From contig JAOAPI010000098.1 of assembly GCA_025462865.1 (NCBI GenBank), positions 1-64,000 of the forward strand: 64,000 bases of DNA, read 5' to 3'. The translations under genes were made by a program, and so were the position numbers. The DNA is from Candidatus Sulfotelmatobacter sp. GTDB lineage: Bacteria; Acidobacteriota; Terriglobia; Terriglobales; Acidobacteriaceae. Of this stretch, positions 1-64,000 are shown one piece after another; position 1 is the stretch's first letter; each line of letters begins with the position of its first letter. The notes beneath the pieces are model-generated. The model worked only from the letters and a program-made list of their open reading frames with translations. It was not told the origin of the DNA and did no database searches.

Positions 1-126
1 TTGAAAATGAATCATAACTCGAACCCGCGAGAGAAATCTCACAGTCCGGTAAGTGGGTAACCCCTGCGGAGTCGCGGCTTTAATCCTCCCATCAAAGGTT
101 TCTAGTAGAATCAGGACTCTTGCCCC

Positions 127-663
127 ATGACTGACGTACGCCGCGGTCTCATTATCGTGAATACTGGGCCGGGAAAAGGAAAGACCACTGCGGCGATGGG
201 GACAGCTTTGCGCGCGGTCGGTCAAGGCATGCGAGTCCTGATGCTGCAGTTCCTGAAAGGCTCCTGGCACTACGGGGAACTGGATGCGGTGAAAGCCTTC
301 GGGGAGAAATTTGTGATGAAGCAAATGGGCAGGGGATTTGTTAAGGTGGGCGCGGAAAAGCCCGATCCCGAGGACGTGAAGATGGTGGACGAGGCGTGGA
401 CAGAGGGCGAGCAGGCGATTCAGTCGGGCGAATGGGACTTGGTCGTGCTGGACGAAATCAATTACGCCATAAGTTACGGCATGCTGGACCCGGCCAAAGT
501 AGTCGAGAGCCTGAAGAAAAAGCCGGAGATGGTACACGTCATCTTGACGGGACGGAACGCACACCCCACAATTGTCGAGGTTGCAGACACCGTAACCGAG
601 ATGCGGCAAGTAAAGCACGCGTATGAAAAGGGCGTGATGGCACAGAGAGGTATCGAGTATTGA
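127..663 (+). CDS. cobO: Cob(I)yrinic acid a,c-diamide adenosyltransferase (CobO/BtuR/CobA type)
   Basis: Transfers the adenosyl group of ATP to the cobalt of corrinoids, a cytosolic step in adenosylcobalamin synthesis or salvage. The 178-residue length fits the CobO/BtuR family. A Walker A loop (GPGKGKTT) lies near residues 14-21, an acidic VVLDE strand near residue 107, and the family ending QRGIEY closes the protein. It is the first gene of the window. I recognise no B12 box or cobalamin riboswitch in the 126 bases before it, and no other cobalamin gene follows, so it may serve salvage rather than a local pathway. The next gene, accD, starts 100 bases downstream beyond an inverted repeat. 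Confidence 0.93.
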   Translation: MTDVRRGLIIVNTGPGKGKTTAAMGTALRAVGQGMRVLMLQFLKGSWHYGELDAVKAFGEKFVMKQMGRGFVKVGAEKPDPEDVKMVDEAWTEGEQAIQSGEWDLVVLDEINYAISYGMLDPAKVVESLKKKPEMVHVILTGRNAHPTIVEVADTVTEMRQVKHAYEKGVMAQRGIEY

Positions 664-754
664 TTGAGTAATTTTGCAATCGGGTAATTGGGCAATTTTT
701 CCGAGGCCGCGTTCCACGCTTTTAAATTGCCAAATTACAAAATTACCCATTCAC
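664..754. repeat. AT-rich inverted repeat of GTAATT units upstream of accD
   Basis: The left arm (664-700) is a run of GTAATT/GCAATT-type units and the right arm (720-754) is largely its reverse complement, separated by a short GC-rich loop. The same type of element recurs at 38166-38269 between secD and secF. It leaves the accD frame open, which would falsely extend that protein by 30 residues. Confidence 0.7.
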
Positions 755-763
755 TATATTTCT

Positions 764-1612
764 ATGACTTGGTTCAAGCGTGAATCCGGGGAACTGGAGA
801 CTTCGGGCCAGAAGACTGTCCGCACCGAAGGGTTGTGGGTCAAGTGTGAAGGTTGCCGGCAAATCATCTGGAAAAAAGATCTGGAAGAAAATTTGAATGT
901 ATGCCCGAAGTGCGAAAAACATTTTCGCATCGACGCGCGCAAAAGGCTGGCGTTGCTATTGGATGAAAATCAGTATGAGACCTTCGACGGAAATATTTCG
1001 TCGACCGATCCGCTGAAGTTCGTAGATTTGAAGCCTTACTCTTCGCGGTTGCGACAGGCACAACACGATACGGGTCTGAAAGACGCGGTGATCAATGCGA
1101 AAGGCAAGCTGTTAGGACGGCCTGTGGTTGCTAGTGTCATGGAGTATGCGTTCATTGGGGGCAGCATGGGCGCAGTCGTTGGGGAAATGATCACACGGGC
1201 GGTTGAACGCGCATTGGATTCGAAGACGCCGCTGATTATTGTGTCGGCCTCTGGCGGCGCCCGAATGATGGAGGGAGTCATCAGTTTGATGCAGTTGGCG
1301 AAGATTTCCGCGGCACTGGCTCGCCTTGATAGGGCAAAGGTTCCCTACATTTCTGTGCTCACCGATCCGACCACCGGGGGAGTGACCGCCTCATTTGCCA
1401 TGTTGGGTGACTTGAATATTGCCGAACCGGGCGCCCTGATTGGTTTTGCCGGTCCACGAGTGATTGAGCAGACGATCCGCCAGAAACTACCGGCCGGATT
1501 TCAGCGCAGTGAATTCCTGCTGGAGCATGGCATGCTCGATGCGGTGGTATCACGCAAGGAACTCAAACCCTATATTTCGCGGGCTCTGGATTTCATGGCG
1601 GGAAGCTGTTAG
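764..1612 (+). CDS. accD: Acetyl-CoA carboxylase carboxyltransferase subunit beta
   Basis: The beta subunit of the carboxyltransferase moves the carboxyl group from carboxybiotin to acetyl-CoA, giving malonyl-CoA for fatty acid synthesis. The N-terminal four-cysteine zinc ribbon is visible (CEGC about 20 residues before CPKC), followed by the crotonase-like fold with the SASGGARM motif. The start is placed at the ATG beginning MTWFKRE, the usual AccD N-terminus. The frame stays open 30 codons further upstream, but that part is encoded by an inverted repeat. Length is 282 residues, normal for the family. The accD-folC order is widespread in bacteria. accA is not in the window; accC and a biotin carrier gene lie 45 kb away. 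Confidence 0.96.
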   Translation: MTWFKRESGELETSGQKTVRTEGLWVKCEGCRQIIWKKDLEENLNVCPKCEKHFRIDARKRLALLLDENQYETFDGNISSTDPLKFVDLKPYSSRLRQAQHDTGLKDAVINAKGKLLGRPVVASVMEYAFIGGSMGAVVGEMITRAVERALDSKTPLIIVSASGGARMMEGVISLMQLAKISAALARLDRAKVPYISVLTDPTTGGVTASFAMLGDLNIAEPGALIGFAGPRVIEQTIRQKLPAGFQRSEFLLEHGMLDAVVSRKELKPYISRALDFMAGSC

Positions 1613-1742
1613 CGATGCATTTCGTTTAAGCCTGTAGTTTTGTTTTCCTGCGACTCGTCCATCGGCTTTACCAGCTCCGGCCTGCCGCACCCTTCCCATG
1701 CGATTCTGCCGGTATGATTAAACTGCTAAGAGCCTGAACCCC

Positions 1743-3176
1743 TTGTCCACTTCCTACCAAACCGCCTTGAGTCGTATGTTTGCGCTCGGGCACGAACTGG
1801 CGCAGACGCCTTCCCATAAGTTCGATCTGGACCATATGCGTGTGCTGTTGCGTGGGATGAATCATCCTGAGCGGCGCTTTCCCAGCGTACTGATCGCCGG
1901 CACGAATGGTAAAGGATCGACGGCGGCGACGCTGGCCTCGATCGTACGGGCTTCAGGATTGAAAACCGCCTTGTACACATCGCCCCATCTGGTGCGGATC
2001 AACGAGCGGATTCGAGTCAACGAAGAAGAAATCAGTGACGATGACTTTGCTGAGCTGCACGCCCATGTTGACCGCGTAGCTGAGAAGCTAATCGAAGCAG
2101 GAAAGCTGCCGTGGCATCCCAGCTTTTTCGAGATGATGACGGCGATCGCTTTCGAATACTTTGCGCGCGAAAAAGTGGACCTTGCAGTGCTGGAAGTGGG
2201 TATGGGTGGCCGGCTGGATGCCACGAATGTCGTAGACCCGAGGCTGAGCGTGATCACGGACATCTCTCTTGATCATCAGAAGTTTCTTGGGAACACTTTG
2301 GAAGAGATCGCACGGGAAAAAATGGGCATTGTGCGCGCCAACGGCGTGGCAGTCGTGCTGCCTCAACAACCCGAAGCTAATGATGTGATCGGCAATACGA
2401 TTTTAGATCTGGGAGCGCGCGCCGTGAACGCGGTACCTTACGTTCCGCCGGTGTCGCCCGGAAGCTCCAACTACCTGATACCAGGCACCAGCAAGAAACT
2501 TTCCACCGCGGAACACGTTGAGAATGCCGAGGCGACGGCCGGCCAGGATCTTTATCGCTATCCTCTGCAGGTCTTGGGAGAGCAGATTCTAGTGGAGACG
2601 CCGCTTGTGGGGCGGCACCAGTTGCGCAACATAGCGCTGGCGATTGCAGCGGCGGTAGAGTTGCATCAGCAAGGATTCACCGGCATCACAGCGAAGAGTA
2701 TTGCGAAAGGCATCCGCGAGACGAATTGGCCCGGGCGCTTTCAGGTCATGGCATCGCGCCCTGGATGGCCCGAGATAGTGATCGACGTGGCGCACAATCC
2801 TGCCGGTGCCTGGGCCTTGCGCTCGGCCCTTTCGGAGCGCTATGAAGACCGTCCACTCGTTTTTGTGTTTGGTGCGATGCGCGACAAGGCGATCTCAGAG
2901 ATGGCAGAAATTCTGTTCCCGCTGGCTGACAAAGTGATCGCCACCCGGCCGGAGAATCCGCGTTCGGCGTCGCCAGAGGAAATTAAACAAGCCGCTTCCC
3001 GCGCCGGGGCTGAAATCGAGGCCGTAGAAGACGTGCGGAACGCCGTCGAGCGTGCCCGAGCACTCGCGAGGCCCGCAACGGTGGTTGTCGTCACCGGATC
3101 GATTTATCTCGTGGGAGAGGTCTTGCGAATCGTTGGAAACAAGTCGCGACCAGCGCTCGCGACCCGTTTCCCATAA
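1743..3176 (+). CDS. folC: Bifunctional folylpolyglutamate synthase / dihydrofolate synthase
   Basis: A Mur-ligase-like ATP-dependent enzyme that adds glutamate to dihydropteroate and folates. The P-loop GTNGKGST, the following TSPHL motif and the central ligase domain with DVAHNP are all present. The proposed start is a TTG at 1743; an internal ATG at 1776 (MFALGHE) is equally plausible and corresponds better to family N-termini. The protein is about 40 residues longer than most FolC because of a Ser/Pro/Ala-rich stretch around residues 235-275, between the adenylate-binding part and the LVGRHQ segment. That stretch may be another inserted sequence, though I see no clear palindrome in it. 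It follows accD and is followed at 10 bases by plsC. Confidence 0.93.
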   Translation: MSTSYQTALSRMFALGHELAQTPSHKFDLDHMRVLLRGMNHPERRFPSVLIAGTNGKGSTAATLASIVRASGLKTALYTSPHLVRINERIRVNEEEISDDDFAELHAHVDRVAEKLIEAGKLPWHPSFFEMMTAIAFEYFAREKVDLAVLEVGMGGRLDATNVVDPRLSVITDISLDHQKFLGNTLEEIAREKMGIVRANGVAVVLPQQPEANDVIGNTILDLGARAVNAVPYVPPVSPGSSNYLIPGTSKKLSTAEHVENAEATAGQDLYRYPLQVLGEQILVETPLVGRHQLRNIALAIAAAVELHQQGFTGITAKSIAKGIRETNWPGRFQVMASRPGWPEIVIDVAHNPAGAWALRSALSERYEDRPLVFVFGAMRDKAISEMAEILFPLADKVIATRPENPRSASPEEIKQAASRAGAEIEAVEDVRNAVERARALARPATVVVVTGSIYLVGEVLRIVGNKSRPALATRFP

Positions 3177-3179
3177 AAT
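3174..3179 (+). promoter_or_regulatory. Possible -10 element directly before plsC
   Basis: A TAAAAT hexamer overlaps the folC stop codon and ends six bases before the GTG start of plsC, which would give a leaderless transcript. I see no convincing -35 element, so this is tentative. Confidence 0.25.
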
Positions 3180-3185
3180 AGAAAT

Positions 3186-4019
3186 GTGCAGGAAGTGAAT
3201 TCATCGGCAGAAGTGGAACAGGACTCAGTGCGGCTCAGCCCCGCGCGACAAAGTCCGCACGCGATTCCTGGAAAAAAGTATGGCTGGCCAAGCAGGCTGC
3301 GCTCGTATCTGATTCTCGATCCGCTGATCTGGCTATACACGCTAGTTTTGGGATTGCTGGCCCTCCCCGGCGGATTATTCGACCGCAGTGGACAGCGCCT
3401 CCACTGGTTTTCCCGTGCATGGTCGTGGCTCATCATGAAGACGATCCTCTCACCCGTGAAAGTCATCGGCCTGGAAAAGATTGATACGTCGAAGTCCCAT
3501 GTCTACGCGGTGAATCACGCCTCTGCCATGGACATTCCGTTCCTCTACGTTCATCTCCCGTTTCAATTCCGCATCGTTTTCAAGAAGGAGTTGTTGTCCT
3601 ATCCCGTGGTGGGATGGCAGTTGAAGCGTTCGGGGCAGGTATGCATCGATCAGCAGAAGCCCACCAATTCGATTGCGGCGATCCGCTCCGCGGTAAAAAG
3701 TCTGAAGGCTGGCATGCCCCTGGTAATTTTCCCCGAGGGCGGACGAACTCCCGACGGCGAGATCAAGCCGTTCTTGCCGGGCGCCTTTTTTCTTGCCATC
3801 AAAGCACAGGTGGATATTGTTCCGGTAGCATTGATCGGCACTTACGAAATACTGCCGATGGATACCTACCACATCAAATCGCGCCCCCTGGAGATGCGCG
3901 TGGGTGAGCCGATCTCGACCGCAGGGGTGACGATGCGCGATACCGAGGCGGTGTCCGCCAAAGTGCGCAAGGCTATCGAGGCGTTGTACTACGCCGAAGG
4001 TCCGGCAGTGCAGGCGTAG
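3186..4019 (+). CDS. plsC: 1-acyl-sn-glycerol-3-phosphate acyltransferase
   Basis: Acylates lysophosphatidic acid to phosphatidic acid at the inner membrane, the second acyl step of phospholipid synthesis. The catalytic NHASAMD (the family HX4D box) and the substrate-binding FPEGGRT are both intact. A hydrophobic segment near residues 45-60 (LYTLVLGLLALPGG) should anchor it to the membrane. The start is a GTG, ten bases after the folC stop. Length is 277 residues, with roughly 30 polar residues before the membrane segment. Its position next to accD-folC makes a lipid-linked operon likely. Other members of the LPLAT superfamily cannot be excluded by sequence alone. Confidence 0.9.
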   Translation: MQEVNSSAEVEQDSVRLSPARQSPHAIPGKKYGWPSRLRSYLILDPLIWLYTLVLGLLALPGGLFDRSGQRLHWFSRAWSWLIMKTILSPVKVIGLEKIDTSKSHVYAVNHASAMDIPFLYVHLPFQFRIVFKKELLSYPVVGWQLKRSGQVCIDQQKPTNSIAAIRSAVKSLKAGMPLVIFPEGGRTPDGEIKPFLPGAFFLAIKAQVDIVPVALIGTYEILPMDTYHIKSRPLEMRVGEPISTAGVTMRDTEAVSAKVRKAIEALYYAEGPAVQA

Positions 4020-4102
4020 TGTTAATTTCTGCTGTGTTTCGCGGTTTGCCGAGCGTAAACTTCATGGCAAGTTCAAGCGACGTATCGAACAGGAGTGCTT
4101 CC

Positions 4103-4564
4103 ATGGCAACGACAACCCAATCCACTGCGGGGCTTCGCCTGTTCGCCGCACCAAGGCTGTGCTTCAAGAGCGCTGCTAAAGCTATTGAGTTCTACCAGAA
4201 TGCATTTGGAGCGAAGGAATCATGGCGTTTTGAAAATGAAGGCGGCGTCGGTCACGCCGAGGTGATGATCGGAGACTCGGTCATCATGCTCTGCGAAGAG
4301 TGGTTGGAAGGTGGTCGCCGCAGTGCCGAGACATTGGGGCAGTCACCCGTCAGCATGACCGTTCAGGTGCCAGATGTGGATGCCTTCATTCCCCACGCTG
4401 TTGCGGCCGGAGCGAAGCTGGCAGTCCCAATCGCAGATCAGTTCTATGGCCACCGCGACGCTACGCTGCTTGATCCTTTCGGCTATAGCTGGAACATCTA
4501 CACGGTAAAAGAGGAGATGTCTATTGAAGAAATGCACCGCCGTTTCAAGGCAATGATGGGGTAA
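4103..4564 (+). CDS. VOC superfamily protein (PhnB/glyoxalase-like)
   Basis: A 153-residue protein of the vicinal oxygen chelate superfamily, subgroup PhnB-like, shown by the AIEFYQNAFGAKE start of the fold, the GHAEVMIGDS strand and the ending DPFGYSWNIYTVKEEM. Substrate is unknown; members include isomerases, dioxygenases and resistance proteins. The frame is open from 4019, overlapping the plsC stop, but an AGGAG nine bases before the ATG at 4103 marks the likely start. One paired-domain copy is present, so the active form would be a homodimer. Confidence 0.85.
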   Translation: MATTTQSTAGLRLFAAPRLCFKSAAKAIEFYQNAFGAKESWRFENEGGVGHAEVMIGDSVIMLCEEWLEGGRRSAETLGQSPVSMTVQVPDVDAFIPHAVAAGAKLAVPIADQFYGHRDATLLDPFGYSWNIYTVKEEMSIEEMHRRFKAMMG

Positions 4565-4666
4565 CCCACGAAGTTGCGGACCGGTGATGCCCTACATTGT
4601 TACTCCGTTGATTCTATGTATGGGTTTATCGTGCGCGTGTTGAGTGGTTAGAAGATTGAGTTAAAC

Positions 4667-5032
4667 ATGGCCGCGCCCAAAAAGAGTAGCATTCCTGCGG
4701 ACAAGTCGAACCTATATGACAAGCTCATCGCCACTCATCCGAAGATAGAACGCAAAGGCGCTACCATGGGCTACACATCCCTAAACGGTCATATGTTTAC
4801 GTATTTGGGGCCGTCCGGCACGCTCGCAGTTCGGCTTCCGGAAAAGGAAAGGGAAGAGTTTTTGAAAAAGTACAAGACGAACTTGTTCGAGGCGTATGGT
4901 ACCGTGATGAAAGAATATGTGGCGATTCCCGATGCGCTGTTTAGAAATACGAAGGAACTCAGCAAGTACCTTGCGTTGAGCTATGATTACATCGCGACCC
5001 TGAAGCCCAAGCCGACCAAGAAGAAGCGTTAG
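4667..5032 (+). CDS. Small TfoX/YjbR-like protein
   Basis: A 121-residue soluble protein of unknown role. The central part (GATMGYTSLNGHMFTYLG, then LAVRLPEKEREEF) resembles the TfoX N-terminal/YjbR fold, where a small beta sheet is followed by a helix and a KEYVAIP strand. Both ends are lysine-rich (KKSS and KPTKKKR), which would suit nucleic acid contact, but this is inference. It stands alone between the VOC gene and thrS. Confidence 0.65.
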   Translation: MAAPKKSSIPADKSNLYDKLIATHPKIERKGATMGYTSLNGHMFTYLGPSGTLAVRLPEKEREEFLKKYKTNLFEAYGTVMKEYVAIPDALFRNTKELSKYLALSYDYIATLKPKPTKKKR

Positions 5033-5057
5033 TGTTTCATTTGCAACTCTCTCCCGT

Positions 5058-5086
5058 TTGACCCTCCCGAATCCCTCCCATAAACT
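5058..5086 (+). promoter_or_regulatory. Sigma70-type promoter for thrS
   Basis: TTGACC and TAAACT hexamers are separated by exactly 17 bases, with a predicted transcription start near 5092, about 24 bases before the thrS ATG. Match is five of six for the -35 and four of six for the -10. Confidence 0.55.
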
Positions 5087-5115
5087 GAAGCATTCCACCT
5101 GCAGGTCTCAACTCT

Positions 5116-7062
5116 ATGGCTGACAGTATTCATGTGAAGCTTCCCGACGGAAGCGTGAAGGATGTTCCCAAGGGGACGACTGCGCTCGATATTGCGAAGT
5201 CGATCAGTCCGCGGTTAGCCGACGCAGCGCTCGTTGCCAAGACGAATGGCGACCTGATCGATCTCACGAAGCCGCTGGAAAAAGATACCGACCTTCGCCT
5301 GCTCACTGACAAAGACCCGGAAGCGCTCGAAGTTTATCGGCATTCCTCCGCGCACTTGCTGGCGGCCGCCGTATTGGAGCTTTTTCCCGAGACCAAACTA
5401 GGCCACGGTCCGCCGACCGATAGCGGATTTTTCTATGACTTCTACAGGCTCACTCCGTTTACCGCCGAAGACCTGGAAAAGATCGAGAAGAAGATGCAGC
5501 AGCTGGTGCAGGAAAATATTCCCTACGCCCGCGAGTTTCTCCCTCGCGATCAGGGCCTGGCTGAGTTCAAAAAAGAAGGCGACTTCATGAAGTGCCATTT
5601 CATCGAGCAATTCACCAAGCCCGATGAAAAGATTTCTATCTATCGCACCGGCAAGTTCACGGATTTTTGCCGTGGGCCGCACATCCCTTCCACGGGAAAG
5701 ATCAAGGCGTTCAAACTGTTTAACGTTGCGGGCGCGTATTGGCTGGGCGACGAGAAGAATCAGCAACTGCAGCGGATTTACGGCACTGCGTTTTTTTCCA
5801 AGAAAGATCTCGACGCTCACCTGCAGCAAGTGGAAGAAGCGAAGAAGCGTGACCATCGCGTGCTGGGGCAGCAGTTGGATTTGTTTTCGATCCAGGAACT
5901 GGCCGGGCCGGGCCTGATCTTCTGGCACCCCAAGGGCGGGATCATCCGCAAACAGATGGAAGACTGGATGCGCGAAGAATACCTGAAGCGCGGCTACTCG
6001 CTGGTTTACACCCCGCATGTGGCGCGGCGGCAGTTGTTTTTTACCTCCGGGCATGAGGGTTATTACTCGCAGAATATGTTCGACGCCATGGAACTCGACG
6101 ACGCCGAATATCGTCTGAAGCCGATGAACTGTCCCGGACACATTTTGATTTATAAAGACTCGCTCAAGTCGTATCGAGATCTTCCGGTACGGTTGGGCGA
6201 ACTTGGGACGGTCTATCGTTACGAGCGCTCGGGAGTGATGCACGGGCTGTTGAGGGTGCGCGGGTTCACGCAGGATGACTCGCACATCTTCTGCACGCCG
6301 GAACAGGTCGAAGACGAGATTGCCGGTTGCCTGGAGTTTGCCCTGGATGTGCTGAAGGATTTCGGCTTCGACCAGTTCCAGACCGAACTTTCAACCTGGA
6401 ATCCCGACGACCGGAAGAATTTCGTCGGTAGCGAAGAGCAATGGATTCGCGCCACGCAATCGCTCGAGAAGGTGCTGAAGGACCGGCACATCGAGTACAA
6501 GACTATGCCGGGCGAGGCGGCATTTTACGGGCCCAAGATTGATATCAAGCTGGTGGACGCGATCGGGCGGTTGTGGCAACTCTCGACGGTGCAGGTTGAC
6601 TTCAACCTGCCGCAGCGATTCGGCCTCGAGTATGTTGCCGAGGATGGTTCGCGCAAACAGCCGGTCATGGTGCATCGTGCTCTTTTCGGCTCGGTGGAGC
6701 GGTTCTTCGGCGTACTGATCGAGCACTACGCTGGCGCGTTCCCCGTCTGGCTGTCGCCGGTACAGGTGGCGATGATTCCCATCAGCGAGCGCCACGCCGA
6801 ATACGCGAATAAAGTGGCGGACCAGCTCAAGGCCATCGGCGTCCGCGTGGCGGTCGATGTCCGCAACGAAAAGATGAATGCCAAGATTCGCGAACATGCG
6901 ATGCAGAAGGTCCCGTTCCTGCTGGTGGTCGGAGATAAAGAGGCTGAGGCCGGCAAGGTAAACGTCCGCACTCGCGGAAAAGAGAAGACCGAGGACATGG
7001 CGGCCGCGGAGTTCGTGGAAAAGATCAGGAAGCTAATCTCCGAGAAGAGTCCGGCGCTTTAA
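5116..7062 (+). CDS. thrS: Threonyl-tRNA synthetase
   Basis: Class II aminoacyl-tRNA synthetase that charges tRNA-Thr. The order of domains is complete: TGS domain (about 1-62), the alanine-type editing domain containing HSSAHLLAAA (about 75) and the second HFIEQF/GRGPH-like part (RGPHIPST), the catalytic core with the zinc-binding MNCPGH motif and motif 2 (YRYERSG), motif 3 (HRALFGSVER), and the C-terminal anticodon-binding domain. Length of 648 residues is normal. I see no T-box leader in the short upstream region. No infC follows, unlike the common thrS-infC order. Confidence 0.98.
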   Translation: MADSIHVKLPDGSVKDVPKGTTALDIAKSISPRLADAALVAKTNGDLIDLTKPLEKDTDLRLLTDKDPEALEVYRHSSAHLLAAAVLELFPETKLGHGPPTDSGFFYDFYRLTPFTAEDLEKIEKKMQQLVQENIPYAREFLPRDQGLAEFKKEGDFMKCHFIEQFTKPDEKISIYRTGKFTDFCRGPHIPSTGKIKAFKLFNVAGAYWLGDEKNQQLQRIYGTAFFSKKDLDAHLQQVEEAKKRDHRVLGQQLDLFSIQELAGPGLIFWHPKGGIIRKQMEDWMREEYLKRGYSLVYTPHVARRQLFFTSGHEGYYSQNMFDAMELDDAEYRLKPMNCPGHILIYKDSLKSYRDLPVRLGELGTVYRYERSGVMHGLLRVRGFTQDDSHIFCTPEQVEDEIAGCLEFALDVLKDFGFDQFQTELSTWNPDDRKNFVGSEEQWIRATQSLEKVLKDRHIEYKTMPGEAAFYGPKIDIKLVDAIGRLWQLSTVQVDFNLPQRFGLEYVAEDGSRKQPVMVHRALFGSVERFFGVLIEHYAGAFPVWLSPVQVAMIPISERHAEYANKVADQLKAIGVRVAVDVRNEKMNAKIREHAMQKVPFLLVVGDKEAEAGKVNVRTRGKEKTEDMAAAEFVEKIRKLISEKSPAL

Positions 7063-7104
7063 CCGCTCACACGCGGGGACCGCCGCCCGGCTGTCCGGGC
7101 ATGA

Positions 7105-8742
7105 ATGGTGAGGTACCATGTTCCCGTGCATCCACTGGCGGAGCGATTGTTGGCCCACATCCGGCGTGAGGAACTGCTCCGTCCCGGAGACCGTGTCGGG
7201 GTAGCGGTTTCGGGTGGGATTGATTCGGTCGCCCTACTTCGCCTACTGATTGAGTTACGTCAAGAGCTCGGCATTGTCCTCTCCGTTGTTCACTTCAACC
7301 ACCAACTGCGTGGAGCGGAGTCCGACGCCGATCAGGAGTTTGTCGCAGAGCTGGCTCGCAAGCACGGCTTGGAGTTTTATTCCGCGAGCGGCGATGTTGC
7401 GCGCCAAGCTGCGGAAGAACATTCCAGCGTAGAAGCCGCCGCGCGCGAATTAAGGTATGGATTCTTCCATCATCTCTTGAGTGAGGAGGATGGCACGTCC
7501 GAAGCCGCGGCCTTCCCGACTCCCATTGATCTCCCGCCTTCGCAAGTGCATCTCGATAAGATCGCAACCGGTCACACGCTGGATGACCAGGCCGAAACCG
7601 TGCTCATGCGAATGATTCGCGGTACGGGACTGCGGGGACTTGGGGGAATTCATCCGCGTCTGGTTGGTGAAGACGAGGACGGAGAAAGCCACGGAGAAAT
7701 CGTCCGACCGCTTCTCGGGATGCGGCGGCACGAACTGCAGCAATTCCTGGGAGATCTCAAACAACCTTGGCGGGAAGATCCAACCAATGCCGACTCCAGG
7801 TTCACGCGCAATCGAGTTCGCAAACTCGTCCTTCCCTTGCTTGAGCGCGAGTTCAATCCCACGGTGGTAGAAAATTTTGCGGAGCTGGCAGAGATCGCAC
7901 GCGAAGAAGAAGACTACTGGGAAAATGAAATCTCAGGTTGGCTGGGGACGGTGGTGCAATGGTCTCAGCCAGAGTGGACGCGCGGACTCCCCGGGTTCGA
8001 TTCTCAGCCTCTCGTGCAGATTCAGCCATCCCGCGCTCAGTTGCCGGAAGCGGAGTTGTTGGAACGACTCGAACAGCCCGGTCCGGCCATCATGAACGCT
8101 TCCGTAAGCCGCCCCTGGCTGCTCACCGAGCCTAAAGCTGTGCAAAGAAGAGTTCTGAAGGCGATCGGGGAGAAGGCAGGGATCCCTCTCGAGTTCAAGC
8201 ACATCGAACACATCCTGCGGTTCGCCGCCGAGGACGGTCCGTCAGGGAAAGAGCTATCGCTTCCTTTAGGCTGGAAGATCGTACGCGAAGCAGAAACAGT
8301 GCTTTTCCTCACGCCCGATCTTCGCCGGCAGGAGCGGATTCCGGACTATGAATATTCGCTGCCTGTGCCGGGAAGTGTCGCCATCCCTGCTCTCGGCCTA
8401 GTAATCGAAGCGTTGCTGGTCGGTCCCGGGTCGCAGATTGCGGAGTATAATCGGCAACATCTTCTTAGGGCAGAGTTGCTGCCGGGTCCGTTGACCGTGC
8501 GGAATTGGCGCGCGGGAGACCGGTTTTGGCCGGCTCACACCAAGGTGCCCAAGAAGATCAAAGAGTTCCTGCAGGAGCGGCATGTGGCGCAACCTGAGCG
8601 CAGGCTTTGGCCGGTTATCGCGAGCGGAGACGAGATTGTGTGGATGCGAGGATTTCCCGCTCCCATCCGATTACGCGCCGAGGCGCAGGATGACGCAGTG
8701 CTGATCCAGGAATGGCCTGCATCTGAGCAAGACTCGATCTAG
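7105..8742 (+). CDS. tilS: tRNA(Ile)-lysidine synthetase
   Basis: Modifies C34 of the CAU-anticodon tRNA-Ile to lysidine using ATP, so that it reads AUA. The PP-loop SGGIDS is at about residues 36-41, and GHTLDDQAETVLMR follows further on. The C-terminal TilS domain (RNWRAGDRFWP, then KKIKEFLQERHV) is complete. At 545 residues it is longer than typical TilS. Extra residues lie between RYGFFHHLL and KIATGH (about 25 residues) and in GEDEDGESHGE before IVRPLL, the latter encoded by DNA resembling the CACGGAGAAA repeat family. The start could be ATG 7105 or GTG 7126. The tilS-hpt-ftsH order is a conserved bacterial block. Confidence 0.95.
   Translation: MVRYHVPVHPLAERLLAHIRREELLRPGDRVGVAVSGGIDSVALLRLLIELRQELGIVLSVVHFNHQLRGAESDADQEFVAELARKHGLEFYSASGDVARQAAEEHSSVEAAARELRYGFFHHLLSEEDGTSEAAAFPTPIDLPPSQVHLDKIATGHTLDDQAETVLMRMIRGTGLRGLGGIHPRLVGEDEDGESHGEIVRPLLGMRRHELQQFLGDLKQPWREDPTNADSRFTRNRVRKLVLPLLEREFNPTVVENFAELAEIAREEEDYWENEISGWLGTVVQWSQPEWTRGLPGFDSQPLVQIQPSRAQLPEAELLERLEQPGPAIMNASVSRPWLLTEPKAVQRRVLKAIGEKAGIPLEFKHIEHILRFAAEDGPSGKELSLPLGWKIVREAETVLFLTPDLRRQERIPDYEYSLPVPGSVAIPALGLVIEALLVGPGSQIAEYNRQHLLRAELLPGPLTVRNWRAGDRFWPAHTKVPKKIKEFLQERHVAQPERRLWPVIASGDEIVWMRGFPAPIRLRAEAQDDAVLIQEWPASEQDSI
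7672..7701 (+). repeat. Possible repeat-derived insertion inside tilS
   Basis: A purine-rich stretch with the core CACGGAGAAA, also found in the intergenic CACAGAG-type repeat at 15636-15670, encodes extra acidic residues not expected in TilS. The match is short, so this is suggestive only. Confidence 0.35.
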
Positions 8743-8812
8743 GGTTGTTGTGAACAGTTCTGAGAGATAGATTCTTATCGCAGTGAGTTAGGACCCGGAG
8801 GCGCGCCATTTC

Positions 8813-9361
8813 ATGAGTGGACTAAGAGTCGAGCCACTTCGCCAGGTCATTGCGTCCGAGCAAATCCAAAAACGCGTGAAGGAGCTCGGCCGCCACATCT
8901 CCGATGACTATCAAGGCCAGACAATCCAGGCGCTGGCTGTTCTGGAGAATGCGTTTATGTTCATGGCCGACCTGGTCCGGGCGCTCGACGTTCCGGTGGT
9001 TTGCCAGTTCATCAAGCCAAAGTACAGCAAACATGGCAACACCGGTGAAGAGATCATGGAGATTTTCTTCAGCCATGAACCCGACATCCGCGGACAGCAT
9101 ATTTTGCTGGTTGAAGGCCTGGTGCACTCCGGGGTCACCAGCGAATTTCTGATGAACGACCTGCGGTCGCGAGGAGCAGCTTCGGTGAAACTGGTAACTC
9201 TGCTGGATCGCCAGTCAGCACGCCGTGTAGCCTTGCAACCGGACTACTTCGGATTTCTGGTGGATGAAGCTTTTCTTGTGGGTTACGGACTGGGTGCGGT
9301 GGAGCAAATAAATCGCAACATCCCTTTTTTGGCCGCAACTCCAAGTCCTCAGATGACTTAA
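8813..9361 (+). CDS. Hypoxanthine phosphoribosyltransferase-like protein with degenerate active site
   Basis: The fold is that of HPRT: the N-terminal helix, the ADLVRALDVPVV strand, a PRPP-loop position and the purine-side VGYGLG motif are all in order, and the gene sits between tilS and ftsH where hpt normally lies. But the key residues differ. The usual LKG of the first loop is LEN (45-46). The PRPP motif, normally VEDIxDTGxT, reads VEGLVHSGVT (100-109), replacing the second acidic residue by Gly and the catalytic Asp by His. It may be inactive, regulatory, or specialised for another ligand. Length (182 residues) is normal, and there is no sign of frame damage, so the protein is probably expressed. 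Confidence 0.8.
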   Translation: MSGLRVEPLRQVIASEQIQKRVKELGRHISDDYQGQTIQALAVLENAFMFMADLVRALDVPVVCQFIKPKYSKHGNTGEEIMEIFFSHEPDIRGQHILLVEGLVHSGVTSEFLMNDLRSRGAASVKLVTLLDRQSARRVALQPDYFGFLVDEAFLVGYGLGAVEQINRNIPFLAATPSPQMT

Positions 9362-9512
9362 GTCATACGCAGGAGGACGCGCCTTTTCCCGAAGGAAAAT
9401 GTAGAATATGGGTTAAGGGAATTTCTCTAATCGAAATTGGCGGAACGGCATCTAATCCAAAGGTAGGGGCCCGGGTTTCATATCGTACCCCGGTTTCTTC
9501 AGGAGTCGCTTG

Positions 9513-11417
9513 GTGAATTCAACAGTAAAAACCGTAGTGTTCTGGGTAGTAATTGGGCTGTCGGCTCTCCTGTTGTGGACCGTAATCCAGCAGGGCCGTG
9601 GCGGACCGAAGGAAAAGGAAGTCAATTTTTCGGAGTTCATGAGTGACGTCAACCAGGGGACAGTGCATGACGTCACCATGGATGGCCAACAGGTAAAGGG
9701 CAAGGCCCGTGACGGTTCCGCCTTCCATACCACAGTTCCGGCGAATTACCCTGACATGTTCAAGACGCTGAATGAAAAAGGCGTCTCCGTGAACATTAAG
9801 GACGTGAATAGCGGAAGCTGGCCGCTGCAGTTGCTCGGCACTTGGGCTCCGCTGATTCTGCTGGGCGCGCTTTGGTTTTTCATGATCCGCCAGATGCAGA
9901 CCGGCGGGAACAAGGCTTTGTCGTTCGGCAAGAGCCGGGCCCGGCTGCTATCCATGCAGCAGAAGAAGGTCACATTCAAAGATGTGGCAGGCGTGGAAGA
10001 GGCCAAGGAAGAGCTGCGCGAGATTATCGAATTCCTGCGCGAGGCCCAGAAATTTCAAAAACTCGGGGGAAGAATTCCTAAGGGCGTGCTGTTGGTTGGA
10101 CCTCCGGGAACCGGTAAAACCCTTTTGGCTCGGGCTGTTGCTGGCGAGGCCAATGTTCCTTTCTTTTCGATCTCCGGTTCCGACTTCGTGGAAATGTTTG
10201 TAGGAGTGGGCGCCAGCCGTGTGCGCGACCTGTTCGAGCAGGGTAAGAAGAACGCTCCTTGCATCATCTTCATCGACGAAATTGATGCCGTCGGACGGCA
10301 TCGTGGCGCAGGCCTCGGTGGCGGTCACGACGAGCGTGAACAGACTCTGAACCAGTTGCTGGTGGAGATGGACGGTTTCGAATCGAACGAAGGCGTCATT
10401 CTAATGGCGGCGACGAACCGCCCTGACGTTCTCGATCCGGCGCTGCTGCGGCCCGGACGTTTTGACCGGCGCGTGGTGGTAAGCCGTCCCGATGTGCGCG
10501 GACGCGAAGAAATTCTGCGCGTACATACCCGCAAGATTCCTCTTGCTGAGGATGTCGAACTCTCCGTGCTGGCTCGCGGCACGCCGGGGTTTTCCGGCGC
10601 CGACCTGGCCAATATGGTGAATGAAGCGGCATTGGCAGCGGCGCGGCAGAACCGTAAGGCTGTGCTGATGTTCGACTTCGAAGTCGCCAAAGACAAAGTC
10701 TTAATGGGCGTGGAACGCAAGTCGCTGATTCTTTCCGACGACGAGAAGAAGGTCACGGCATACCACGAGGCTGGACACGCGCTGGTCGCGGCCAAGCTAC
10801 CCGGATCCGATCCGGTGCACAAGGTGACGATTATTCCGCGTGGCATGGCTTTGGGTGTGACTATGCAGTTGCCCACAGACGATCGCCACAATTACACGAA
10901 GGAATATCTAAAAACGGATCTTGCCATTCTAATGGGCGGCCGTTTGGCTGAAGAATTGTTTCTCAACCAGATGAGTACCGGCGCAGGAAACGATATCGAA
11001 CGGGCCACGGAAATGGCTCGCAAGATGGTCTGCGAGTGGGGCATGAGCGATCTTGGCCCGCTTACCTTCGGCAAGAAAGAAGAGCAGATATTCCTCGGCC
11101 GCGAGATCAGTCAGCATCGTGATTACAGCGAAGACACCGCCATCAAAATCGACGGCGAAGTTCGCAAGCTGGTCAATCTCGGATATGAAACCGCTAAAAA
11201 CATTCTTGAGAGCAACAGGGATACCCTCCGAAAGATTGCCACGGCTCTGCTGGAGCGGGAAGTCCTTGATGCCTCGGAAGTAATGATGCTGGTGGAAGGC
11301 AAGGAACTCCCACCAATGAAGTCTCCTTCGAAGCCCGACGATGGCGTGCAGCAGGTGCTGAAGCCGGAGCCGGGACGAGGCATCGTTAAGGGCGGAGAAA
11401 GCCCGGCGCGCGCCTAA
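9513..11417 (+). CDS. ftsH: ATP-dependent zinc metalloprotease FtsH
   Basis: Membrane AAA+ protease that degrades misfolded membrane proteins and regulatory targets. An N-terminal membrane helix (about 7-24), a small periplasmic domain, and a second helix (about 107-123) precede the AAA+ module with Walker A GPPGTGKT, Walker [12 protein letters not shown] and the arginine-finger region PGRFDRR. The zinc protease motif HEAGH follows. The GTG at 9513 lies seven bases after AGGAG and is preferred over the TTG one codon earlier. Length is 634 residues, normal. The last 20 residues are Lys/Pro/Gly-rich. A strong terminator follows directly. Confidence 0.97.
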
Positions 11418-11442
11418 CTGAGTTAACTGAAGACAGAAATAA

Positions 11443-11472
11443 GGGCGGCCTCATGGCCGCCCATTTTATTTT
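11443..11472 (+). terminator. Rho-independent terminator between ftsH and the aldo/keto reductase gene
   Basis: A perfect eight-base-pair GC stem (GGGCGGCC/GGCCGCCC) with a TCAT loop is followed by a T-rich tail. It separates convergent ftsH and the reductase gene and may act on both. Confidence 0.85.
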
Positions 11473-11482
11473 GACCCAGGCG

Positions 11483-12472
<990 letters not shown>

Positions 12473-12515
12473 GATGATTCCTTTCAGAACGTGCTGAATT
12501 TATGAAGGTGGCTGC

Positions 12516-13565
12516 TTAATAGATGCGAATGAGTGGCTTTTGGGATTCAGTCACGTCGCCAATATGTCGCGCCGGAATTCGAAGTTTGCTCAGTTCCAGA
12601 AGAAATTCAGCGGAATCATCCCTGGCGATCGAAATCAGCAGTCCACCGGCGGTCTGGGGGTCGAAAAGTAGACTCTTGAGTTCTGTGTCGATCGGCGCTT
12701 CATACCCGACGACACATTCCGCAAATTCGCGGTTCGCCTTCAGTCCACCGGGAATGTGGCCTGCTCGAATGCACTCAAGAGCTCCAGGCAAAGCCGGAAT
12801 GTCTTTTGAAAAGAATCGTAAAGCGACGTTGCTTGCCAGCGCCATTTCGCGGGCATGTCCGATCAGCCCAAAGCCTGTAACGTCTGTCATCGCATTCACA
12901 CGGTAATTGTTTTTTACGATCACTTCGGCGGGGTCCTTATTCAGCGTGGTCATCGAGTTTACTGCGGCGTCAATCCATCCGGGTTCGGCTTTACCACTCT
13001 TGATTGCCGTCGAGATGACTCCCGTCCCGAGCGGCTTGGTGAGAATGAGAGCGTCGCCAGGCTTGGACCCTCCGTTGGCAAGAATCTTTTTGGGATGAAC
13101 GAGCCCGGTGACGGCATAGCCGAACTTGGTTTCGTCGTCACGAATGCTGTGGCCGCCGATCACGGTGCATCCTGCTTCAACCATTTTCGAGAGTCCGCCA
13201 GCCAGTATGCGTTCGAGAATTTCTAAATCCGCTTTGTCGGGAAAGCACACCAGCGCCAACGAAGTCAGCGGCCGCCCGCCCATGGCATAGACGTCGCTCA
13301 GTGCGTTTGTGGCGGCGATCTCGCCAAAGACGTAGGGATCATCAACGATCGGTGTAAAGAAATCCACGGTCTGCACCAGCGCCTGATCCGGCGAGATTTG
13401 ATACACTCCGGCGTCGTCGGCATGGTCGAAGCCGACTAGAACATTCGGGTCGTGTTGCCGGGCTAATTTCCCAAGCACCGTGTCCAGCGCCGCCGGACTC
13501 AGCTTGGACGCTCAACCCGCAGCTTTTACCGACTCCGTCAGGCGGAATGGTTTTGCATCAGTCAT
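12516..13565 (-). CDS. selD: Selenide, water dikinase, a selenoprotein with Sec18 encoded by TGA
   Basis: Makes selenophosphate from selenide and ATP, the selenium donor for selenocysteine and selenouridine. The recognisable part (DDAGVY, TDVTGFGLIGH, DPQTAGGLL) is open from 13478, but the family N-terminus continues upstream through one TGA codon at 13514-13512. Reading it as selenocysteine gives an N-terminus with LTESVKAAG-U-ASKLSP, which aligns residue for residue with the catalytic cysteine region of E. coli SelD (GAGCGCKISP); the Sec replaces the catalytic Cys. The ATG at 13565 then gives 349 residues, a normal size. A hairpin just after the TGA could be the SECIS element. selA, selB and selC are not in the window. 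Confidence 0.93.
13471..13507 (-). promoter_or_regulatory. SECIS-like hairpin in selD mRNA
   Basis: Starting five bases after the TGA, CCAAGC (13507-13502) can pair with GCTTGG (13476-13471). Above an internal loop, GTCC (13498-13495) pairs with GGAC (13485-13482), leaving a G-rich apical loop. Position and shape suit a bacterial SECIS, which SelB binds. It was identified by eye, without folding software. Confidence 0.6.
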
Positions 13566-13636
13566 CAAGTCAATTGTACTGATTGTGGGTGATCGGGATG
13601 ACAGCCTTGAGGGAACGCGTGAAACAAGCTAGTTCG

Positions 13637-14140
13637 CTACTTCACCGCGACATCAGTGATTTGAATTTCGGGGTATTGACGGTTCCACTGCGCGGAGATG
13701 CCCTCGAACGTCAGCCGGAAAGGCTTGCTTTGGCCGGGGCCCAGCGGCGAAACGCTGAAATCTACCGCCTCCGGATACGGCCCGGTAGTCTTCAATACCT
13801 GCAGAGGAACATCTTCTCGCTGCACGATTTGACCTATGTCGTCTTTGAACCGAACCTCGACTACCACGTGGGTGACGGTCTTGTCGCCAACGTTGGTGAT
13901 GGTTCCATCGACATAGCTGACGGTTGCTCCGACGAAATTCTCGGCGGCGCTCATCTTGAAATCAGAGAGCCGAAGGTTCGCCGCATAGGAAGGCGGCCCC
14001 GACGCGCCCTTAGGCTGGCCTCGCAGCAGGAACGCCGCGACCACCGCAATGACAATGACAGTTGCCACGGCGATAAAGATGATGCGACGACTGGAATCGC
14101 GCTCTTCCGATACCGGAGTTGGCTGGATTAGTCCGCCCAT
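13637..14140 (-). CDS. Membrane-anchored DUF2393-like protein
   Basis: A 167-residue protein with a short cytosolic N-terminus, one membrane helix (about 20-41, IIFIAVATVIVIAVVAAFLL) and an extracytoplasmic beta-rich domain. The domain contains the sequence GTITNVGDKTVTHVVVEV, typical of FxLYD/DUF2393-type immunoglobulin-like folds. Function is unknown. It lies 71 bases upstream of selD on the same strand. Confidence 0.75.
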   Translation of the reverse strand: MGGLIQPTPVSEERDSSRRIIFIAVATVIVIAVVAAFLLRGQPKGASGPPSYAANLRLSDFKMSAAENFVGATVSYVDGTITNVGDKTVTHVVVEVRFKDDIGQIVQREDVPLQVLKTTGPYPEAVDFSVSPLGPGQSKPFRLTFEGISAQWNRQYPEIQITDVAVK

Positions 14141-14237
14141 GCCAGTCGATTGTACTCTGGGTATCGGCGTGAAGGCCGGAGTAAAAAGCTCTTAGTCTGA
14201 GGCACCGAAGAAATGCCGCGAAGATCGCGAAGAATAC

Positions 14238-15626
14238 TTATGCTCCGCCGACGGTCAGTCCATCAATTCGAAGCGTTGGCGAGGCCACCGACCCGCGGAA
14301 CTCCAGATCGTTGGCAATTTCGGAGATGTTGAAAAAGATTTCTTTCAGGTTTCCCGCCACGGTGATTTCTTCGACTGGGTAGGCGAACTCTCCGCCTGAG
14401 ATCCATAGTCCCGAGGCTCCACGGGAATAATCGCCGGTTACGAGGTTTGCTCCGTGGCCAAGGAACTCTGTCACATAGAGACCCTCTTTGATTTCGGAAA
14501 TCAATTCCTTCGGCGTTCTCGTTCCCGGCTGCAGGAAATAATTCCCGGGGCCAATACCAGGAGTTCCAGCCAGTCCGCGAGATGCATTGCCTGTGGTTGC
14601 AAGTCCCAGCTTCTTCGCAGTGTAAGTATTTAGAAGGTAGGAGTTCAACAACCCTTTCTGAAGGACGACAGTTCGCCGTGTCGGCACGCCCTCACCATCG
14701 AACGGGCTGGTCCCGAAGCCGCCTGGGATGGTTCCGTCGTCGATGATAGTGACATTGTCACCCGCGACTTTCTGGCCCAACTTGCCCGCCAGAAATGACG
14801 CCCCGCGGTATACCGAATCTCCGTTGATGCCCTCAAAAATATGTTCGAGGATCGATGTCGCTACCATGGGATCAAAAATAATTGGCACTTGCGCGGTCTT
14901 CGCTTTGCGCGCGCCCAAGCGGCGCAACGTCCGTTCGGCGGCGACTTTACCGACTTGCTCTGGCGATTCGAGTTTTGCCAGGGTGCGAGCGACCGAGAAC
15001 CAATAGTCCCGCTGCATCGCGCCTTCTTCGGTTTGCGCAATCGGCACGGCTGCCACCGAACAATAAGACCGGCGATATTCGCCGACAAATCCATGCGAGT
15101 TAGCTAGAACCTTGTGGCCGGTGGCGGCGTCGAACGATCCGCCTTCGGAATTTTTGATACGCGGGTCGAAGTCCAGAGCAGCTTTTTCGGCGCGCCGCGC
15201 GTAATCGATACGCGCCGGACCAGGCAGCGAATAAACGTCCTCGTGATAGAGGCCGAGATCGCCCTTAAGCGAACCGAGTTGCGATGCTTCAGGAATCCCG
15301 CCAAACGGATCTTCGGATGTGATCTTCGAAAGTTCCAGCGCAGATTTCAGCATGCGGTCGAGACTGGCGCGAGAGAAATCGCTCGAATACGTACTGGCCG
15401 CACGCTGGCCGGAGAATACGCGCACGCCGATGGATCGGGAGCCAGACTCCTTAAGAGTTTCGACTTGGCCGAGACGGACCAGCGTAGAGAACTCGTCGCC
15501 CTGGCGCACTACGCATTCCGCGTCGGTTGCGCCACCGTTCATAGCACGGCGGACAACGTCCTGGGCGATTTCACGAAGGTCAGTTTCGAGTTTCGGGTTT
15601 GCAGTTTCCAGTTGAGTAGGGGACAT
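14238..15626 (-). CDS. pmbA: TldE/PmbA family protein
   Basis: Partner of TldD in a heterodimeric protease that, in E. coli, degrades unfolded peptides and matures the microcin B17 precursor. This member lacks the HExxxH zinc motif, as TldE/PmbA does, and shows the family segments SIGVRVFSGQRAA, SFLAGKLGQKVA and TRRTVVLQKGLLNSYL. The C-terminus with RIDGLTVGGA matches TldD's RLTVGG ending. Length is 462 residues. It is downstream of tldD, separated by about 370 bases that hold a small membrane-protein gene and a pair of inverted repeats. Confidence 0.93.
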   Translation of the reverse strand: MSPTQLETANPKLETDLREIAQDVVRRAMNGGATDAECVVRQGDEFSTLVRLGQVETLKESGSRSIGVRVFSGQRAASTYSSDFSRASLDRMLKSALELSKITSEDPFGGIPEASQLGSLKGDLGLYHEDVYSLPGPARIDYARRAEKAALDFDPRIKNSEGGSFDAATGHKVLANSHGFVGEYRRSYCSVAAVPIAQTEEGAMQRDYWFSVARTLAKLESPEQVGKVAAERTLRRLGARKAKTAQVPIIFDPMVATSILEHIFEGINGDSVYRGASFLAGKLGQKVAGDNVTIIDDGTIPGGFGTSPFDGEGVPTRRTVVLQKGLLNSYLLNTYTAKKLGLATTGNASRGLAGTPGIGPGNYFLQPGTRTPKELISEIKEGLYVTEFLGHGANLVTGDYSRGASGLWISGGEFAYPVEEITVAGNLKEIFFNISEIANDLEFRGSVASPTLRIDGLTVGGA

Positions 15627-15635
15627 AAGAAATTC

Positions 15636-15670
15636 TTCACCACAGAGTCACAGAGTCACGGAGAAAAGCA
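15636..15670 (+). repeat. CACAGAG-type dispersed repeat, left copy
   Basis: Units of CACAGAGT followed by CACGGAGAAA lie just upstream of pmbA. An inverted relative stands at 15953-15990, so the two flank a small gene. Further copies are at 63209-63248 and 63783-63811. Confidence 0.7.
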
Positions 15671-15699
15671 AAGACTAAGGCTTTCTCGCACGGATAGAT

Positions 15700-15909
15700 T
15701 CAAGTTGATCCGTAGAGTCCAAGGCCGAATCCAACGAAATAAATCGCGATCGCTGATAACAATACCGCACCAAAGATGCGCAGCCCACGATCAAGGCGAC
15801 TCTTCGGTTCGCCCTTCCCAGGGAAAAAACCACTGCGCCACAGGTATGCAGCACCCGAGGCGAAAGAGAAGAGTCGAAGCCATACAACGATGTTTGTGTT
15901 GATCGTCAC
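15700..15909 (-). CDS. Small two-helix membrane protein
   Basis: A 69-residue protein I do not recognise. It has a hydrophobic segment near residues 7-23, a short basic loop (KGEPKSRLDRGLR), and a second, strongly hydrophobic segment near 44-66. That pattern, and its fit between tldD and pmbA on the same strand, argue for a real gene. The start is a GTG at 15909. It is enclosed by inverted copies of a dispersed repeat, so it could have been acquired as a unit. Confidence 0.6.
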   Translation of the reverse strand: MTINTNIVVWLRLFSFASGAAYLWRSGFFPGKGEPKSRLDRGLRIFGAVLLSAIAIYFVGFGLGLYGST

Positions 15910-15952
15910 ACTGCAATCTCATCCGACCGCGATCCCGTCTGGCTCGCTACGA

Positions 15953-15990
15953 ATTTCTCTGTGTCTCTGTGACCTCTGCGTGAAAACGCA
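15953..15990 (-). repeat. CACAGAG-type dispersed repeat, right copy
   Basis: TTTCTCTGTGTCTCTGTGA and the following CTCTGCGTGA are the inverted counterpart of the repeat at 15636-15670. It ends two bases before the tldD stop codon. Confidence 0.7.
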
Positions 15991-15992
15991 GT

Positions 15993-17468
15993 TCACTGCA
16001 TGAAGCCGCCGGGATCTTTCTTGGCAGTCCCGCCGACGGTGAGCCGGTCGATTTTGATGGTCGGAATCCCCACGCCCACGGGCACGGCCTGTCCGTCCTT
16101 GCCACAGGTGCCGACGCCTTCGTCGAGTTTCAAATCGTTGCCCACCATCGACACTCGCGTCAAAACATCTGGACCGTTCCCGATCAGGGTCGCGCCTTTA
16201 ATGGGCGCAGTGATCTGGCCATTTTCGATCATGTAGGCTTCCGATGCGCCAAAAACGAACTTGCCGTTCGTAATATCGACTTGACCACCGCCGAAGTTAA
16301 CCGCATAGATGCCGCGCTTCACGGAGCGAATAATATCTTCCGGATTATCCTGGCCCGCAAGCATGTATGTATTTGTCATGCGCGGCATGGGGATGTGCTC
16401 GTAGCTTTCGCGGCGTCCATTACCGGTGTCGGCAATGCCCATCAGCCGCGAGGAAAGCTTGTCGCTCAAATAGCCCTTAAGGATTCCTTTTTCAATCAGA
16501 ACGGTTTCCTGCGTGGGCTCGCCTTCGTCGTCCACATTCAGGGAGCCGCGACGCCATGGCATGGTTCCGTTATCGATGACGGTACATCCCTCGCTGGCCA
16601 CCCGCTTGCCGATCAGGCCGGCGAAGGCGGAGGTCTTCTTGCGGTTGAAATCGGCTTCCAGGCCGTGCCCAACCGCCTCATGCAGCAAAACTCCGGGCCA
16701 TCCGGGACCGAGCACGACTTCCATTTCTCCCGCAGGAGCTTCGCGAGCATCGAGTTGAAGGATCGCCTGCCGAGCTGCTTCTTTGGCGAAGAACTCAGGA
16801 CCTTTGTCTCCAAAGAAAAAGTCGAGCGCGACCCGTCCGCCGCCCCCAGAGCCGCCGCGAGCTGAGTTACCTTCTGTCTTGGCGATACAGGAAACGTTCA
16901 TGCGGGCAAGAGGCTGGGAATCTTCGGCGAAGGTTCCATCGGAACCAACGACGAGAATATTTCTCAACTCGTCAGAGTAGCTGGCGCGAACTTCCTGGAT
17001 GCGAGGATCGTAAGCGCGCGCGGCCTTGTCGGCACGCATAACCAGTTCAACCTTGGCCGTGATCTCAGCATCGACCGAGGGCAGTGTCACGGGATACAAG
17101 CTACGAGCGGCATTTTGCTGGAAGCCAGCCACGGGCGTCTTAGCCGGGGCACTGGCGATCAGCGCGGCCGTACGCGCAGCGTGGAGAATCCGGCTGGCGG
17201 AAAGATCGTCGGTATAGGCATATCCGGTGCGCTCGCCGGAAACCACGCGCACTCCACAGCCCGCAGAAATCCCCTGCGAAGCTGACTTCACCATCGACTC
17301 ATCCACCATCAACGAAGTGGAAGAGAGATATTCAAAATAGAGGTCGGCGTAGTCTCCGCCTGCGGAAAGAGCAGCCGCCAAGTAGTGTTCCAGGTCGTTT
17401 TCCGTGACGCCGTATTGGTCAAAGAAGAAGCGCTGTTTATCCAAAAGAGATTGTTTATCCAAGCTCAT
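15993..17468 (-). CDS. tldD: Metalloprotease TldD
   Basis: Catalytic subunit of the TldD/TldE protease. The zinc-binding HEAVGHGLE motif is in its normal place in the middle of the protein, followed by CTVIDNGTMPWRRGSLNVDD and the QETVLIEKGILKGYL segment of the family. The C-terminus carries KIDRLTVGG. Start may be ATG 17468 or the GTG one codon before. Length is about 491 residues, normal. It is the first gene of a three-gene minus-strand group with the small membrane protein and pmbA, and shares its upstream region with a divergent gene and a CRP-type site. Confidence 0.95.
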   Translation of the reverse strand: MSLDKQSLLDKQRFFFDQYGVTENDLEHYLAAALSAGGDYADLYFEYLSSTSLMVDESMVKSASQGISAGCGVRVVSGERTGYAYTDDLSASRILHAARTAALIASAPAKTPVAGFQQNAARSLYPVTLPSVDAEITAKVELVMRADKAARAYDPRIQEVRASYSDELRNILVVGSDGTFAEDSQPLARMNVSCIAKTEGNSARGGSGGGGRVALDFFFGDKGPEFFAKEAARQAILQLDAREAPAGEMEVVLGPGWPGVLLHEAVGHGLEADFNRKKTSAFAGLIGKRVASEGCTVIDNGTMPWRRGSLNVDDEGEPTQETVLIEKGILKGYLSDKLSSRLMGIADTGNGRRESYEHIPMPRMTNTYMLAGQDNPEDIIRSVKRGIYAVNFGGGQVDITNGKFVFGASEAYMIENGQITAPIKGATLIGNGPDVLTRVSMVGNDLKLDEGVGTCGKDGQAVPVGVGIPTIKIDRLTVGGTAKKDPGGFMQ

Positions 17469-17578
17469 CACCTACAACAGTTAGATGCCGCTGGGCTTGA
17501 GGCCGACTCAGTTGAGCGGATGTGTTCATTATCCCACATGGAGCCGGGGCGGGCAGGCGAAACATCCACAGCCGGAAC

Positions 17579-17594
17579 TGTGACGATGGTCACA
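17579..17594. promoter_or_regulatory. CRP/FNR-family palindromic site
   Basis: A perfect TGTGA-N6-TCACA palindrome lies in the 178-base divergent region, 111 bases from the tldD start and 53 bases from the gene at 17647. It matches the E. coli CRP consensus exactly in both half sites. A further GTCACA follows two bases later. Whether an acidobacterial regulator binds it is inference. Confidence 0.5.
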
Positions 17595-17646
17595 TGTCAC
17601 AGACGGCGGAGCGGCGATAGTTCGACAATCGGGGCGGAGATGCCTC

Positions 17647-19218
17647 ATGCCGACGGTGACGCCGCAGGCTCTAACTCGTACCGTGCAGGATTTTCTCAAC
17701 GAAGCTGCGGGCGCCGTGGTGCTGGAGAATGGGGCCGTAGCCTTCGACCTGGCGCAGTCTAAGTACACGATTTCAGGTGAATACAATCGCTGTCTGCTGC
17801 ACTTATGGTCGGCAGAGAGAAACGCCGTCCGGCGCGTGCTGGAGGCTGAAGTAAAGAATGGCGTCCTGCGGCTCGCTGTGCAGCGGCTCGGGCAGCAGCG
17901 GCCGTCGAAGCTGGAGATATGTCGCGAGCGTGATCGTCGTACCCCGACGGCTCGCCGAGTTGCGCGTGCCGCTTACGAGCAAAAGCTCCGCAGGACTCTT
18001 GAGAGGCATTTCCCTGACTTCAAGATCACAAAGCTGACGGGCGGCGTCGACCTTGAAAAATCTTTTGGTCCCGTCTACACGCGGGGACTCATGCGGATGG
18101 GGCGCTCGGCGTTCGCGCTATTAGGGGTAAACGCACAGGAAACACAGTCCTCCATCGACGCCTCTCTAACCTTCGGCATCTTGTGGCTTGACGTTTGCCG
18201 GCGGGCGCACTCGTCGAATTTGCTCGTAGAAGGGCTGAAGCTATTTGTCCCGAATGGAAGTTCTGCGCTCGTTCGCGAGCGGATGGCGAATCTGAACCTG
18301 GATGCCGCGAAGTGGTCGTTGTTTGAGTTGGATGAACGGGACGACGCACTGGTAGAAATCGACAGCGCAGATCGCGGCAATGTGGCGACGCGCCTGATAC
18401 ATGCCACCGAGGATCGGGCGGCGCGGGAGCGCTTCAAAGACTCAATCGCGCACGTGCAGCAGGTGTTACCGAATTGCGAAATTGTCGTTCGGTCCGCGGC
18501 CGAGATTGCCTTCCGCTGGCGCGGTTTGGAGTTCGCGCGAACGCGCCTTGAATGTATTCCGGGCTCATTTCGGAGTACCGAGGAAATCGTGTTTGGCGTC
18601 GGCGCTGAAGAACGGATCTTAGAAATCCGGAACGAAGACGAATTCGTGCAACTGGCGAATTCTCTGCGCGATATTCGTCATCCTTACGGACCGCGTCAAC
18701 ATCCGCTGTGGCGCCTGCGTCCTGAGCGTTGGCTGGAGTCGCTCGTGATCGGAGATGTAAGCGTCGTCGACGATCGTTTGGAAACGTCAAACCAGTATTC
18801 ACAGGTTCCCGCTTTCTCTGCCTCCGACCGCGCCATGATCGATGTGCTTGCCACCACGCATGCGGGACGGCTGGCAGTTGTCGAACTGAAGGCCGATGAG
18901 GATATCCATCTCCCGCTACAAGGGTTGGACTATTGGGCGCGAGTGGAATGGCACCATGCCCGTGGCGAATTTCCCCGCTTTGGATATTTCGAAGGTCGCG
19001 AGTTATCGCCAGAGAAACCGCTGTTGTTTCTCGTGGCACCAGCATTGCATGTGCATCCTTCTACCGACACTCTGCTCCGCTACCTTTCGCCGGAAATCGA
19101 ATGGGAATTTGTCGGGATCGACGAGCGCTGGCGCGAGGGCGTAAAAGTCGTGTTCCGAAAGCGGCCAGAGCGGAGCACAACGCCCGAATCTAGATTACCC
19201 AACCGTAAAGTTAGTTAA
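17647..19218 (+). CDS. Uncharacterised protein with a C-terminal PD-(D/E)XK nuclease-like domain
   Basis: A 523-residue soluble protein I do not recognise as a named family. The C-terminal part has the signature of the PD-(D/E)XK nuclease fold: helix with Glu (PERWLESLV), Asp399 in the IDVLA strand, Glu413-Leu-Lys415 in AVVELKAD, and Gln425 in LPLQGLDYW. The N-terminal 350 residues show no familiar motif; they are rich in charged residues and resemble neither a helicase nor a methylase. No restriction or defence partner is adjacent. The ATG lies 53 bases after a CRP-type site. DNA repair or defence roles are possible but unproven. Confidence 0.7.
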   Translation: MPTVTPQALTRTVQDFLNEAAGAVVLENGAVAFDLAQSKYTISGEYNRCLLHLWSAERNAVRRVLEAEVKNGVLRLAVQRLGQQRPSKLEICRERDRRTPTARRVARAAYEQKLRRTLERHFPDFKITKLTGGVDLEKSFGPVYTRGLMRMGRSAFALLGVNAQETQSSIDASLTFGILWLDVCRRAHSSNLLVEGLKLFVPNGSSALVRERMANLNLDAAKWSLFELDERDDALVEIDSADRGNVATRLIHATEDRAARERFKDSIAHVQQVLPNCEIVVRSAAEIAFRWRGLEFARTRLECIPGSFRSTEEIVFGVGAEERILEIRNEDEFVQLANSLRDIRHPYGPRQHPLWRLRPERWLESLVIGDVSVVDDRLETSNQYSQVPAFSASDRAMIDVLATTHAGRLAVVELKADEDIHLPLQGLDYWARVEWHHARGEFPRFGYFEGRELSPEKPLLFLVAPALHVHPSTDTLLRYLSPEIEWEFVGIDERWREGVKVVFRKRPERSTTPESRLPNRKVS

Positions 19219-19244
19219 ACCCCGTTCCGCGGAAACTTACGATT

Positions 19245-19739
19245 TTAAGACTCCTTCCACACTCCCAACAACCGGCGCACATCGATTAGTTGCGCCACGT
19301 GATAAGCGTTGTGATCGGCTAGCAGCAAGGCCTGGCGCAGAATAGTCTGGCCGTCGCCCCACGGGATGCGGGCGTATAGATCCGTTTTTGCATTTGCAAC
19401 TAGGTCTTCCATGGCCTTCAGATCTTTGCGAAATCGCTGAATGCTTTTGTTCCATGCGGTTGCATTCGGCAGTGCCTGCGACTTTGGCCAATAGCCCTCA
19501 GGCCACTTTGGCGATTCATGTTTAGAATTGCGGCTGAATTCGAGAATGTCCCATTGCGCGATACGAAGATGCTCCAGCAGCATCCAGGCGGAATGCGGGA
19601 GTCCCTCGGGTTTCACGCCGCGCAATTTCTCCGGCATATCTTTCACCGCATCGCTAAACCTGGCGTGTGCGCCTCCGCCATCGAGAAGATAAAGCACCTG
19701 CGCGCGAAGTTGTTTGCCGTGGGGATCCTTGGTTGCCAT
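19245..19739 (-). CDS. DinB-like four-helix protein
   Basis: A 164-residue protein resembling the DinB/YfiT metalloenzyme superfamily. The pattern of an early HARF helix, WMLLEHLRIAQWDILEF in the second helix and the closing DHNAYHVAQLIDVRRLLG supplies the histidine ligands expected of that fold. Members are often thiol-dependent transferases; no substrate can be inferred. It converges with the gene at 17647, the two stops lying 26 bases apart. Confidence 0.8.
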   Translation of the reverse strand: MATKDPHGKQLRAQVLYLLDGGGAHARFSDAVKDMPEKLRGVKPEGLPHSAWMLLEHLRIAQWDILEFSRNSKHESPKWPEGYWPKSQALPNATAWNKSIQRFRKDLKAMEDLVANAKTDLYARIPWGDGQTILRQALLLADHNAYHVAQLIDVRRLLGVWKES

Positions 19740-19795
19740 CTCCTGTTTCTTTCCTCTCTCTGAATTAGACCGGTCTCAAACCAAAACTGTGTCTC

Positions 19796-19877
19796 CCGAG
19801 CGAAGCGAGAGACCTTAGTTCTTCTTGGCAGCATCCGTGTCGCACCGTCAAACACTAAACTCTCTCGCTTCGCTTGG
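19796..19877. repeat. Inverted repeat with GAGCGAAGCGAGAG arms
   Basis: Arms at 19796-19811 and 19862-19877 are reverse complements over 16 bases with one mismatch, enclosing a 50-base loop. The core CTCGCTTCGCT resembles the stretch found in frame inside tgt at 35414-35436. It lies upstream of the DinB-like gene and beyond the end of the UvrC-like gene. Confidence 0.65.
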
Positions 19878-19885
19878 CGTGATAA

Positions 19886-21067
19886 TCACGATGAGAGCGG
19901 AAGCGGACTGTCACTACTGTGTATCTGCGCTGAGTTATCTTCCCACTTCTCGCCTCTTAAGACGCGGCTAATGCCGCGCACGATGCGGCGCATAGGGAAA
20001 ATATTCTTGTCGTCGGCCAGAAATATTTCGCCGATACGGCTACCCCGGTAGTACCAGCGCTTGACCAGTGCCAGATGTTCCATGGTCTCCAGTGCGGGAA
20101 GTGTTCCCGGAAGCAGCAGCGTATCGAGAACCGCCAGCACCCGCGACTCCATGGATTGCGATTTCGTGTGCTCGGCGGGCTGGATGCAGAACACGGCGGG
20201 TCCCGCGATTGCTCCTTGATGCACCCGGAAGAAAGTAACTGACTCCGATTGCTGACATGGTTGAACGATCAGCGCCGACCAGCGATCGAGACGGCGCACA
20301 ATTTCCGGGAACTGAGCTACAGTGGGCTTTAGTTTCTCCACGCGAATATGAATTGCAGCAGCGTCCTCGAATGCCAGATTGGCCGATGCGGCGTCGCGCT
20401 GAGCTGAGATCTCTCGAACTAAAGATTCGCCGCCGGAATCAAAGTAGGATTGCACGCGGTTTACTTCTGCCGAATATTCCTCGTCGGTACAGCCCTTGAA
20501 GCAGGGTGCCAGGCACATTTTCATTTCAGAATAAATGCAGCCGGGAAATTTGGGGTCGGGGTCAAGGTCGTCGACGCAGCGGCGCATCTTGAAGAAATCG
20601 AGCGAGTCGTTCATGAACTTTTCTGCGGCGGTCCGAGATTGAAACGGACCGTAATACCGCGCGGGGCCATTCATGCGACCCAGTCTTGTGGTGATCGAGG
20701 CGCGCGGGTATTGATTTTCGAAGTGCAGTTTAACCAGAGGTGCGAAGCGGAAGCGCAAACGATTGGAGTAGGTTTTGGGAAACGCTTCCCGCAGAGCTTT
20801 GTAAAGCACGAAGGCGGACTCGAAATCGGAACCAGTGGGCGTGTATTCGATCCAACGGATGCGATCGCGCAAATTGAGTTTCTTCGTGCTCTCCTCGACC
20901 GGACCTAACAGGCGCTGCAAGCGGCGGCGAAGGTTCGCGGTTTTGCTGACGTAGGGCTCGCCTTGCTCGTTATCGCCGTGAAGGAGGAACACCGCTGGCG
21001 CGCAGGGAACGGCGGAAAAGACTTCCGCGTCTCGTTCAACCGTAAATTCCAGACGCTCAGTCAGCAC
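19886..21067 (-). CDS. Truncated UvrC-like protein (GIY-YIG and UVR regions only)
   Basis: A 393-residue relative of the N-terminal half of UvrC. The GIY-YIG-like domain is at about 25-110, where the usual YVGK reads YVSK but the basic NLRRRL helix and a Glu (DFESAF) remain. Then follow RYYGPFQSRTAAEKF, the cysteine-bearing CIYSEMKMCLAPC region and a UVR-like helix pair (FEDAAAIHIRVEKL). The C-terminal RNase H-like endonuclease and HhH domains of UvrC are absent. It is larger than E. coli Cho but similar in idea; it may make only the 3' incision, or be an accessory factor. A true uvrC would have to lie elsewhere. Confidence 0.8.
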   Translation of the reverse strand: MLTERLEFTVERDAEVFSAVPCAPAVFLLHGDNEQGEPYVSKTANLRRRLQRLLGPVEESTKKLNLRDRIRWIEYTPTGSDFESAFVLYKALREAFPKTYSNRLRFRFAPLVKLHFENQYPRASITTRLGRMNGPARYYGPFQSRTAAEKFMNDSLDFFKMRRCVDDLDPDPKFPGCIYSEMKMCLAPCFKGCTDEEYSAEVNRVQSYFDSGGESLVREISAQRDAASANLAFEDAAAIHIRVEKLKPTVAQFPEIVRRLDRWSALIVQPCQQSESVTFFRVHQGAIAGPAVFCIQPAEHTKSQSMESRVLAVLDTLLLPGTLPALETMEHLALVKRWYYRGSRIGEIFLADDKNIFPMRRIVRGISRVLRGEKWEDNSAQIHSSDSPLPLSS

Positions 21068-21123
21068 GAATTCATTCTAGTGCTGATGCCGCTGAAATCC
21101 ACCCCGAAGCATTGAGAAAATGA

Positions 21124-21176
21124 CCAACCGGTTGGCTTTATAGATCCGTGTAAATCCGTGAAGATCAGTGGCAAAA
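21124..21176. repeat. Palindrome CCAACCGGTTGG followed by a CCGTGTAAATCCGTG-type repeat
   Basis: A perfect 12-base palindrome at 21124-21135 is followed at 21143-21176 by ATCCGTGTAAATCCGTGAAG, a low-information repeat class. Related wording occurs at 62779-62812. It lies between the UvrC-like and DnaC-like genes. Confidence 0.5.
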
Positions 21177-21177
21177 T

Positions 21178-21966
21178 CTATCGAAAGCTGGCACTGCGGA
21201 ATTTCTGCCGGAAGTCTATGCCTTCCATCTTGATGACGCGGCACATTTCGTGCAACCGCGAGCGCATGCGTTCTCCGATGCGGTCGCCAAGGGTTTCGCC
21301 GCGCGTGGCGGCTCGTGCCGGCGAAACGGATCCATTCGCGCCGGCTGCCGGCTGGTCTTCAAAATTAGTGGTAATGATCGTCGTGCGGTTGTCGTTGTAC
21401 CGTGTGTTGAGAATAAGGCTGACCGTATCCCAAACCCATTCGCTGGGCTTCACCGCCCCCAACTCATCGAGAACCAAAACGTCGGTTTCGAAGACCGGCC
21501 GAAGAACGTCCAGCTCCGTAGTTTGAACCGTGGCGTTGTACGAATTCTGAATTTCCTTCAGCAATTCACGATAGTCGTAGAACAGGCAGGAAATCCCTTT
21601 GTTTAGGATTAGGTCCTTGGTGATACCCACTGCCAGATGAGTCTTGCCCGTGCCGATCTTGCCGATGATCAGCAGGCCCATGCCATCGCGAGGGTCGTAC
21701 TCCTGCGCGAACTTCGTAGCGGAGAGATGAGCAAACGCCAGCGAGGGATTGGCTCCGGGAAAATCTGTCGTATAACTGGCAAGTTCACAATGCTCGTAGC
21801 GTCGAGGGATGTTCGCCGCCGCCAGCAAAGTTTGGTTCCGAGCCCGCAATTGACAGTCGCAGCGCGTGACTCGCCGGTCTTTGGGCGCGCTCGCGCGGGC
21901 GGGAAGAGTCTTCCATCCTGTGCCTTCGCAGAGGGGACAAACCTTGGCTTGCGTCGTCGTCAACAT
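21178..21966 (-). CDS. DnaC/DnaI-like AAA+ ATPase (putative helicase loader)
   Basis: A 262-residue AAA+ ATPase of the DnaC/DnaI/IstB group. A small N-terminal zinc-binding-like module (CPLC, then RCDCQ) precedes Walker A GKIGTGKTHLA, Walker B DVLVLDELG, sensor 1 TTIITTNF and the arginine RIGERMRSRL. This suits a DnaI-type loader of the replicative helicase. The start at ATG 21966 (MLTTTQAK) is preferred to the open frame reaching 22101. An insertion of about 20 Ala/Gly/Ser-rich residues follows sensor 1 and is encoded by DNA with eight-base inverted arms. No IstA transposase is adjacent, so an IS21 helper is unlikely. Confidence 0.83.
   Translation of the reverse strand: MLTTTQAKVCPLCEGTGWKTLPARASAPKDRRVTRCDCQLRARNQTLLAAANIPRRYEHCELASYTTDFPGANPSLAFAHLSATKFAQEYDPRDGMGLLIIGKIGTGKTHLAVGITKDLILNKGISCLFYDYRELLKEIQNSYNATVQTTELDVLRPVFETDVLVLDELGAVKPSEWVWDTVSLILNTRYNDNRTTIITTNFEDQPAAGANGSVSPARAATRGETLGDRIGERMRSRLHEMCRVIKMEGIDFRQKFRSASFR
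21293..21327. repeat. In-frame inverted repeat inside the DnaC-like gene
   Basis: GTTTCGCC (21293-21300) and GGCGAAAC (21320-21327) are perfect reverse complements around a 19-base loop and coincide with extra residues between sensor 1 and the arginine finger. Confidence 0.55.
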
Positions 21967-22348
21967 CAATCTTCTTCTTGATCCTTCTGTGAATTGTATT
22001 CTCTGACTTTGCACCCGGCGCGCACCTTCCCGCAAGTCCGAAACGCAACGTGCCTGTGTACAACCTGTGCAGGGCTGTGAAGAGATGAGAGAAACCGCCA
22101 CCAGCTTGAGTTTTGGCGTGTTAAATTGTCCGCGCCACCATTTTCACAGCTCTACGGGGCCCCAAAACCCGCCCCGCCAGCCCCAATCCGGGAGGCAGGG
22201 GTGCAAAACAGGCTTCCGGCGCGGATTTTCACAGTTGACATTCTCTCCAGAGAGAGGAAAATACGAGCCATCAGGTTTCCCACTCAGCTACATGTTCGAA
22301 TTTTCCCGGTTTTGTGCTGGGGATGAAAGAGACCTGCAAGGAGAAACT
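21967..22348. other. Divergent intergenic region between the DnaC-like gene and hup
   Basis: This 382-base gap holds no gene I can support. It contains GC-rich tracts around 22150-22215. At 22235-22262 a TTGACA with a GAAAAT 16 bases further on is a possible hup promoter, which would leave an mRNA leader of roughly 80 bases. Open frames crossing it look non-coding. Confidence 0.5.
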
Positions 22349-22627
22349 ATGAATAAGGCCGATCTGGTTGACAAGATCGCTGGTGCGTGCGAAATCAGCA
22401 AGGCGCAGGCTACGACTGCGATTGATACTGCCGTTAGCAGCATCTCTGGTGCGTTGAAAAAAGGAGATCGCGTGGCTTTGATAGGTTTCGGAACTTTCTC
22501 AGTGTCGCAGAGAAAGGCGCGTAATGGACGCAATCCGCAAACCGGCGCCACAATCAAAATCGCTGCCCGCAAGGTTGCGAAGTTTACCCCCGGGGCCGAA
22601 CTGAAGAAGACCGTCAACAAGAAATAG
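22349..22627 (+). CDS. hup: HU-family DNA-binding protein
   Basis: A nucleoid-associated protein that bends DNA as a dimer. The 92-residue sequence begins MNKADLVDKIA and carries the HU signature GFGTFSVSQRKARNGRNPQT in the beta arm with the invariant Arg-Asn-Pro tip. AAGGAG lies five bases before the ATG, which fixes this start although the frame is open far upstream. It is monocistronic, closed by a strong terminator. IHF subunits look similar, but the sequence suits HU. Confidence 0.96.
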   Translation: MNKADLVDKIAGACEISKAQATTAIDTAVSSISGALKKGDRVALIGFGTFSVSQRKARNGRNPQTGATIKIAARKVAKFTPGAELKKTVNKK

Positions 22628-22655
22628 TAAACAGAACAGAGTCTGGGATCTACGA

Positions 22656-22684
22656 AACGGCAGGGGGTCGGCCCTGCCGTTTTT
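22656..22684 (+). terminator. Rho-independent terminator of hup
   Basis: AACGGCAGGG pairs perfectly with CCCTGCCGTT across a six-base loop and runs into a T-tract, 29 bases after the hup stop. Confidence 0.9.
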
Positions 22685-22702
22685 CGCTGTCCGGAGTTTT
22701 CA

Positions 22703-22761
22703 GTACCGAGTACTTGCTATCGAGTTCCGAAAGGCGGGCGGCGTGACTCGGCACTCGGTAC
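22703..22761. repeat. Inverted repeat with GTACCGAGT arms upstream of ruvA
   Basis: GTACCGAGT at 22703-22711 and its reverse complement at 22753-22761 enclose 41 bases. It ends 19 bases before ruvA and has the tract-like wording of the other dispersed repeats. Confidence 0.6.
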
Positions 22762-22780
22762 GCGTTACTCTCAACTGGTT

Positions 22781-23371
22781 ATGATTGCCCATCTGCGCGG
22801 AACGCTGCTCGCCAAACATCCCAATCAAGTAGTGGTCGAGACGGCCGGCGTCGGCTATGAAGTAAATATCAGCGTTCCGACTTTTTCCGGATTGCCTGCC
22901 ATCGGCGCCGAAGTCGCGCTTCACATCCATACCCATGTGCGGGAAGACGTAATTGCTCTTTACGGATTCCTGCAACCCGCCGAGAAGGTGTTGTTCGAAA
23001 AATTAATGACGGTGAGCGGCATCGGCGCAAAGCTGGCGATCACTATTCTGAGCGGGATGGCGGCGGATGAAATGGCTGCGGCGATTCGCGGCAATGACTT
23101 GGCGCGACTTACCGAAATCCCAGGCATCGGCAAGAAAACAGCGGAGCGCATGGTGTTGGAACTTCGTGACAAGTTGCCGCCGGCGACAGGGCCCTCTGCG
23201 CCATCTGCGCCTGTCATGAGCGCTGTCGAAGAGGACGTCTTATCCGCGTTAATGAACTTGGGCTATCAGCGTGCGACGGCCGAGAAGGCGCTGGCGAGCA
23301 TGTTAAAAAGCGGGAAGGGCGGATCTTTCGATGCAATGTTCCGGGAAGTGCTGGCCGGACTCTCCAAGTAG
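22781..23371 (+). CDS. ruvA: Holliday junction branch migration protein RuvA
   Basis: RuvA binds four-way junctions and loads the RuvB motor. The three domains are present: the OB fold from MIAHLRGTLL, the two helix-hairpin-helix motifs (VSGIGAKLAITIL and IPGIGKKTAERMVLEL), and the flexible linker (PATGPSAPSAPV) leading to the C-terminal domain (ALMNLGYQRATAEKAL) that contacts RuvB. Length is 196 residues. Neither ruvB nor ruvC is adjacent in this window. It converges with mnmE, the stop codons being 18 bases apart. Confidence 0.96.
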   Translation: MIAHLRGTLLAKHPNQVVVETAGVGYEVNISVPTFSGLPAIGAEVALHIHTHVREDVIALYGFLQPAEKVLFEKLMTVSGIGAKLAITILSGMAADEMAAAIRGNDLARLTEIPGIGKKTAERMVLELRDKLPPATGPSAPSAPVMSAVEEDVLSALMNLGYQRATAEKALASMLKSGKGGSFDAMFREVLAGLSK

Positions 23372-23389
23372 CCCCAGGTCGCTTAGCTT

Positions 23390-24871
23390 TTACTTTCCGA
23401 TGCAGAACGTGCTGAAGATCAGGTTGAGGATGTCGTCGGTGGTTGTGGCTCCGGTGATGGCATCGAGGGGCCGCAGCGCATTGTAGAGATCGAGCAGTAG
23501 CATTTCGTGAGGGACTTTCGTCTTGACAGCGTTCGCGGCGACATCAAGCGCGACGAGCGCGTTCTGCACCAAACCCTGATGGCGCACGTTGGTAAGAAAT
23601 CCGGCTTCCGCCTGCGCTCCGGTTTCCCCTCCAATGTGACGCAAAATTTCTGCGCGCAGTTCGGCGATGCCCTCCCCGGTCAATGCGGAGGCTCGAACCG
23701 TTGAATTCTGACCACTGGCCACTGACCACTGACCACCGGCAACCAAGTCGGACTTGTTTCCCACAACGATTGCTGGACGATTCTGAATTTCCCGAAGGAG
23801 TTCATTATCTTCGTGCGTCGACGGCTGCGATGCATCGACCACGACCAAGACCAAATCAGCGTCGGCCAGTGCCTCCATCGATTTCCGTATGCCGATGGAT
23901 TCCGCTTCATCGAGCGCCTGCCGAATTCCGGCGGTATCGACGAGTTGAATCGGAATGCCGCCAATGGCGACCGTTTCGCTAACCAAATCGCGCGTGGTCC
24001 CGGGACTTGCAGTGACGATGGCGCGCTCGCGCTCAACCAGGCGGTTGAACAAACTCGATTTGCCAACATTCGGACGACCGACAATGGCGAGCGTCAATCC
24101 CTGCTGCACGATCTTGCCGTATGCGAATGTGGCCGCAAGTTGTTCCAGCGGGTGGCGGACAGCGGCGATTCGTTCAAGAATCGTTGCGTCAGGCAAAACA
24201 GACACGTCGTCTTCCGCAAAATCGATGCCCGCTTCGAGCACCGCAATCAACTCAACCAATTTCTTCTTGATCGGCTGCAGTCGCTTGGATAGAGCGCCTT
24301 CAAGTTGCTGCGCCGCAACCTTCGCCTGGTAAAGCGTTTGTGAATCGATGAGATCGCGAACCGCTTCCGCTTGCGTAAGATCGATGCGGCCATTGAGAAA
24401 CGCGCGCATAGTGAACTCGCCGGGCTCAGCCAGGCGCGCTCCGGCAGCAATGCAAAGCTCGACGATCTGCCGCAGTACGACTGGCGAGCCATGGGCGGAA
24501 ATCTCGATGATGTCGTCAGTGGTGTAGGAATGAGGTTTGGCGAAATAAGTGACCACGACTTCGTCGATGCGTTGCTCGTGTAGGGCGGGCGCCCCCGCCC
24601 GCCTAGCGACGGACGAAAGTGCCTGTGATGCAAGGAGACCATCCGCGATCTCTGCGAGCTCTCGTTCCGCTGCCGGCGGTCGGACAAGAGTGTCCGACCC
24701 AGATGGTTCGATAACTTCCCCAAAGACCGCCTGTCCAGATTCCATTTCACGATTGAGCCGCAACATCGGCGAAGCAATCTCTAGCGCCCGCGGCCCGGCA
24801 ATGCGCACCACTCCGATGCCGCCGCGTCCGGGCGGGGTGGCGATGGCGACGATTGTGTCGTCGAGGTTCAA
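23390..24871 (-). CDS. mnmE: tRNA modification GTPase MnmE
   Basis: With MnmG it makes the cmnm5 modification of U34 in several tRNAs. The order is folate-binding N-terminal domain (TIVAIATPPGRGGIGVVRI), helical domain, G domain with GRPNVGKSSLFN and DTAGIR, G4 NKSD, and the C-terminal CIGK with its catalytic Cys. The start is taken as TTG 24871; the longer open frame runs into the carbonic anhydrase gene and lacks homology. Two additions are unusual: about 45 residues after GEVIEP, encoded by two palindromic repeats, and about 10 residues after the NKSD motif, encoded by a CCACTGACCACTG repeat. Both keep the frame. mnmG is at 29953, separate from it. Confidence 0.95.
   Translation of the reverse strand: MNLDDTIVAIATPPGRGGIGVVRIAGPRALEIASPMLRLNREMESGQAVFGEVIEPSGSDTLVRPPAAERELAEIADGLLASQALSSVARRAGAPALHEQRIDEVVVTYFAKPHSYTTDDIIEISAHGSPVVLRQIVELCIAAGARLAEPGEFTMRAFLNGRIDLTQAEAVRDLIDSQTLYQAKVAAQQLEGALSKRLQPIKKKLVELIAVLEAGIDFAEDDVSVLPDATILERIAAVRHPLEQLAATFAYGKIVQQGLTLAIVGRPNVGKSSLFNRLVERERAIVTASPGTTRDLVSETVAIGGIPIQLVDTAGIRQALDEAESIGIRKSMEALADADLVLVVVDASQPSTHEDNELLREIQNRPAIVVGNKSDLVAGGQWSVASGQNSTVRASALTGEGIAELRAEILRHIGGETGAQAEAGFLTNVRHQGLVQNALVALDVAANAVKTKVPHEMLLLDLYNALRPLDAITGATTTDDILNLIFSTFCIGK
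23711..23739. repeat. CCACTGACCACTG-type repeat in frame inside mnmE
   Basis: Tandem units of ACTGGCC/ACTGACC encode an extra GGQWSVASGQ after the G4 motif of MnmE. The same repeat is intergenic at 41507-41540, 47881-47914 and 62713-62741. Confidence 0.75.
24581..24605. repeat. GC-rich palindrome in frame inside mnmE
   Basis: GGCGGGCG (24584-24591) and CGCCCGCC (24596-24603) form a hairpin, extended by TAGG/CCTA flanks with one offset base. It encodes Arg/Ala-rich residues (ARRAGAP) inside the N-terminal insertion of MnmE. Confidence 0.7.
24678..24699. repeat. GGTCGGAC palindrome in frame inside mnmE
   Basis: GGTCGGAC and GTCCGACC are perfect arms around six bases. It encodes SDTLVRP at the beginning of the MnmE insertion. 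Confidence 0.7.
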
Positions 24872-24877
24872 GGGGCG

Positions 24878-24883
24878 ATTGTA
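24878..24883 (-). promoter_or_regulatory. -10 element placing mnmE transcription at its start codon
   Basis: TACAAT (five of six to consensus) ends six bases before the TTG start, implying a leaderless transcript. A weak TTGTTC lies 15 bases upstream of it. Confidence 0.4.
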
Positions 24884-24974
24884 GCGGGTAAACTGGAAGA
24901 ACAACCAGCGGCCGAGTGTGATCCGTGAATTTACGGCTCGGCCCGCGCAAAACTTACAACGAGGGGTTCGCAAA

Positions 24975-25472
24975 TTGCCAGTCGCCGACGAACTGCTAAA
25001 AGCCAACGAAGAATTTGTCAGGAACTTTAACCTGGGCGACCTTGCCGTGCGTCCGCGCAGACATCTTGCCGTGCTGGCCTGCATGGATTCCAGAATATTG
25101 TTTGAACGCTGCCTGGGGTTGCATCCCGGAGACGCGCATATGATCCGCAATGCGGGAGGAATTGCCACCGACGACGCTTTGCGCTCGCTAATTGTTTCGC
25201 ATCATCTGCTCGACACGCAGGAGTTCATCATCATTAACCACACGGACTGCGGGTTGTTGAAGGTGCACGAGGAAGAACTCAAACAGAGTCTGACGGAAAA
25301 GATGGGGACACCGGCAGGCGCGCCAGCGCATTTTCACGCCTTTGATGATCTGGAGAAAAACGTACGCGAGCAAGTGCGGCGAGTGAAGACGCATCCGTGG
25401 ATTCCGAAGCATATTCCGGTGCGGGGATTTATTTACGACGTGAAGACCGGCGCGCTGCGGGAAGTGGAATAG
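24975..25472 (+). CDS. Beta-class carbonic anhydrase
   Basis: A zinc enzyme interconverting carbon dioxide and bicarbonate. The ligand set of beta carbonic anhydrases is complete: CMDSR (Cys and the Asp-Arg dyad) and, about 60 residues on, the HTDC motif supplying His and Cys, with the RNAGGIATDDALRSL segment between. About 165 residues, the short subclass often seen in actinobacteria and acidobacteria. The TTG at 24975 follows a GAGGGG ribosome-binding site; a GTG at 24918 would add 19 residues that lack family similarity. It diverges from mnmE with about 100 bases between starts. Confidence 0.9.
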   Translation: MPVADELLKANEEFVRNFNLGDLAVRPRRHLAVLACMDSRILFERCLGLHPGDAHMIRNAGGIATDDALRSLIVSHHLLDTQEFIIINHTDCGLLKVHEEELKQSLTEKMGTPAGAPAHFHAFDDLEKNVREQVRRVKTHPWIPKHIPVRGFIYDVKTGALREVE

Positions 25473-25530
25473 GGTTTCAGTGCGTCCAATCAAACCCCGG
25501 CATTTAGCCAGAGGAGATTCTGTGCAGGTA

Positions 25531-25905
25531 TCAAGCTTCATGGGACTGCGTAGCAATCAGATGTCGATAAACAAGAAAGTAGTAAAGGAGCGTTCCAAAC
25601 GGAGCCAGGAAACCCAAGAGCACAAACCACACTGCCTTTTTGAGATAGTGTGAGGAATCAAAACCAAACCAGAAATACCACATGCCAATCCACAGCACAG
25701 CGACGCCTGCTATTTCTGGGTAAAGTATCGTTCTGATCATTGCAGAAGCCGGTGCGATTAGAACGCGGGTTCCTACCCCCACCATTGCCATTCGAGCTCC
25801 GAGTAAAGTGGCTATAAATGCGAGCGTTAGCAACGCACTCGCGAAATATGTCCGCTGAGCAGTTGGGGAAAACAGCCAACTGCGGTTGATCGGAAGATAC
25901 AACAT
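25531..25905 (-). CDS. Four-helix membrane protein of unknown function
   Basis: A 124-residue protein I do not recognise. Hydrophobic segments lie at about 19-36, 45-60, 64-80 and 90-112. It shows a Trp/Tyr-rich motif (LWIGMWYFWFGFD) and a C-terminal YYFLVYRHL. The layout resembles small integral membrane proteins of the PLDc_N or phospholipase-linked type, but no motif is decisive. It lies between the carbonic anhydrase gene, which converges on it, and the redoxin gene upstream. Confidence 0.65.
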   Translation of the reverse strand: MLYLPINRSWLFSPTAQRTYFASALLTLAFIATLLGARMAMVGVGTRVLIAPASAMIRTILYPEIAGVAVLWIGMWYFWFGFDSSHYLKKAVWFVLLGFLAPFGTLLYYFLVYRHLIATQSHEA

Positions 25906-25939
25906 GGCCGTCTAGCTTAGCACCGAAAAGACGGAGTGC

Positions 25940-26857
25940 TTACCGGGCCACAACTTTCTCAATCTCCGCCTTCAACTGGTCGTAAGGCAAAGCCCCGGGA
26001 TGATACATCGCGACCTTCCCCGTGCGATCGAGCAACACAATTGTTGGCGTAGTCGAAGCGCCATACATGTCGAAGTTGTATTTGCTGATCGGCACTGGCA
26101 TGTCGAGCAGTCCAGCGTAAAAGCGGTGTCGTACGGCGTCGATGTAGGCGAGTTCGTCGCTGGGCGCAGCGTGCTCGACTTGCGCGGTGTAGCCGTAGAG
26201 TCTCGTGGGACCGACCACGGCTAACCCTTTCGGAGCAAATTCGGTTCGCAATTGGGTGATGATTGGCGCCTCAGCTTTGCAGTCGGCACACCAGTGTGCC
26301 CAGAAAAAAAGCAGAACTGGCGATCCCTTCAGTTGCGCGAGCACAGGCGGCTTCGACCCGAGAAATTGTTCCGCCCGAAGCGCAGGGGCAGGGCGGCCTT
26401 CGAAGCCGAGCAGGTTCAAATTTTTTTGCAGCCGTGCGCGGATCGAAGTAGTGCCGTAGGTACGCAGTGCGGTCTGCAGAACGGCGACGGCCTGACTCCT
26501 CTGGCCGCGAGCGGCCAGCGCCTGCGACTCAACTTCGATCGCGGCGCCCAAAGCGATCGGAAGCCGCGGTTCAGCGTCGAGCGGACGCTGCTTCAGTTGC
26601 TCAAGAGCGAGGTTTCTCGTCTGTTTGGCGTATGCCGTGGCCTGATCGTACTGATGAGCGTCGAGGGCCGCTCTTCCCATCCATGAATAAGCTTCGACGT
26701 ATTCCGGAGTGACGCCGTTCCTATTGCGATAAGCGTTCAAGTCCGAATCGGCTGCGCTGAAATTGCTTTGAGCCAATGCCGTACGGACGTCTTCAACAAT
26801 GCCAGCCCATGCCGGAGTTGCCAACAAAATCAGGACCAGATACTTACGCCAAGCCAT
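25940..26857 (-). CDS. Exported thioredoxin-like protein with TPR-type N-terminal region
   Basis: A 305-residue protein with a signal peptide (LVLILLATPAWA) cleaved after about residue 18, a helical repeat region of about 120 residues, and a C-terminal TlpA/redoxin domain. The redox motif is WCADC in FFWAHWCADCKAEAPII, and a cis-Pro loop is suggested by TTPTIVLLD. It probably acts in the periplasm in disulfide reduction or cytochrome/peroxide chemistry. The start at ATG 26857 is chosen because the signal peptide follows it; the longer open frame adds 23 residues with no such feature. Confidence 0.85.
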   Translation of the reverse strand: MAWRKYLVLILLATPAWAGIVEDVRTALAQSNFSAADSDLNAYRNRNGVTPEYVEAYSWMGRAALDAHQYDQATAYAKQTRNLALEQLKQRPLDAEPRLPIALGAAIEVESQALAARGQRSQAVAVLQTALRTYGTTSIRARLQKNLNLLGFEGRPAPALRAEQFLGSKPPVLAQLKGSPVLLFFWAHWCADCKAEAPIITQLRTEFAPKGLAVVGPTRLYGYTAQVEHAAPSDELAYIDAVRHRFYAGLLDMPVPISKYNFDMYGASTTPTIVLLDRTGKVAMYHPGALPYDQLKAEIEKVVAR

Positions 26858-27096
26858 ATCTGAATGATGTATCTTTTCCTGCCGTATGGCAAATGAACGC
26901 CACGCAATATGCATCCCCTGCCTCACCGGAAGTAATTGATAGAGGAGTACTTAAAGGGCTCACAAAAACTGTCGCATTTCTGAGGCACTTACTTGCCGCA
27001 GTCACTGAAGAGCAGGCCATCGCTGGCCGCCTTTTTATTTCCTGCAAATCGTTAACTGCGAAGTGGTAGGAGGATTGATCGCCAAATCGCCAATTT

Positions 27097-29868
27097 TTAT
27101 TGCCGCATATCTCGGATCAGAACCACATCGGCGTCTGTGTGCCCGCGACCCATCGCCAGCTGTTTTCCGTCGAAAGACCAATGAAAGTCGTAGAGGTGTT
27201 CAGAGGTGAAATCGGTAATCTTTTTGCCCTTCGAACCATCCAGCGGCTGCAGCCAAAGGTTGTCGACTCCGTTCTCCCGGGTGGGATAGACCACGCCTTT
27301 TCCGTCGTGCGAAAACCGTACCAGTCCGAATCGCGGCCGCTCAAAATCCACAAGTTTTGCCTGCCCGGAATCCGCAGCGACCAGCGCCAACATTTCCTTA
27401 TGCTCGCCGGAATGTTGAAGCGTCGCGAAGGCCGCAATCTTGCCGTCGGCAGAGAGGTCGAAGGCGGCGTCTAACGAAATGGGCAACTCCGAGATGGTCC
27501 GCGAGGCTCCGCCGTCAATCGAGACTCGAGCCAGCTTTCCTTCATCCCGCTGCTCGATGTAATAGACCCACCGGCCATCGGATGAGCACACAGCGTGGTG
27601 GTCGCGCTTGGCCGTCGTAAGTTGCTTCAAGTTGCTGCCCGACGAATCGATGCGCCAGATGTTCTGGTCGCCAGTGTTTCCATGAAAACTGAGGTCGAAC
27701 ACAATATACCGCCCATCAGGGCAGGCAGAGGGATTGCCGCTGGGCCTGCCTTCTTCCGTGGTAATGACGGTCTTGTTTCCGGTCGCAGGATCAATTCGAT
27801 TGAGGTTGTTTACCTGATCTCCAATCAATTGGCCGTCCCGCGTCCAGGTGAAATTAGTGAAGGCCTTCGCCGAGGTCACTGGACGAATCTGCGAGCTTGA
27901 TCCGAACGCCGGCATCACGAAGAGGTTCCACCTCTCGGTGCTCATCACTGTCGTCAGTGACTTTCCGTTTGCCGCAACGCCAAGATCTGCGTAAGTGTTG
28001 GTATCGCGCGTGATCGGAGATAGCTTGCCCTCCGGGTAAGAGACGAATGCAATCTGGTATTGATTGAAATTGGAGTTCTGCCCGCTCCAGCGCCCCAACA
28101 GCCCACTGCCGTCTGGCATCCATGTGGGCGAATCGAACAGCTGTGCATTGGCGCTGAAAAAAACTTTCTGCCCGCCGCTGCCGACGTCCACAGCGGTGAG
28201 ACTCTCGAGCGCATTACCCGCGTTCAGTTCGTCGCACACAATTGTCTTGCCGTCGGGAGACCATGCGGGTTGAAAGAGGCCGTGGCTGTTCGAACCACTT
28301 GCCAAGACCTTCTCTCCCTCCTCGCCTCCCTCAACCGGTCGAACGATGAGCCGATACTTTCCCGGCTCCGGATTGTCATACCGCATGAACGCGAACTTCT
28401 TCCCGTCGGGCGAAAAAGTAATGTTCGAATCGACGTCAGCTGCGAGTTTCTGCGGCGTGCCGCCAAGCAGCGGCGCCCGGTACAAGAACTTCAACTCTGA
28501 ATTTCCCTCATCGCTCCGCACGAAATAAAAATAGTTCCCATCCGGGGAGAAACGGAGCCCGCCGTAATCCAATTCGGCTGCAGGCTCGACTTGAACATTG
28601 CTGTTGGTGGGCACATTCCTCAGCCACAGACTGGCCAGACCCTTTGTTCTCGTCACGCTGAGAATGTACTTGCCATCCGGCGAGATGGCGACGCGCACCG
28701 CATCGCCAGTATCGGTAACCTTGCTGACGGAAATATCCTGGAACGGAGTTTGCCGGCTGCGATTGAAAAAGGGATAGAGTCCATATGCTGCTGCCGCTAC
28801 CAGCACGATCGCAATTGCAGCCACCATGCCGGTTGTGAGTTTGTTCCGACGCGCGGCCCCTATTGCCGCGGAACTGCCGGATGCAGGCTGGAGCAAGGAC
28901 CCATCCGGCGTGACTGCCGAACCGGACCCCGCCACCGGAACCGTCGCTGCACTGATTGACGCCGCTTGGGCGGATTTCCTTCCTGACTCTGTATCGCGCT
29001 TCAACCGCCTCAGATCGCCACGCAGATCGGCGGCCGACTGATAACGCAGATCTCGCTCTTTCTCTAGCGCTTTCCCGATGATTTCTTCCAGCTTACTCGG
29101 CAGTGCAGGATTAAATTGCTGCGGCGGGACTGGGTCTAGTTCAAGAATGGCGTGGAAGATTACCGCAGACGTCGCGCCGGAAAAAGGCAAGCGCCCTGCA
29201 GCCATTTGGTAGATCACGACGCCGAGCGAGAACAAATCCGTACGAGCGTCCAGCTTTTCGCCGCGAGCTTGCTCCGGCGACATATAGGAGATCGTTCCTA
29301 CCGTCGCTCCGGGACTGGTCAGATGCGCCGGATTGGGATGGTCTTGCGTAGGTCCGATGGTTTCCATCGTCATCTCAGGCCGAGTCAGTTTGGCGAGGCC
29401 AAAGTCGAGCACTTTCACCTGTCCGCGCTCGGTGACGAAAATATTCGCCGGCTTAATATCGCGATGGATGATTCCTTTGGCATGAGCGGCGTCTAGAGCG
29501 TCGGCTAACTGAATGCCCCAGTCTAGTAATCGGTCCAGCGCCACGGGCGAGCCCACGCGGCGATCCAGGGTTTCCCCCTCCAGCAGTTCCATCGCGATGA
29601 ATGACTGCTGCTGCCCATCCTCAAGCTGTACCTTCTCGACCGCATAAATCGTGCAAATGTTGGGATGGTTCAGCGATGATGCGGCCCGAGCCTCCAGCAA
29701 GAATCGATCCAGAGCATTCTGATCGCGCGAAAGCTGTGGCGGCAAAAATTTCAGCGCCACCCGCCGTCCGAGGTCGAGGTCTTGCGCCTCGTAAACAATC
29801 CCCATCCCGCCACTGCCAAGCTGGCCGGTGATGCGGTAATGCGAGATGGTCTGTCCGATCATGGGCAT
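27097..29868 (-). CDS. Serine/threonine protein kinase with a C-terminal TolB/WD40-like propeller
   Basis: A transmembrane eukaryote-type kinase of 923 residues. The kinase domain (about 10-275) has the glycine loop [17 protein letters not shown] lysine, [10 protein letters not shown] catalytic loop, DFGLAKL and [10 protein letters not shown] activation end. An Ala/Ser-rich linker leads to a membrane helix at about 345-365 ([18 protein letters not shown]), and the remaining 550 residues are repeats of the SPDGKYI/SPDGKKF type, a beta propeller expected outside the cytoplasm. Such kinases are strongly expanded in Acidobacteria. The ligand sensed is unknown. It is not in an operon with a substrate gene I can name. 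Confidence 0.93.
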
Positions 29869-29952
29869 GAATGTCTGGGAAAATTCATCTTAGGAGGGAT
29901 GTAGAAGGCAGTCAATATCCGGCGCGCCGTCGAGTGAGAGCTCGGGAAGATT

Positions 29953-32031
29953 TCAAATTGCCGCAGCCTGCTCTCGCCGCTTCGCCTGGATTTCAATGTA
30001 CACATTCACGAGCGACACTGCTGCTGGCGTCACTCCCGGAATGCGCGAAGCCTGGGCCAGCGTCTGTGGCTGGACGTGCGTCAGTTTTTCTTGCATCTCA
30101 TGCGAAAGCCCGCTGACGGAGGCGTAGTTGAACCAATCGGGTATCGAGCGATGTTCCGACTTCTTCATGCGCTCGATGGCACGCTGCTGCTGCTGCAGGT
30201 AGCCCTCATACTTGATTTCCGTTTCCACCGACTTCAGTTCGTTGCGGATTTCCGAAGAAAGACTAACCACGGATTCGCTGGTATTTTCACGGACTTCTTC
30301 TCTTGCAAAGAATGGGGGATCAAGCTCACGAAGAATCGGCGCCATCTGCTCAATCTTGATCTCGGGACGCTTGAGCAGTTGAGCCAGAGTCAGACCAATT
30401 ACCGTAGCGTCCCCGAAACATGTGGGGACGGGCGACTCGCCCTTCCTGCCACGCTCAAGCATGTCGGTGTTGAACTTCGTTCCCTCCAGCAGCTTCTTCA
30501 CCGCTGCCAGCCTTTCTTGCTTCGCCTCAAAGTCATCCCACGCTTCATCCGAGATCAATCCCACCCGCCGCCCGTGCGGAGTGAGCCGGCGGTCGGCATT
30601 GTCAATGCGAAGGTGCAAACGAAATTCCGCCCGCGATGTAAACATTCTGTAAGGCTCATTCGTGCCTTTGGAGATAAGGTCGTCGATCAGGATCGCGGTA
30701 TAAGCCTCGGTGCGGTCCAGAATCAGCGGGGACTGCTCCTTCACTTGCAACGCCGCGTTAATACCCGCCATCAGCCCCTGGCAAGCGGCTTCTTCGTAAC
30801 CTGACGTGCCGTTAATCTGCCCGCCGAGAAACAGCCCCGCGATTTTCTTAGTCTCGAGCGTGCGCTGTAATTCGGTGGGATCGATCGAGTCATACTCAAT
30901 GGCATAGCCCGGACGCAGCATCTCGGCGTTTTCGAGGCCGGGAATTGATTTCAGAATCGCGAGCTGCACATCCACCGGCAGCGATGTGCTCATCCCGTTG
31001 ACATAGATTTCATGCGTGTTCAGGCCTTCAGGTTCGAGGTAGAGCTGGTGCATTTCCTTGTCAGGAAACTTGACAATCTTGTCTTCAATCGACGGACAAT
31101 AGCGCGGTCCAATCGACTGAATCTGCCCGCTGTACATGGGCGAGCGGTGAACGTTCTCGCGAATGATGCGGTGCGTTTCCGGAGTAGTCCACGCGATGTA
31201 GCAGGGAACCTGCGAATCGTGATGTGCCACACGCTTGGTACGAAAACTGAAAGGCGTAGGGTCGTCGTCTCCGGGCTGCTCAGCGAAACGCGACCAGTCG
31301 ATGGTGCGTCCATCAAGGCGCGGCGGCGTGCCCGTCTTGAGCCGGCATCCCCGAAGCCCTAGATTCTTGAGCGCTTCTCCCAGCAGAACCGCATTCGGTT
31401 CCCCCGAGCGCCCTGCAGGATACTGTTGCTCGCCGCAGTGGATTAATCCGTTTAGAAAAGTGCCAGTGGTGATGATTACCGCCTGCGCCCCGACGGTACG
31501 TCCGTCACGTAGCTTTACTCCTCGCACGATTCGGAAGTCGTCGCTAGCCGCCGGTCGTTGGTCGTTGGCAGGATCGGCGACGTCGGTGGCTGTCGCCGCC
31601 GCCGAACGACCATCGGCCAACGACCCCTCCACAATCAGCTCCGCCACTTCCGCCTGCTTGATCTTCAAATTCGCCTGCGACTCCAGCACCTCGCGCATCT
31701 TCAGGCGATACGCCTGCTTGTCGCACTGCGCCCGTGGCGACCACACCGCCGGCCCTCTCGAAGTATTCAGCAACCGGAACTGGATGCCGACCGCGTCGGT
31801 GATCTCGCCCATGATTCCGCCCAGCGCGTCGACTTCCCGCACCAGATGCCCCTTCGCAATGCCGCCGATCGCCGGATTGCAGGACATCTGCGCAATTAAA
31901 TCGACGTTGAGCGTGTAGAGAGCAGTCTTCAGCCCCATGCGCGCCGCAGCCATCGCGGCCTCGCAGCCGGCATGGCCCGCGCCAACAACGACGACCTCGA
32001 ATTGCTCGGTAAACTCCATATCCATGTTCAT
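29953..32031 (-). CDS. mnmG: tRNA uridine-5-carboxymethylaminomethyl modification enzyme MnmG
   Basis: The FAD-binding partner of MnmE. The nucleotide-binding [14 protein letters not shown] is at the N-terminus, and [17 protein letters not shown] and the C-terminal helical domain with [11 protein letters not shown] are present. The start is placed at ATG 32031 with GGGAG eight bases before it, though the frame is open to 32148. Within the FAD domain, about 30 Ala/Asp-rich residues lie between IVEGSLADG and FRIVRGVKL; the corresponding DNA is an inverted repeat. The length of 692 residues exceeds the usual 620-630 partly for this reason. The gene diverges from the CADD-like gene. Confidence 0.95.
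31553..31625. repeat. GGTCGTTGGC inverted repeat in frame inside mnmG
   Basis: GGTCGTTGGC (31560-31569) and GCCAACGACC (31616-31625) are perfect ten-base arms; a further direct copy of GGTCGTTG precedes the left arm. The enclosed DNA codes for the extra Ala/Asp-rich segment of MnmG. Confidence 0.75.
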
Positions 32032-32148
32032 TCTAGCAACTCCCACACGCACGCACCCCGCTCGCACCTCCTTTTCACTCAACTCGAAGGGTCCGTAGGG
32101 CGCGGCGCATACCGCCAGCGGATTAGTAGATTTGCTCTGACCCATCAC

Positions 32149-32177
32149 TTGCCGACCTATAGCCTCGCCCGTATAGT
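32149..32177 (+). promoter_or_regulatory. Sigma70-type promoter of the CADD-like gene
   Basis: TTGCCG and TATAGT are separated by 17 bases. Transcription would start near 32184, and AGGAGG follows at 32198. Confidence 0.5.
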
Positions 32178-32209
32178 GGGTGAGTCATACGCGAACCAGG
32201 AGGCAGATC

Positions 32210-32911
32210 ATGAATACCATCGAATTCTTCGAGCAACTGGAAGCATCGATCGCAAAATACGACCTGCTCTGCCATCCGTTCTACCAGGCATGGGCGGCTG
32301 GAGAGTTGACGCGCAATGATCTCCGCGAATATGCCCGCCACTACTACCACCACGTCGAAGCGTTTCCCTGTTACCTGGCCGAACTCGCGCTTCGGCTGGA
32401 TGAAAGCGACCTGCGGCGCGCGGTGCTGGCCAATATGTGTGATGAAAAGGGGTTCGCGACAGCGCATGGAGAAGGCTCCGTCCCCCACTCGGAGCTATGG
32501 CTTGATTTTGCCGAGGCAATGGGCGCGCGCCGAGACATGGTCCTGCACTTGCCAGTGGCCGAAATTCGAGAACTCATCCGCTATTTCCATCGCCTGGCCA
32601 GCGAAGGCACACCGGAAGAGGCGCTGGCCGCTTTCTACGCCTACGAATCCCAGGTGCCGCGCGTTGCCAAAGAGAAAGAGCGAGGCCTGCGCGAAATGTA
32701 CGGCGCTGACGACAAGACTTGCGGCTACTTCACGCTGCATGCGACCGCCGACATCTATCATTCGAATGTCTGGCGCAAGCAGCTGGAGCAGTGTCTCGAA
32801 GCGAATCCGGAGGCAGCCCAAGCCGCGCTGAGGGCCGCCGAGAACACAGCCAAATTATTGTGGCGAGCTTTGGACGGAATCGACGCCGTGCGGACGGCAT
32901 TCGCCGCTTGA
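32210..32911 (+). CDS. CADD-like heme-oxygenase-fold protein (TenA/PqqC superfamily), putative pABA synthesis
   Basis: A 233-residue all-helical protein. It matches the group typified by Chlamydia CADD (CT610), a dimetal enzyme that makes p-aminobenzoate by sacrificing its own tyrosine. Metal ligand positions can be followed: Glu79 and His86 in DEKGFATAH, Glu146 in YESQVP, and His177-Asp181-His184 in LHATADIYH. Spacings equal those recalled for CADD; Lys156 matches its essential Lys, and Tyr25 stands near the sacrificial Tyr. AGGAGG six bases before the ATG at 32210 fixes the start. TenA thiaminase is less likely because its catalytic Cys context is absent. Folate synthesis is the inferred pathway. 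Confidence 0.8.
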   Translation: MNTIEFFEQLEASIAKYDLLCHPFYQAWAAGELTRNDLREYARHYYHHVEAFPCYLAELALRLDESDLRRAVLANMCDEKGFATAHGEGSVPHSELWLDFAEAMGARRDMVLHLPVAEIRELIRYFHRLASEGTPEEALAAFYAYESQVPRVAKEKERGLREMYGADDKTCGYFTLHATADIYHSNVWRKQLEQCLEANPEAAQAALRAAENTAKLLWRALDGIDAVRTAFAA

Positions 32912-32945
32912 TTCTGGCTCTGACGCGCAGGAGAAATGACATCCG

Positions 32946-33335
32946 GTGGCGAGACAGATACCAATCGGAGCGCGCGGTGAAGCGCATGAGACCGTCGAAT
33001 TCAAACACACCCTGACTGCGCACCATTCCGAGTTGCCGCCCGTTTATTCCACGCCTGACATGGTCCGCCTCATGGAGACTGCGGCCTTTCACGCTCTCCA
33101 CCCGTACTGCGAAGGCGATGAGATCACTGTAGGAACAGCGATCAACATCCAGCACCGTGCCGCCAGCGGCATCGGCGCCCACATCCAAGCCGAGGCGGTA
33201 CTCGAATCATTCGACGGCCGTTTCTACACGCTGCGCGTGACCGCGCGCGACGATGTCCAGCAAATCGGCCAAGGCACGGTTGGTCGCGCCGTCGTGAGCA
33301 TTGGAAAGTTCCAGAAAACTGCCGGACGAAAGTGA
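32946..33335 (+). CDS. Hotdog-fold thioesterase (FlK-like)
   Basis: A 129-residue single-hotdog protein. The family pattern is ETVEFKHTLTAHH, then VRLMETAAFHALHPY with the catalytic Glu helix, and VGTAINIQHRAA for the paired strand. This resembles fluoroacetyl-CoA thioesterase FlK and the related thioesterase-like proteins, which hydrolyse short acyl-CoA esters. The start is a GTG at 32946; AGGAG is 12 bases before it, somewhat distant. It follows the CADD-like gene at 34 bases and is likely cotranscribed. Confidence 0.83.
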   Translation: MARQIPIGARGEAHETVEFKHTLTAHHSELPPVYSTPDMVRLMETAAFHALHPYCEGDEITVGTAINIQHRAASGIGAHIQAEAVLESFDGRFYTLRVTARDDVQQIGQGTVGRAVVSIGKFQKTAGRK

Positions 33336-33418
33336 CGAAGTCACAGCGGTGACAATCCAGGTTCGCATTCCCTCTGCATAAAATCTAGAATTGTGCTTGA
33401 CCCATTGTGGTCTGAGCT

Positions 33419-34258
33419 ATGGTGCAGCAGCAAGCCAAAGCGGCGGCCTTCCGGGTTCTGCACTCGGGCAAAGAGATATTGCTGCTACCCAATGCATGGG
33501 ACGTCTCCAGCGCCCGTATCATCGAAGAATCCGGCTTCAACGCCGTTGCAACAAGCAGCGCCGGAATTGCTTTCTCGCTCGGCTATCCCGACGGCCAGAT
33601 CATTCCTCGGGACGAGATGCTTGCGGCCATCGCCCGCATCGCACGCGCTGTGAGAGTTCCCGTCACCGCAGATGTCGAATCGGGATACGGAAAAACTCCA
33701 GAAGGCGTTAGCCGGACCACGCGGGCAGCTCTCGATGCAGGAGCCGTCGGCATGAACCTCGAGGACGCGACGGGCGATACGAACGCTGCTCTCGTAGATC
33801 TTCCCCTGCAGCTGGAAAAGATACGCGCCGTTCGTGAAATGGCAAGCCGTCTGCGGATCCCGGTGGTGCTCAATGCTCGAACGGATGTGTACCTCCTTGA
33901 AATCGGAGATCCAACCAGGCGCTACGATGAAACAGTTCGCCGCCTTACCGCTTTTCGCGACGCGGGAGCTGATTGTGTTTTCGCACCCGGAGTGCGCGAC
34001 GCACCCACCATTGGCCGCCTCGTTAACGATTTAAAGTGTCCAGTCAACATTCTTGCCGGAGCTGGTTCTCCTTCAGTGCCAGAATTATCCAAGCTTGGAG
34101 TGGCGCGGGTTAGCCTCGGTTCTGCCACGATGCGCGCCACACTCGGCCATCTTCGCCGCATTGCGGAAGAACTAGAGACGACTGGGACCTACTCGAAGCT
34201 TGAAGACGCTCCGTCGCACGCGGAAGTGAATCGGATGATGGAACGGAACCAGCGCTGA
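33419..34258 (+). CDS. Isocitrate lyase/PEP mutase family protein
   Basis: A TIM-barrel enzyme of 279 residues in the superfamily that includes PEP phosphonomutase, methylisocitrate lyase and oxaloacetate decarboxylase. It shows LLLPNAWDVSSARIIEE, the TSSAGIAFSLGYPDG loop, the metal-binding DVESGYG and NLED, and NARTDVYL. The KKCGH-type signature of isocitrate lyase is missing, so the reaction is probably C-C or P-C bond cleavage on a small alpha-oxo acid. The gene ends in an overlap with the following metallophosphoesterase gene. Confidence 0.87.
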   Translation: MVQQQAKAAAFRVLHSGKEILLLPNAWDVSSARIIEESGFNAVATSSAGIAFSLGYPDGQIIPRDEMLAAIARIARAVRVPVTADVESGYGKTPEGVSRTTRAALDAGAVGMNLEDATGDTNAALVDLPLQLEKIRAVREMASRLRIPVVLNARTDVYLLEIGDPTRRYDETVRRLTAFRDAGADCVFAPGVRDAPTIGRLVNDLKCPVNILAGAGSPSVPELSKLGVARVSLGSATMRATLGHLRRIAEELETTGTYSKLEDAPSHAEVNRMMERNQR

Positions 34259-34770
34259 AAGTCCAGGGAAAGACCGAAGAAACGATTAAGAGACCTATCT
34301 CAATCGGCGTAATCTCCGACACGCACGGCCTTCTGCGGCCAGAGGCCATCGAAGCCCTGCGCGGATCAGACCACCTTATTCATGCTGGCGATGTCGGCGC
34401 GCCGGGGATTCTCGAAAGGCTTTCCGAGATTGCCCCTGTCACCGCTGTTCGCGGGAACATTGACAAAGGACCATGGTCCCACGGGCTGCCGGAAACGGAC
34501 GTGCTTCAGGTCGGCGGCATTTCCATTTACATTCTGCACGACCTTGCCAAACTGGATCTCAAGCCGCAAGCGGCGGGCTTCGCGGTTGTAATCTCCGGAC
34601 ATAGCCACGTTCCCCAACAATCTCTCCGCGACGGAGTGCTTTATTTCAATCCTGGCAGCGCGGGTCCGCGAAGATTCAAGCTTCCCGTGAGCATCGGCAA
34701 ACTCGTGGTGAAGAATGGCGCTGTGCACGGCGAACTGGTAGCGCTGCCCCTCAACGACTCCCAACCGTAG
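34255..34770 (+). CDS. YfcE/MJ0936-type metallophosphoesterase with non-standard start
   Basis: A calcineurin-like phosphodiesterase of about 171 residues. All metal motifs occur: ISDTHG at the N-terminus, HAGDVG, RGNID, and the C-terminal GHSH. Homologues hydrolyse phosphodiesters or cyclic nucleotides. The reading frame from 34255 to the stop is intact, yet no ATG, GTG or TTG precedes the first metal motif; the earliest standard start, GTG 34501, would remove it. CTG at 34255 overlaps the previous stop (CTGA) in the manner of coupled genes, and ATT at 34285 is an alternative. Start is therefore uncertain. Confidence 0.8.
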   Translation: MKVQGKTEETIKRPISIGVISDTHGLLRPEAIEALRGSDHLIHAGDVGAPGILERLSEIAPVTAVRGNIDKGPWSHGLPETDVLQVGGISIYILHDLAKLDLKPQAAGFAVVISGHSHVPQQSLRDGVLYFNPGSAGPRRFKLPVSIGKLVVKNGAVHGELVALPLNDSQP

Positions 34771-34821
34771 TCCCGCGCATTGTTACAATCGCAGATCAAC
34801 AAGAACGCTGAATTTTAGACA

Positions 34822-36024
34822 ATGCCTATTGATTTCCAAATCGAGGCACGTGCTGGAACGGCTCGCACCGGACGCCTGCTCACTCCTCACGGTGAGGTAG
34901 AAACTCCGGTATTCATGCCCGTGGGAACGGCAGCGACGGTCAAAGCCATGTCGCAGGATGTTCTCGAAGAACTCGGAGTGCAGATTCTGCTCGGCAATAC
35001 CTATCACCTCTACCTGCGCCCCGGAGTCGAAACCGTCCGAGACTTCGGCGGACTGCATGGTTTCATGGCATGGCCGCGGGCAATCCTCACCGATTCCGGA
35101 GGCTTCCAGGTTTTCAGCCTGAACGAACTCCGCAAAGTTACCGACGACGGCGTCACATTTCGCTCCCACCTCGACGGTTCGTCGCACTTCTTCAGCCCGG
35201 AAAGCGCGATGCAGGCGCAGATCGGACTCGGCGCTGACATCATCATGGCCTTCGATGAATGCACGGAGTATCCCGCCGACCGTGCCCGCACCCAGGCTTC
35301 AATGGAATTAACCTTGCGCTGGGCCGAGCGCAGTAAAAAATATTTTGAGGACCACAAGCATGAGGTGCCTTGGAACAGTTCTCAGTTTGCGGTTCTCTCC
35401 CAGCGAACCCAGGTCCCTCGCATCGCTCGGAATGATACGGGGGAAGGAGATTCAACCCAATCCCTTTTCGGTATCGTTCAAGGCGGCATGGACTTGGCAC
35501 TCAGAAAGGAATCGGCCGAGCGGACCATTGAAATTGGTTTTCCAGGCTACGCCATAGGCGGCCTCAGCGTCGGCGAACCGCGCGAGCGCACTCGGGAAGT
35601 GGTCGAGGCCACGCTCCAGTACCTGCCGGCCGACAAGCCGCGCTACCTAATGGGAGTGGGCACACCCGATGAGATCGTCGAGTACGCCAGCCTCGGAGTC
35701 GATATGATGGATTGCGTTCTACCCACGCGCGCCGCGCGCCACGGCCTGCTGTTTACTTCCGGGGGGAAGGTTTCAATCAAGCAGGCGCGCTATACTAAAG
35801 ATGCCGGTCCGATCGATCCCAACTGCGGCTGCCGGGTTTGCCAGCGCTATTCGCGCGCTTACCTGCGACATCTGTATGCTTCGAACGAAGTGCTGGCTCA
35901 GGTCTTGAATACCCTGCATAACCTGAGTTTCTACCTTGACACTATGCGACGGGTGCGTCATTCTATTCGACTTGGGGAAGAGTCCCGTTTTCTGTCTGGT
36001 CTCTGGTCTCAACCGAAGCCGTGA
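34822..36024 (+). CDS. tgt: Queuine tRNA-ribosyltransferase (tRNA-guanine transglycosylase)
   Basis: Exchanges guanine 34 for preQ1 in tRNAs with GUN anticodons. The family shows VFMPVGTAATVKAM, ILTDSGGFQVFSL with the catalytic Asp, GIVQGGMDLALR, YAIGGLSVGEP, and the zinc site CGCRVCQRYSRAYLRHL. The protein has 400 residues; about 25 extra residues lie before LFGIVQGG. They are encoded partly by CCCTCGCATCGCTCGGAATG, wording related to the repeat at 19796-19877. It starts a series with yajC, secD and secF, a conserved bacterial arrangement (queA-tgt-yajC-secDF). Confidence 0.96.
   Translation: MPIDFQIEARAGTARTGRLLTPHGEVETPVFMPVGTAATVKAMSQDVLEELGVQILLGNTYHLYLRPGVETVRDFGGLHGFMAWPRAILTDSGGFQVFSLNELRKVTDDGVTFRSHLDGSSHFFSPESAMQAQIGLGADIIMAFDECTEYPADRARTQASMELTLRWAERSKKYFEDHKHEVPWNSSQFAVLSQRTQVPRIARNDTGEGDSTQSLFGIVQGGMDLALRKESAERTIEIGFPGYAIGGLSVGEPRERTREVVEATLQYLPADKPRYLMGVGTPDEIVEYASLGVDMMDCVLPTRAARHGLLFTSGGKVSIKQARYTKDAGPIDPNCGCRVCQRYSRAYLRHLYASNEVLAQVLNTLHNLSFYLDTMRRVRHSIRLGEESRFLSGLWSQPKP
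35414..35436. repeat. CTCGCATCGCTCGGAATGA-type repeat in frame inside tgt
   Basis: The stretch codes for VPRIARND in an insertion preceding the LFGIVQGG motif. Its wording is like the CTCGCTTCGCT core at 19862-19877. Confidence 0.55.
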
Positions 36025-36187
36025 TCTTCCTGGGAAGACCTCCCCGGATTCAACCTGGCGGTAGATGGTCCGGCTGGAATCGATCAGCACTCCCGTCGTG
36101 AAATGACAGGGCCCGAAATGCTGCAGGTGCGGGCTGTTGTTTGCGGATTGAGGCAATCGGTTCGAATTGGATTTTGAATAACGTCTA

Positions 36188-36514
36188 ATGAACATGCAAT
36201 TCTTGGCAGTGCAAGCCGGCGGTGGCGGGATGGGATGGCTGAGTGTCGCCCCCCTTATTTTCATCTTTGCAATTTTTTATTTCCTCTTGATCCTTCCCCA
36301 GCAGCGCCGCCAGAAGAAGTGGACAGCCATGCTGGAATCGCTGAAGACAGGCGACAAGGTCACAACCAGCGGAGGATTGCGCGGAACCATCATGGCACTG
36401 AAGGACGACAGCGTTCATCTGCGTGTTCCTCCAAATAATCTGGTGGTGGAAGTGACCAAAGCTTCGGTGACGCAGGTCACGACCGCGGAAGAAGAAGCAA
36501 AAGCGAAGTCGTAA
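36188..36514 (+). CDS. yajC: Preprotein translocase subunit YajC
   Basis: Accessory inner-membrane component that associates with SecDF. It has 108 residues with one membrane helix (about 19-38, VAPLIFIFAIFYFLLILP), followed by the family QRRQKKWTAMLESLKTGDKV and TSGGLRGTI. It lies between tgt and secD and is probably cotranscribed with them. Confidence 0.95.
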   Translation: MNMQFLAVQAGGGGMGWLSVAPLIFIFAIFYFLLILPQQRRQKKWTAMLESLKTGDKVTTSGGLRGTIMALKDDSVHLRVPPNNLVVEVTKASVTQVTTAEEEAKAKS

Positions 36515-36545
36515 CATACCCTGGTATCTGGACTCTGTTTTCATC

Positions 36546-38162
36546 ATGAATAAGAATCTTCTCTGGAAATTGGCACTCATCGTCGGAATTCTGCTCGTCT
36601 TCCTGTTTGGAATATTCGGCATTCCGCAGCGCTTTTCCGGCCAGGGCTTGCTCTCGGCCATGACCAACCGCATTCACCTTGGGCTGGACTTGCGGGGCGG
36701 AACCCACCTGATTCTGCAGGTGCAGGTCAATGATGCGGTCAATATCGATTCCGACAATGCGATGGAAACCCTGAAAGAGCAACTCAACAAGCGCAAAATT
36801 GCCTTTGCTGATATCTCCAAGCCCGATCCGCAGAACAGTCCTGACAAAGTTGTGTTGAAGGGCGTCTCGCCGGATGGTCGAAAAGACTTATTGGATATCG
36901 TTTCGGAGCGCCTGCCCGAATACAACCTGAGTTCGGGAGCGGACAATACCTGGGTTCTGACCATGAAGCCGCAGATGCTTAGCGACATGAAGAACAAAGC
37001 GGTCACCCAGGCGATCGAGACCATTCGCAATCGCATTGATTCTTTGGGCGTCAGCGAGCCGACCATCCAGGAGCACGGCCTTGGGCAATACCAGATTCTG
37101 GTGCAGTTGCCCGGCGTCGACGATCCCGGCCGGGTGAAAGACATCATGCAGTCCACCGCCATGCTTGAGATCAAGCAGGTCTTGGGTGGACCCTATCCCA
37201 GCGAGCAGGCTGCGTTACAAGAGAAGGGTGGAGTTTTGCCGGCGGATGCAATTCTCATGCCCGGCCACGCCGCTCCCGGAACCCCCGGAGGCGAGCAGTC
37301 GTGGTATCTAGTATCGCGAATTTCCGCGGTGCGGGGAAAAGACCTGCGCGATGCCCAACCCAGCACCGATCAGAATGGCCAGCCAAACGTGCGCTTCCAG
37401 TTAACCGGCGAGGGAGGACAGCGCTTCTACAGCTTCACCTCCGCTCACGTCGGCGAAAGTCTGGGCGTGGTCCTCGATGGCAAGGTACAGGAAGTCGCGA
37501 ATATTAAGGAAGCCATCCGCGACACCGGAGAAATCAGCGGTGGCAGCATGAGTCAGCAGCAGGCCAAGGACCTGTCGATGATTCTGCGTTCGGGCGCGCT
37601 GCCGGCCGGTATCAAATATCTCGAAGAGCGCACGGTCGGGCCGTCGCTGGGCTCGGATTCGATTCGACACGGCGTGAATGCAGCCATCATCGGCATGCTC
37701 GCGGTGTTGATCTTCATGCTCGTCTATTACCGCGGGGCTGGAATCAATGCGGACATCGCTCTAATTCTGAACCTCATAATTTTGCTTGGTTTCATGGGAT
37801 TCTTTGAGGCCGTGCTGACCCTGCCCGGAATCGCTGGCGTGATCCTGACCGTCGGTATGGGCGTTGACTCAAATGTGCTGATCTTTGAGCGTATTCGCGA
37901 AGAGTTGCGCAACGGAAAAACGCCGCCTTCGGCTGTGGATCAAGGATTTAGCCACGCATGGATCACCATCGTGGATACGCACGTCACCACGATTGTCTCG
38001 GCGGCAATTCTGTTTATCTTCGGCACCGGGCCGGTTCGTGGCTTCGCTACCACGCTGACCTTTGGATTGCTGGCAAACTTGTTCACCGCCGTATTCGTGT
38101 CGCGGCTGATCTTCGACTGGATTCTGACACGCAAGCAGCGCGGCGAAGCTTTGAGCATTTAG
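36546..38162 (+). CDS. secD: Protein translocase subunit SecD
   Basis: Uses the proton motive force to help complete protein export across the inner membrane. The N-terminal helix (about 5-22) is followed by the D1 segment (HLGLDLRGGTHLILQV), the periplasmic P1 domains, and five C-terminal helices with GMGVDSNVLIFERIREEL (the D4 motif) and the final THVTTIVSAAILFIFGTGPVRGFA. Length is 538 residues. The ATG start is 31 bases after yajC. Confidence 0.96.
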   Translation: MNKNLLWKLALIVGILLVFLFGIFGIPQRFSGQGLLSAMTNRIHLGLDLRGGTHLILQVQVNDAVNIDSDNAMETLKEQLNKRKIAFADISKPDPQNSPDKVVLKGVSPDGRKDLLDIVSERLPEYNLSSGADNTWVLTMKPQMLSDMKNKAVTQAIETIRNRIDSLGVSEPTIQEHGLGQYQILVQLPGVDDPGRVKDIMQSTAMLEIKQVLGGPYPSEQAALQEKGGVLPADAILMPGHAAPGTPGGEQSWYLVSRISAVRGKDLRDAQPSTDQNGQPNVRFQLTGEGGQRFYSFTSAHVGESLGVVLDGKVQEVANIKEAIRDTGEISGGSMSQQQAKDLSMILRSGALPAGIKYLEERTVGPSLGSDSIRHGVNAAIIGMLAVLIFMLVYYRGAGINADIALILNLIILLGFMGFFEAVLTLPGIAGVILTVGMGVDSNVLIFERIREELRNGKTPPSAVDQGFSHAWITIVDTHVTTIVSAAILFIFGTGPVRGFATTLTFGLLANLFTAVFVSRLIFDWILTRKQRGEALSI

Positions 38163-38165
38163 CAG

Positions 38166-38269
38166 AATTGAGTAATTGGGTAATTTAGTAATTGAGTAAT
38201 TTGAAAACCTGATGCGACCTGATCTGGAATTTCAATTACACAATTACTAAATTTCCCAATTACTCAATC
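38166..38269. repeat. AT-rich inverted repeat of GTAATT units between secD and secF
   Basis: The left arm (38166-38206) repeats GAGTAATT/GGGTAATTTA units, and the right arm (38229-38269) is largely its reverse complement, separated by a 22-base loop. It is closely similar in kind to the element at 664-754. If folded in RNA it could influence secD/secF expression. Confidence 0.8.
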
Positions 38270-38306
38270 GTTCACGAAATCATAGATCTGATAAGGGGTA
38301 AGCTAG

Positions 38307-39494
38307 GTGGAGTTTTTTCGCAATCCCAACATAGATTTCCTCGGCAAGAAGTGGTATTTCCTCGCCTTCTCACTGGTGTTCAGCGTCGCGGGTGTCTTTT
38401 CCATGCTGTTCTGGCACCACATCCCCTATGGCGTGGACTTCCGCGGAGGCACACTCGTGTATGTGAAGTTCTCGCATCCGCCTGACGATAACGCGCTGCG
38501 TGCCTCCATGGATCGCGTCGGCCTGCGCAATGCCAAGATCCAGCGCTACGGGCCGCCTTCAAACAACGAAGTCCTGATTGACCTCGACGTTCAGGAAACC
38601 AACGAGCAGGCCCTCGACCGCGGCAAGACCCAGATCATCAACACGCTGGAAACCAACGCTCCCGCGGGCAAGCAGGATCTGAACAACTCCAGTTCCCTGG
38701 CTATCAAAAATTATCTGATGGAAAAAGACCCTCTGCATCTGGGCTCAGACGCCGAGCAGAGATATACGCAGCAGGCGCAGGCCGTCGTTGATACTCGCGA
38801 CAAGGTGCAAGGCGGCGTGCTGGGTTCGTTCGATCAATTGAACGGCCACGTCGACCCGGCGGTAGTAGCCTCTTTGAAGGACGGTTTTTTCCTCTCTGAC
38901 TTTGGCGTGCGCAACGTCGAAATCGTCGGTCCTCAGGTGGGGGCACAGTTACGCAAGCAAGCCGTACTCGCCACCGTCTATTCGCTGGCCGGAATGCTGA
39001 TCTACCTCGGCTTCCGCTTTGAGTGGATTTACGGAGTGGCGGCGGTGGTAACGGTATTTCACGACACGCTAATCACCGTCGGATTTTTCTCGTTAACCAA
39101 AACCGACATTTCTCTTACAGTGATCGCCGCCATCCTCACTCTGATTGGTTACTCTAATAACGACACGATCGTGGTATTTGATCGCATCCGCGAAAACATT
39201 AAACTCATGCGGCGGGAGAAACTCTCGGAGATCGTCAATCGCAGCATCAATCAGACTCTAAGCCGGACCATCTTGACAGCGGGCCTAACCTTCCTTACCG
39301 TACTCGCACTCTTCCTGTTTGGGGGAGAGGTGTTACATGGGTTCAGCCTTGCCCTCGTAATTGGCATCTTAATCGGGACGTATTCATCGATCGCGATTGC
39401 AGCGCCGATTCTTGTGGCTTATCAGGATTGGCGGATCGAGAAGAGCAAGACGAGTGGCAGAAATGCCCGCTCCGGTCAGGTAGTTGCCCGATAG
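38307..39494 (+). CDS. secF: Protein translocase subunit SecF
   Basis: Partner of SecD. It has an N-terminal helix (about 15-35), the GVDFRGGTLVYVKF motif, a periplasmic domain and five helices with NDTIVVFDRIRENIKL and the closing GTYSSIAIAAPIL. The start is GTG 38307 after AAGGGGT. The periplasmic domain, with about 90 residues between the LEKDPL- and NVEIVGPQVGA-like segments, is longer than in E. coli SecF. Confidence 0.96.
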   Translation: MEFFRNPNIDFLGKKWYFLAFSLVFSVAGVFSMLFWHHIPYGVDFRGGTLVYVKFSHPPDDNALRASMDRVGLRNAKIQRYGPPSNNEVLIDLDVQETNEQALDRGKTQIINTLETNAPAGKQDLNNSSSLAIKNYLMEKDPLHLGSDAEQRYTQQAQAVVDTRDKVQGGVLGSFDQLNGHVDPAVVASLKDGFFLSDFGVRNVEIVGPQVGAQLRKQAVLATVYSLAGMLIYLGFRFEWIYGVAAVVTVFHDTLITVGFFSLTKTDISLTVIAAILTLIGYSNNDTIVVFDRIRENIKLMRREKLSEIVNRSINQTLSRTILTAGLTFLTVLALFLFGGEVLHGFSLALVIGILIGTYSSIAIAAPILVAYQDWRIEKSKTSGRNARSGQVVAR

Positions 39495-39661
39495 CGCTGT
39501 CGGCTATTTTCGGCTAAGCCTTTATTTGTAGGCAGTTGCAGGTGGTAGATCGATGCTGGACGAGGCTGTAGCAGGTCGCCCGGCTAGTGGTTGAATTTGG
39601 GAGCAAAGGGGAGTCTGTCGGTGTCTAAGTTTACGTAAGGTCTGAAGTAGGAGAAAACCTC

Positions 39662-40399
39662 ATGTTTGAAGATAGCCTTCTGGAGTCCGGCGGCAGGCTG
39701 AAGACGAAGCGGGGACGCACGACAACCTTCGCTATTATTCTTGAGATAGCCTTGATTGGCGTAATGGTTCTGCTACCCCTCATCTTCACCGAAGCCCTAC
39801 CTAAGCAGCAATTGATGACCTTCCTGGTGGCCCCTCCGCCTCCACCTCCACCTCCACCCCCCGCCGCCGCTCCGGTTAAAGTCGTGAAGCAAATCCAGAC
39901 CGATATAGTGAACGGGGCCCTGCGCACCCCCACCAAGATTCCGCAAAAAGTTCAGATGATTAAGGAAGATGAAGCGCCACCTCAGATGGCTGCCAGCGGC
40001 GTAGTAGGCGGTGTTCCCGGAGGTATTCCGGGCGGCCAGATGGGCGGCGTAATTGGCGGTATCATCAGTTCCACGCCCGTCGCGGTTCCGAAAGTCGCCA
40101 CTCCGCAACGCGTGCGCGTTTCCGCTGGTGTCACCTCGGGCCTGCTGGTTCGCAAGGTTAATCCCAACTATCCGCCACTGGCGCGGCAGGCTCGCATTCA
40201 GGGGACGGTTGTGTTGCATGCAGTTATCAGCAAAGACGGTACTATCGAAAACCTTACGCTGGTTAGCGGGCATCCAATGCTCGCTCCATCGGCGATCGAA
40301 GCTGTTAAGCAGTGGAAGTACAAGCCTTATCTGCTGAACGGTGAACCGGTCGAAGTGGATACTGAAGTACAGGTTAACTTTACCCTGGCGGGAGGCTAG
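39662..40399 (+). CDS. TonB-type energy transducer
   Basis: Transfers energy from ExbBD to outer membrane receptors. It shows a membrane helix at about 25-40 (AIILEIALIGVMVLLPLIF), a proline-rich hinge (nine or more consecutive Pro), a Gly-rich stretch (GVPGGIPGGQMGGVIGGI), and the C-terminal TonB domain with QGTVVLHAVISKDGTIENL, SAIEAVKQWKYKPYL and TEVQVNFTL. The N-terminal sequence (SLLESGGRLKTKRGRTT) is longer than in E. coli TonB and polar. exbB and two exbD genes follow on the same strand. An AGGAG lies just before the ATG. Confidence 0.92.
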   Translation: MFEDSLLESGGRLKTKRGRTTTFAIILEIALIGVMVLLPLIFTEALPKQQLMTFLVAPPPPPPPPPPAAAPVKVVKQIQTDIVNGALRTPTKIPQKVQMIKEDEAPPQMAASGVVGGVPGGIPGGQMGGVIGGIISSTPVAVPKVATPQRVRVSAGVTSGLLVRKVNPNYPPLARQARIQGTVVLHAVISKDGTIENLTLVSGHPMLAPSAIEAVKQWKYKPYLLNGEPVEVDTEVQVNFTLAGG

Positions 40400-40613
40400 A
40401 GCCTTCGGGTGACGCCACAAGGTTAGGAAATGAACCCTCCCCTCCCACCAAAAACGGTGGCCGGGAGAGCCTTTTGCAGGCGCGGCCTCCGTACCTTTTC
40501 ATTTCAGGTACGCCAAGTTGCGAAGAGTCGCGGCTTTCTGAAGTCAAGTTTTGCAATGTGTCTGGAATGCGCATCAAAGTCTAATAAGAAGTTCCGAGGA
40601 GGGAAAGCAACTC

Positions 40614-41375
40614 ATGTTCGCAGCTAACTTCGCAGGAGAAATTGTCAGTCATGTTCCCCGGGTTGCCGCCTGGATTGTGCAGGAGGGTGGCGCAGTGGGG
40701 TGGGATCCGATTTCGCTATGGAAGCAGATGGGAATCATCGCGAAGATCGTGGTCGTCATTCTATTCATCATGTCAGGCTGGTCGATCGGCGTCATGATTG
40801 ATCGCGCCATGGCATACAACGCTGCTCGCAAGCAATCTCGCGCCTTCGCCCCCGCAGTCGCTGGAGCGTTGCGTGATGGCCGCATCGACGAGGCCATCAA
40901 GGTTGCCGAGCGCAACAAGAAGAGCCATTTGGCCAAGGTTGTAACCGCTGGCCTCATGGAATTCAAAGCTCACCAGGATAGCCCCGGCGCCATCCCCGGC
41001 GAGACCATCGAAGCTTCCAAGCGCGCTCTCGAGCGCACCGAAGCCATCGTCCACGCTGAACTGAAGCGCGGCTTGGGCGGTCTGGCTACAATCGGCTCGA
41101 CAGCTCCGTTCGTCGGCCTGTTCGGCACGGTCATGGGCATCCTGAACGCCTTCAAAGGTATCTCAGAGCAGAAGGCGACCGGTCTGGGCGCGGTCGCAGG
41201 CGGCATTTCAGAGGCTCTGGTGACCACGGCTTTCGGGCTGCTGGTGGCTATCCCGGCCGTCATGATGTTCAACTACCTCACCGGTCGCGTAGAAGCGTTC
41301 GATGTGGAGATGGACAACTCGTCCAGCGAACTGATCGATTACTTCCTGAAACGCCGGGACGTTCGCCGGTCCTAA
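40614..41375 (+). CDS. exbB: ExbB/TolQ-type proton channel protein
   Basis: Inner-membrane proton channel component of the TonB system. Three helices are evident, at about 40-60 (KIVVVILFIMSGWSIGVMID), and two near 165-180 and 205-225, with the signature TIGSTAPFVGLFGTVMGILNA. The ATG at 40614 is preceded by AGGAGG, so the frame further upstream is not used. Length is 253 residues. Confidence 0.93.
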   Translation: MFAANFAGEIVSHVPRVAAWIVQEGGAVGWDPISLWKQMGIIAKIVVVILFIMSGWSIGVMIDRAMAYNAARKQSRAFAPAVAGALRDGRIDEAIKVAERNKKSHLAKVVTAGLMEFKAHQDSPGAIPGETIEASKRALERTEAIVHAELKRGLGGLATIGSTAPFVGLFGTVMGILNAFKGISEQKATGLGAVAGGISEALVTTAFGLLVAIPAVMMFNYLTGRVEAFDVEMDNSSSELIDYFLKRRDVRRS

Positions 41376-41506
41376 GGAACTTGAACTGGTAATTCTGCCA
41401 TGAGTTGCTGTCCGGCGCTGGGAACGGTTCCCGGCGCCGGGCCTCCCGACCTCCAGGCAGAATATCCAATTCTCGCATTCGTAATCGGTTTGCAACGGCA
41501 GGTTTT

Positions 41507-41540
41507 ACTGGCAACTGGCCACTGATAACTGGCTACTGCC
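41507..41540. repeat. CCACTG/ACTGGC-type dispersed repeat
   Basis: ACTGGCAACTGGCCACTGAT and following units lie between exbB and the first exbD. It is the same class as the copy inside mnmE. Confidence 0.65.
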
Positions 41541-41556
41541 ATAGGAGAATGAAGTT

Positions 41557-42018
41557 ATGTCATTAGCCACGCGGAACGAAGGCGCCAAAGTAAATTCCGA
41601 CATCAACGTCACGCCAATGGTGGATGTGATGCTGGTGCTGTTGATCATCTTCATGGTCATCACGCCCATGTTGCAGAAGGGCATCAGCGTGGATATGGCG
41701 AAGGTGAACAATCCGACCCCGATGCAGGACGCGGACAAGGAAGATGCGCTTCTGGTCTCCGTCATGCGCGATGGGACAGTCTATTTCGGCGCCGATAAGG
41801 TCTCAGCAGACAGCTTAACGGGCAGAGTGAAGGATCGCCTGACCAACAAGACGAACAAGATCGTCTACGTCAAGGCGGATGCCCGAGCCCACTTCGGCAA
41901 CGTAGTCCAGGTAGTGGACGGCGTGCGCGCCGCTGGTGTGGACGACCTGGGCTTGCTGACCGAACAACGCAAAAATACTCCAAACGCTCCCCCTGCCGGT
42001 CCGGCAGGCGGGCAATAG
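41557..42018 (+). CDS. exbD: ExbD/TolR-type protein 1
   Basis: Partner of ExbB. The family pattern begins with INVTPMVDVMLVLLIIFMVI, where Asp in the membrane helix is the proton-carrying residue, and continues with a small periplasmic domain (VKADARAHFGNVVQVVDGVR). It has 153 residues and a Pro/Gly/Ala-rich tail. AGGAG precedes the ATG. It is the first of two exbD genes, only 12 bases apart. Confidence 0.93.
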   Translation: MSLATRNEGAKVNSDINVTPMVDVMLVLLIIFMVITPMLQKGISVDMAKVNNPTPMQDADKEDALLVSVMRDGTVYFGADKVSADSLTGRVKDRLTNKTNKIVYVKADARAHFGNVVQVVDGVRAAGVDDLGLLTEQRKNTPNAPPAGPAGGQ

Positions 42019-42030
42019 AGGAGATCGACC

Positions 42031-42471
42031 ATGAGTATGGCAATGGGAAGCGGCGGGGGCCAAAGCGCAAACATTAACGTCACTCCGCTTATTGACGTGC
42101 TGCTGGTGCTGCTCATCATTTTCATGGTGATCACGCCTCTGACGCCGAAGGGCCTGGACGCGCTGGTACCTCAGCCGCCTCCGCCCAACGCGCCCAAGAA
42201 CAATACGCCCGACCGCACTATCGTCGTGCAATTGATCGATCGCGGCGCCGGACAGGATCCTGGGCTGAAGATCAATCAGGAAGATGCCACGTGGGACAAC
42301 CTGCAAGGCCGTCTCGCCGATATTTATAAGACCCGCGCTGAGAAGGTCATGTTCGTGAAGGGCGATGACGCTATCCCTTTCGCCGACGTTGCCAACGTAA
42401 TTGACATCGCCCATGCTGCGGGAGTAGATAAGGTCGGTCTGATCACCGCGAAGATTGAAGCGGGCGGTTAG
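42031..42471 (+). CDS. exbD: ExbD/TolR-type protein 2
   Basis: A paralogue of the preceding gene with the same INVTPLIDVLLVLLIIFMVI helix and conserved Asp, followed by a different periplasmic domain (VKGDDAIPFADVANVIDIAH). It has 146 residues and an RBS GGAG. The presence of two different ExbD proteins beside a single ExbB suggests a heteromeric complex or two roles. Confidence 0.92.
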   Translation: MSMAMGSGGGQSANINVTPLIDVLLVLLIIFMVITPLTPKGLDALVPQPPPPNAPKNNTPDRTIVVQLIDRGAGQDPGLKINQEDATWDNLQGRLADIYKTRAEKVMFVKGDDAIPFADVANVIDIAHAAGVDKVGLITAKIEAGG

Positions 42472-42499
42472 GACGCCTGGCGTAACCGAGGTTTGTATC

Positions 42500-42523
42500 A
42501 GGGCATGCCTATAGGCATGCCCT
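42500..42523. repeat. Perfect 24-base palindrome after the exbD pair
   Basis: Two copies of GGCATGCC-type sequence joined at CTATAG form a fully symmetric 24-base palindrome. A second such piece, GGGGCATGCCT, and a nearby GCGCCT-TT-AGGCGC hairpin are at 45333-45395. No T-tract follows, so it is not a typical terminator. Confidence 0.75.
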
Positions 42524-42693
42524 CACTGGTTTCCGTCGGTGCGCCGTTAGGCGCCGCATTTCTGAATTCTCGAAGTTCCGCGGATCGGAGTCGGTCCACG
42601 CGCGGAAGCCACGATTTTCGTGGCGCTCGGCAGCGCTTGTCAATCCGCTGTCTCTGGGCCTAGGATGCTGTGGCAAGGGAGACTTATACCGCA

Positions 42694-43530
42694 ATGAATA
42701 AACACTTTCGTCTGCTGACGCTGGCGGCTGCTGCGCTGGCGCTTTTATCCACCGTAGGCTGCGGTAAGCTGCGCGCTCGCGACCAACTCAACAAGGGCGT
42801 CACGGCTTACAAGAACGCAAAGTATGAAGAAGCCATCGATCATTTCCAGCAGGCTGTCGCCTATGACCCCACGCTAATCAATGCCAAAATGTACCTGGCC
42901 ACAGCCTTCGCCCAGCAATATATTCCCGGCGCCGACACCCCGGAAAATAACAAAATGGCCGAGCAGGCCATCGAACAATACCAGCGTGTTCTCGACATGA
43001 AGCCGGCGCGTGATCAGCGAGTCAACTCCGCCAAGGGAATCGCCTATCTCTACCTGAACATGAAAAAGTTCGATGAGGCGAAAAAGTTTTACCGCATGGC
43101 CGCCGACGTCGACCCTAATGATCCCGAACCCTACTACTCGGTCGGAGTCATCGATTGGACGGCCTGCTACCAGCCTCGGATGGAAGAGCGGGCGAAGCTC
43201 GGCCTGAAACCGGACGAGAACCTGAGCGCCAAAAATAAAGATCAGAAAAAAGCCTGCGCCGAATTGAAGGCCAAGAATATGCCGTCCATCCAGGAAGGCA
43301 TTGACAGTCTCAACAAGGCCATCCAACTTCGGCCTGACTACGACGACGCCATGGCCTACCTGAACCTGATGTACCGCGAAAAGGCCGACGTGGAATGCGA
43401 CGACCCCGCCGCCCGCCAGGAAGATCTGAAAACCGCCGACCACTGGGTCGATCAGACTCTAAGCACCAAAAAAGCCAAAGCTGAGAAGCAGCCCGGGCAA
43501 CAAGGCATCACCATGGATCAGCCGAAATAA
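42694..43530 (+). CDS. TPR-repeat lipoprotein
   Basis: A 278-residue exported protein with a lipoprotein signal (LALLSTVGC, Cys at about 20) followed by at least four tetratricopeptide units, for example NKGVTAYKNAKYEEAIDHFQQ and KGIAYLYLNMKKFDEAKKFY. It would be tethered to a membrane and bind protein partners; its place after exbD hints at a role near the TonB complex, though this is only inference from position. The start is ATG 42694; the open frame begins eight codons earlier at a GTG. The C-terminus is Lys/Gln-rich. Confidence 0.85.
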   Translation: MNKHFRLLTLAAAALALLSTVGCGKLRARDQLNKGVTAYKNAKYEEAIDHFQQAVAYDPTLINAKMYLATAFAQQYIPGADTPENNKMAEQAIEQYQRVLDMKPARDQRVNSAKGIAYLYLNMKKFDEAKKFYRMAADVDPNDPEPYYSVGVIDWTACYQPRMEERAKLGLKPDENLSAKNKDQKKACAELKAKNMPSIQEGIDSLNKAIQLRPDYDDAMAYLNLMYREKADVECDDPAARQEDLKTADHWVDQTLSTKKAKAEKQPGQQGITMDQPK

Positions 43531-43596
43531 CATCGTCACCGGAAAGGAAGTAAGTTAGGCCCCAAACGTGAGCCGCAACGCGGCGCTAGAATTCAG

Positions 43597-43625
43597 CCCA
43601 CGGCGCAAACCGTGGGTTAGTTTTT
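43597..43625 (+). terminator. Rho-independent terminator after the TPR gene
   Basis: CCCACGG (43597-43603) and CCGTGGG (43610-43616) form a perfect stem with a six-base loop followed by TTAGTTTTT. The wider stretch 43560-43670 also has a GTCCCGA/TCGGGGCGAC hairpin, so the terminator may be part of a repeat element. Confidence 0.7.
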
Positions 43626-43704
43626 GTGGCGTCCCGAGCCCTTCGGGGCGACAGAAACTAAACGTCCGCTGCGTGGCTCCCTTGCGATTCCGCACAGTAC
43701 CTCA

Positions 43705-45264
43705 TCATTTGTCATAGAGCCTGACTTCCACCTGAGGGAACCGCGCCCGCTCGATCCGCGGAAACGATCCCCCAAGAACCTGTTCGAGCATCAAGGTAGT
43801 CGCATCCGGATGGCCCGCAGTCTCGTTGCTCATCAGCACCACCCAGACCCGCCCATAGTTGCTTGCCGCTGATCGCAAAAGCTTCATGTCTGGCTTGCCG
43901 GTAACATCCCGATAATCCAAGTGGTCGCCGTGGCGAGGGAAAATAATCACCGGCGTCGCCGTCATCGCCTTTCCCGGATTTCTCGTTCGGAGCGAGCCGA
44001 AAAATTCATAGGGAATTCTCGCTTCCGCAATGTGAAAGAGAATGGCATCGTCCACGCGAGCATGATCGTAAATGTAGTTCGCAGCGGCTTCGGATCCATC
44101 ACGCTCCAGATCGAAGTCGTGATCGTAATAAGACAGCGTTCCCTGCAGCGAAAGCAGAAGCATTGCCGCCAGGCAAATGCCCATCATCCACGTTTTGCGC
44201 AGATTTGCCAGGCCAGCCGCGGCCAGAACAATCAGCGCCGGCAGACAGAAGATGAAATACCTCCCTAGAAAAATCGGCCGCGCCAGCGAAAGCACCAAGG
44301 TCAAAGCTATCGGGAAAAGTAACCAGATCAGCAGGAACTGCAGCCTCCAAACTTCCCACACAGGCCCAATTCTCAGTAGCCGCCCTCGCAGTGGCGAAAT
44401 CGCCGCCAAACAAGCCGCTATATACAGGAGGAGCAGAGGCCATCCATTGTTCCCCGCGAGGTGTTCCCAGAAAGCGAACACATCAATGAAGCCGAGCCGC
44501 GCGATCCAGCGGATCGGTCCCGCTCCAGTCTTAACTACAAATGCCAGCAAAGGCAGCACCGCAAGTCCGATTCCGACCCATGCACGGCGCATACTCGAAG
44601 GGACTGTCGTCCGCGCTCGGGAATACCGCGCTGGCTCGCCTCGCATCGACAACCAGTGGGCGGCCACAAGCAACAACGCGTACAAGTGAGCGTAGGCGGC
44701 GAGAGCGCTTGCCAGAATGTATCCCGAGCGATTTCGCCGCGACGGCTTCTGCAACCACTCGACAAAGAATGCGCTGGAGAGCGTGGCCAATAACAAAAAA
44801 AGCGAGTAGCTGCGTGCTTCCTGCGCATAACGAATGGCATACGCGTTGCAACTCATCAGAGCGACCGCAATCAGCCCCACACGCCGGTCAAACAGCTTGC
44901 AGCCCAGCCAGAAGATTGCCGGCAAGGCAGCCAGAGAGCAAAGCACGGAAAAGCTGCGGACGAAAAATGGATTGAATCCGAAATGCAGCCATCCCCGCAG
45001 CAGCACGTAATACAACGACATGTTGGCTTCTCGCCACCACAGCAGTCGTACCAAGTCGTGCCAACTCAGCCGTGCGACTTCCACGCTGAAGCACTCATCA
45101 AACCAGAAGGGCTTTCGCGCGAGAAAAAGGAAGCGCAAAGCTGCCGCCCCCGCAGTGAGGATTGCCAGAGTGAGTACGGACACCCAGCTTCTTGCTGGTT
45201 GTTCGGATGAGAATTGGCGCGGGTCGCCTGCGTCGCGGCTAACCGGCGTGTCTGGCTGATGCAT
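43705..45264 (-). CDS. Membrane glycosyltransferase (GT39/ArnT/GT83-like)
   Basis: A polytopic protein of about 519 residues, of the PMT/ArnT-like GT-C class that uses lipid-linked sugars. Its first outer loop has the expected acidic pair (KPFWFDECFSVEVARLSW), and there are about eleven hydrophobic segments through residue 400, followed by a soluble C-terminal domain. Substrate unknown. The start is ATG 45264 (MHQPDTP); the frame is open ten codons earlier. It diverges from the GT2 gene, so glycan or lipid-A modification genes cluster here. Confidence 0.85.
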   Translation of the reverse strand: MHQPDTPVSRDAGDPRQFSSEQPARSWVSVLTLAILTAGAAALRFLFLARKPFWFDECFSVEVARLSWHDLVRLLWWREANMSLYYVLLRGWLHFGFNPFFVRSFSVLCSLAALPAIFWLGCKLFDRRVGLIAVALMSCNAYAIRYAQEARSYSLFLLLATLSSAFFVEWLQKPSRRNRSGYILASALAAYAHLYALLLVAAHWLSMRGEPARYSRARTTVPSSMRRAWVGIGLAVLPLLAFVVKTGAGPIRWIARLGFIDVFAFWEHLAGNNGWPLLLLYIAACLAAISPLRGRLLRIGPVWEVWRLQFLLIWLLFPIALTLVLSLARPIFLGRYFIFCLPALIVLAAAGLANLRKTWMMGICLAAMLLLSLQGTLSYYDHDFDLERDGSEAAANYIYDHARVDDAILFHIAEARIPYEFFGSLRTRNPGKAMTATPVIIFPRHGDHLDYRDVTGKPDMKLLRSAASNYGRVWVVLMSNETAGHPDATTLMLEQVLGGSFPRIERARFPQVEVRLYDK

Positions 45265-45332
45265 GCTTTGCGCTGAAAAGACTGCGAATTCCAAATGATA
45301 CTATCTAGGAATGGCACCATGGAGATTCGTAT

Positions 45333-45395
45333 CGGGGCATGCCTCCAGGAATAACTTAAGAGTCCCAATTCTAAAGCGCCTTTAGGCGCTGGATT
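45333..45395. repeat. Palindromic repeat fragments in the glycosyltransferase divergent region
   Basis: GGGGCATGCCT is followed about 40 bases on by GCGCCT-TT-AGGCGC. Both parts resemble the element beginning at 42500. Confidence 0.5.
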
Positions 45396-45401
45396 TTCCG
45401 C

Positions 45402-46229
45402 ATGCCGATGACCGGAACATCATTGCAAGCCGCGCCGCTTAACAGCCAACCGTCAGCAATTGCGCGGTGGATCGGATGCGTGTCCGTGATCGTTCCCGTC
45501 TACAACGAGGTCGCGCATGTCGATGAGCTTCTGCAAGCTATCCATGCCTCGCCCGTGAAAAAAGAAATTATTATCGTCGACGATGGTTCCACCGACGGCA
45601 CTCGAGAGAAACTCCGGGCCATGGCGCTCGCCAACCAAATCGACGTCACCATCGTCTTTCACGAAAAGAACTGCGGAAAAGGCGCGGCCATCCGCACCGC
45701 GCTTGAATACGCACGCGGCGAATTTGTCCTGATCCAAGACTCCGACCTTGAATACGACCCTCAGGACTATCCTGCTCTGCTGCGTCCGCTCGAGCAGCGC
45801 GAAACCAACGTGGTTTACGGTGTACGCCCGGACCGTCCGGAACGGGGCCTGCGATTCTTCCTGGGTGCCAAGCTTCTGACGTATCTCGCCAATCTGCTTT
45901 ACAGAGCGGGCATCCACGACGAAGCAACTTGCTATAAGGTTTTCCGCCGCTCGCTGCTCGGACAAATTGATCTGGAATGCCAGCGCTTTGAATTCTGTCC
46001 CGAAGTTACCGCGAAGCTCAGCCGCCTCGGCGAGAAAATCGCGGAAGTGCCTATCTCCTACAAACCGCGCTCGGCTGGTGAAGGCAAAAAAATACGCCAC
46101 GCGGATGGCTGGCTCGCTATCTGGACTCTGCTCCGCCACCGCTTCACCCGCCGCGCAGGTTGGATGAGATCGGCCGGCAACACTCACACGCCGTTTGCGG
46201 TGAGCTTCTCCCGTGTTCCCTCAGAGTGA
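45402..46229 (+). CDS. Family 2 glycosyltransferase (DPM1-like)
   Basis: A 275-residue GT-A enzyme. The nucleotide-sugar binding strands are VSVIVPVYNE and IIIVDDGSTDGT, the metal motif is DSDLEYDP, and the acceptor-side segment is VYGVRPDR with a later ATCYKVFRRSL. It probably transfers a hexose from UDP/GDP to a lipid phosphate, as dolichol-phosphate mannosyltransferase or undecaprenyl-phosphate glucosyltransferase do, which could supply the neighbouring GT-C enzyme. No C-terminal membrane helix is apparent. Confidence 0.9.
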   Translation: MPMTGTSLQAAPLNSQPSAIARWIGCVSVIVPVYNEVAHVDELLQAIHASPVKKEIIIVDDGSTDGTREKLRAMALANQIDVTIVFHEKNCGKGAAIRTALEYARGEFVLIQDSDLEYDPQDYPALLRPLEQRETNVVYGVRPDRPERGLRFFLGAKLLTYLANLLYRAGIHDEATCYKVFRRSLLGQIDLECQRFEFCPEVTAKLSRLGEKIAEVPISYKPRSAGEGKKIRHADGWLAIWTLLRHRFTRRAGWMRSAGNTHTPFAVSFSRVPSE

Positions 46230-46332
46230 AGAAACTGAAAAACCTTGTACGCCCTCCTTGCTTCGGGAAATCCGAGCCCCGCCCTTCCTCTCCTGTAGAA
46301 TCTTGAGTTCGCCGATGCAGCGCGGCCACGCA

Positions 46333-47871
46333 ATGTTCAAGAAAATCCTGATAGCCAATCGTGGGGAAATTGCGGTTCGCGTCCTGCGCGCGTGCCACGA
46401 AATGGGAATCGCCGCCGTCGTTGTTTACTCCGACGTGGACCGCGCTGCGCTCCATGTCCGCAAAGCGGACGAAGCGTATCCCATCGGCCCTGCCGCGGCT
46501 AGCGAGTCCTATCTCAACATCCCTAAGATTCTCGATGTTGCCGCGCGATCCGGCGCCGAGGCCATTCATCCCGGCTATGGTTTCCTGTCCGAGAACGCAA
46601 AGTTCGCCCAGGCATGCCACGACGCAGGCGTAAAGTTCATCGGCCCTACCGCCGCCGCCATGGAGGCCATGGGATCAAAGACGCGCGCCCGCCAGGCCAT
46701 GGAAAAAGCCGGTGTTCCATTTGTGCCCGGCACTTCTCGCGGAGTCGCGTCGTTCGGGGAAGCCGAAAAAGCGGCCGCGAAGATCGGTTATCCAGTCATG
46801 CTGAAAGCGGCCGCAGGAGGCGGAGGCAAAGGCATGCGCCTTGTGCACGCTCCCGAACAACTGAAATCTGCGCTCGACGCGGCGCGCAGCGAGGCCGAAC
46901 GTTCTTTTGGTGACAGCGAAGTCTATATCGAGAAGGCCATCGTCAATCCGCGCCATATCGAGGTGCAGGTGCTGGCCGACGAACACGGAAACACCGTTTA
47001 CCTCGGCGAGCGGGAATGCTCGCTACAGCGCCGCCATCAGAAAGTGCTCGAAGAAGCGCCCTCGCCCGTCGTCGATCCCGACATGCGGCGCCGGATGGGC
47101 GAAGTCGCTGTTCGCGTCGCAAGAGCCGCGTCCTACACCAACGCCGGCACGGTCGAGTTTCTGGTCGATCAACCAACGAACGATCAGCCGCGAAATTTTT
47201 ATTTCCTCGAGATGAACACGCGCTTGCAGGTGGAACATCCGGTCACAGAGTTGATCACCGGCCTTGACCTTGTGAATTTGCAGATTCGTATTGCGTCGGG
47301 CGAAAGACTGCCTTTCACCCAGAATGACGTGAGCATCCGTGGCCACGCCATCGAATGCCGCATCTACACCGAAGATCCTGACAATAATTACTTTCCCAGT
47401 CCCGGCAAAATCAGCCTGTTGCAGGAACCCTCAGGTCCGGGAATCCGCGTGGATACGGGTATGTATGAAGGCTGGAACGTGCCCATTGATTACGATCCGC
47501 TGCTGGCCAAGCTGATCGGCTATGGCGCCGACCGCGAGCAGGCCGTCGCGCGACTCACGCGGGCTCTCAGCGAATACTTTGTGGGTGGGATCAAGACAAA
47601 TATTTCTTTGTTCCGGCGCATTTTGCGCGATGCGGATTTCCGCGCCGCCAATCTTGATACCGGATTCCTCGATCGTATGTTGAAGCGGACGGAGGACGGT
47701 CCTGTCGACTTAAAAACGGCGGAGGTAGCTGCCATCACTGCGGGCATGTTCGCCGCGTTGGGCTCGACCCCAACCGGAGCAGGAAATGCTACGGCTGGCG
47801 CCGCTTCGCAGACCGCCGATGAAACAGAATCCCAATGGAAAAGTGTGAGTCGCCGCGAAGCCTTGCGTTGA
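46333..47871 (+). CDS. accC: Biotin carboxylase of acetyl-CoA carboxylase
   Basis: Carboxylates biotin on the carrier protein with ATP and bicarbonate. The N-terminus is MFKKILIANRGEIAVRVLRA; the ATP-grasp core has AAAGGGGKGMRLV, HIEVQVLADEHGN, and EMNTRLQVEHPVTE. Length is 512 residues, about 60 more than E. coli AccC, because of an Ala/Thr-rich C-terminal tail and a small insertion (QPTNDQPRN) before the EMNTRLQ motif. The start at ATG 46333 is preferred over an open frame reaching 46213, which overlaps the previous gene. The carrier protein gene follows 50 bases downstream. Confidence 0.95.
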   Translation: MFKKILIANRGEIAVRVLRACHEMGIAAVVVYSDVDRAALHVRKADEAYPIGPAAASESYLNIPKILDVAARSGAEAIHPGYGFLSENAKFAQACHDAGVKFIGPTAAAMEAMGSKTRARQAMEKAGVPFVPGTSRGVASFGEAEKAAAKIGYPVMLKAAAGGGGKGMRLVHAPEQLKSALDAARSEAERSFGDSEVYIEKAIVNPRHIEVQVLADEHGNTVYLGERECSLQRRHQKVLEEAPSPVVDPDMRRRMGEVAVRVARAASYTNAGTVEFLVDQPTNDQPRNFYFLEMNTRLQVEHPVTELITGLDLVNLQIRIASGERLPFTQNDVSIRGHAIECRIYTEDPDNNYFPSPGKISLLQEPSGPGIRVDTGMYEGWNVPIDYDPLLAKLIGYGADREQAVARLTRALSEYFVGGIKTNISLFRRILRDADFRAANLDTGFLDRMLKRTEDGPVDLKTAEVAAITAGMFAALGSTPTGAGNATAGAASQTADETESQWKSVSRREALR

Positions 47872-47880
47872 CGCACTGGA

Positions 47881-47914
47881 ACGACTGGCCACTGATCACC
47901 GGCCACTGACCACT
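47881..47914. repeat. CCACTGACCACTG-type dispersed repeat between accC and the carrier gene
   Basis: ACTGGCCACTGATCACCGGC and following units, matching the class found inside mnmE, fill almost the whole gap. Confidence 0.75.
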
Positions 47915-47921
47915 GTTTTTT

Positions 47922-48416
47922 ATGCTCTACGACGTAACTATCGACGGCAAAAAGTACCGGCTTGACCTTTACCGGGTCGACGGACGCTGGTCCTGTCGCC
48001 TCGATGGCCGCGAGGTCGAGGTTGATGCAGTTCTCGCACGTCCCGATGTACTCTCGCTTCGCATCGGAAACCTGGCGTACGAAGTTAAGTCAGAACGGAT
48101 CGCGAATGATTTACAGCTGTCGGTCGGAAGCACTCGCTTTGCAGTCGAAGTCCGCGATCCTCGATCTCTGCGCGGCCGCTCCCGTGCGGAGGATAATCAG
48201 GGACCAAAAAAGATAACCGCCCCCATGCCTGGTAAGGTCGTACGCATTCTGGTTCACCAAGGCGACGAAGTGGAAGCTGGCGGTGGCGTTGCCGTGGTAG
48301 AAGCGATGAAGATGCAAAACGAGATCAAATCGCCGAAGAAGGGAACTGTTCAGAAAATATTGGTCACTGAAGGCGCCGCTGTGAATGCTGGCGATGTTCT
48401 GGCGATCGTCGAGTAA
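47922..48416 (+). CDS. Biotin carboxyl carrier protein
   Basis: A 164-residue carrier. The C-terminal biotinyl domain has the signature EAMKMQNEI in which the Lys is biotinylated, with KKITAPMPGKVVRILV before and KGTVQKILVTEGA after. The N-terminal 80 residues (LYDVTIDGKKYRLDLYRVDG) form a separate beta-rich region, as in carriers of acyl-CoA carboxylases. The gene follows accC and could work with it in acetyl-, propionyl- or other acyl-CoA carboxylation; AccD at 764 could be the other partner. Confidence 0.9.
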   Translation: MLYDVTIDGKKYRLDLYRVDGRWSCRLDGREVEVDAVLARPDVLSLRIGNLAYEVKSERIANDLQLSVGSTRFAVEVRDPRSLRGRSRAEDNQGPKKITAPMPGKVVRILVHQGDEVEAGGGVAVVEAMKMQNEIKSPKKGTVQKILVTEGAAVNAGDVLAIVE

Positions 48417-48454
48417 ACTAGCTTACCGCAGCCGAAAATGAATGTTTTAATCCG

Positions 48455-49519
48455 CTACTTCGTCAGCCCGTTGCTATCCAGCACTTTCCTGGCGTAATAA
48501 TTTTCCACTTTAGCGGAGTCGCGCAACACCTCGTAGTAAGCAGCCTTAAGCAACTGTTCGCGCCGGTCATGAAGCTGCGAGCGTACGGCCTGCTGCACTC
48601 GGGGATCAGACAAGTCGCGCTGCCCGGCGGGCTCTTTTGACACCAGCTTCACAACTCGGAACCCCACAGCCTGCTTGGTCGCGGGGTTCATCACCGTGAT
48701 GATCGGGCTATATTGTCCCGGCTTCAACTTAAGCACCAAATCGCGTGTGCCCGGATCGGTATTTCGTAAGGACGATTCAGGAATTGTTCCCAGATCGCCG
48801 CCGTTCCCGGAAGTCTCCGGGTCCTCTGAATAATTCATTGCCAGCGTTGCGAAATCGTCGCCGCTGTCCAGCCGGTTGGCGATCATCTGGATCTTCTTGC
48901 GTGCGTCACCCTCATTCTGAGCTTTGTTGTTCTGGTTGTGCACTTGCGGATTTGGCGCGGGAGTTACGAATATCTGCGCCAGGTGGTACTGCGGTTCAAT
49001 CAGATTGAACTCGGACTTGTGCGCCGTGAAGTAATCAGTGATGTCCTGGTCCGTGACATTAATCTTCGACGAGACTTCCTTATTCATCACCTTATCAACC
49101 GTAATCGAACGGCGGATATCGCGCTTGAAATCCTCCAGCGTGATCTTTTTTTCCTGCAACCTCTTATCGAACTCCTGCTGCGTATAAGGAGACTTGATCT
49201 CGTTGAGCTTCCGGTCCACTTCTTCTTCTGTAGCCAGCAGGCCAAGCTTTTCGGCGCGCCGCATCACCATCTCGTCATCGATCAACTGCCGCAGAATATT
49301 CAGCCGGAGAATCATGGCCTGTTCGCCCGCAGGCGGCTGTTGCGCGCTGGCGACTTGGTTGTCGTAGTACTTGTCGATGTCGGACCGGAAGATTTTGCGG
49401 CCATCCACGGTGGCCACCATGTCACCACTTACCTGGGATTTGCAACCCAGCAGCGTTGACAGCAAAATGGCAGCGATCGTCAATGCCATCGGCCGGGCAA
49501 AGCGTGCTTTTCTGTTCAA
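48455..49519 (-). CDS. SurA/PpiC-like peptidyl-prolyl isomerase lipoprotein
   Basis: A periplasmic chaperone or isomerase of about 354 residues. A lipoprotein signal ends in LLGC (Cys at about 26). The N-terminal chaperone region (SDIDKYYDNQVA, LRQLIDDEMVMRRAEKLGL) is of the SurA/SurA_N_3 type, followed by a parvulin domain with YHLAQIFVTP, DFATLAMNYSEDP and GGDLGTIPESSL. The TTG at 49519, six bases after GGGGAG, is preferred; the open frame to 49585 adds Arg-rich residues. It is upstream on the same strand from nothing obvious, but the DsbA-like gene lies 72 bases before it. Confidence 0.88.
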   Translation of the reverse strand: MNRKARFARPMALTIAAILLSTLLGCKSQVSGDMVATVDGRKIFRSDIDKYYDNQVASAQQPPAGEQAMILRLNILRQLIDDEMVMRRAEKLGLLATEEEVDRKLNEIKSPYTQQEFDKRLQEKKITLEDFKRDIRRSITVDKVMNKEVSSKINVTDQDITDYFTAHKSEFNLIEPQYHLAQIFVTPAPNPQVHNQNNKAQNEGDARKKIQMIANRLDSGDDFATLAMNYSEDPETSGNGGDLGTIPESSLRNTDPGTRDLVLKLKPGQYSPIITVMNPATKQAVGFRVVKLVSKEPAGQRDLSDPRVQQAVRSQLHDRREQLLKAAYYEVLRDSAKVENYYARKVLDSNGLTK

Positions 49520-49591
49520 AGGTGTTCTCCCCACTGACGGTCTACGGCGCACTCGAGTGCGCCAACAACCACCTCTCACCCGCATTCCGAA

Positions 49592-50518
49592 TTATTTGGA
49601 GGGCGGTGCTGAAGCCACTGCGCTATGCTCAGGAACTGGCAGGTTAGCATCCTTCAAGGCCTGATCCAGGGCTGCCCGCACCTCGCCGATTGGTACGGCC
49701 CCGTCAATTTTCTGGCCATTTATAAACAGAGTTGGCGTAGCTTCCACCCCAACTCCCTCAGCCTCTTTCATAGACGCCTTCACTGCGCTGTCATCTTGCG
49801 CCTTGATGCAAGACTGCAGCTTCGCCACGTCAAGGTTGTGCTTCTGACCCTGCAACGTCGCCAGCCGGTCCAGCGCATCCGTTCTAGCCGCTGGCGTCTT
49901 TTCATTGCCAACCTCGTGCTGGTTGGCGTGAATATAATCTGCAAAATCCCAATAGGCGTCGCCGTTCTGCGCTGCCAGACAATTGGCGTCCACCGCGGCA
50001 TGCGTGGCCCAGGGATGGATTTCCACCAGCGGATAATCCTTGTAAATGAAAGTTACGCGATCTCCGTATTCCTTCAGTATCTGCGGAAACAACGTCTGGT
50101 GCATCCGTGAGCAGAACGGACACTCGAAATCGTCGAAATTTACTACCACAACTTTGGACGCCTTCGCTCCCCGCGTTGGCCGGCCGCTGGTGTCGATCTT
50201 GCTCATCGTCACCGCAAACGGATCCTTGCTCAGGTCAAACTTGATCATCCGCATCATCGAAGCGTGATCTTTGGAAACCAGAAAGGTGAGGTCCTGCTTC
50301 TTTCCACCGTTGTCAATGGTTACGATGACCGACTCATAGTTCGGCATATCTGAACTTGCAGAAGGCGCGCCCACCACGATGTGAACCTCAGGGGGAATCT
50401 TGTAGTAGGAACGGACCTGGCGTTCAATCTTCTTGGTTAGATCGGGGGACGTCGATTGAGCAACACAGCCTAGACAAACAATCAGCAGCAAAAGAAAAGA
50501 ACGTCGGATCAGAGTCAC
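49592..50518 (-). CDS. Exported DsbA-like disulfide oxidoreductase
   Basis: A periplasmic thioredoxin-fold protein of about 308 residues. The signal segment (RRSFLLLLIVCLGC) is followed by a 120-residue N-terminal domain and a DsbA/DsbG-type domain with the redox motif CPFC in FDDFECPFCSRMHQTLFPQI and the cis-Pro VEATPTLFINGQKIDGA. It probably oxidises or isomerises disulfides of exported proteins. The start is likely GTG 50518; the longer open frame adds a Arg/Pro-rich N-terminus without signal character. It precedes the SurA-like gene. Confidence 0.87.
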   Translation of the reverse strand: MTLIRRSFLLLLIVCLGCVAQSTSPDLTKKIERQVRSYYKIPPEVHIVVGAPSASSDMPNYESVIVTIDNGGKKQDLTFLVSKDHASMMRMIKFDLSKDPFAVTMSKIDTSGRPTRGAKASKVVVVNFDDFECPFCSRMHQTLFPQILKEYGDRVTFIYKDYPLVEIHPWATHAAVDANCLAAQNGDAYWDFADYIHANQHEVGNEKTPAARTDALDRLATLQGQKHNLDVAKLQSCIKAQDDSAVKASMKEAEGVGVEATPTLFINGQKIDGAVPIGEVRAALDQALKDANLPVPEHSAVASAPPSK

Positions 50519-50645
50519 TAAAAACCGCCTTATTATCACAGGGTGAAGGTTGATTATCTCACAGCGCCGGAGTGGGCCGCCGAAAGGCCGGGCGTAGAAA
50601 CGCTCTTGCAGCGTGAACATTCTACCGCCGCAATGCCCTTATTTT

Positions 50646-51485
50646 TCAACTAATTCGCTGCAATAAATTCGTCGCGGGCAGCAGCGCGTTCATCGACCCC
50701 GAGCGGAAGCCTTCCAGGTCAAGGGTCACGAACTTAAAGCCCAGCGCTTTGAAGATTGTCGTGAACTGCGACGTCATTGCAGGGTCGAGTGCCCGCTCAA
50801 ACTCATCACGTGCAATCTCAATGCGGACAATGTCTCCGTGATGCCGCACGCGGAACTGGCGAAAGCCCAGCGACCGCATCGCGTCCTCGCCTTTTTCCAC
50901 CACTTCGAGCGCCTCCCTCGTAACGGGCCGGCCGTATTCAATGCGCGACGAGAGGCAGGCCGCCGCTGGTTTGTCCCAGATACGCAGGCCAGCGTGCCGC
51001 GCAAGAGTTCGAATATCTTCTTTGCCGAGCCTGATATCGAGCAGCGGCGCCACCACGTGATGTGCGTTCGCCGCCTTTTGTCCGGGACGGAAGTCGCCCT
51101 GATCGTCCAGATTCATCCCGTACGCGATAGCATCAAAGCCGCGCGCCCCGCGCAAGGCTTCCATCAAAGTAAACAATTCATCCTTGCAGAAAAAACATCG
51201 CTGCGCGTCGTTGCGTACATACTCCGGGCGATCCATTTCCGAAGTTTTGATTACTTCCAGCGGAATCGATTGCTCCTCGGCAAAGCTAACGGCGTCGGTA
51301 AGTTGGGTGCGGGCCAGGCTTGGCGAGTCGGCAATCACAGCCAGCATCTTTTCTCCCAGCGCTCGATGGGCAGCCCACGCCAGATACGCGGAATCCACGC
51401 CGCCGGAGTACGCGACCAGCAGGCGCCCCAGTTTATGCAAGTGGGCCTCTAGCTGACGCTCTTTCTTCTCGATGTCGGTTTCCAT
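50646..51485 (-). CDS. larE: LarE-like ATP-dependent sulfur transferase
   Basis: A 279-residue PP-loop protein. SGGVDSAYLAW is the pyrophosphatase motif, RCFFCKDEL a cysteine pair, and the sacrificial or catalytic Cys sits in KPAAACLSSRI near residue 177, like Cys176 of Lactobacillus plantarum LarE. In that system LarE supplies sulfur for the nickel-pincer cofactor of lactate racemase. Here larA, larB and larC are not adjacent, so the target may differ; ExsB-type or tRNA thiolation roles are alternatives. Confidence 0.85.
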   Translation of the reverse strand: METDIEKKERQLEAHLHKLGRLLVAYSGGVDSAYLAWAAHRALGEKMLAVIADSPSLARTQLTDAVSFAEEQSIPLEVIKTSEMDRPEYVRNDAQRCFFCKDELFTLMEALRGARGFDAIAYGMNLDDQGDFRPGQKAANAHHVVAPLLDIRLGKEDIRTLARHAGLRIWDKPAAACLSSRIEYGRPVTREALEVVEKGEDAMRSLGFRQFRVRHHGDIVRIEIARDEFERALDPAMTSQFTTIFKALGFKFVTLDLEGFRSGSMNALLPATNLLQRIS

Positions 51486-51586
51486 GGTGAACCTATGATT
51501 ATGTTAGCAGGCTCGATGATCGTCTGGATGCGGGCAACTCGCTCCCGGTTGCCGCCGGAATCGATCCGCTGCCAGGTCTCCGGGCC

Positions 51587-54118
51587 TTAATACAGCCGCT
51601 CTTGCCGCCGCAAACTTCCGAAGCCGCCAATGTTTGCCAGAGTAAAGGTGAAGCGAAACAAGTTCTCATGTCGCACATTGGCGATGTTGTAGCTGCGATA
51701 CTCCGCGGTCACTCCGCAACAATCCCAGTTGTAGGTAGTTTGCGCAGCGACAAATTGCAGCTGTTTGCTTTCCGAGTCAAAACCGAAACTGCCAGCTCCG
51801 CTGAAACCGTGTTTGCTGGCGCGGCCATAACCAATCGCGGCGCGAAACTGGTTGAAGCGCGCAAGCGTTGACGAGCCCGATGACGAAGTGATGGCCTGCG
51901 CAGGTATGTTGAGGATTGCATCGCCTCCACCTATGGTGACCGGCCCCACGTGGTAGTTCGCCAGCAGCGTACTGGCATTGACGCCATTCCCCTGGAAATC
52001 ATAATCCAGATCCCACTCGGCGTCCGTGCGGGCGCTCGTCTCGACGCGCAACCGCGAAATGAGGGGAGAAAGATGCCGCGGCTCCGTCACAAACGCAATT
52101 CCAGTAAGATCCGCGGTCGTCGTGAACATGTTGCGTTGACCAGGAACTAGGGCCCCGCCAAACGTTGGATCGAGAAAGTATTTCTGCGCCAGTTCCCAGG
52201 TCACCACTTCCCGCACCTGCGGGCCCGCCTGGCACGGAACGACCGCAGCACGCACCCATGGAATGATGGACTCCGGCGCTGGGCCACCCACCGTCACGCC
52301 CGGCATCATTGTTTCGGAGCTGGTGGTCGCACAATCCTGCTTTTTCTCTGAAGTGCGCTTTGCGTACAGTCGCGTTACGAATCCGTACTCCAATTCATGC
52401 GTATTTGTGAGGATGTCGCGCTCGTCAAATTTGATTGTGTTCGAGAATTCGTTGATGCCGGTAACCAGGCGATACACAATTCTCGGTTCAACGACGTGCT
52501 TCCATTTTCTGCCCAAGAATTCCTTGTCGAAGACCCGTTCCACTGCAGGCGGCCTCAGTTCTACTGTTGCCTCCAAAGACCTGTGATTGATGGGATCACT
52601 TAGCGCCAACCCGGCGCCGCTGATCGGCTCCCGCTCCGTGTAGTACGTGTCATGTAGCGTCAGCTCTGGACGCAAAGACCATCCGCGAAACAACAGCGGC
52701 AGTGAAATGTCAGGGTTTAGCGCGAATCTCCCCAGATATCCTGAGCGGAAAGGAAGAGTGCAAGCTGGAACCGGCCCTGAAGTCGAACACTCCTGCGGTT
52801 CACTGCGCGATAATCCGGCTGCCGACGCGTCAAATGACCAGTAGAGCGGCGTGTGACCCAACTGACGATCGACGCTGGAGAAATCAAAGCTTGGAGCATG
52901 CGAAATCCGGATTACCTGCCCCGGAGTAGTGCTGATGAAGTTTTGATAGACCTCAACAAATCCATTGAGAGCAAATCCGTTGTCCGACTTCGAGAGAAAG
53001 CCTTGCGATTTCACTTCTGAATACACTGCCTGGCTAAAAACTTCGTTGAACGCCAGGCGGAACAGAAACGAACTGAGGTAGTCGACGTCAGCCACGGCAC
53101 GGAACCCGTCCACGTGACCCGCAGCATTCAGACGTACATTTTCTCCGCCTTCTTTGAGTGGAGGCGATCCAATGCCGCGATCGATCACGCCGAAATAGCT
53201 CAGGTCCACGTAAGAGGTCTCGCTTGGAAGAGCGCGAAAATTTCCCCGCTGCGACCAGCCGCGCGCAGAAAAATATTCAGCGCCCAAGGTGGCGTCCATC
53301 ATGCGACTGATGGCCCAATAGTATGCTTCGCCCACGACGTAGCCCTTGGCGGAAGAATGTGCCACTGATGGTATTAAGAAACCAGATTGACGAGACTCTT
53401 TCTGCACCGGATGGGTCGCGAACGGGAAGTAGAGAATTGGAAGCCCATGCAACATGAAAGTGCTGTGGTAGATTCTGGCATTCCCGCCCACATCGACGAT
53501 CACCTTGCGCGCGTCGAACTGCCATTTCGGATGAGGCAGTTCGCAGGTGGTGATGGTTCCGTCATATACAAGGTAGTGATCGGGACTGGTTTTCTCGACA
53601 AGTCTGCCAGTGAAAGCGAAGGGTGCGGTAGAGGTTAAGATCACTCGATTCGCACGAAAACGCAATCCGGTCGTTCCCGTCACATCGTAAAAACGTCCGG
53701 TTTCCAGTTCGAGGTTGTAGGTGCCGTGCGACGCCCGAATATGGTCGTCGTTCAGTCCGCCGTCGAGCGCGAAATGGCCTTCCGCAGTCGCTTCCTTGGT
53801 ATCCGCGTTGTACGTCGCTTCGTCCGCGCGCAAGATGTAGTTTCCGTAATGGATTTCAACCGCTCCGTGCAATTTGTAAATTCCGCCTTGCTCTTCCTGC
53901 TGAATGGCGCAAATTGTGTTCACCGCACCATTTTCCTTTTGAGCGGCGGCTGCCAGAGCGCATGGAGTTTCCGGCGCAGTTGTTTTTTGCGTGGCCGCGC
54001 GTGCGGCGGGCGTTGCTTCCTGCTGCTTCACGGGTGGCAACTGGCTGGTAACTATTGGAGGAACGAGAAGCAGGTGACAAAGCACTGCAGCCGTGATAAG
54101 GAATCTGTTGCGAGTCAT
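51587..54118 (-). CDS. lptD: LPS assembly protein LptD
   Basis: Outer-membrane beta barrel that inserts lipopolysaccharide into the outer leaflet with LptE. The 843-residue protein starts with a signal peptide (about 1-25), then the OstA-type periplasmic domain (YKLHGAVEIHYGNYILRADE, then GRFYDVTGTTG), then a long C-terminal barrel with many alternating aromatic strands, ending YRSYNIANVRHENLFRFTF. It shows the Gram-negative nature of the envelope. Its neighbour upstream is the divergent RDD gene. Confidence 0.92.
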   Translation of the reverse strand: MTRNRFLITAAVLCHLLLVPPIVTSQLPPVKQQEATPAARAATQKTTAPETPCALAAAAQKENGAVNTICAIQQEEQGGIYKLHGAVEIHYGNYILRADEATYNADTKEATAEGHFALDGGLNDDHIRASHGTYNLELETGRFYDVTGTTGLRFRANRVILTSTAPFAFTGRLVEKTSPDHYLVYDGTITTCELPHPKWQFDARKVIVDVGGNARIYHSTFMLHGLPILYFPFATHPVQKESRQSGFLIPSVAHSSAKGYVVGEAYYWAISRMMDATLGAEYFSARGWSQRGNFRALPSETSYVDLSYFGVIDRGIGSPPLKEGGENVRLNAAGHVDGFRAVADVDYLSSFLFRLAFNEVFSQAVYSEVKSQGFLSKSDNGFALNGFVEVYQNFISTTPGQVIRISHAPSFDFSSVDRQLGHTPLYWSFDASAAGLSRSEPQECSTSGPVPACTLPFRSGYLGRFALNPDISLPLLFRGWSLRPELTLHDTYYTEREPISGAGLALSDPINHRSLEATVELRPPAVERVFDKEFLGRKWKHVVEPRIVYRLVTGINEFSNTIKFDERDILTNTHELEYGFVTRLYAKRTSEKKQDCATTSSETMMPGVTVGGPAPESIIPWVRAAVVPCQAGPQVREVVTWELAQKYFLDPTFGGALVPGQRNMFTTTADLTGIAFVTEPRHLSPLISRLRVETSARTDAEWDLDYDFQGNGVNASTLLANYHVGPVTIGGGDAILNIPAQAITSSSGSSTLARFNQFRAAIGYGRASKHGFSGAGSFGFDSESKQLQFVAAQTTYNWDCCGVTAEYRSYNIANVRHENLFRFTFTLANIGGFGSLRRQERLY

Positions 54119-54313
54119 CGGAACGCGATCATCGGAACAAGATCATCGAAGCGCATGCAGAAGTGCCCGGCTGCATCCATCGGCCAGCAACCGTCGTGAA
54201 CTTAGCACGGCTGCGCCCCGCGAGGCAAAGCCGCCACAAGTTCTTCGATTCTGAAGCAGTGCTCGCGGTTACCCGGTGACCGAAGGTTCTACATTTTTAT
54301 CAGATTGTGATTC

Positions 54314-55480
54314 ATGCCCTGTCTACTTTGTGGTGACATTTGCCGCTGCTCTTCGGAAGCGGATCCTATCGTTTCACCGCGCTGGTTAGCGGACGATGAC
54401 GCATGCGTGTCCGCAGAAATGTCCCAAGACTTTCCCCAGACCTCTGCTTCTGATCCGCCGCCCATGCCTCTCGACGCGGAAGAGGCAACCTCGGACAAAA
54501 GCTCCGAGTGTGCACCCGAGGATTCTCCTGCCTGGCGACAAGAAGTCGCTGCCCGGCTGAACCGTTATCAGTCAAAGCGCAAGCCGCGTCCGCCACGCTA
54601 TCCGTCGCTGCGACTGCAGTTCGAGCAGAATGACTCAACTCGCAATTCCGCTGATGTTTCTGACGAGTCCACTTTTTTTCTTTCGACCGCTTCTAACCAC
54701 GCTTTGGCATTGGATGGCTTCGAGAGTCGCCCTGCTCCCACTGTCGAAACCACGGGGTCTGCATCGTTACAGCGGGCTGAAAATCCAGTTCAACGGACCG
54801 CGCAAGCTTTCGTTTCGGACGTCCCTATTCCCGCTCCCGCAACAGCCAAGATCATTGAGTTCCCCTGCTCCTGGATGCCTCCACCCGCCCCGCTCGACGA
54901 ATTGGCGGAGCCTGTCGTAGATCGTCCTCGCATCCTCGAAGCTCCGGAAGTGATTCTCCCGCCGCCGGCTCTTGGCGGAATCACGATCGAGCCTGCACAT
55001 CAGCCCGAGCTGGAAAAACGCCCGGGCATCGATATCCCGCTGCAGAGCGCGTCTCTGTCGCGCCGAATCTTATCCACAGCGATTGACGGCGTAATCGTCG
55101 CGACGGCATGCGCCCTTTTTGCTTACATCTTTTGGAAGATAACCGCCATTCAGCCGCCGCGATTCCAAATTCTGAGTTCTGCTGCCGGCCTTATCGCGCT
55201 GTTCTGGTTTGCCTATCAATATTTGCTCGTGGTCTATTCAGGCTCCACGCCAGGATTGCGCCTGGCGAAGCTGGAATTATCACGGTTCAATGGAACCCCT
55301 GCCAGTCGCGGCCTTCGCCGCTGGCGTGTTCTTGCTTCGTTTCTCTCGGCCGTTTCCCTCGGCATGGGATATGCCTGGGTCTTCCTCGACGAGGATGCCT
55401 TGTGCTGGCACGACCGCATCACGCACACGTATCTTGCGCCCAAGACCCCGGAAAACAGCATTGAAAGTACCCAAATTTAG
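54314..55480 (+). CDS. RDD family membrane protein with a long cysteine-bearing N-terminus
   Basis: A 388-residue protein whose last 150 residues form an RDD domain (SRRILSTAIDGVIVATACAL, then TPGLRLAKLEL, and WHDRITHTYL), with three membrane helices. RDD proteins may transport osmolytes or sodium. The first 230 residues are hydrophilic and Pro/Ser-rich; the N-terminus MPCLLCGDICRC holds four closely spaced cysteines, suggestive of metal binding. No partner gene is clear. Confidence 0.82.
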   Translation: MPCLLCGDICRCSSEADPIVSPRWLADDDACVSAEMSQDFPQTSASDPPPMPLDAEEATSDKSSECAPEDSPAWRQEVAARLNRYQSKRKPRPPRYPSLRLQFEQNDSTRNSADVSDESTFFLSTASNHALALDGFESRPAPTVETTGSASLQRAENPVQRTAQAFVSDVPIPAPATAKIIEFPCSWMPPPAPLDELAEPVVDRPRILEAPEVILPPPALGGITIEPAHQPELEKRPGIDIPLQSASLSRRILSTAIDGVIVATACALFAYIFWKITAIQPPRFQILSSAAGLIALFWFAYQYLLVVYSGSTPGLRLAKLELSRFNGTPASRGLRRWRVLASFLSAVSLGMGYAWVFLDEDALCWHDRITHTYLAPKTPENSIESTQI

Positions 55481-55584
55481 CCTCTGAGATCAGCGAGTCC
55501 CCGATCAACCCTACTCCCAGCTCCCCTCGCCCTATGCTATCTTCAAAGGGTTTACTAGTTGGCGCTTCCGCACTCGTCTGAATA

Positions 55585-57837
55585 ATGGCTACATCCGCAG
55601 GTTCCAAGCCGGCAATAAAAGTCTTCGTCGCCACCACGGTGATGTTGACCTTCATCTCCTTCTGGCGCGCCGCCGCCATCGTTCTGTCTGACCTTGCATC
55701 CTCTGCCTATTACGCGGGCGGCGACGCGGAAAAGGTCATTGGCAAGAGCGCCCCCTGGTTCATTCTCGCCGTCATGCTGTTCAGCTATGCGGTTCGGGCC
55801 CTCTACATCGAATCGAGCAGCATGTTCGTGCGCGGCGGCGTTTACCGCGTGGTCAAGGAAGCCATGGGCGGCACCCTGGCCAAATTTTCCGTCTCGGCCC
55901 TGCTATTCGACTACGTCCTGACTGGGCCCATCAGCGCGGTGGTTGCGGGACAGTATCTCGCCGGGTTTATTGAGGACGTTGCCCGCTACTTGGGTCATCC
56001 ACTTGCCCACTTTCCCGAAAACAGTTTTGCCGCCATGTTTGGCATTTTAGTGGCGATCTATTTCTGGTGGAAGAATACCCAGGGCATGCACGAATCCAGC
56101 CAGAAAGCCCTGCAGATTATGGCCATCACAACCGTGATGGTGGTGATCCTGCTGATTTGGTGCGCCATCACGGTGCTGCGCGCGCCAATCCAGTTGCCAC
56201 CCAACCCTCTGCATCCGGGCGTGGTCCCCTTGAACAAAGAGTCGCTCGGCTGGCTGTACGGCACCTGGGTCAGTCATTTGACTTTCGTCATCCTGTTTGT
56301 TGGTTTCGGACACTCGGTATTGGCCATGAGCGGCGAAGAAACGCTGGCTCAGGTAAACCGCGAGATCGCGCATCCCAAGCTGAAGAATCTGGAGAAGACC
56401 GGGCTGGTCATCTTTGTCTACAGTCTCTTCTTCACATCCCTGGTGTCATTTTTTGCGGTGATGATTATTCCCGATCAAGTCAGGCCGGCTTATTTCGGAA
56501 ACCTTATCGGTGGCATTGTCATGTACCTGGTCGGCCCCACCAGCCTGAAACTTCTGTTTCACGGCTTTGTTGTGTTGGTGGGCGTGCTGATTCTTGCGGG
56601 GGCTCAAAACACCTCGATTGTCGGTGCAAATGGCGTCTTGAATCGTGTGGCGGAGGACGGTGTTTTGACTTCCGCCTTTCAGAAGCCGCACCCGCGTTTT
56701 GGCACCAGCTACCGCATCATCAACCTGATCGTAGTGTTGCAGTTGCTGACGATTATCCTCACGCGTGGCAACGTCTTCACATTGGCGGGATTGTATGCCT
56801 TCGGAGTGATCTGGAGCTTCGCCATGATGTCGCTGGCCGTTCTCGTGCTCCGTTACAAGGAACCCGGAGTGCGGGCTTGGAAGGTTCCCGGCAATATCAT
56901 GATCGGAAAGCGTGAAATTCCGGTCGGGGTTGGCATAATTGCCGCGATATTGTTTACCACCGCACTCATAAATCTGTTGACCAAGCGGGAAGCGACGATC
57001 GGCGGGGTTGCCTTCAGCCTACTGTTTTTCGCTATCTTCACCATCTCTGAGCGCCGTGTGCTCAAAGAGCGCCAGGGACGCGTGGAAAACCTGGATCAGT
57101 TCCGCGTGTATGGCAATCAGGAACTGGGCAGCGGCGCCATGGGAGTTCGGCCCGGTAATGTTCTGGTCGCGGTGCGCGATCCTCGCAATCTTTATTACCT
57201 GCGCCACATTCTCAGCCACACCGACACTACCAAGCAGGATGTCGTCGTGATGAGCGCGCGACTATACCATCGCGAACCCAGCTTTAGCGGCAGCGCAACC
57301 ATGGAGGCCAGCCAGGTCTTCGACCATTACGAGCAGGAACTTTTCACCGCCGCCGTTGCCGTTGCCGAAAAGGAAGGCAAACCAATCTCGCTCCTGGTGG
57401 TCCCGGCCACCGATGTGTTCGAAGCGATTATGGTAACCGCGCAACGTCTCGGTTCATCCCGCGTCGTTTGTGGTCTCTCGAATAAGCTGACCGCTGACGA
57501 GCAAGCCAAGCTTACAGGCGACGCCTGGGAACGCTTGCCCGAACCTCGTCCGCGAATAACTCTCGAAGTCTGCGCTCCCGATGGCACCGTTCGCGAGTAC
57601 TCCATCGGTCCACACAATCCCCATCTTCGTCCGCAGGATGTAGAACTCATGCACCAACTCTGGCTCAACGTCACAACTGATCCCAAGTTCGCGGGAGCTC
57701 ATCATTATCACATCGTCGCTTTGGCTCTCGAAGAATTGCAACGCGAGCTCAGCACCGATCAGCGATCCCAACTGCTGCAAAAACTGCACGAAGAAATGAA
57801 CCGGCGCGATGGCGGCAGCAGCGCCAGCTCAAATTAA
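55585..57837 (+). CDS. APC-superfamily amino acid permease with a cytosolic USP-like C-terminus
   Basis: A 750-residue transporter. About twelve hydrophobic segments through residue 490 follow the APC pattern, with SDLASSAYYAGG in the first unwound helix and a GEETLAQVNREI loop. The last 250 residues are soluble and begin GNVLVAVRDPRNLYYLRHIL, like universal stress protein domains attached to other APC transporters. Substrate unknown; a regulatory ATP or nucleotide-binding role for the tail is only an inference. Confidence 0.88.
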   Translation: MATSAGSKPAIKVFVATTVMLTFISFWRAAAIVLSDLASSAYYAGGDAEKVIGKSAPWFILAVMLFSYAVRALYIESSSMFVRGGVYRVVKEAMGGTLAKFSVSALLFDYVLTGPISAVVAGQYLAGFIEDVARYLGHPLAHFPENSFAAMFGILVAIYFWWKNTQGMHESSQKALQIMAITTVMVVILLIWCAITVLRAPIQLPPNPLHPGVVPLNKESLGWLYGTWVSHLTFVILFVGFGHSVLAMSGEETLAQVNREIAHPKLKNLEKTGLVIFVYSLFFTSLVSFFAVMIIPDQVRPAYFGNLIGGIVMYLVGPTSLKLLFHGFVVLVGVLILAGAQNTSIVGANGVLNRVAEDGVLTSAFQKPHPRFGTSYRIINLIVVLQLLTIILTRGNVFTLAGLYAFGVIWSFAMMSLAVLVLRYKEPGVRAWKVPGNIMIGKREIPVGVGIIAAILFTTALINLLTKREATIGGVAFSLLFFAIFTISERRVLKERQGRVENLDQFRVYGNQELGSGAMGVRPGNVLVAVRDPRNLYYLRHILSHTDTTKQDVVVMSARLYHREPSFSGSATMEASQVFDHYEQELFTAAVAVAEKEGKPISLLVVPATDVFEAIMVTAQRLGSSRVVCGLSNKLTADEQAKLTGDAWERLPEPRPRITLEVCAPDGTVREYSIGPHNPHLRPQDVELMHQLWLNVTTDPKFAGAHHYHIVALALEELQRELSTDQRSQLLQKLHEEMNRRDGGSSASSN

Positions 57838-57910
57838 GCCGCTCTCCGCGCCGAGCACAACTCCACCCAAAAAGCGTCATTCTCAACCGCTTCGCTTTCA
57901 TGCAATGCTT

Positions 57911-58807
57911 CTATGTTTTAAGCAGATGCTGCAGGGACTCTCGTAGCTCCCGATGCCGAAACGGGTATCCGCTCGAAATCAGCTTGTTCGGCTCAACCTT
58001 CTGGCTGGCGAGGAGCAGTTCTTCGCCCATCTCACCGAACACCGCTTTCACCGCGAACGCCGGCATTGGCAGGATCGCCGGGCGCGACAGGACGCTGGCC
58101 AGCGCGCCCGTAAACTCCGCATTCGTCACCGGCTTGGGAGCGACCATATTCACCGGCCCCTGGAGCAGATCGTTCTTCAGAATGTGATGGATCCCGCCCA
58201 CCATATCTTGCACGTCGATCCAACTCATCCACTGCCGGCCATCTCCTACTCTCCCACCCAAGCCCATTTTGAATGGCAGCAGCATGGCACCGAGCGCTCC
58301 GCCCCTGGCACTCAGCACGATTCCGGTCCGTAAGTGCGCGGTGCGAATATCGGCTTGCACCGCGGGCGTCGTGGCTTCTTCCCACTCCTGACACACTTGC
58401 GCCAGAAACCCCGTGCCTGGCGCGCTTTCTTCGGTTAACAACTCATCGGCTCGATCGCCGTAGTAGCCGATCGCTGATCCACAAACGAAAACGTTTGGCT
58501 TCTCCTCCGCTCGTGCCAGAGCCCGAGCCAGATTCAGGGTTCCTGCAATGCGGCTCTTTCGGATCTTTTCCTTCTTGGCTGCCGTCCATCGTCCGAAAAT
58601 GCTTTCTCCCGCCAGATGGATCACGGCGTCAAAGCCGGAAACCGCCTCCGGTGCGAGCGGCCTCGCCGGATCCCATGCGATCTGGCCCTCCCCAGTAGTC
58701 GTGCCTCGCACCAGTCGCACGACGGAGCATCCACTGGTACGAAGGGAAGGAAGAAGAGCAGCGCCGATCGGACCTGAGACTCCACTGACAAGAATTCTGG
58801 AATTCAT
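57911..58807 (-). CDS. TIGR01777-type SDR epimerase (YfcH-like)
   Basis: An extended short-chain dehydrogenase homologue of 298 residues. The nucleotide-binding glycines are in VSGVSGPIGAALLPSL, followed by DAVIHLAGESIFGRW and SAIGYYGDR with the catalytic Tyr region. The C-terminal DUF1731 motif is KLISSGYPFRHRELRESL. Proteins of this type are conserved but of unclear role, with a cell-division link suggested in some bacteria. Confidence 0.9.
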   Translation of the reverse strand: MNSRILVSGVSGPIGAALLPSLRTSGCSVVRLVRGTTTGEGQIAWDPARPLAPEAVSGFDAVIHLAGESIFGRWTAAKKEKIRKSRIAGTLNLARALARAEEKPNVFVCGSAIGYYGDRADELLTEESAPGTGFLAQVCQEWEEATTPAVQADIRTAHLRTGIVLSARGGALGAMLLPFKMGLGGRVGDGRQWMSWIDVQDMVGGIHHILKNDLLQGPVNMVAPKPVTNAEFTGALASVLSRPAILPMPAFAVKAVFGEMGEELLLASQKVEPNKLISSGYPFRHRELRESLQHLLKT

Positions 58808-59063
58808 GATCTGGGAAGACGGTCGTTAGTCATCGGTATCGGCCTCTGTGCGGGGTACCTTCGCCCGCGTATTTAAACTTGGTAATCGTCAAAGTGATCG
58901 GCTTCAGTTAAGAAGATGGCACGTAGCGGTCTCACTTTACCAGTTCGCGGAACATACCAACAAATTCAAGGGCGCACGATCGTTCTAGCGCGCACCAGAT
59001 TGGGCATGAATTTTCTGAGCGAGAAACCCGTTTCGGTGCCCTCATCGAATGGCGATTAGAACG
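58808..59063. other. Intergenic region without visible features
   Basis: I see no gene, terminator or repeat family in this 256-base stretch between the SDR and GAF genes. It is the upstream region of the SDR gene and the region beyond the GAF gene stop. Confidence 0.4.
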
Positions 59064-60296
59064 TCACCGGCGTTGTTGTGTCCCTGTGGCTGGTTTTGGC
59101 GTGAAATAGCGTACGGTAACATCGTCGCCGATATAGGCAACCCGGGCGGTCCCGACACCCCTGTGCTGCGGAGTCGGTTTGTAGATGAAATGACGCACTG
59201 TGACGTCGTCTCCGAAGTGAGCGATTTCAATCTGCCCCATCCGCAAGCGGCGCACTCCTGCAATCGACCGAGCCTCATTTACTGGAACTGGGGTGGCTCG
59301 GCCTTTATACGTTCGTTCGACCGGCACTGTGGTCTCAGGTTGAATCGATCCTTGCTGCTGAATAGCCGTCGATCCCGCAGACTCCGAGGAAGAAGAACTC
59401 GAGGACGAAGCCGGCCCTCGGCTGCTGTAAGCTATCCAGCACCCAAATACCAGAACAGTCGCCAGGGATCCCAAAGCCGCGTTCCGCCGCGGCTTATCCG
59501 ACGTACTTTCTTTTGCCCTCTGCACCATCGTGCTCGCTAGCAAAGCCGACTGCCTGAATACCCGCGACTCCCTGACGCCGGCAACGGCCGATGCGCAACG
59601 GTCGTAGAGTGCGTATTTATTGGCCTGGGAGAATACCGACGGCTCGTCTTCGCGATACACTTCGCTTCGGAAAATGCTCCGCTCAAATGTCCGCGGAAAA
59701 CGTGACCGTTCCGATGCTGGATTCTTTTTTCGCGCAACCTTGGAGGCCTGAAGAATAGAAGCCTCGATCAATCCGACCATCAGTCGATAGGTGCGTACTT
59801 CGCGGTCCTCGAAGACGTGTGCTTCGCTGAACAGGACTTCCAGTACGCCGCCCAAGGTTCGTTCGTGATAAATCGGCAAAATCAGGATGGATTTCGCTCC
59901 GAACTGCCGGCAAATCGCGCCCTCTATGCGCGTATCAGTCTCGGCATTTTCGACACGCAAAATTTCGCGCCTCGCCTGAATGTTCGGTGAGACAGTCAGT
60001 GAGGCCGTAACCCGACTCCCTATATAGCTGGCGGAGCATCCGCTACCTGCGCGGTAGATAAGATGATCACTCTCAAGCACCCCGATAGCAACCCCGGCGG
60101 CATTGGCCACGTCTCGCGCGGAATCAACGATCAGATGCATCGCAGCCTCTGTGCCGAGCTCTCCTCGCGCGATCAAGCGCTGCATCTCCATGATGGCCGA
60201 GAGCAATTGACTGTCGATCTGGCTTTCCTGCACGGCAAACGCGCTGGCCAGAAGTTGCTGGAGAGATTCGCGGTCAAAGTTGGAATCGGAATTCAT
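59064..60296 (-). CDS. GAF-domain membrane protein with GDDVTVR tail repeats
   Basis: A 410-residue protein. An N-terminal GAF domain (about 35-180) is indicated by HLIVDSARDVANAAGVAIGV and SILILPIYHERTLGGVLEVL. A linker region precedes a membrane helix at about 280-295 (AALGSLATVLVFGCWIAYS), then a Ser/Pro-rich segment. The last 70 residues have two copies of a repeat, IAHFGDDVTVRHF and VAYIGDDVTVRYF, each followed by a Pro-rich linker. The ligand is unknown. It lies upstream of, and divergent from, the rel gene. Confidence 0.78.
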   Translation of the reverse strand: MNSDSNFDRESLQQLLASAFAVQESQIDSQLLSAIMEMQRLIARGELGTEAAMHLIVDSARDVANAAGVAIGVLESDHLIYRAGSGCSASYIGSRVTASLTVSPNIQARREILRVENAETDTRIEGAICRQFGAKSILILPIYHERTLGGVLEVLFSEAHVFEDREVRTYRLMVGLIEASILQASKVARKKNPASERSRFPRTFERSIFRSEVYREDEPSVFSQANKYALYDRCASAVAGVRESRVFRQSALLASTMVQRAKESTSDKPRRNAALGSLATVLVFGCWIAYSSRGPASSSSSSSSESAGSTAIQQQGSIQPETTVPVERTYKGRATPVPVNEARSIAGVRRLRMGQIEIAHFGDDVTVRHFIYKPTPQHRGVGTARVAYIGDDVTVRYFTPKPATGTQQRR

Positions 60297-60454
60297 ACAA
60301 GAAACTCTGTGGCGAACGTAATAAGGTCCGGGTTTTGGATTCGGAAAACGGGAGAGGGGTTACCTGCCGTTTTTCGGATTTTCCACAGACCTACAGAGTC
60401 CCGAAAAAGCGCCAGCGCTCGCATGACCCCCTTTGCTCACCTTGCCCTCCAAAA

Positions 60455-60483
60455 TGGCCTCGCCCGCGCATGCGGGCTATAAT
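60455..60483 (+). promoter_or_regulatory. Promoter of rel, predicted leaderless transcript
   Basis: A perfect TATAAT is placed 17 bases after TGGCCT (weak -35) and only five bases before the ATG of rel. A CCCGC-GCAT-GCGGG inverted repeat fills most of the spacer and could be an operator. Confidence 0.55.
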
Positions 60484-60488
60484 CCTAC

Positions 60489-62708
60489 ATGGCGAGCTTG
60501 CGCCAACAGATCGCGACCACCGCTCTTACGCTCACCAAGTTCCGCGAGCTGATGAAGCGGATCCAGGAAAACCGTCCACAAGACGATCTGTCTATTGTTA
60601 AGAAAGCCTACGACTATTCTCTGAAGCACCACGAGGGCCAGAGCCGCGCTTCCGGAGAGCCCTATTTGGTGCATCCTCTGGAAGTGGCCCTGGTCCTGGC
60701 CGAAATGAAGATGGACCCGGTCGCCATCGCCGCCGGCCTGCTTCACGACTCGGTCGAAGACACCTCCGTCACAATCGTCGATATCCGCAAGGAGTTTGGC
60801 GAGCAGGTGGCCCACATCGTCGAGGGCGTTACCAAGATCAGCAAAATCGACTTCGCCACCCGCGAGGAAGCTCAGGCTGAAAACCTGCGCAAGATGATGC
60901 TCGCCATGGTCGATGACATCCGCGTGGTGCTCATCAAGCTCGCCGACCGCCTGCACAACATGCGCACGCTTGAACACCTGGACCCCGACCGCCAGCGCAA
61001 AATCGCCGAAGAGACGCTCGAGATCTACGCTCCTATCGCCCATCGGCTGGGCATGGGCAAGATTCGCGGCGAACTCGAAGACTTAGGTTTCCTCTTCCTC
61101 GATCCATCTGGTTACGAGCAAGTGGAAAAAGCAGTTAACGCTCGCCGCAAGCAAGGCGAAGCCTTTCTCGCAAAAATGCAGGCAATCATCAGCGACAAGC
61201 TGAAAGAGGCGGGCATACAGGCCAAAGTGGAAAGCCGCATCAAGCGCCTCTACAGCATTCATAAGAAGCTGCAGCGCCAGCACATTGCTGTCGATCAGGT
61301 CTACGACCTTTTTGCCATGCGCATCGTTACGCGCTCGTTGCAGGATTGCTATGCGGTTCTCGGCATCATCCACAACATCTGGCGCCCGGTCCCAGGCCGC
61401 ATCAAGGATTTCATCGCCATGCCGCGGCCGAACTTCTACCAGTCGCTGCACACCTCGGTGATCACAGAAGACGGAACTCCGTTCGAAATCCAGATCCGCA
61501 CCGAAGAGATGCACAAGATGGCGGAGGAAGGCATCGCCGCGCACTGGAAATACAAAGACGGCCCGGTCTCGGCACAGGACGAGCAGCGCCTGGCGTGGCT
61601 GCGGCAAGTGGTGGAATGGCAGCGCGACGTCAGCGATCCCAATGAATTCCTCTCAGCTCTCAAAGTCGATCTCTATCCAGAAGAGGTTTACACCTTCACG
61701 CCAAAAGGCAAAGTAGTCGTTCTGCCGCGCGACGCCACCCCAATCGACTTCGCCTACACAATTCACACTGAAGTCGGGCACACCTGCGTAGGCGCCAAAG
61801 TCAACGGTCGCATGGTGCCGCTGCGCCATAAACTTCATTCTGGCGACATCGTCGAGATCATCACCCAGGCTGGACATAAGCCCAGTCGCGACTGGCTGGG
61901 CCTCGTCAAGTCATCACGCTCGCGCAACAAGATCAAACACTGGCTGAACGTGCACCAGCGCGAGCGCTCCATCGAAATCGGCCGTAAGCTGATTGAAAAA
62001 GAAGCGCGCAAGTACCGTATCCCGCTGAAAGAGATCAAAGATGAGGATTTGCTAAAAGTCGCGGGCGGCTATGGACTGGGCAAAATCGACGATCTGATGT
62101 CCGGCATCGGCTATGGAAAATATTCTGCGCGGCAAGTGCTGGCTCGATTATTGCCCGCTGGAGCCACCCCTTCCATGGCGGGCGACATCGAAGCCGAAGG
62201 CCTCTCCAACAAACCTGGCGCCATAGCCAGCGTGGTGCGCCGCGTCTTTGGCGACCACAACGCCATCATGGTCAAAGGCCAGGGCGATATGCTGGTCTAC
62301 CGCGCGCGCTGTTGCAACCCTATTCGCGGCGAAAGCATTGTCGGCTACATCACACGCGGCAAGGGAGTAGCCGTCCATGCCGTCAGCTGTCCCAACATCA
62401 CCAACCTGATGTACGAACCGGAACGTCGCATCGACGTCGAGTGGGCGCGCGACGACAGCACGCCCACGGCCTACCCGGTTAAGCTCACGGTCTACTGCGA
62501 CGATCGTTTCGGAATGCTGAAAAATATCACCAGCGTGATCGGCGACGCGCAAAGCAATATCCGCAACATCGGAGCACGTACCGCCAATAGCCAGGCCAGC
62601 GTAGAGATCGTCCTCGACATATCCGACCTTAAACACCTCGAACAAATCATGGCAGGCCTGCGCAAAATCCCCGGCGTGCACGAAGTCCAGAGACTCCAGA
62701 AAATCTAA
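60489..62708 (+). CDS. rel: Bifunctional (p)ppGpp synthetase/hydrolase (Rel/SpoT)
   Basis: Controls the stringent response. The HD hydrolase domain (about 50-200) keeps AGLLHDSVEDT; the synthetase domain (about 245-360) has RIKRLYSIHKKLQR and the RIKD form of the RxKD motif, typical of bifunctional enzymes; then come TGS (about 398-455, YTFTPKGKVVVLPRDATPID), helical region, the CCNPIRGESIVGY zinc-finger-like segment and ACT (from about 664, KLTVYCDDRFGMLKNI). Length is 739 residues. Preceded by a TATAAT so close to ATG that translation may be leaderless. ridA and an FKBP gene lie downstream. Confidence 0.95.
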   Translation: MASLRQQIATTALTLTKFRELMKRIQENRPQDDLSIVKKAYDYSLKHHEGQSRASGEPYLVHPLEVALVLAEMKMDPVAIAAGLLHDSVEDTSVTIVDIRKEFGEQVAHIVEGVTKISKIDFATREEAQAENLRKMMLAMVDDIRVVLIKLADRLHNMRTLEHLDPDRQRKIAEETLEIYAPIAHRLGMGKIRGELEDLGFLFLDPSGYEQVEKAVNARRKQGEAFLAKMQAIISDKLKEAGIQAKVESRIKRLYSIHKKLQRQHIAVDQVYDLFAMRIVTRSLQDCYAVLGIIHNIWRPVPGRIKDFIAMPRPNFYQSLHTSVITEDGTPFEIQIRTEEMHKMAEEGIAAHWKYKDGPVSAQDEQRLAWLRQVVEWQRDVSDPNEFLSALKVDLYPEEVYTFTPKGKVVVLPRDATPIDFAYTIHTEVGHTCVGAKVNGRMVPLRHKLHSGDIVEIITQAGHKPSRDWLGLVKSSRSRNKIKHWLNVHQRERSIEIGRKLIEKEARKYRIPLKEIKDEDLLKVAGGYGLGKIDDLMSGIGYGKYSARQVLARLLPAGATPSMAGDIEAEGLSNKPGAIASVVRRVFGDHNAIMVKGQGDMLVYRARCCNPIRGESIVGYITRGKGVAVHAVSCPNITNLMYEPERRIDVEWARDDSTPTAYPVKLTVYCDDRFGMLKNITSVIGDAQSNIRNIGARTANSQASVEIVLDISDLKHLEQIMAGLRKIPGVHEVQRLQKI

Positions 62709-62712
62709 GAGT

Positions 62713-62812
62713 AGTTGCCAGTGGTCAGTGTCCAGTGGTCGTGTCCCGCATCGCCCTCACCCGCTGGGCTTGGGCGTTTGACTTCATCCGCTTGCATCTG
62801 CGTTAATCAGAA
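62713..62812. repeat. Two dispersed repeat classes between rel and ridA
   Basis: CCAGTGGTCAGTGTCCAGTG at about 62718-62737 is the inverse of the CCACTGACCACTG class. It is followed at 62779-62812 by CATCCGCTTGCATCTGCGTT, another recurrent low-information class. Confidence 0.65.
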
Positions 62813-62822
62813 GTAGATTCCT

Positions 62823-63200
62823 ATGCGCGAAATCATATCCACCAAAGATGCCCCACAAGCCATTGGCCCCTACTCCCAAGCCATCAAGGCCAATGGATTC
62901 ATATTTACCTCCGGACAAATCGCCATCGATCCCTCGACTCAGCAAGTTGTTACCGGAGACGTCGGCGCTCAAACTGAACGTGTGCTGCGCAACCTTTCGG
63001 AAATTCTGGAAGCCGCCGGCAGTGGCCTTGGCAAAGTTGTTCGTAGCACCGTTTTTCTCAAGGACATGAACGATTTCGCCGCCATGAACCAGGTCTACGG
63101 CAAATATTTCAGCTCCGCCCCTCCATCTCGTTCCACCGTCGAAGTCGCCCGCCTGCCCAAGGACGTACTAGTGGAAATCGACGTAATCGCCCTGGAATAA
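62823..63200 (+). CDS. ridA: RidA family enamine/imine deaminase
   Basis: A 125-residue trimeric enzyme that hydrolyses reactive enamine and imine intermediates released by pyridoxal phosphate enzymes. It shows [20 protein letters not shown], the central [37 protein letters not shown] with the conserved Arg, and a final IDVIAL. Start at ATG 62823 (MREII). Confidence 0.95.
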
Positions 63201-63208
63201 AAATGCAT

Positions 63209-63248
63209 TACCCTGTGACCTCTGTGTCCCCTGTGGTAAAGATTTTTT
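63209..63248. repeat. CACAGAG-type dispersed repeat
   Basis: CCCTGTGACCTCTGTGTCCC and the following TGTGGTAAAG fill the gap between ridA and the FKBP gene. It is the inverse of the copy at 15636-15670. Confidence 0.65.
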
Positions 63249-63269
63249 GGTCGTGAAGAGGAGGCAAGA

Positions 63270-63740
63270 ATGACCAAGTACATCGCAGTAATCGCAATCG
63301 TCGTCGTGCTCACGGCTGTATTCGTCCTGGCGCAAACCGCAACAAAGAAGTCAGCCGCCGTCCCTAATACCCATGCTCCCACCAAAGTTACCGGCGATGG
63401 TGTCAGAAATCCCTCAGGGCTGGTGTACTGGGACATCCGAGTCGGCAACGGTGCCGCCGCCAAAGAAGGCAGCCGCGTACGTGTGCACTATACGGGTTGG
63501 CTGACCAATGGGAAAAAATTCGACAGTTCAGTCGATGCCGGCAAGCCGTTCGATTTCACCATCGGCAACGGAGAGGTAATCAAAGGCTGGGAAGAAGGAG
63601 TTGCTGGTATGAAAGTCGGCGGCAAGCGCCAATTGCGCATTCCACCCGCCTTGGGTTACGGAGCCGAAGGCACTCCCGGTGGCCCCATTCCGCCCAATGC
63701 AAATCTGATTTTCGATGTGCAGCTATTGCAAGTGCAATAG
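63270..63740 (+). CDS. FKBP-type peptidyl-prolyl isomerase, exported
   Basis: A 156-residue isomerase with a hydrophobic N-terminal segment (about 4-22, signal or anchor) and a complete FKBP domain: GSRVRVHYTGWLTNGKKFDS, KPFDFTIGNGEVIKGWEEGV, AGMKVGGKRQLRIPPALGYG and IPPNANLIFDVQLL. It acts in protein folding in the periplasm. GAGGAGG lies just before the ATG. Confidence 0.93.
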   Translation: MTKYIAVIAIVVVLTAVFVLAQTATKKSAAVPNTHAPTKVTGDGVRNPSGLVYWDIRVGNGAAAKEGSRVRVHYTGWLTNGKKFDSSVDAGKPFDFTIGNGEVIKGWEEGVAGMKVGGKRQLRIPPALGYGAEGTPGGPIPPNANLIFDVQLLQVQ

Positions 63741-63761
63741 AAACAGGCGGAACAAAATTCA

Positions 63762-63782
63762 GAAGGAAGCATGCCTTCCTTC
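63762..63782. terminator. Hairpin between convergent FKBP and rpmB genes
   Basis: GAAGGAAG and CTTCCTTC form a perfect eight-base-pair stem with a five-base loop, 22 bases after the FKBP stop. There is no T-tract on the plus strand, so termination is only likely. Confidence 0.45.
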
Positions 63783-63811
63783 GTGAACCTTAGTGTCCTT
63801 TGTGGTTAGTT
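63783..63811. repeat. CACAGAG-type dispersed repeat beside rpmB
   Basis: GTGAACCTTAGTGTCCTTTG followed by TGGTTAG is a variant of the same class as 63209-63248. Confidence 0.5.
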
Positions 63812-63821
63812 TGTTTTTACT

Positions 63822-64000
63822 TTAAGCCTTAACCACTTTGCCGCTGCGCAGGCAGGACGTGCAGACGCGCATCCGCTTCGTAGTAGCACCCACACGGGCA
63901 TGCACCGGACGCAGATTCACGTTCCAGCGCCGCTTCGTAACGTTATGGGCGTGGCTGATGCGGTTTCCAAATTGCGGCTTCTTGCCGCAGATATCACACT
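63822..64000 (-). CDS. rpmB: 50S ribosomal protein L28 (partial, start outside the window)
   Basis: The last 59 residues of L28, a large-subunit protein. The visible sequence begins at CDICGKKPQFGNRISHAHN and includes RRWNVNLRPV, RVCTSCLRSGKVVKA at the end. The two Cys pairs (CDIC and CTSC) form a zinc ribbon. Only the first few residues appear to be missing, beyond the window edge. It converges on the FKBP gene. Confidence 0.93.
   Translation of the reverse strand, partial: CDICGKKPQFGNRISHAHNVTKRRWNVNLRPVHARVGATTKRMRVCTSCLRSGKVVKA

Follow-up and report, generated by a model that had tools for sequence, protein, structure and literature searches.

Repeat elements within mnmE

The mnmE gene of a Candidatus Sulfotelmatobacter genome contains palindromic and tandem repeats that are read through in frame, raising the question of whether mobile DNA has become part of a conserved protein and, if so, what kind of element is involved. 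The gene occupies positions 23390..24871 (stop codon included) on the minus strand of the window, that is, the whole 64,000-nt stretch of DNA analysed, as delimited by a match to NCBIfam NF003661 and by translation; its start was taken as the TTG at 24871, and the open frame continues further upstream. The product scores 388 bits against the NF003661 (MnmE) profile, for which the cut-off is 380, and its best fold matches are the MnmE proteins of Thermotoga, Nostoc, and Chlorobium and the MnmE-MnmG complex, such that both the family match and the homologues of solved structure place it in the MnmE family. MnmE is a conserved protein that is dispensable in E. coli.

In an earlier note on this DNA, two palindromes and one repeat array had been regarded as three independent elements, each inserted without loss of the reading frame. 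Both palindromes, at 24678-24699 (GGTCGGACA/TGTCCGACC) and, GC-rich, at 24584-24603 (GGCGGGCG/CGCCCGCC), are perfect inverted repeats, and translation confirmed that the MnmE frame is preserved across all three elements. The two palindromes are not independent, however, but together form a single inverted pair of REP hairpins, a REPIN-like unit of 128 nt (24578..24705, no strand assigned) with heads pointing outward and ~73 nt between the hairpins, as delimited from the inverted repeats, DNA folding, absence from solved MnmE structures, and AlphaFold2 confidence (pLDDT). The hairpin at 24578..24603 (plus strand), recognized by its inverted repeat, its genome copies, and a headed-hairpin scan, has a GTGTAG head; its GTAG and stem of at least 8 bp (24580-24603) agree with the design of GTAG-type REPs, in which a GTAG, GTRG, or GTGG head stands beside a stem of 5-13 bp. 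The hairpin at 24678..24705 (minus strand), recognized by its inverted repeat, its genome copies, and a reading of its flanks, has a degenerate head, with ATCTGG in place of the GTGTGG found in other copies. As DNA, the doublet folds with a z-score of -2.4 (equally stable shuffles, 3 of 200), and an Rfam search of positions 22500-25500 gave no match.

The doublet encodes loop 1 of the N-domain of MnmE, comprising ~43 extra residues; in the HMMER alignments as printed, both 1xzp and 3geh lack a match to residues 56-96. An AlphaFold2 model based on 40 sequences (mean pLDDT, 76.7; pTM, 0.56) places residues 61-97, at pLDDT <50, between one strand at 48-54 and another at 101-110, a predicted low confidence that resembles that of disordered loops. 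The insertion therefore lies in a loop, as had been proposed.

The third element, an array of the heptamers CCACTGA/CCACTGG (23709..23739, minus strand; repeat search and translation), codes for AGGQWSVASGQ in loop 2, between the G4 motif NKSD and the next motif, SALTG. According to the AlphaFold2 model, loop 2 (376-389) connects strands 367-372 and 390-393. Of the two lengthenings previously claimed for MnmE, the one in loop 1 stands, while the ~10 extra residues after NKSD do not: loop 2 has 18 residues here, and the aligned loops of Thermotoga and Nostoc are 4 and 3 residues longer, respectively, so the array makes up the native loop length and was rejected as an insertion of extra residues. 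The recurrence of the array at three other places in the window was borne out by imperfect copies, each outside called genes (repeat search and gene overlap check): a further copy at 47885..47918, a degenerate one at 41508..41541 (neither assigned a strand), and one in reverse orientation at 62714..62740 (likewise without an assigned strand). Across the genome, the 13-mer CCACTGACCACTG has 19 matches, compared to 0 for the control, and mnmE is the sole genic match. The loop-2 array is a separate, tandem-repeat type, distinct from the REPs. Cyanobacterial STRRs are heptameric short tandem repeats that, like those seen here, consist of 7-nt units between genes, but here one array codes for an MnmE loop.

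REP hairpins across the genome

Copies of the loop-1 hairpins were sought in the whole genome (6.08 Mb in 189 contigs). The core of the GC-rich palindrome, with at most one mismatch, gave 34 matches, compared to 3 for the reversed pattern, and GTCGGACN6GTCCGAC occurs exactly at 3 places; the palindromes therefore do recur elsewhere, as an insertion of dispersed repeats demands. With two mismatches, GTCGGACN6GTCCGAC shows no excess in the whole genome (54 strand matches versus 98 for the control), so this palindrome (P1) with mismatches was dropped as evidence by itself. The flanks of the copies reveal a shared design, namely, GTGTGG or GTGTAG followed by a stem of 9-10 bp (e.g., GTGTGGCGCGGGCGCCCTCGCCCGCG). 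An 849-kb sample (a non-random one, consisting of large contigs with repeat matches plus a 20-kb RAYT region of contig C119) was scanned for GTRG directly ahead of a perfect, GC-rich stem of at least 8 bp; it held 23 such hairpins, compared to 3 in the reversed sequence.

Many of these copies are in genes. Using a simple custom codon-score gene caller, 13 of the 23 hairpins in the 849-kb sample lie within called genes, among which 2 come from the C119 RAYT region (without that region, 11 of 21) and one (C123:27392) may be a chance match. Inspection of individual loci likewise placed 17 of 37 copies in genes, a count that omits L006-L009, L012, L014, and L015 (two-mismatch matches that are not REP-like), L001 and L004 (the mnmE site itself), and matches without a locus, and in which four genic copies (L022, L033, L042, and L044) resemble chance matches with no REP head, while two pairs each fall in a single reading unit (L040 and L041 in a RAYT-like frame, L016 together with L037 in one gene). 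REPs are defined as extragenic, and REPINs are expected to be predominantly so; by both counts, that is not the case here. The copies are dispersed but modest in number; for comparison, 20-100 copies are given for many families in the available text of PMC3733652.

Outward-facing REP pairs are present in mnmE, in ffh, and in the flanks of RAYT genes, although pairs are few overall and many REPs are single; given these few pairs, no inward-facing one was found among the loop-1 hairpins or the headed hairpins of the 849-kb sample. Among 15-mer families derived de novo from the 849 kb, most are intergenic, but the REP core family is genic at 6 of 9 sites, as is a low-complexity GCC run at 4 of 4; the remaining large families are almost never genic, with 0-1 of 6-11 sites in genes for each. 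Five of seven typed hairpin examples are free of stop codons in all six frames, with the GTAG-headed hairpin being stop-free in five frames, the valS-type hairpin in four, and the heptamer in four. Since 1,278 of 5,000 random 27-mers from the window are also stop-free in all six frames, this feature helps survival within genes but is not a rare property.

Empty and filled sites in conserved genes

In-frame REPs with family support for the host gene were found, besides mnmE, in ffh, the B12-dependent ribonucleotide reductase (RNR) gene, dusB, thiE, threonine synthase (near the C-terminus), homoserine dehydrogenase, agmatine deiminase, uvrD/pcrA, ubiD, mnmG, and valS; homoserine dehydrogenase, agmatine deiminase, and UvrD score under the NCBIfam curated cut-offs and over those of Pfam. 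A further copy within a gene (L030) could not be matched to any family.

Comparison with congeners provided sites with and without the insert. In valS, exactly 27 extra nt directly follow GTGTGG, whereas the sister species G035 has GTGTGG followed by the flank. In ffh, an outward REP doublet is shared with congener G018 and absent from 20 other aligned congeners, with a net gain of 45 nt relative to 17 of these 20; in the other three, an unrelated-looking insert of 15 nt lies close by, and in eight outgroup rows of the alignment the loop has other sequence. Relative to G035, the B12-dependent RNR is 19 residues longer, and UvrD carries a REP where G035 has other sequence at the same place; in threonine synthase, G035 has the REP as well. 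Homoserine dehydrogenase, agmatine deiminase, and UbiD had no match in the searched part of G035. Elements of the IS200/IS605 type insert directly 3′ of a fixed tetranucleotide, without target duplication. Insertion 3′ of GTRG is exact in valS (after GTGTGG) and partial in ffh, in which some empty sites have GTGG or GTAG, but GTGG is absent from the empty site of the RNR.

An indel census of this genome (849 kb) against G035 (1.187 Mb), covering 266 reciprocal-best pairs with at least 65% identity and 83,621 aligned residues, yielded 36 coding indels of at least 6 residues in 21 genes. A hairpin with a stem of at least 8 bp is in the longer allele of 7 of the 36, whereas only 12 of 360 controls have one. 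Hairpins, REPs among them, thus clearly contribute to the coding indels that separate these close species, but account for a minority of them. MnmE itself differs by indels of at least 8 residues in 18 of 21 congener regions, compared to 0-5 species for each of seven other comparable genes, only 8 genes having been represented in at least 5 species.

Turnover of repeat-bearing loops across acidobacteria

A total of 110 mnmE loci (30 from the same genus and 80 from a wider set, 15 loci being identical between sets) provided 95 distinct proteins, including 94 with loop 1 (the exception being the partial gene L101) and 76 in which loop 2 was located. Loop 1, with about two flanking residues counted, has 4-8 residues in 28 of 94 proteins and 12-60 in 66; within the genus (set L074-L103), lengths run from 8 to 55. 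Its residues vary among aligned congeners, so the phylum-wide conservation that would speak against insertion does not hold. Different repeat families, some of them nested, fill loop 1 in different species. Some congeners with filled loops (G007, G022, and G029) have no exact REP core in their genomes.

The link between these loops and dispersed DNA was quantified by counting 20-mers that recur without mismatch outside mnmE. In ~2.07 Mb of sequence that included repeat-selected loci, and for 86 genes with loop 1 located, such 20-mers are found at 169 of 6,765 positions in loop 1, 42 of 4,482 in loop 2, and 7 of 110,986 in the rest of the gene; 23 of 63 loop-1 segments of at least 8 residues have one, compared to 0.7% of matched controls. 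A recount without repeat- or protein-selected loci (2.30 Mb) gave 156, 24, and 11 positions, respectively, and 20 of 63 segments; with other genomes only, the figures were 125, 5, and 10 positions and 16 of 63 segments. Sharing of 15-mers was discarded for its high background (unmasked mnmE copies; 62% of matched controls) and replaced by 17- to 22-mers. GTRG hairpins with stems of at least 8 bp were detected in 25 of 61 loop-1 segments, 2 of 50 loop-2 segments, and 0 of 1,220 controls; altogether, loop 1 has 31 headed hairpins across 28 MnmE genes. Five repeat patterns (F1-F5), which were written post hoc and on which the preceding counts do not depend, match 50 of 68 loop-1, 27 of 76 loop-2, and 13 of 1,880 control segments, with 11 of the 13 control matches due to the loose pattern F4. 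When mapped on a tree from which the loops had been left out, the patterns require at least 20 (F1), 14 (F2), 11 (F3), and 8 (F4) changes. Because support is poor for 44 of the 91 inner branches and a repeat that has decayed past recognition by its pattern is also scored as a change, these figures are indications rather than numbers of events.

This genome and its sister have the same loop-1 frame and flanks, and the common REP layout implies that the insertion predates their split. The right-hand stem, by contrast, differs on both arms between the two (GGCGGGCG/CGCCCGCC versus GTCGGACA/TGTCCGAC), for which the simplest reading is that one REP was exchanged for another. In L097, the peptide HVGTAAxGCPAE appears in both loops of one MnmE. 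As a separate observation made by eye, a repeat near CCTTCGACAAGCTCAGGGCAGGC is nested in other hairpin repeats in the mnmE loops of L075, L079, L084, L110, and L142, as if hairpins were its target.

MnmE is not alone in this behaviour. Among 30 ubiD loci, 17 matched the anchors; in 6 of these the loop is empty, with 37 residues separating the anchors, and in 11 it is filled (47-68 residues), by eye with different repeats. In the window, mnmG has a REP-like hairpin with a 9-bp stem and one mismatch (30421..30446, plus strand; repeat search, translation, and family match), encoding 10 residues in a loop that varies in congeners, in which it looks repeat-derived. This genome and 13 others, some partial, revealed two variable MnmG loops. 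Peptides such as CHSEERSDEESAVA occupy the MnmG loop in L224-L227, L230, L233, and L236, their source presumably being another dispersed repeat, CATTCCGAGCGAAGCGAGGAATC.

RAYT association and proposed mechanism

The genome has 8 matches to PF01797 (RAYT), 7 of them over the Pfam cut-off. One RAYT gene (L072) has an outward REP doublet of the ffh type on each side, and the match under the cut-off (L073) is surrounded by three REPs, so that the RAYT association typical of GTAG-type REPs is found here. Other headed hairpins lie near L070, and one or two with unrelated stems near each of L068, L069, and L071; no headed hairpin was found in the examined flanks of L066 and L067. Across 37 genomes of the genus, REP core count and RAYT count are correlated (Spearman 0.42, p 0.009, uncorrected for kinship or completeness). 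Two further observations concern RAYT loci. Near L070 (G000:C62:45358-45663) there are five near-identical GTGGAATCCCACGTTTCGC..GCGAAACATGGGGCA copies, four of them spaced 192-200 nt apart, and by eye this repeat resembles the filler of congener MnmE and UbiD loops. At L263 (8105-8764; G000:C119:33105-33764), a frame missed by the PF01797 search has REP hairpins near both ends and the motif VMPDHVHLL, which we take to be RAYT-like.

These results make it likely that the loop-1 insert is an in-frame GTAG/GTRG REP doublet of a type dispersed in the genus and probably mobilised by RAYTs, and that permissive loops have been serially re-occupied. The notion of dispersed palindromic repeats inserted in frame in a tolerant loop is thereby supported. 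The identity of the elements, their copy number, the empty and filled sites, the position in loops, and the turnover between species are established by the data. That the insertions are mobile is suggested by empty and filled sites and by RAYT association; RAYT-driven movement and near-neutrality in the protein are what we infer. Overall, the earlier observation of repeats in mnmE was partly confirmed and its interpretation partly supported.

As a mechanism, IS200/IS605-like RAYTs of the same genomes would probably copy or move GTRG-headed REPs, which would insert both within genes and in intergenic DNA, perhaps favouring the 3′ side of GTRG. Most hairpins being stop-free in most frames, the copies that survive would be those that leave the frame intact, their net length being divisible by three, and that fall in surface loops of conserved proteins. 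Over the genus, loops that permit this (loop 1 of MnmE and those of MnmG, UbiD, and others) have probably been filled time and again, changed from one repeat type to another, entered by secondary repeats, and eroded. In its widest form, the proposal is that of gene-tolerant REPs, mostly stop-free GTRG hairpins copied by RAYTs, for which loops of MnmE, MnmG, UbiD, UvrD, and Ffh serve as serial landing platforms with exchange and nesting, the elements remaining mobile while translated; we put this forward tentatively, as a plausible generalization that falls somewhat short of probable. If true, gene-tolerant REPs would keep supplying proteins with new sequence.

Alternative explanations

The diversity of loop 1 might instead go back to a single REP doublet acquired by rare accident in an ancestor and since altered by point mutation, slippage, and deletion, with no further insertion. 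Six of 14 left-hand heads do share one offset and three another, and 65 of the 66 long loops fall in one tree group of 72 rows (L182 lies outside), albeit with a support of only 80. A single insert, however, does not readily account for several unrelated repeat types at the site, each with at least 8-20 changes on the tree, for sister species that differ in the stem on both arms, for secondary repeats nested inside REPs, or for the same pattern in UbiD, MnmG, and ffh; this history is already disfavoured and seems to us quite unlikely. Ordinary fast-evolving loops with tandem slippage, their likeness to dispersed repeats being chance in GC-rich DNA, would fit the heptameric, slippage-like loop 2, and indel-rich loops are common. 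Yet 20-mer sharing exceeds that of the rest of the gene ~400-fold in loop 1 and ~150-fold in loop 2 (~230-fold and ~54-fold, respectively, without repeat-selected loci), and the headed hairpins of loop 1 have no counterpart among the 1,220 control segments; together with the valS empty site, these results refute slippage for loop 1, and as a general account it is highly improbable.

Alternatively, the genic hairpins might be kept for a function in nucleic acid (mRNA structure, translation pausing, or a regulatory or gyrase site) rather than merely tolerated. The 31 loop-1 hairpins have 11 distinct loop-proximal arms, all still self-complementary, and the stability of the doublet fold points the same way, but complementarity was demanded by the search itself, the hairpin is absent from the loop in many congeners, and Rfam offered no match, making such a function unlikely on balance.

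Relation to known repeat systems

Rickettsia palindromic elements (RPEs), which had been put forward as the precedent, likewise are palindromic repeats within genes of many functions, but the present repeats are set apart by their GTRG heads and association with RAYTs. A closer precedent is the 2013 catalogue of Di Nocera et al. (PMC3733652), the available text of which includes GTAG-type and CGTC-type REPs inside genes, dimers, and association with RAYTs, and assigns RPE-4 and RPE-6 to the CGTC class with no transposase association given. As there described, the repeats share a GTAG or GTGG head, a stem of 5-13 bp, dimers, RAYT association, and copies within repair, helicase, and tRNA-modification genes; moreover, the REPs carried by recB in two Xanthomonas species are not the same, although they lie at nearly matching positions. 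What differs from that text is that here the same loops are filled again and again, in many species and by several repeat families, and that precise empty sites are available. The phyla with GTAG repeats named in it are Proteobacteria, Cyanobacteria, Chloroflexi, and PVC, a list without Acidobacteria, and Koribacter is mentioned once, for transposases with terminal repeats.

The REPIN/RAYT system of Pseudomonas fluorescens SBW25, as presented in the available part of Bertels and Rainey 2011 (PMC3116915), similarly has inverted REP pairs with a spacer and a RAYT gene flanked by the same REPs; in SBW25, however, 14 of 1,067 REP 16-mers overlap genes, compared to the 13 of 23 sampled hairpins here. 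RepRanger 2025 (PMC12306157) lists acidobacterial genomes, and in its available text the terms "intragenic," "inside genes," "within genes," and "in-frame" are absent. In titles and abstract openings, literature searches on RAYT and Acidobacteria, REP/RAYT in frame, and palindromic elements in genes did not return a description of this case, nor did one on mnmE palindromes among the matches listed or, as a weak test, one on Sulfotelmatobacter repeats among the 10 listed of 5,519 matches. Intragenic REPs are thus known; what is new is that, throughout a genus, particular loops have been occupied one time after another, and that this occurs in a phylum outside the 2013 GTAG list as far as its text is available.

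With about half of the sampled REP copies in genes and with exact empty and filled sites, this genome offers a natural experiment in the conversion of mobile DNA to protein, in which insertion points allow the target choice of RAYTs to be read, loops of conserved proteins that tolerate 9-50 new residues are exposed, and series of insertion, exchange, and decay are available across related species. To judge from sequence comparison, junk-like DNA repeatedly becomes protein in this soil acidobacterial group through elements that look mobile, and annotators should be aware that, in these proteomes, a hypervariable loop may have its origin in a repeat.

The window also contains other repeats. AT-rich arrays with units of ~8 nt (GTAATTGA/GTAATTGG) are at 38167-38268 and 662-697, the first forming a 47-nt inverted repeat, and a 24-nt inverted repeat with CGAGCGAAGCGAG (88% complementary) at 19796-19877 overlaps no called gene.
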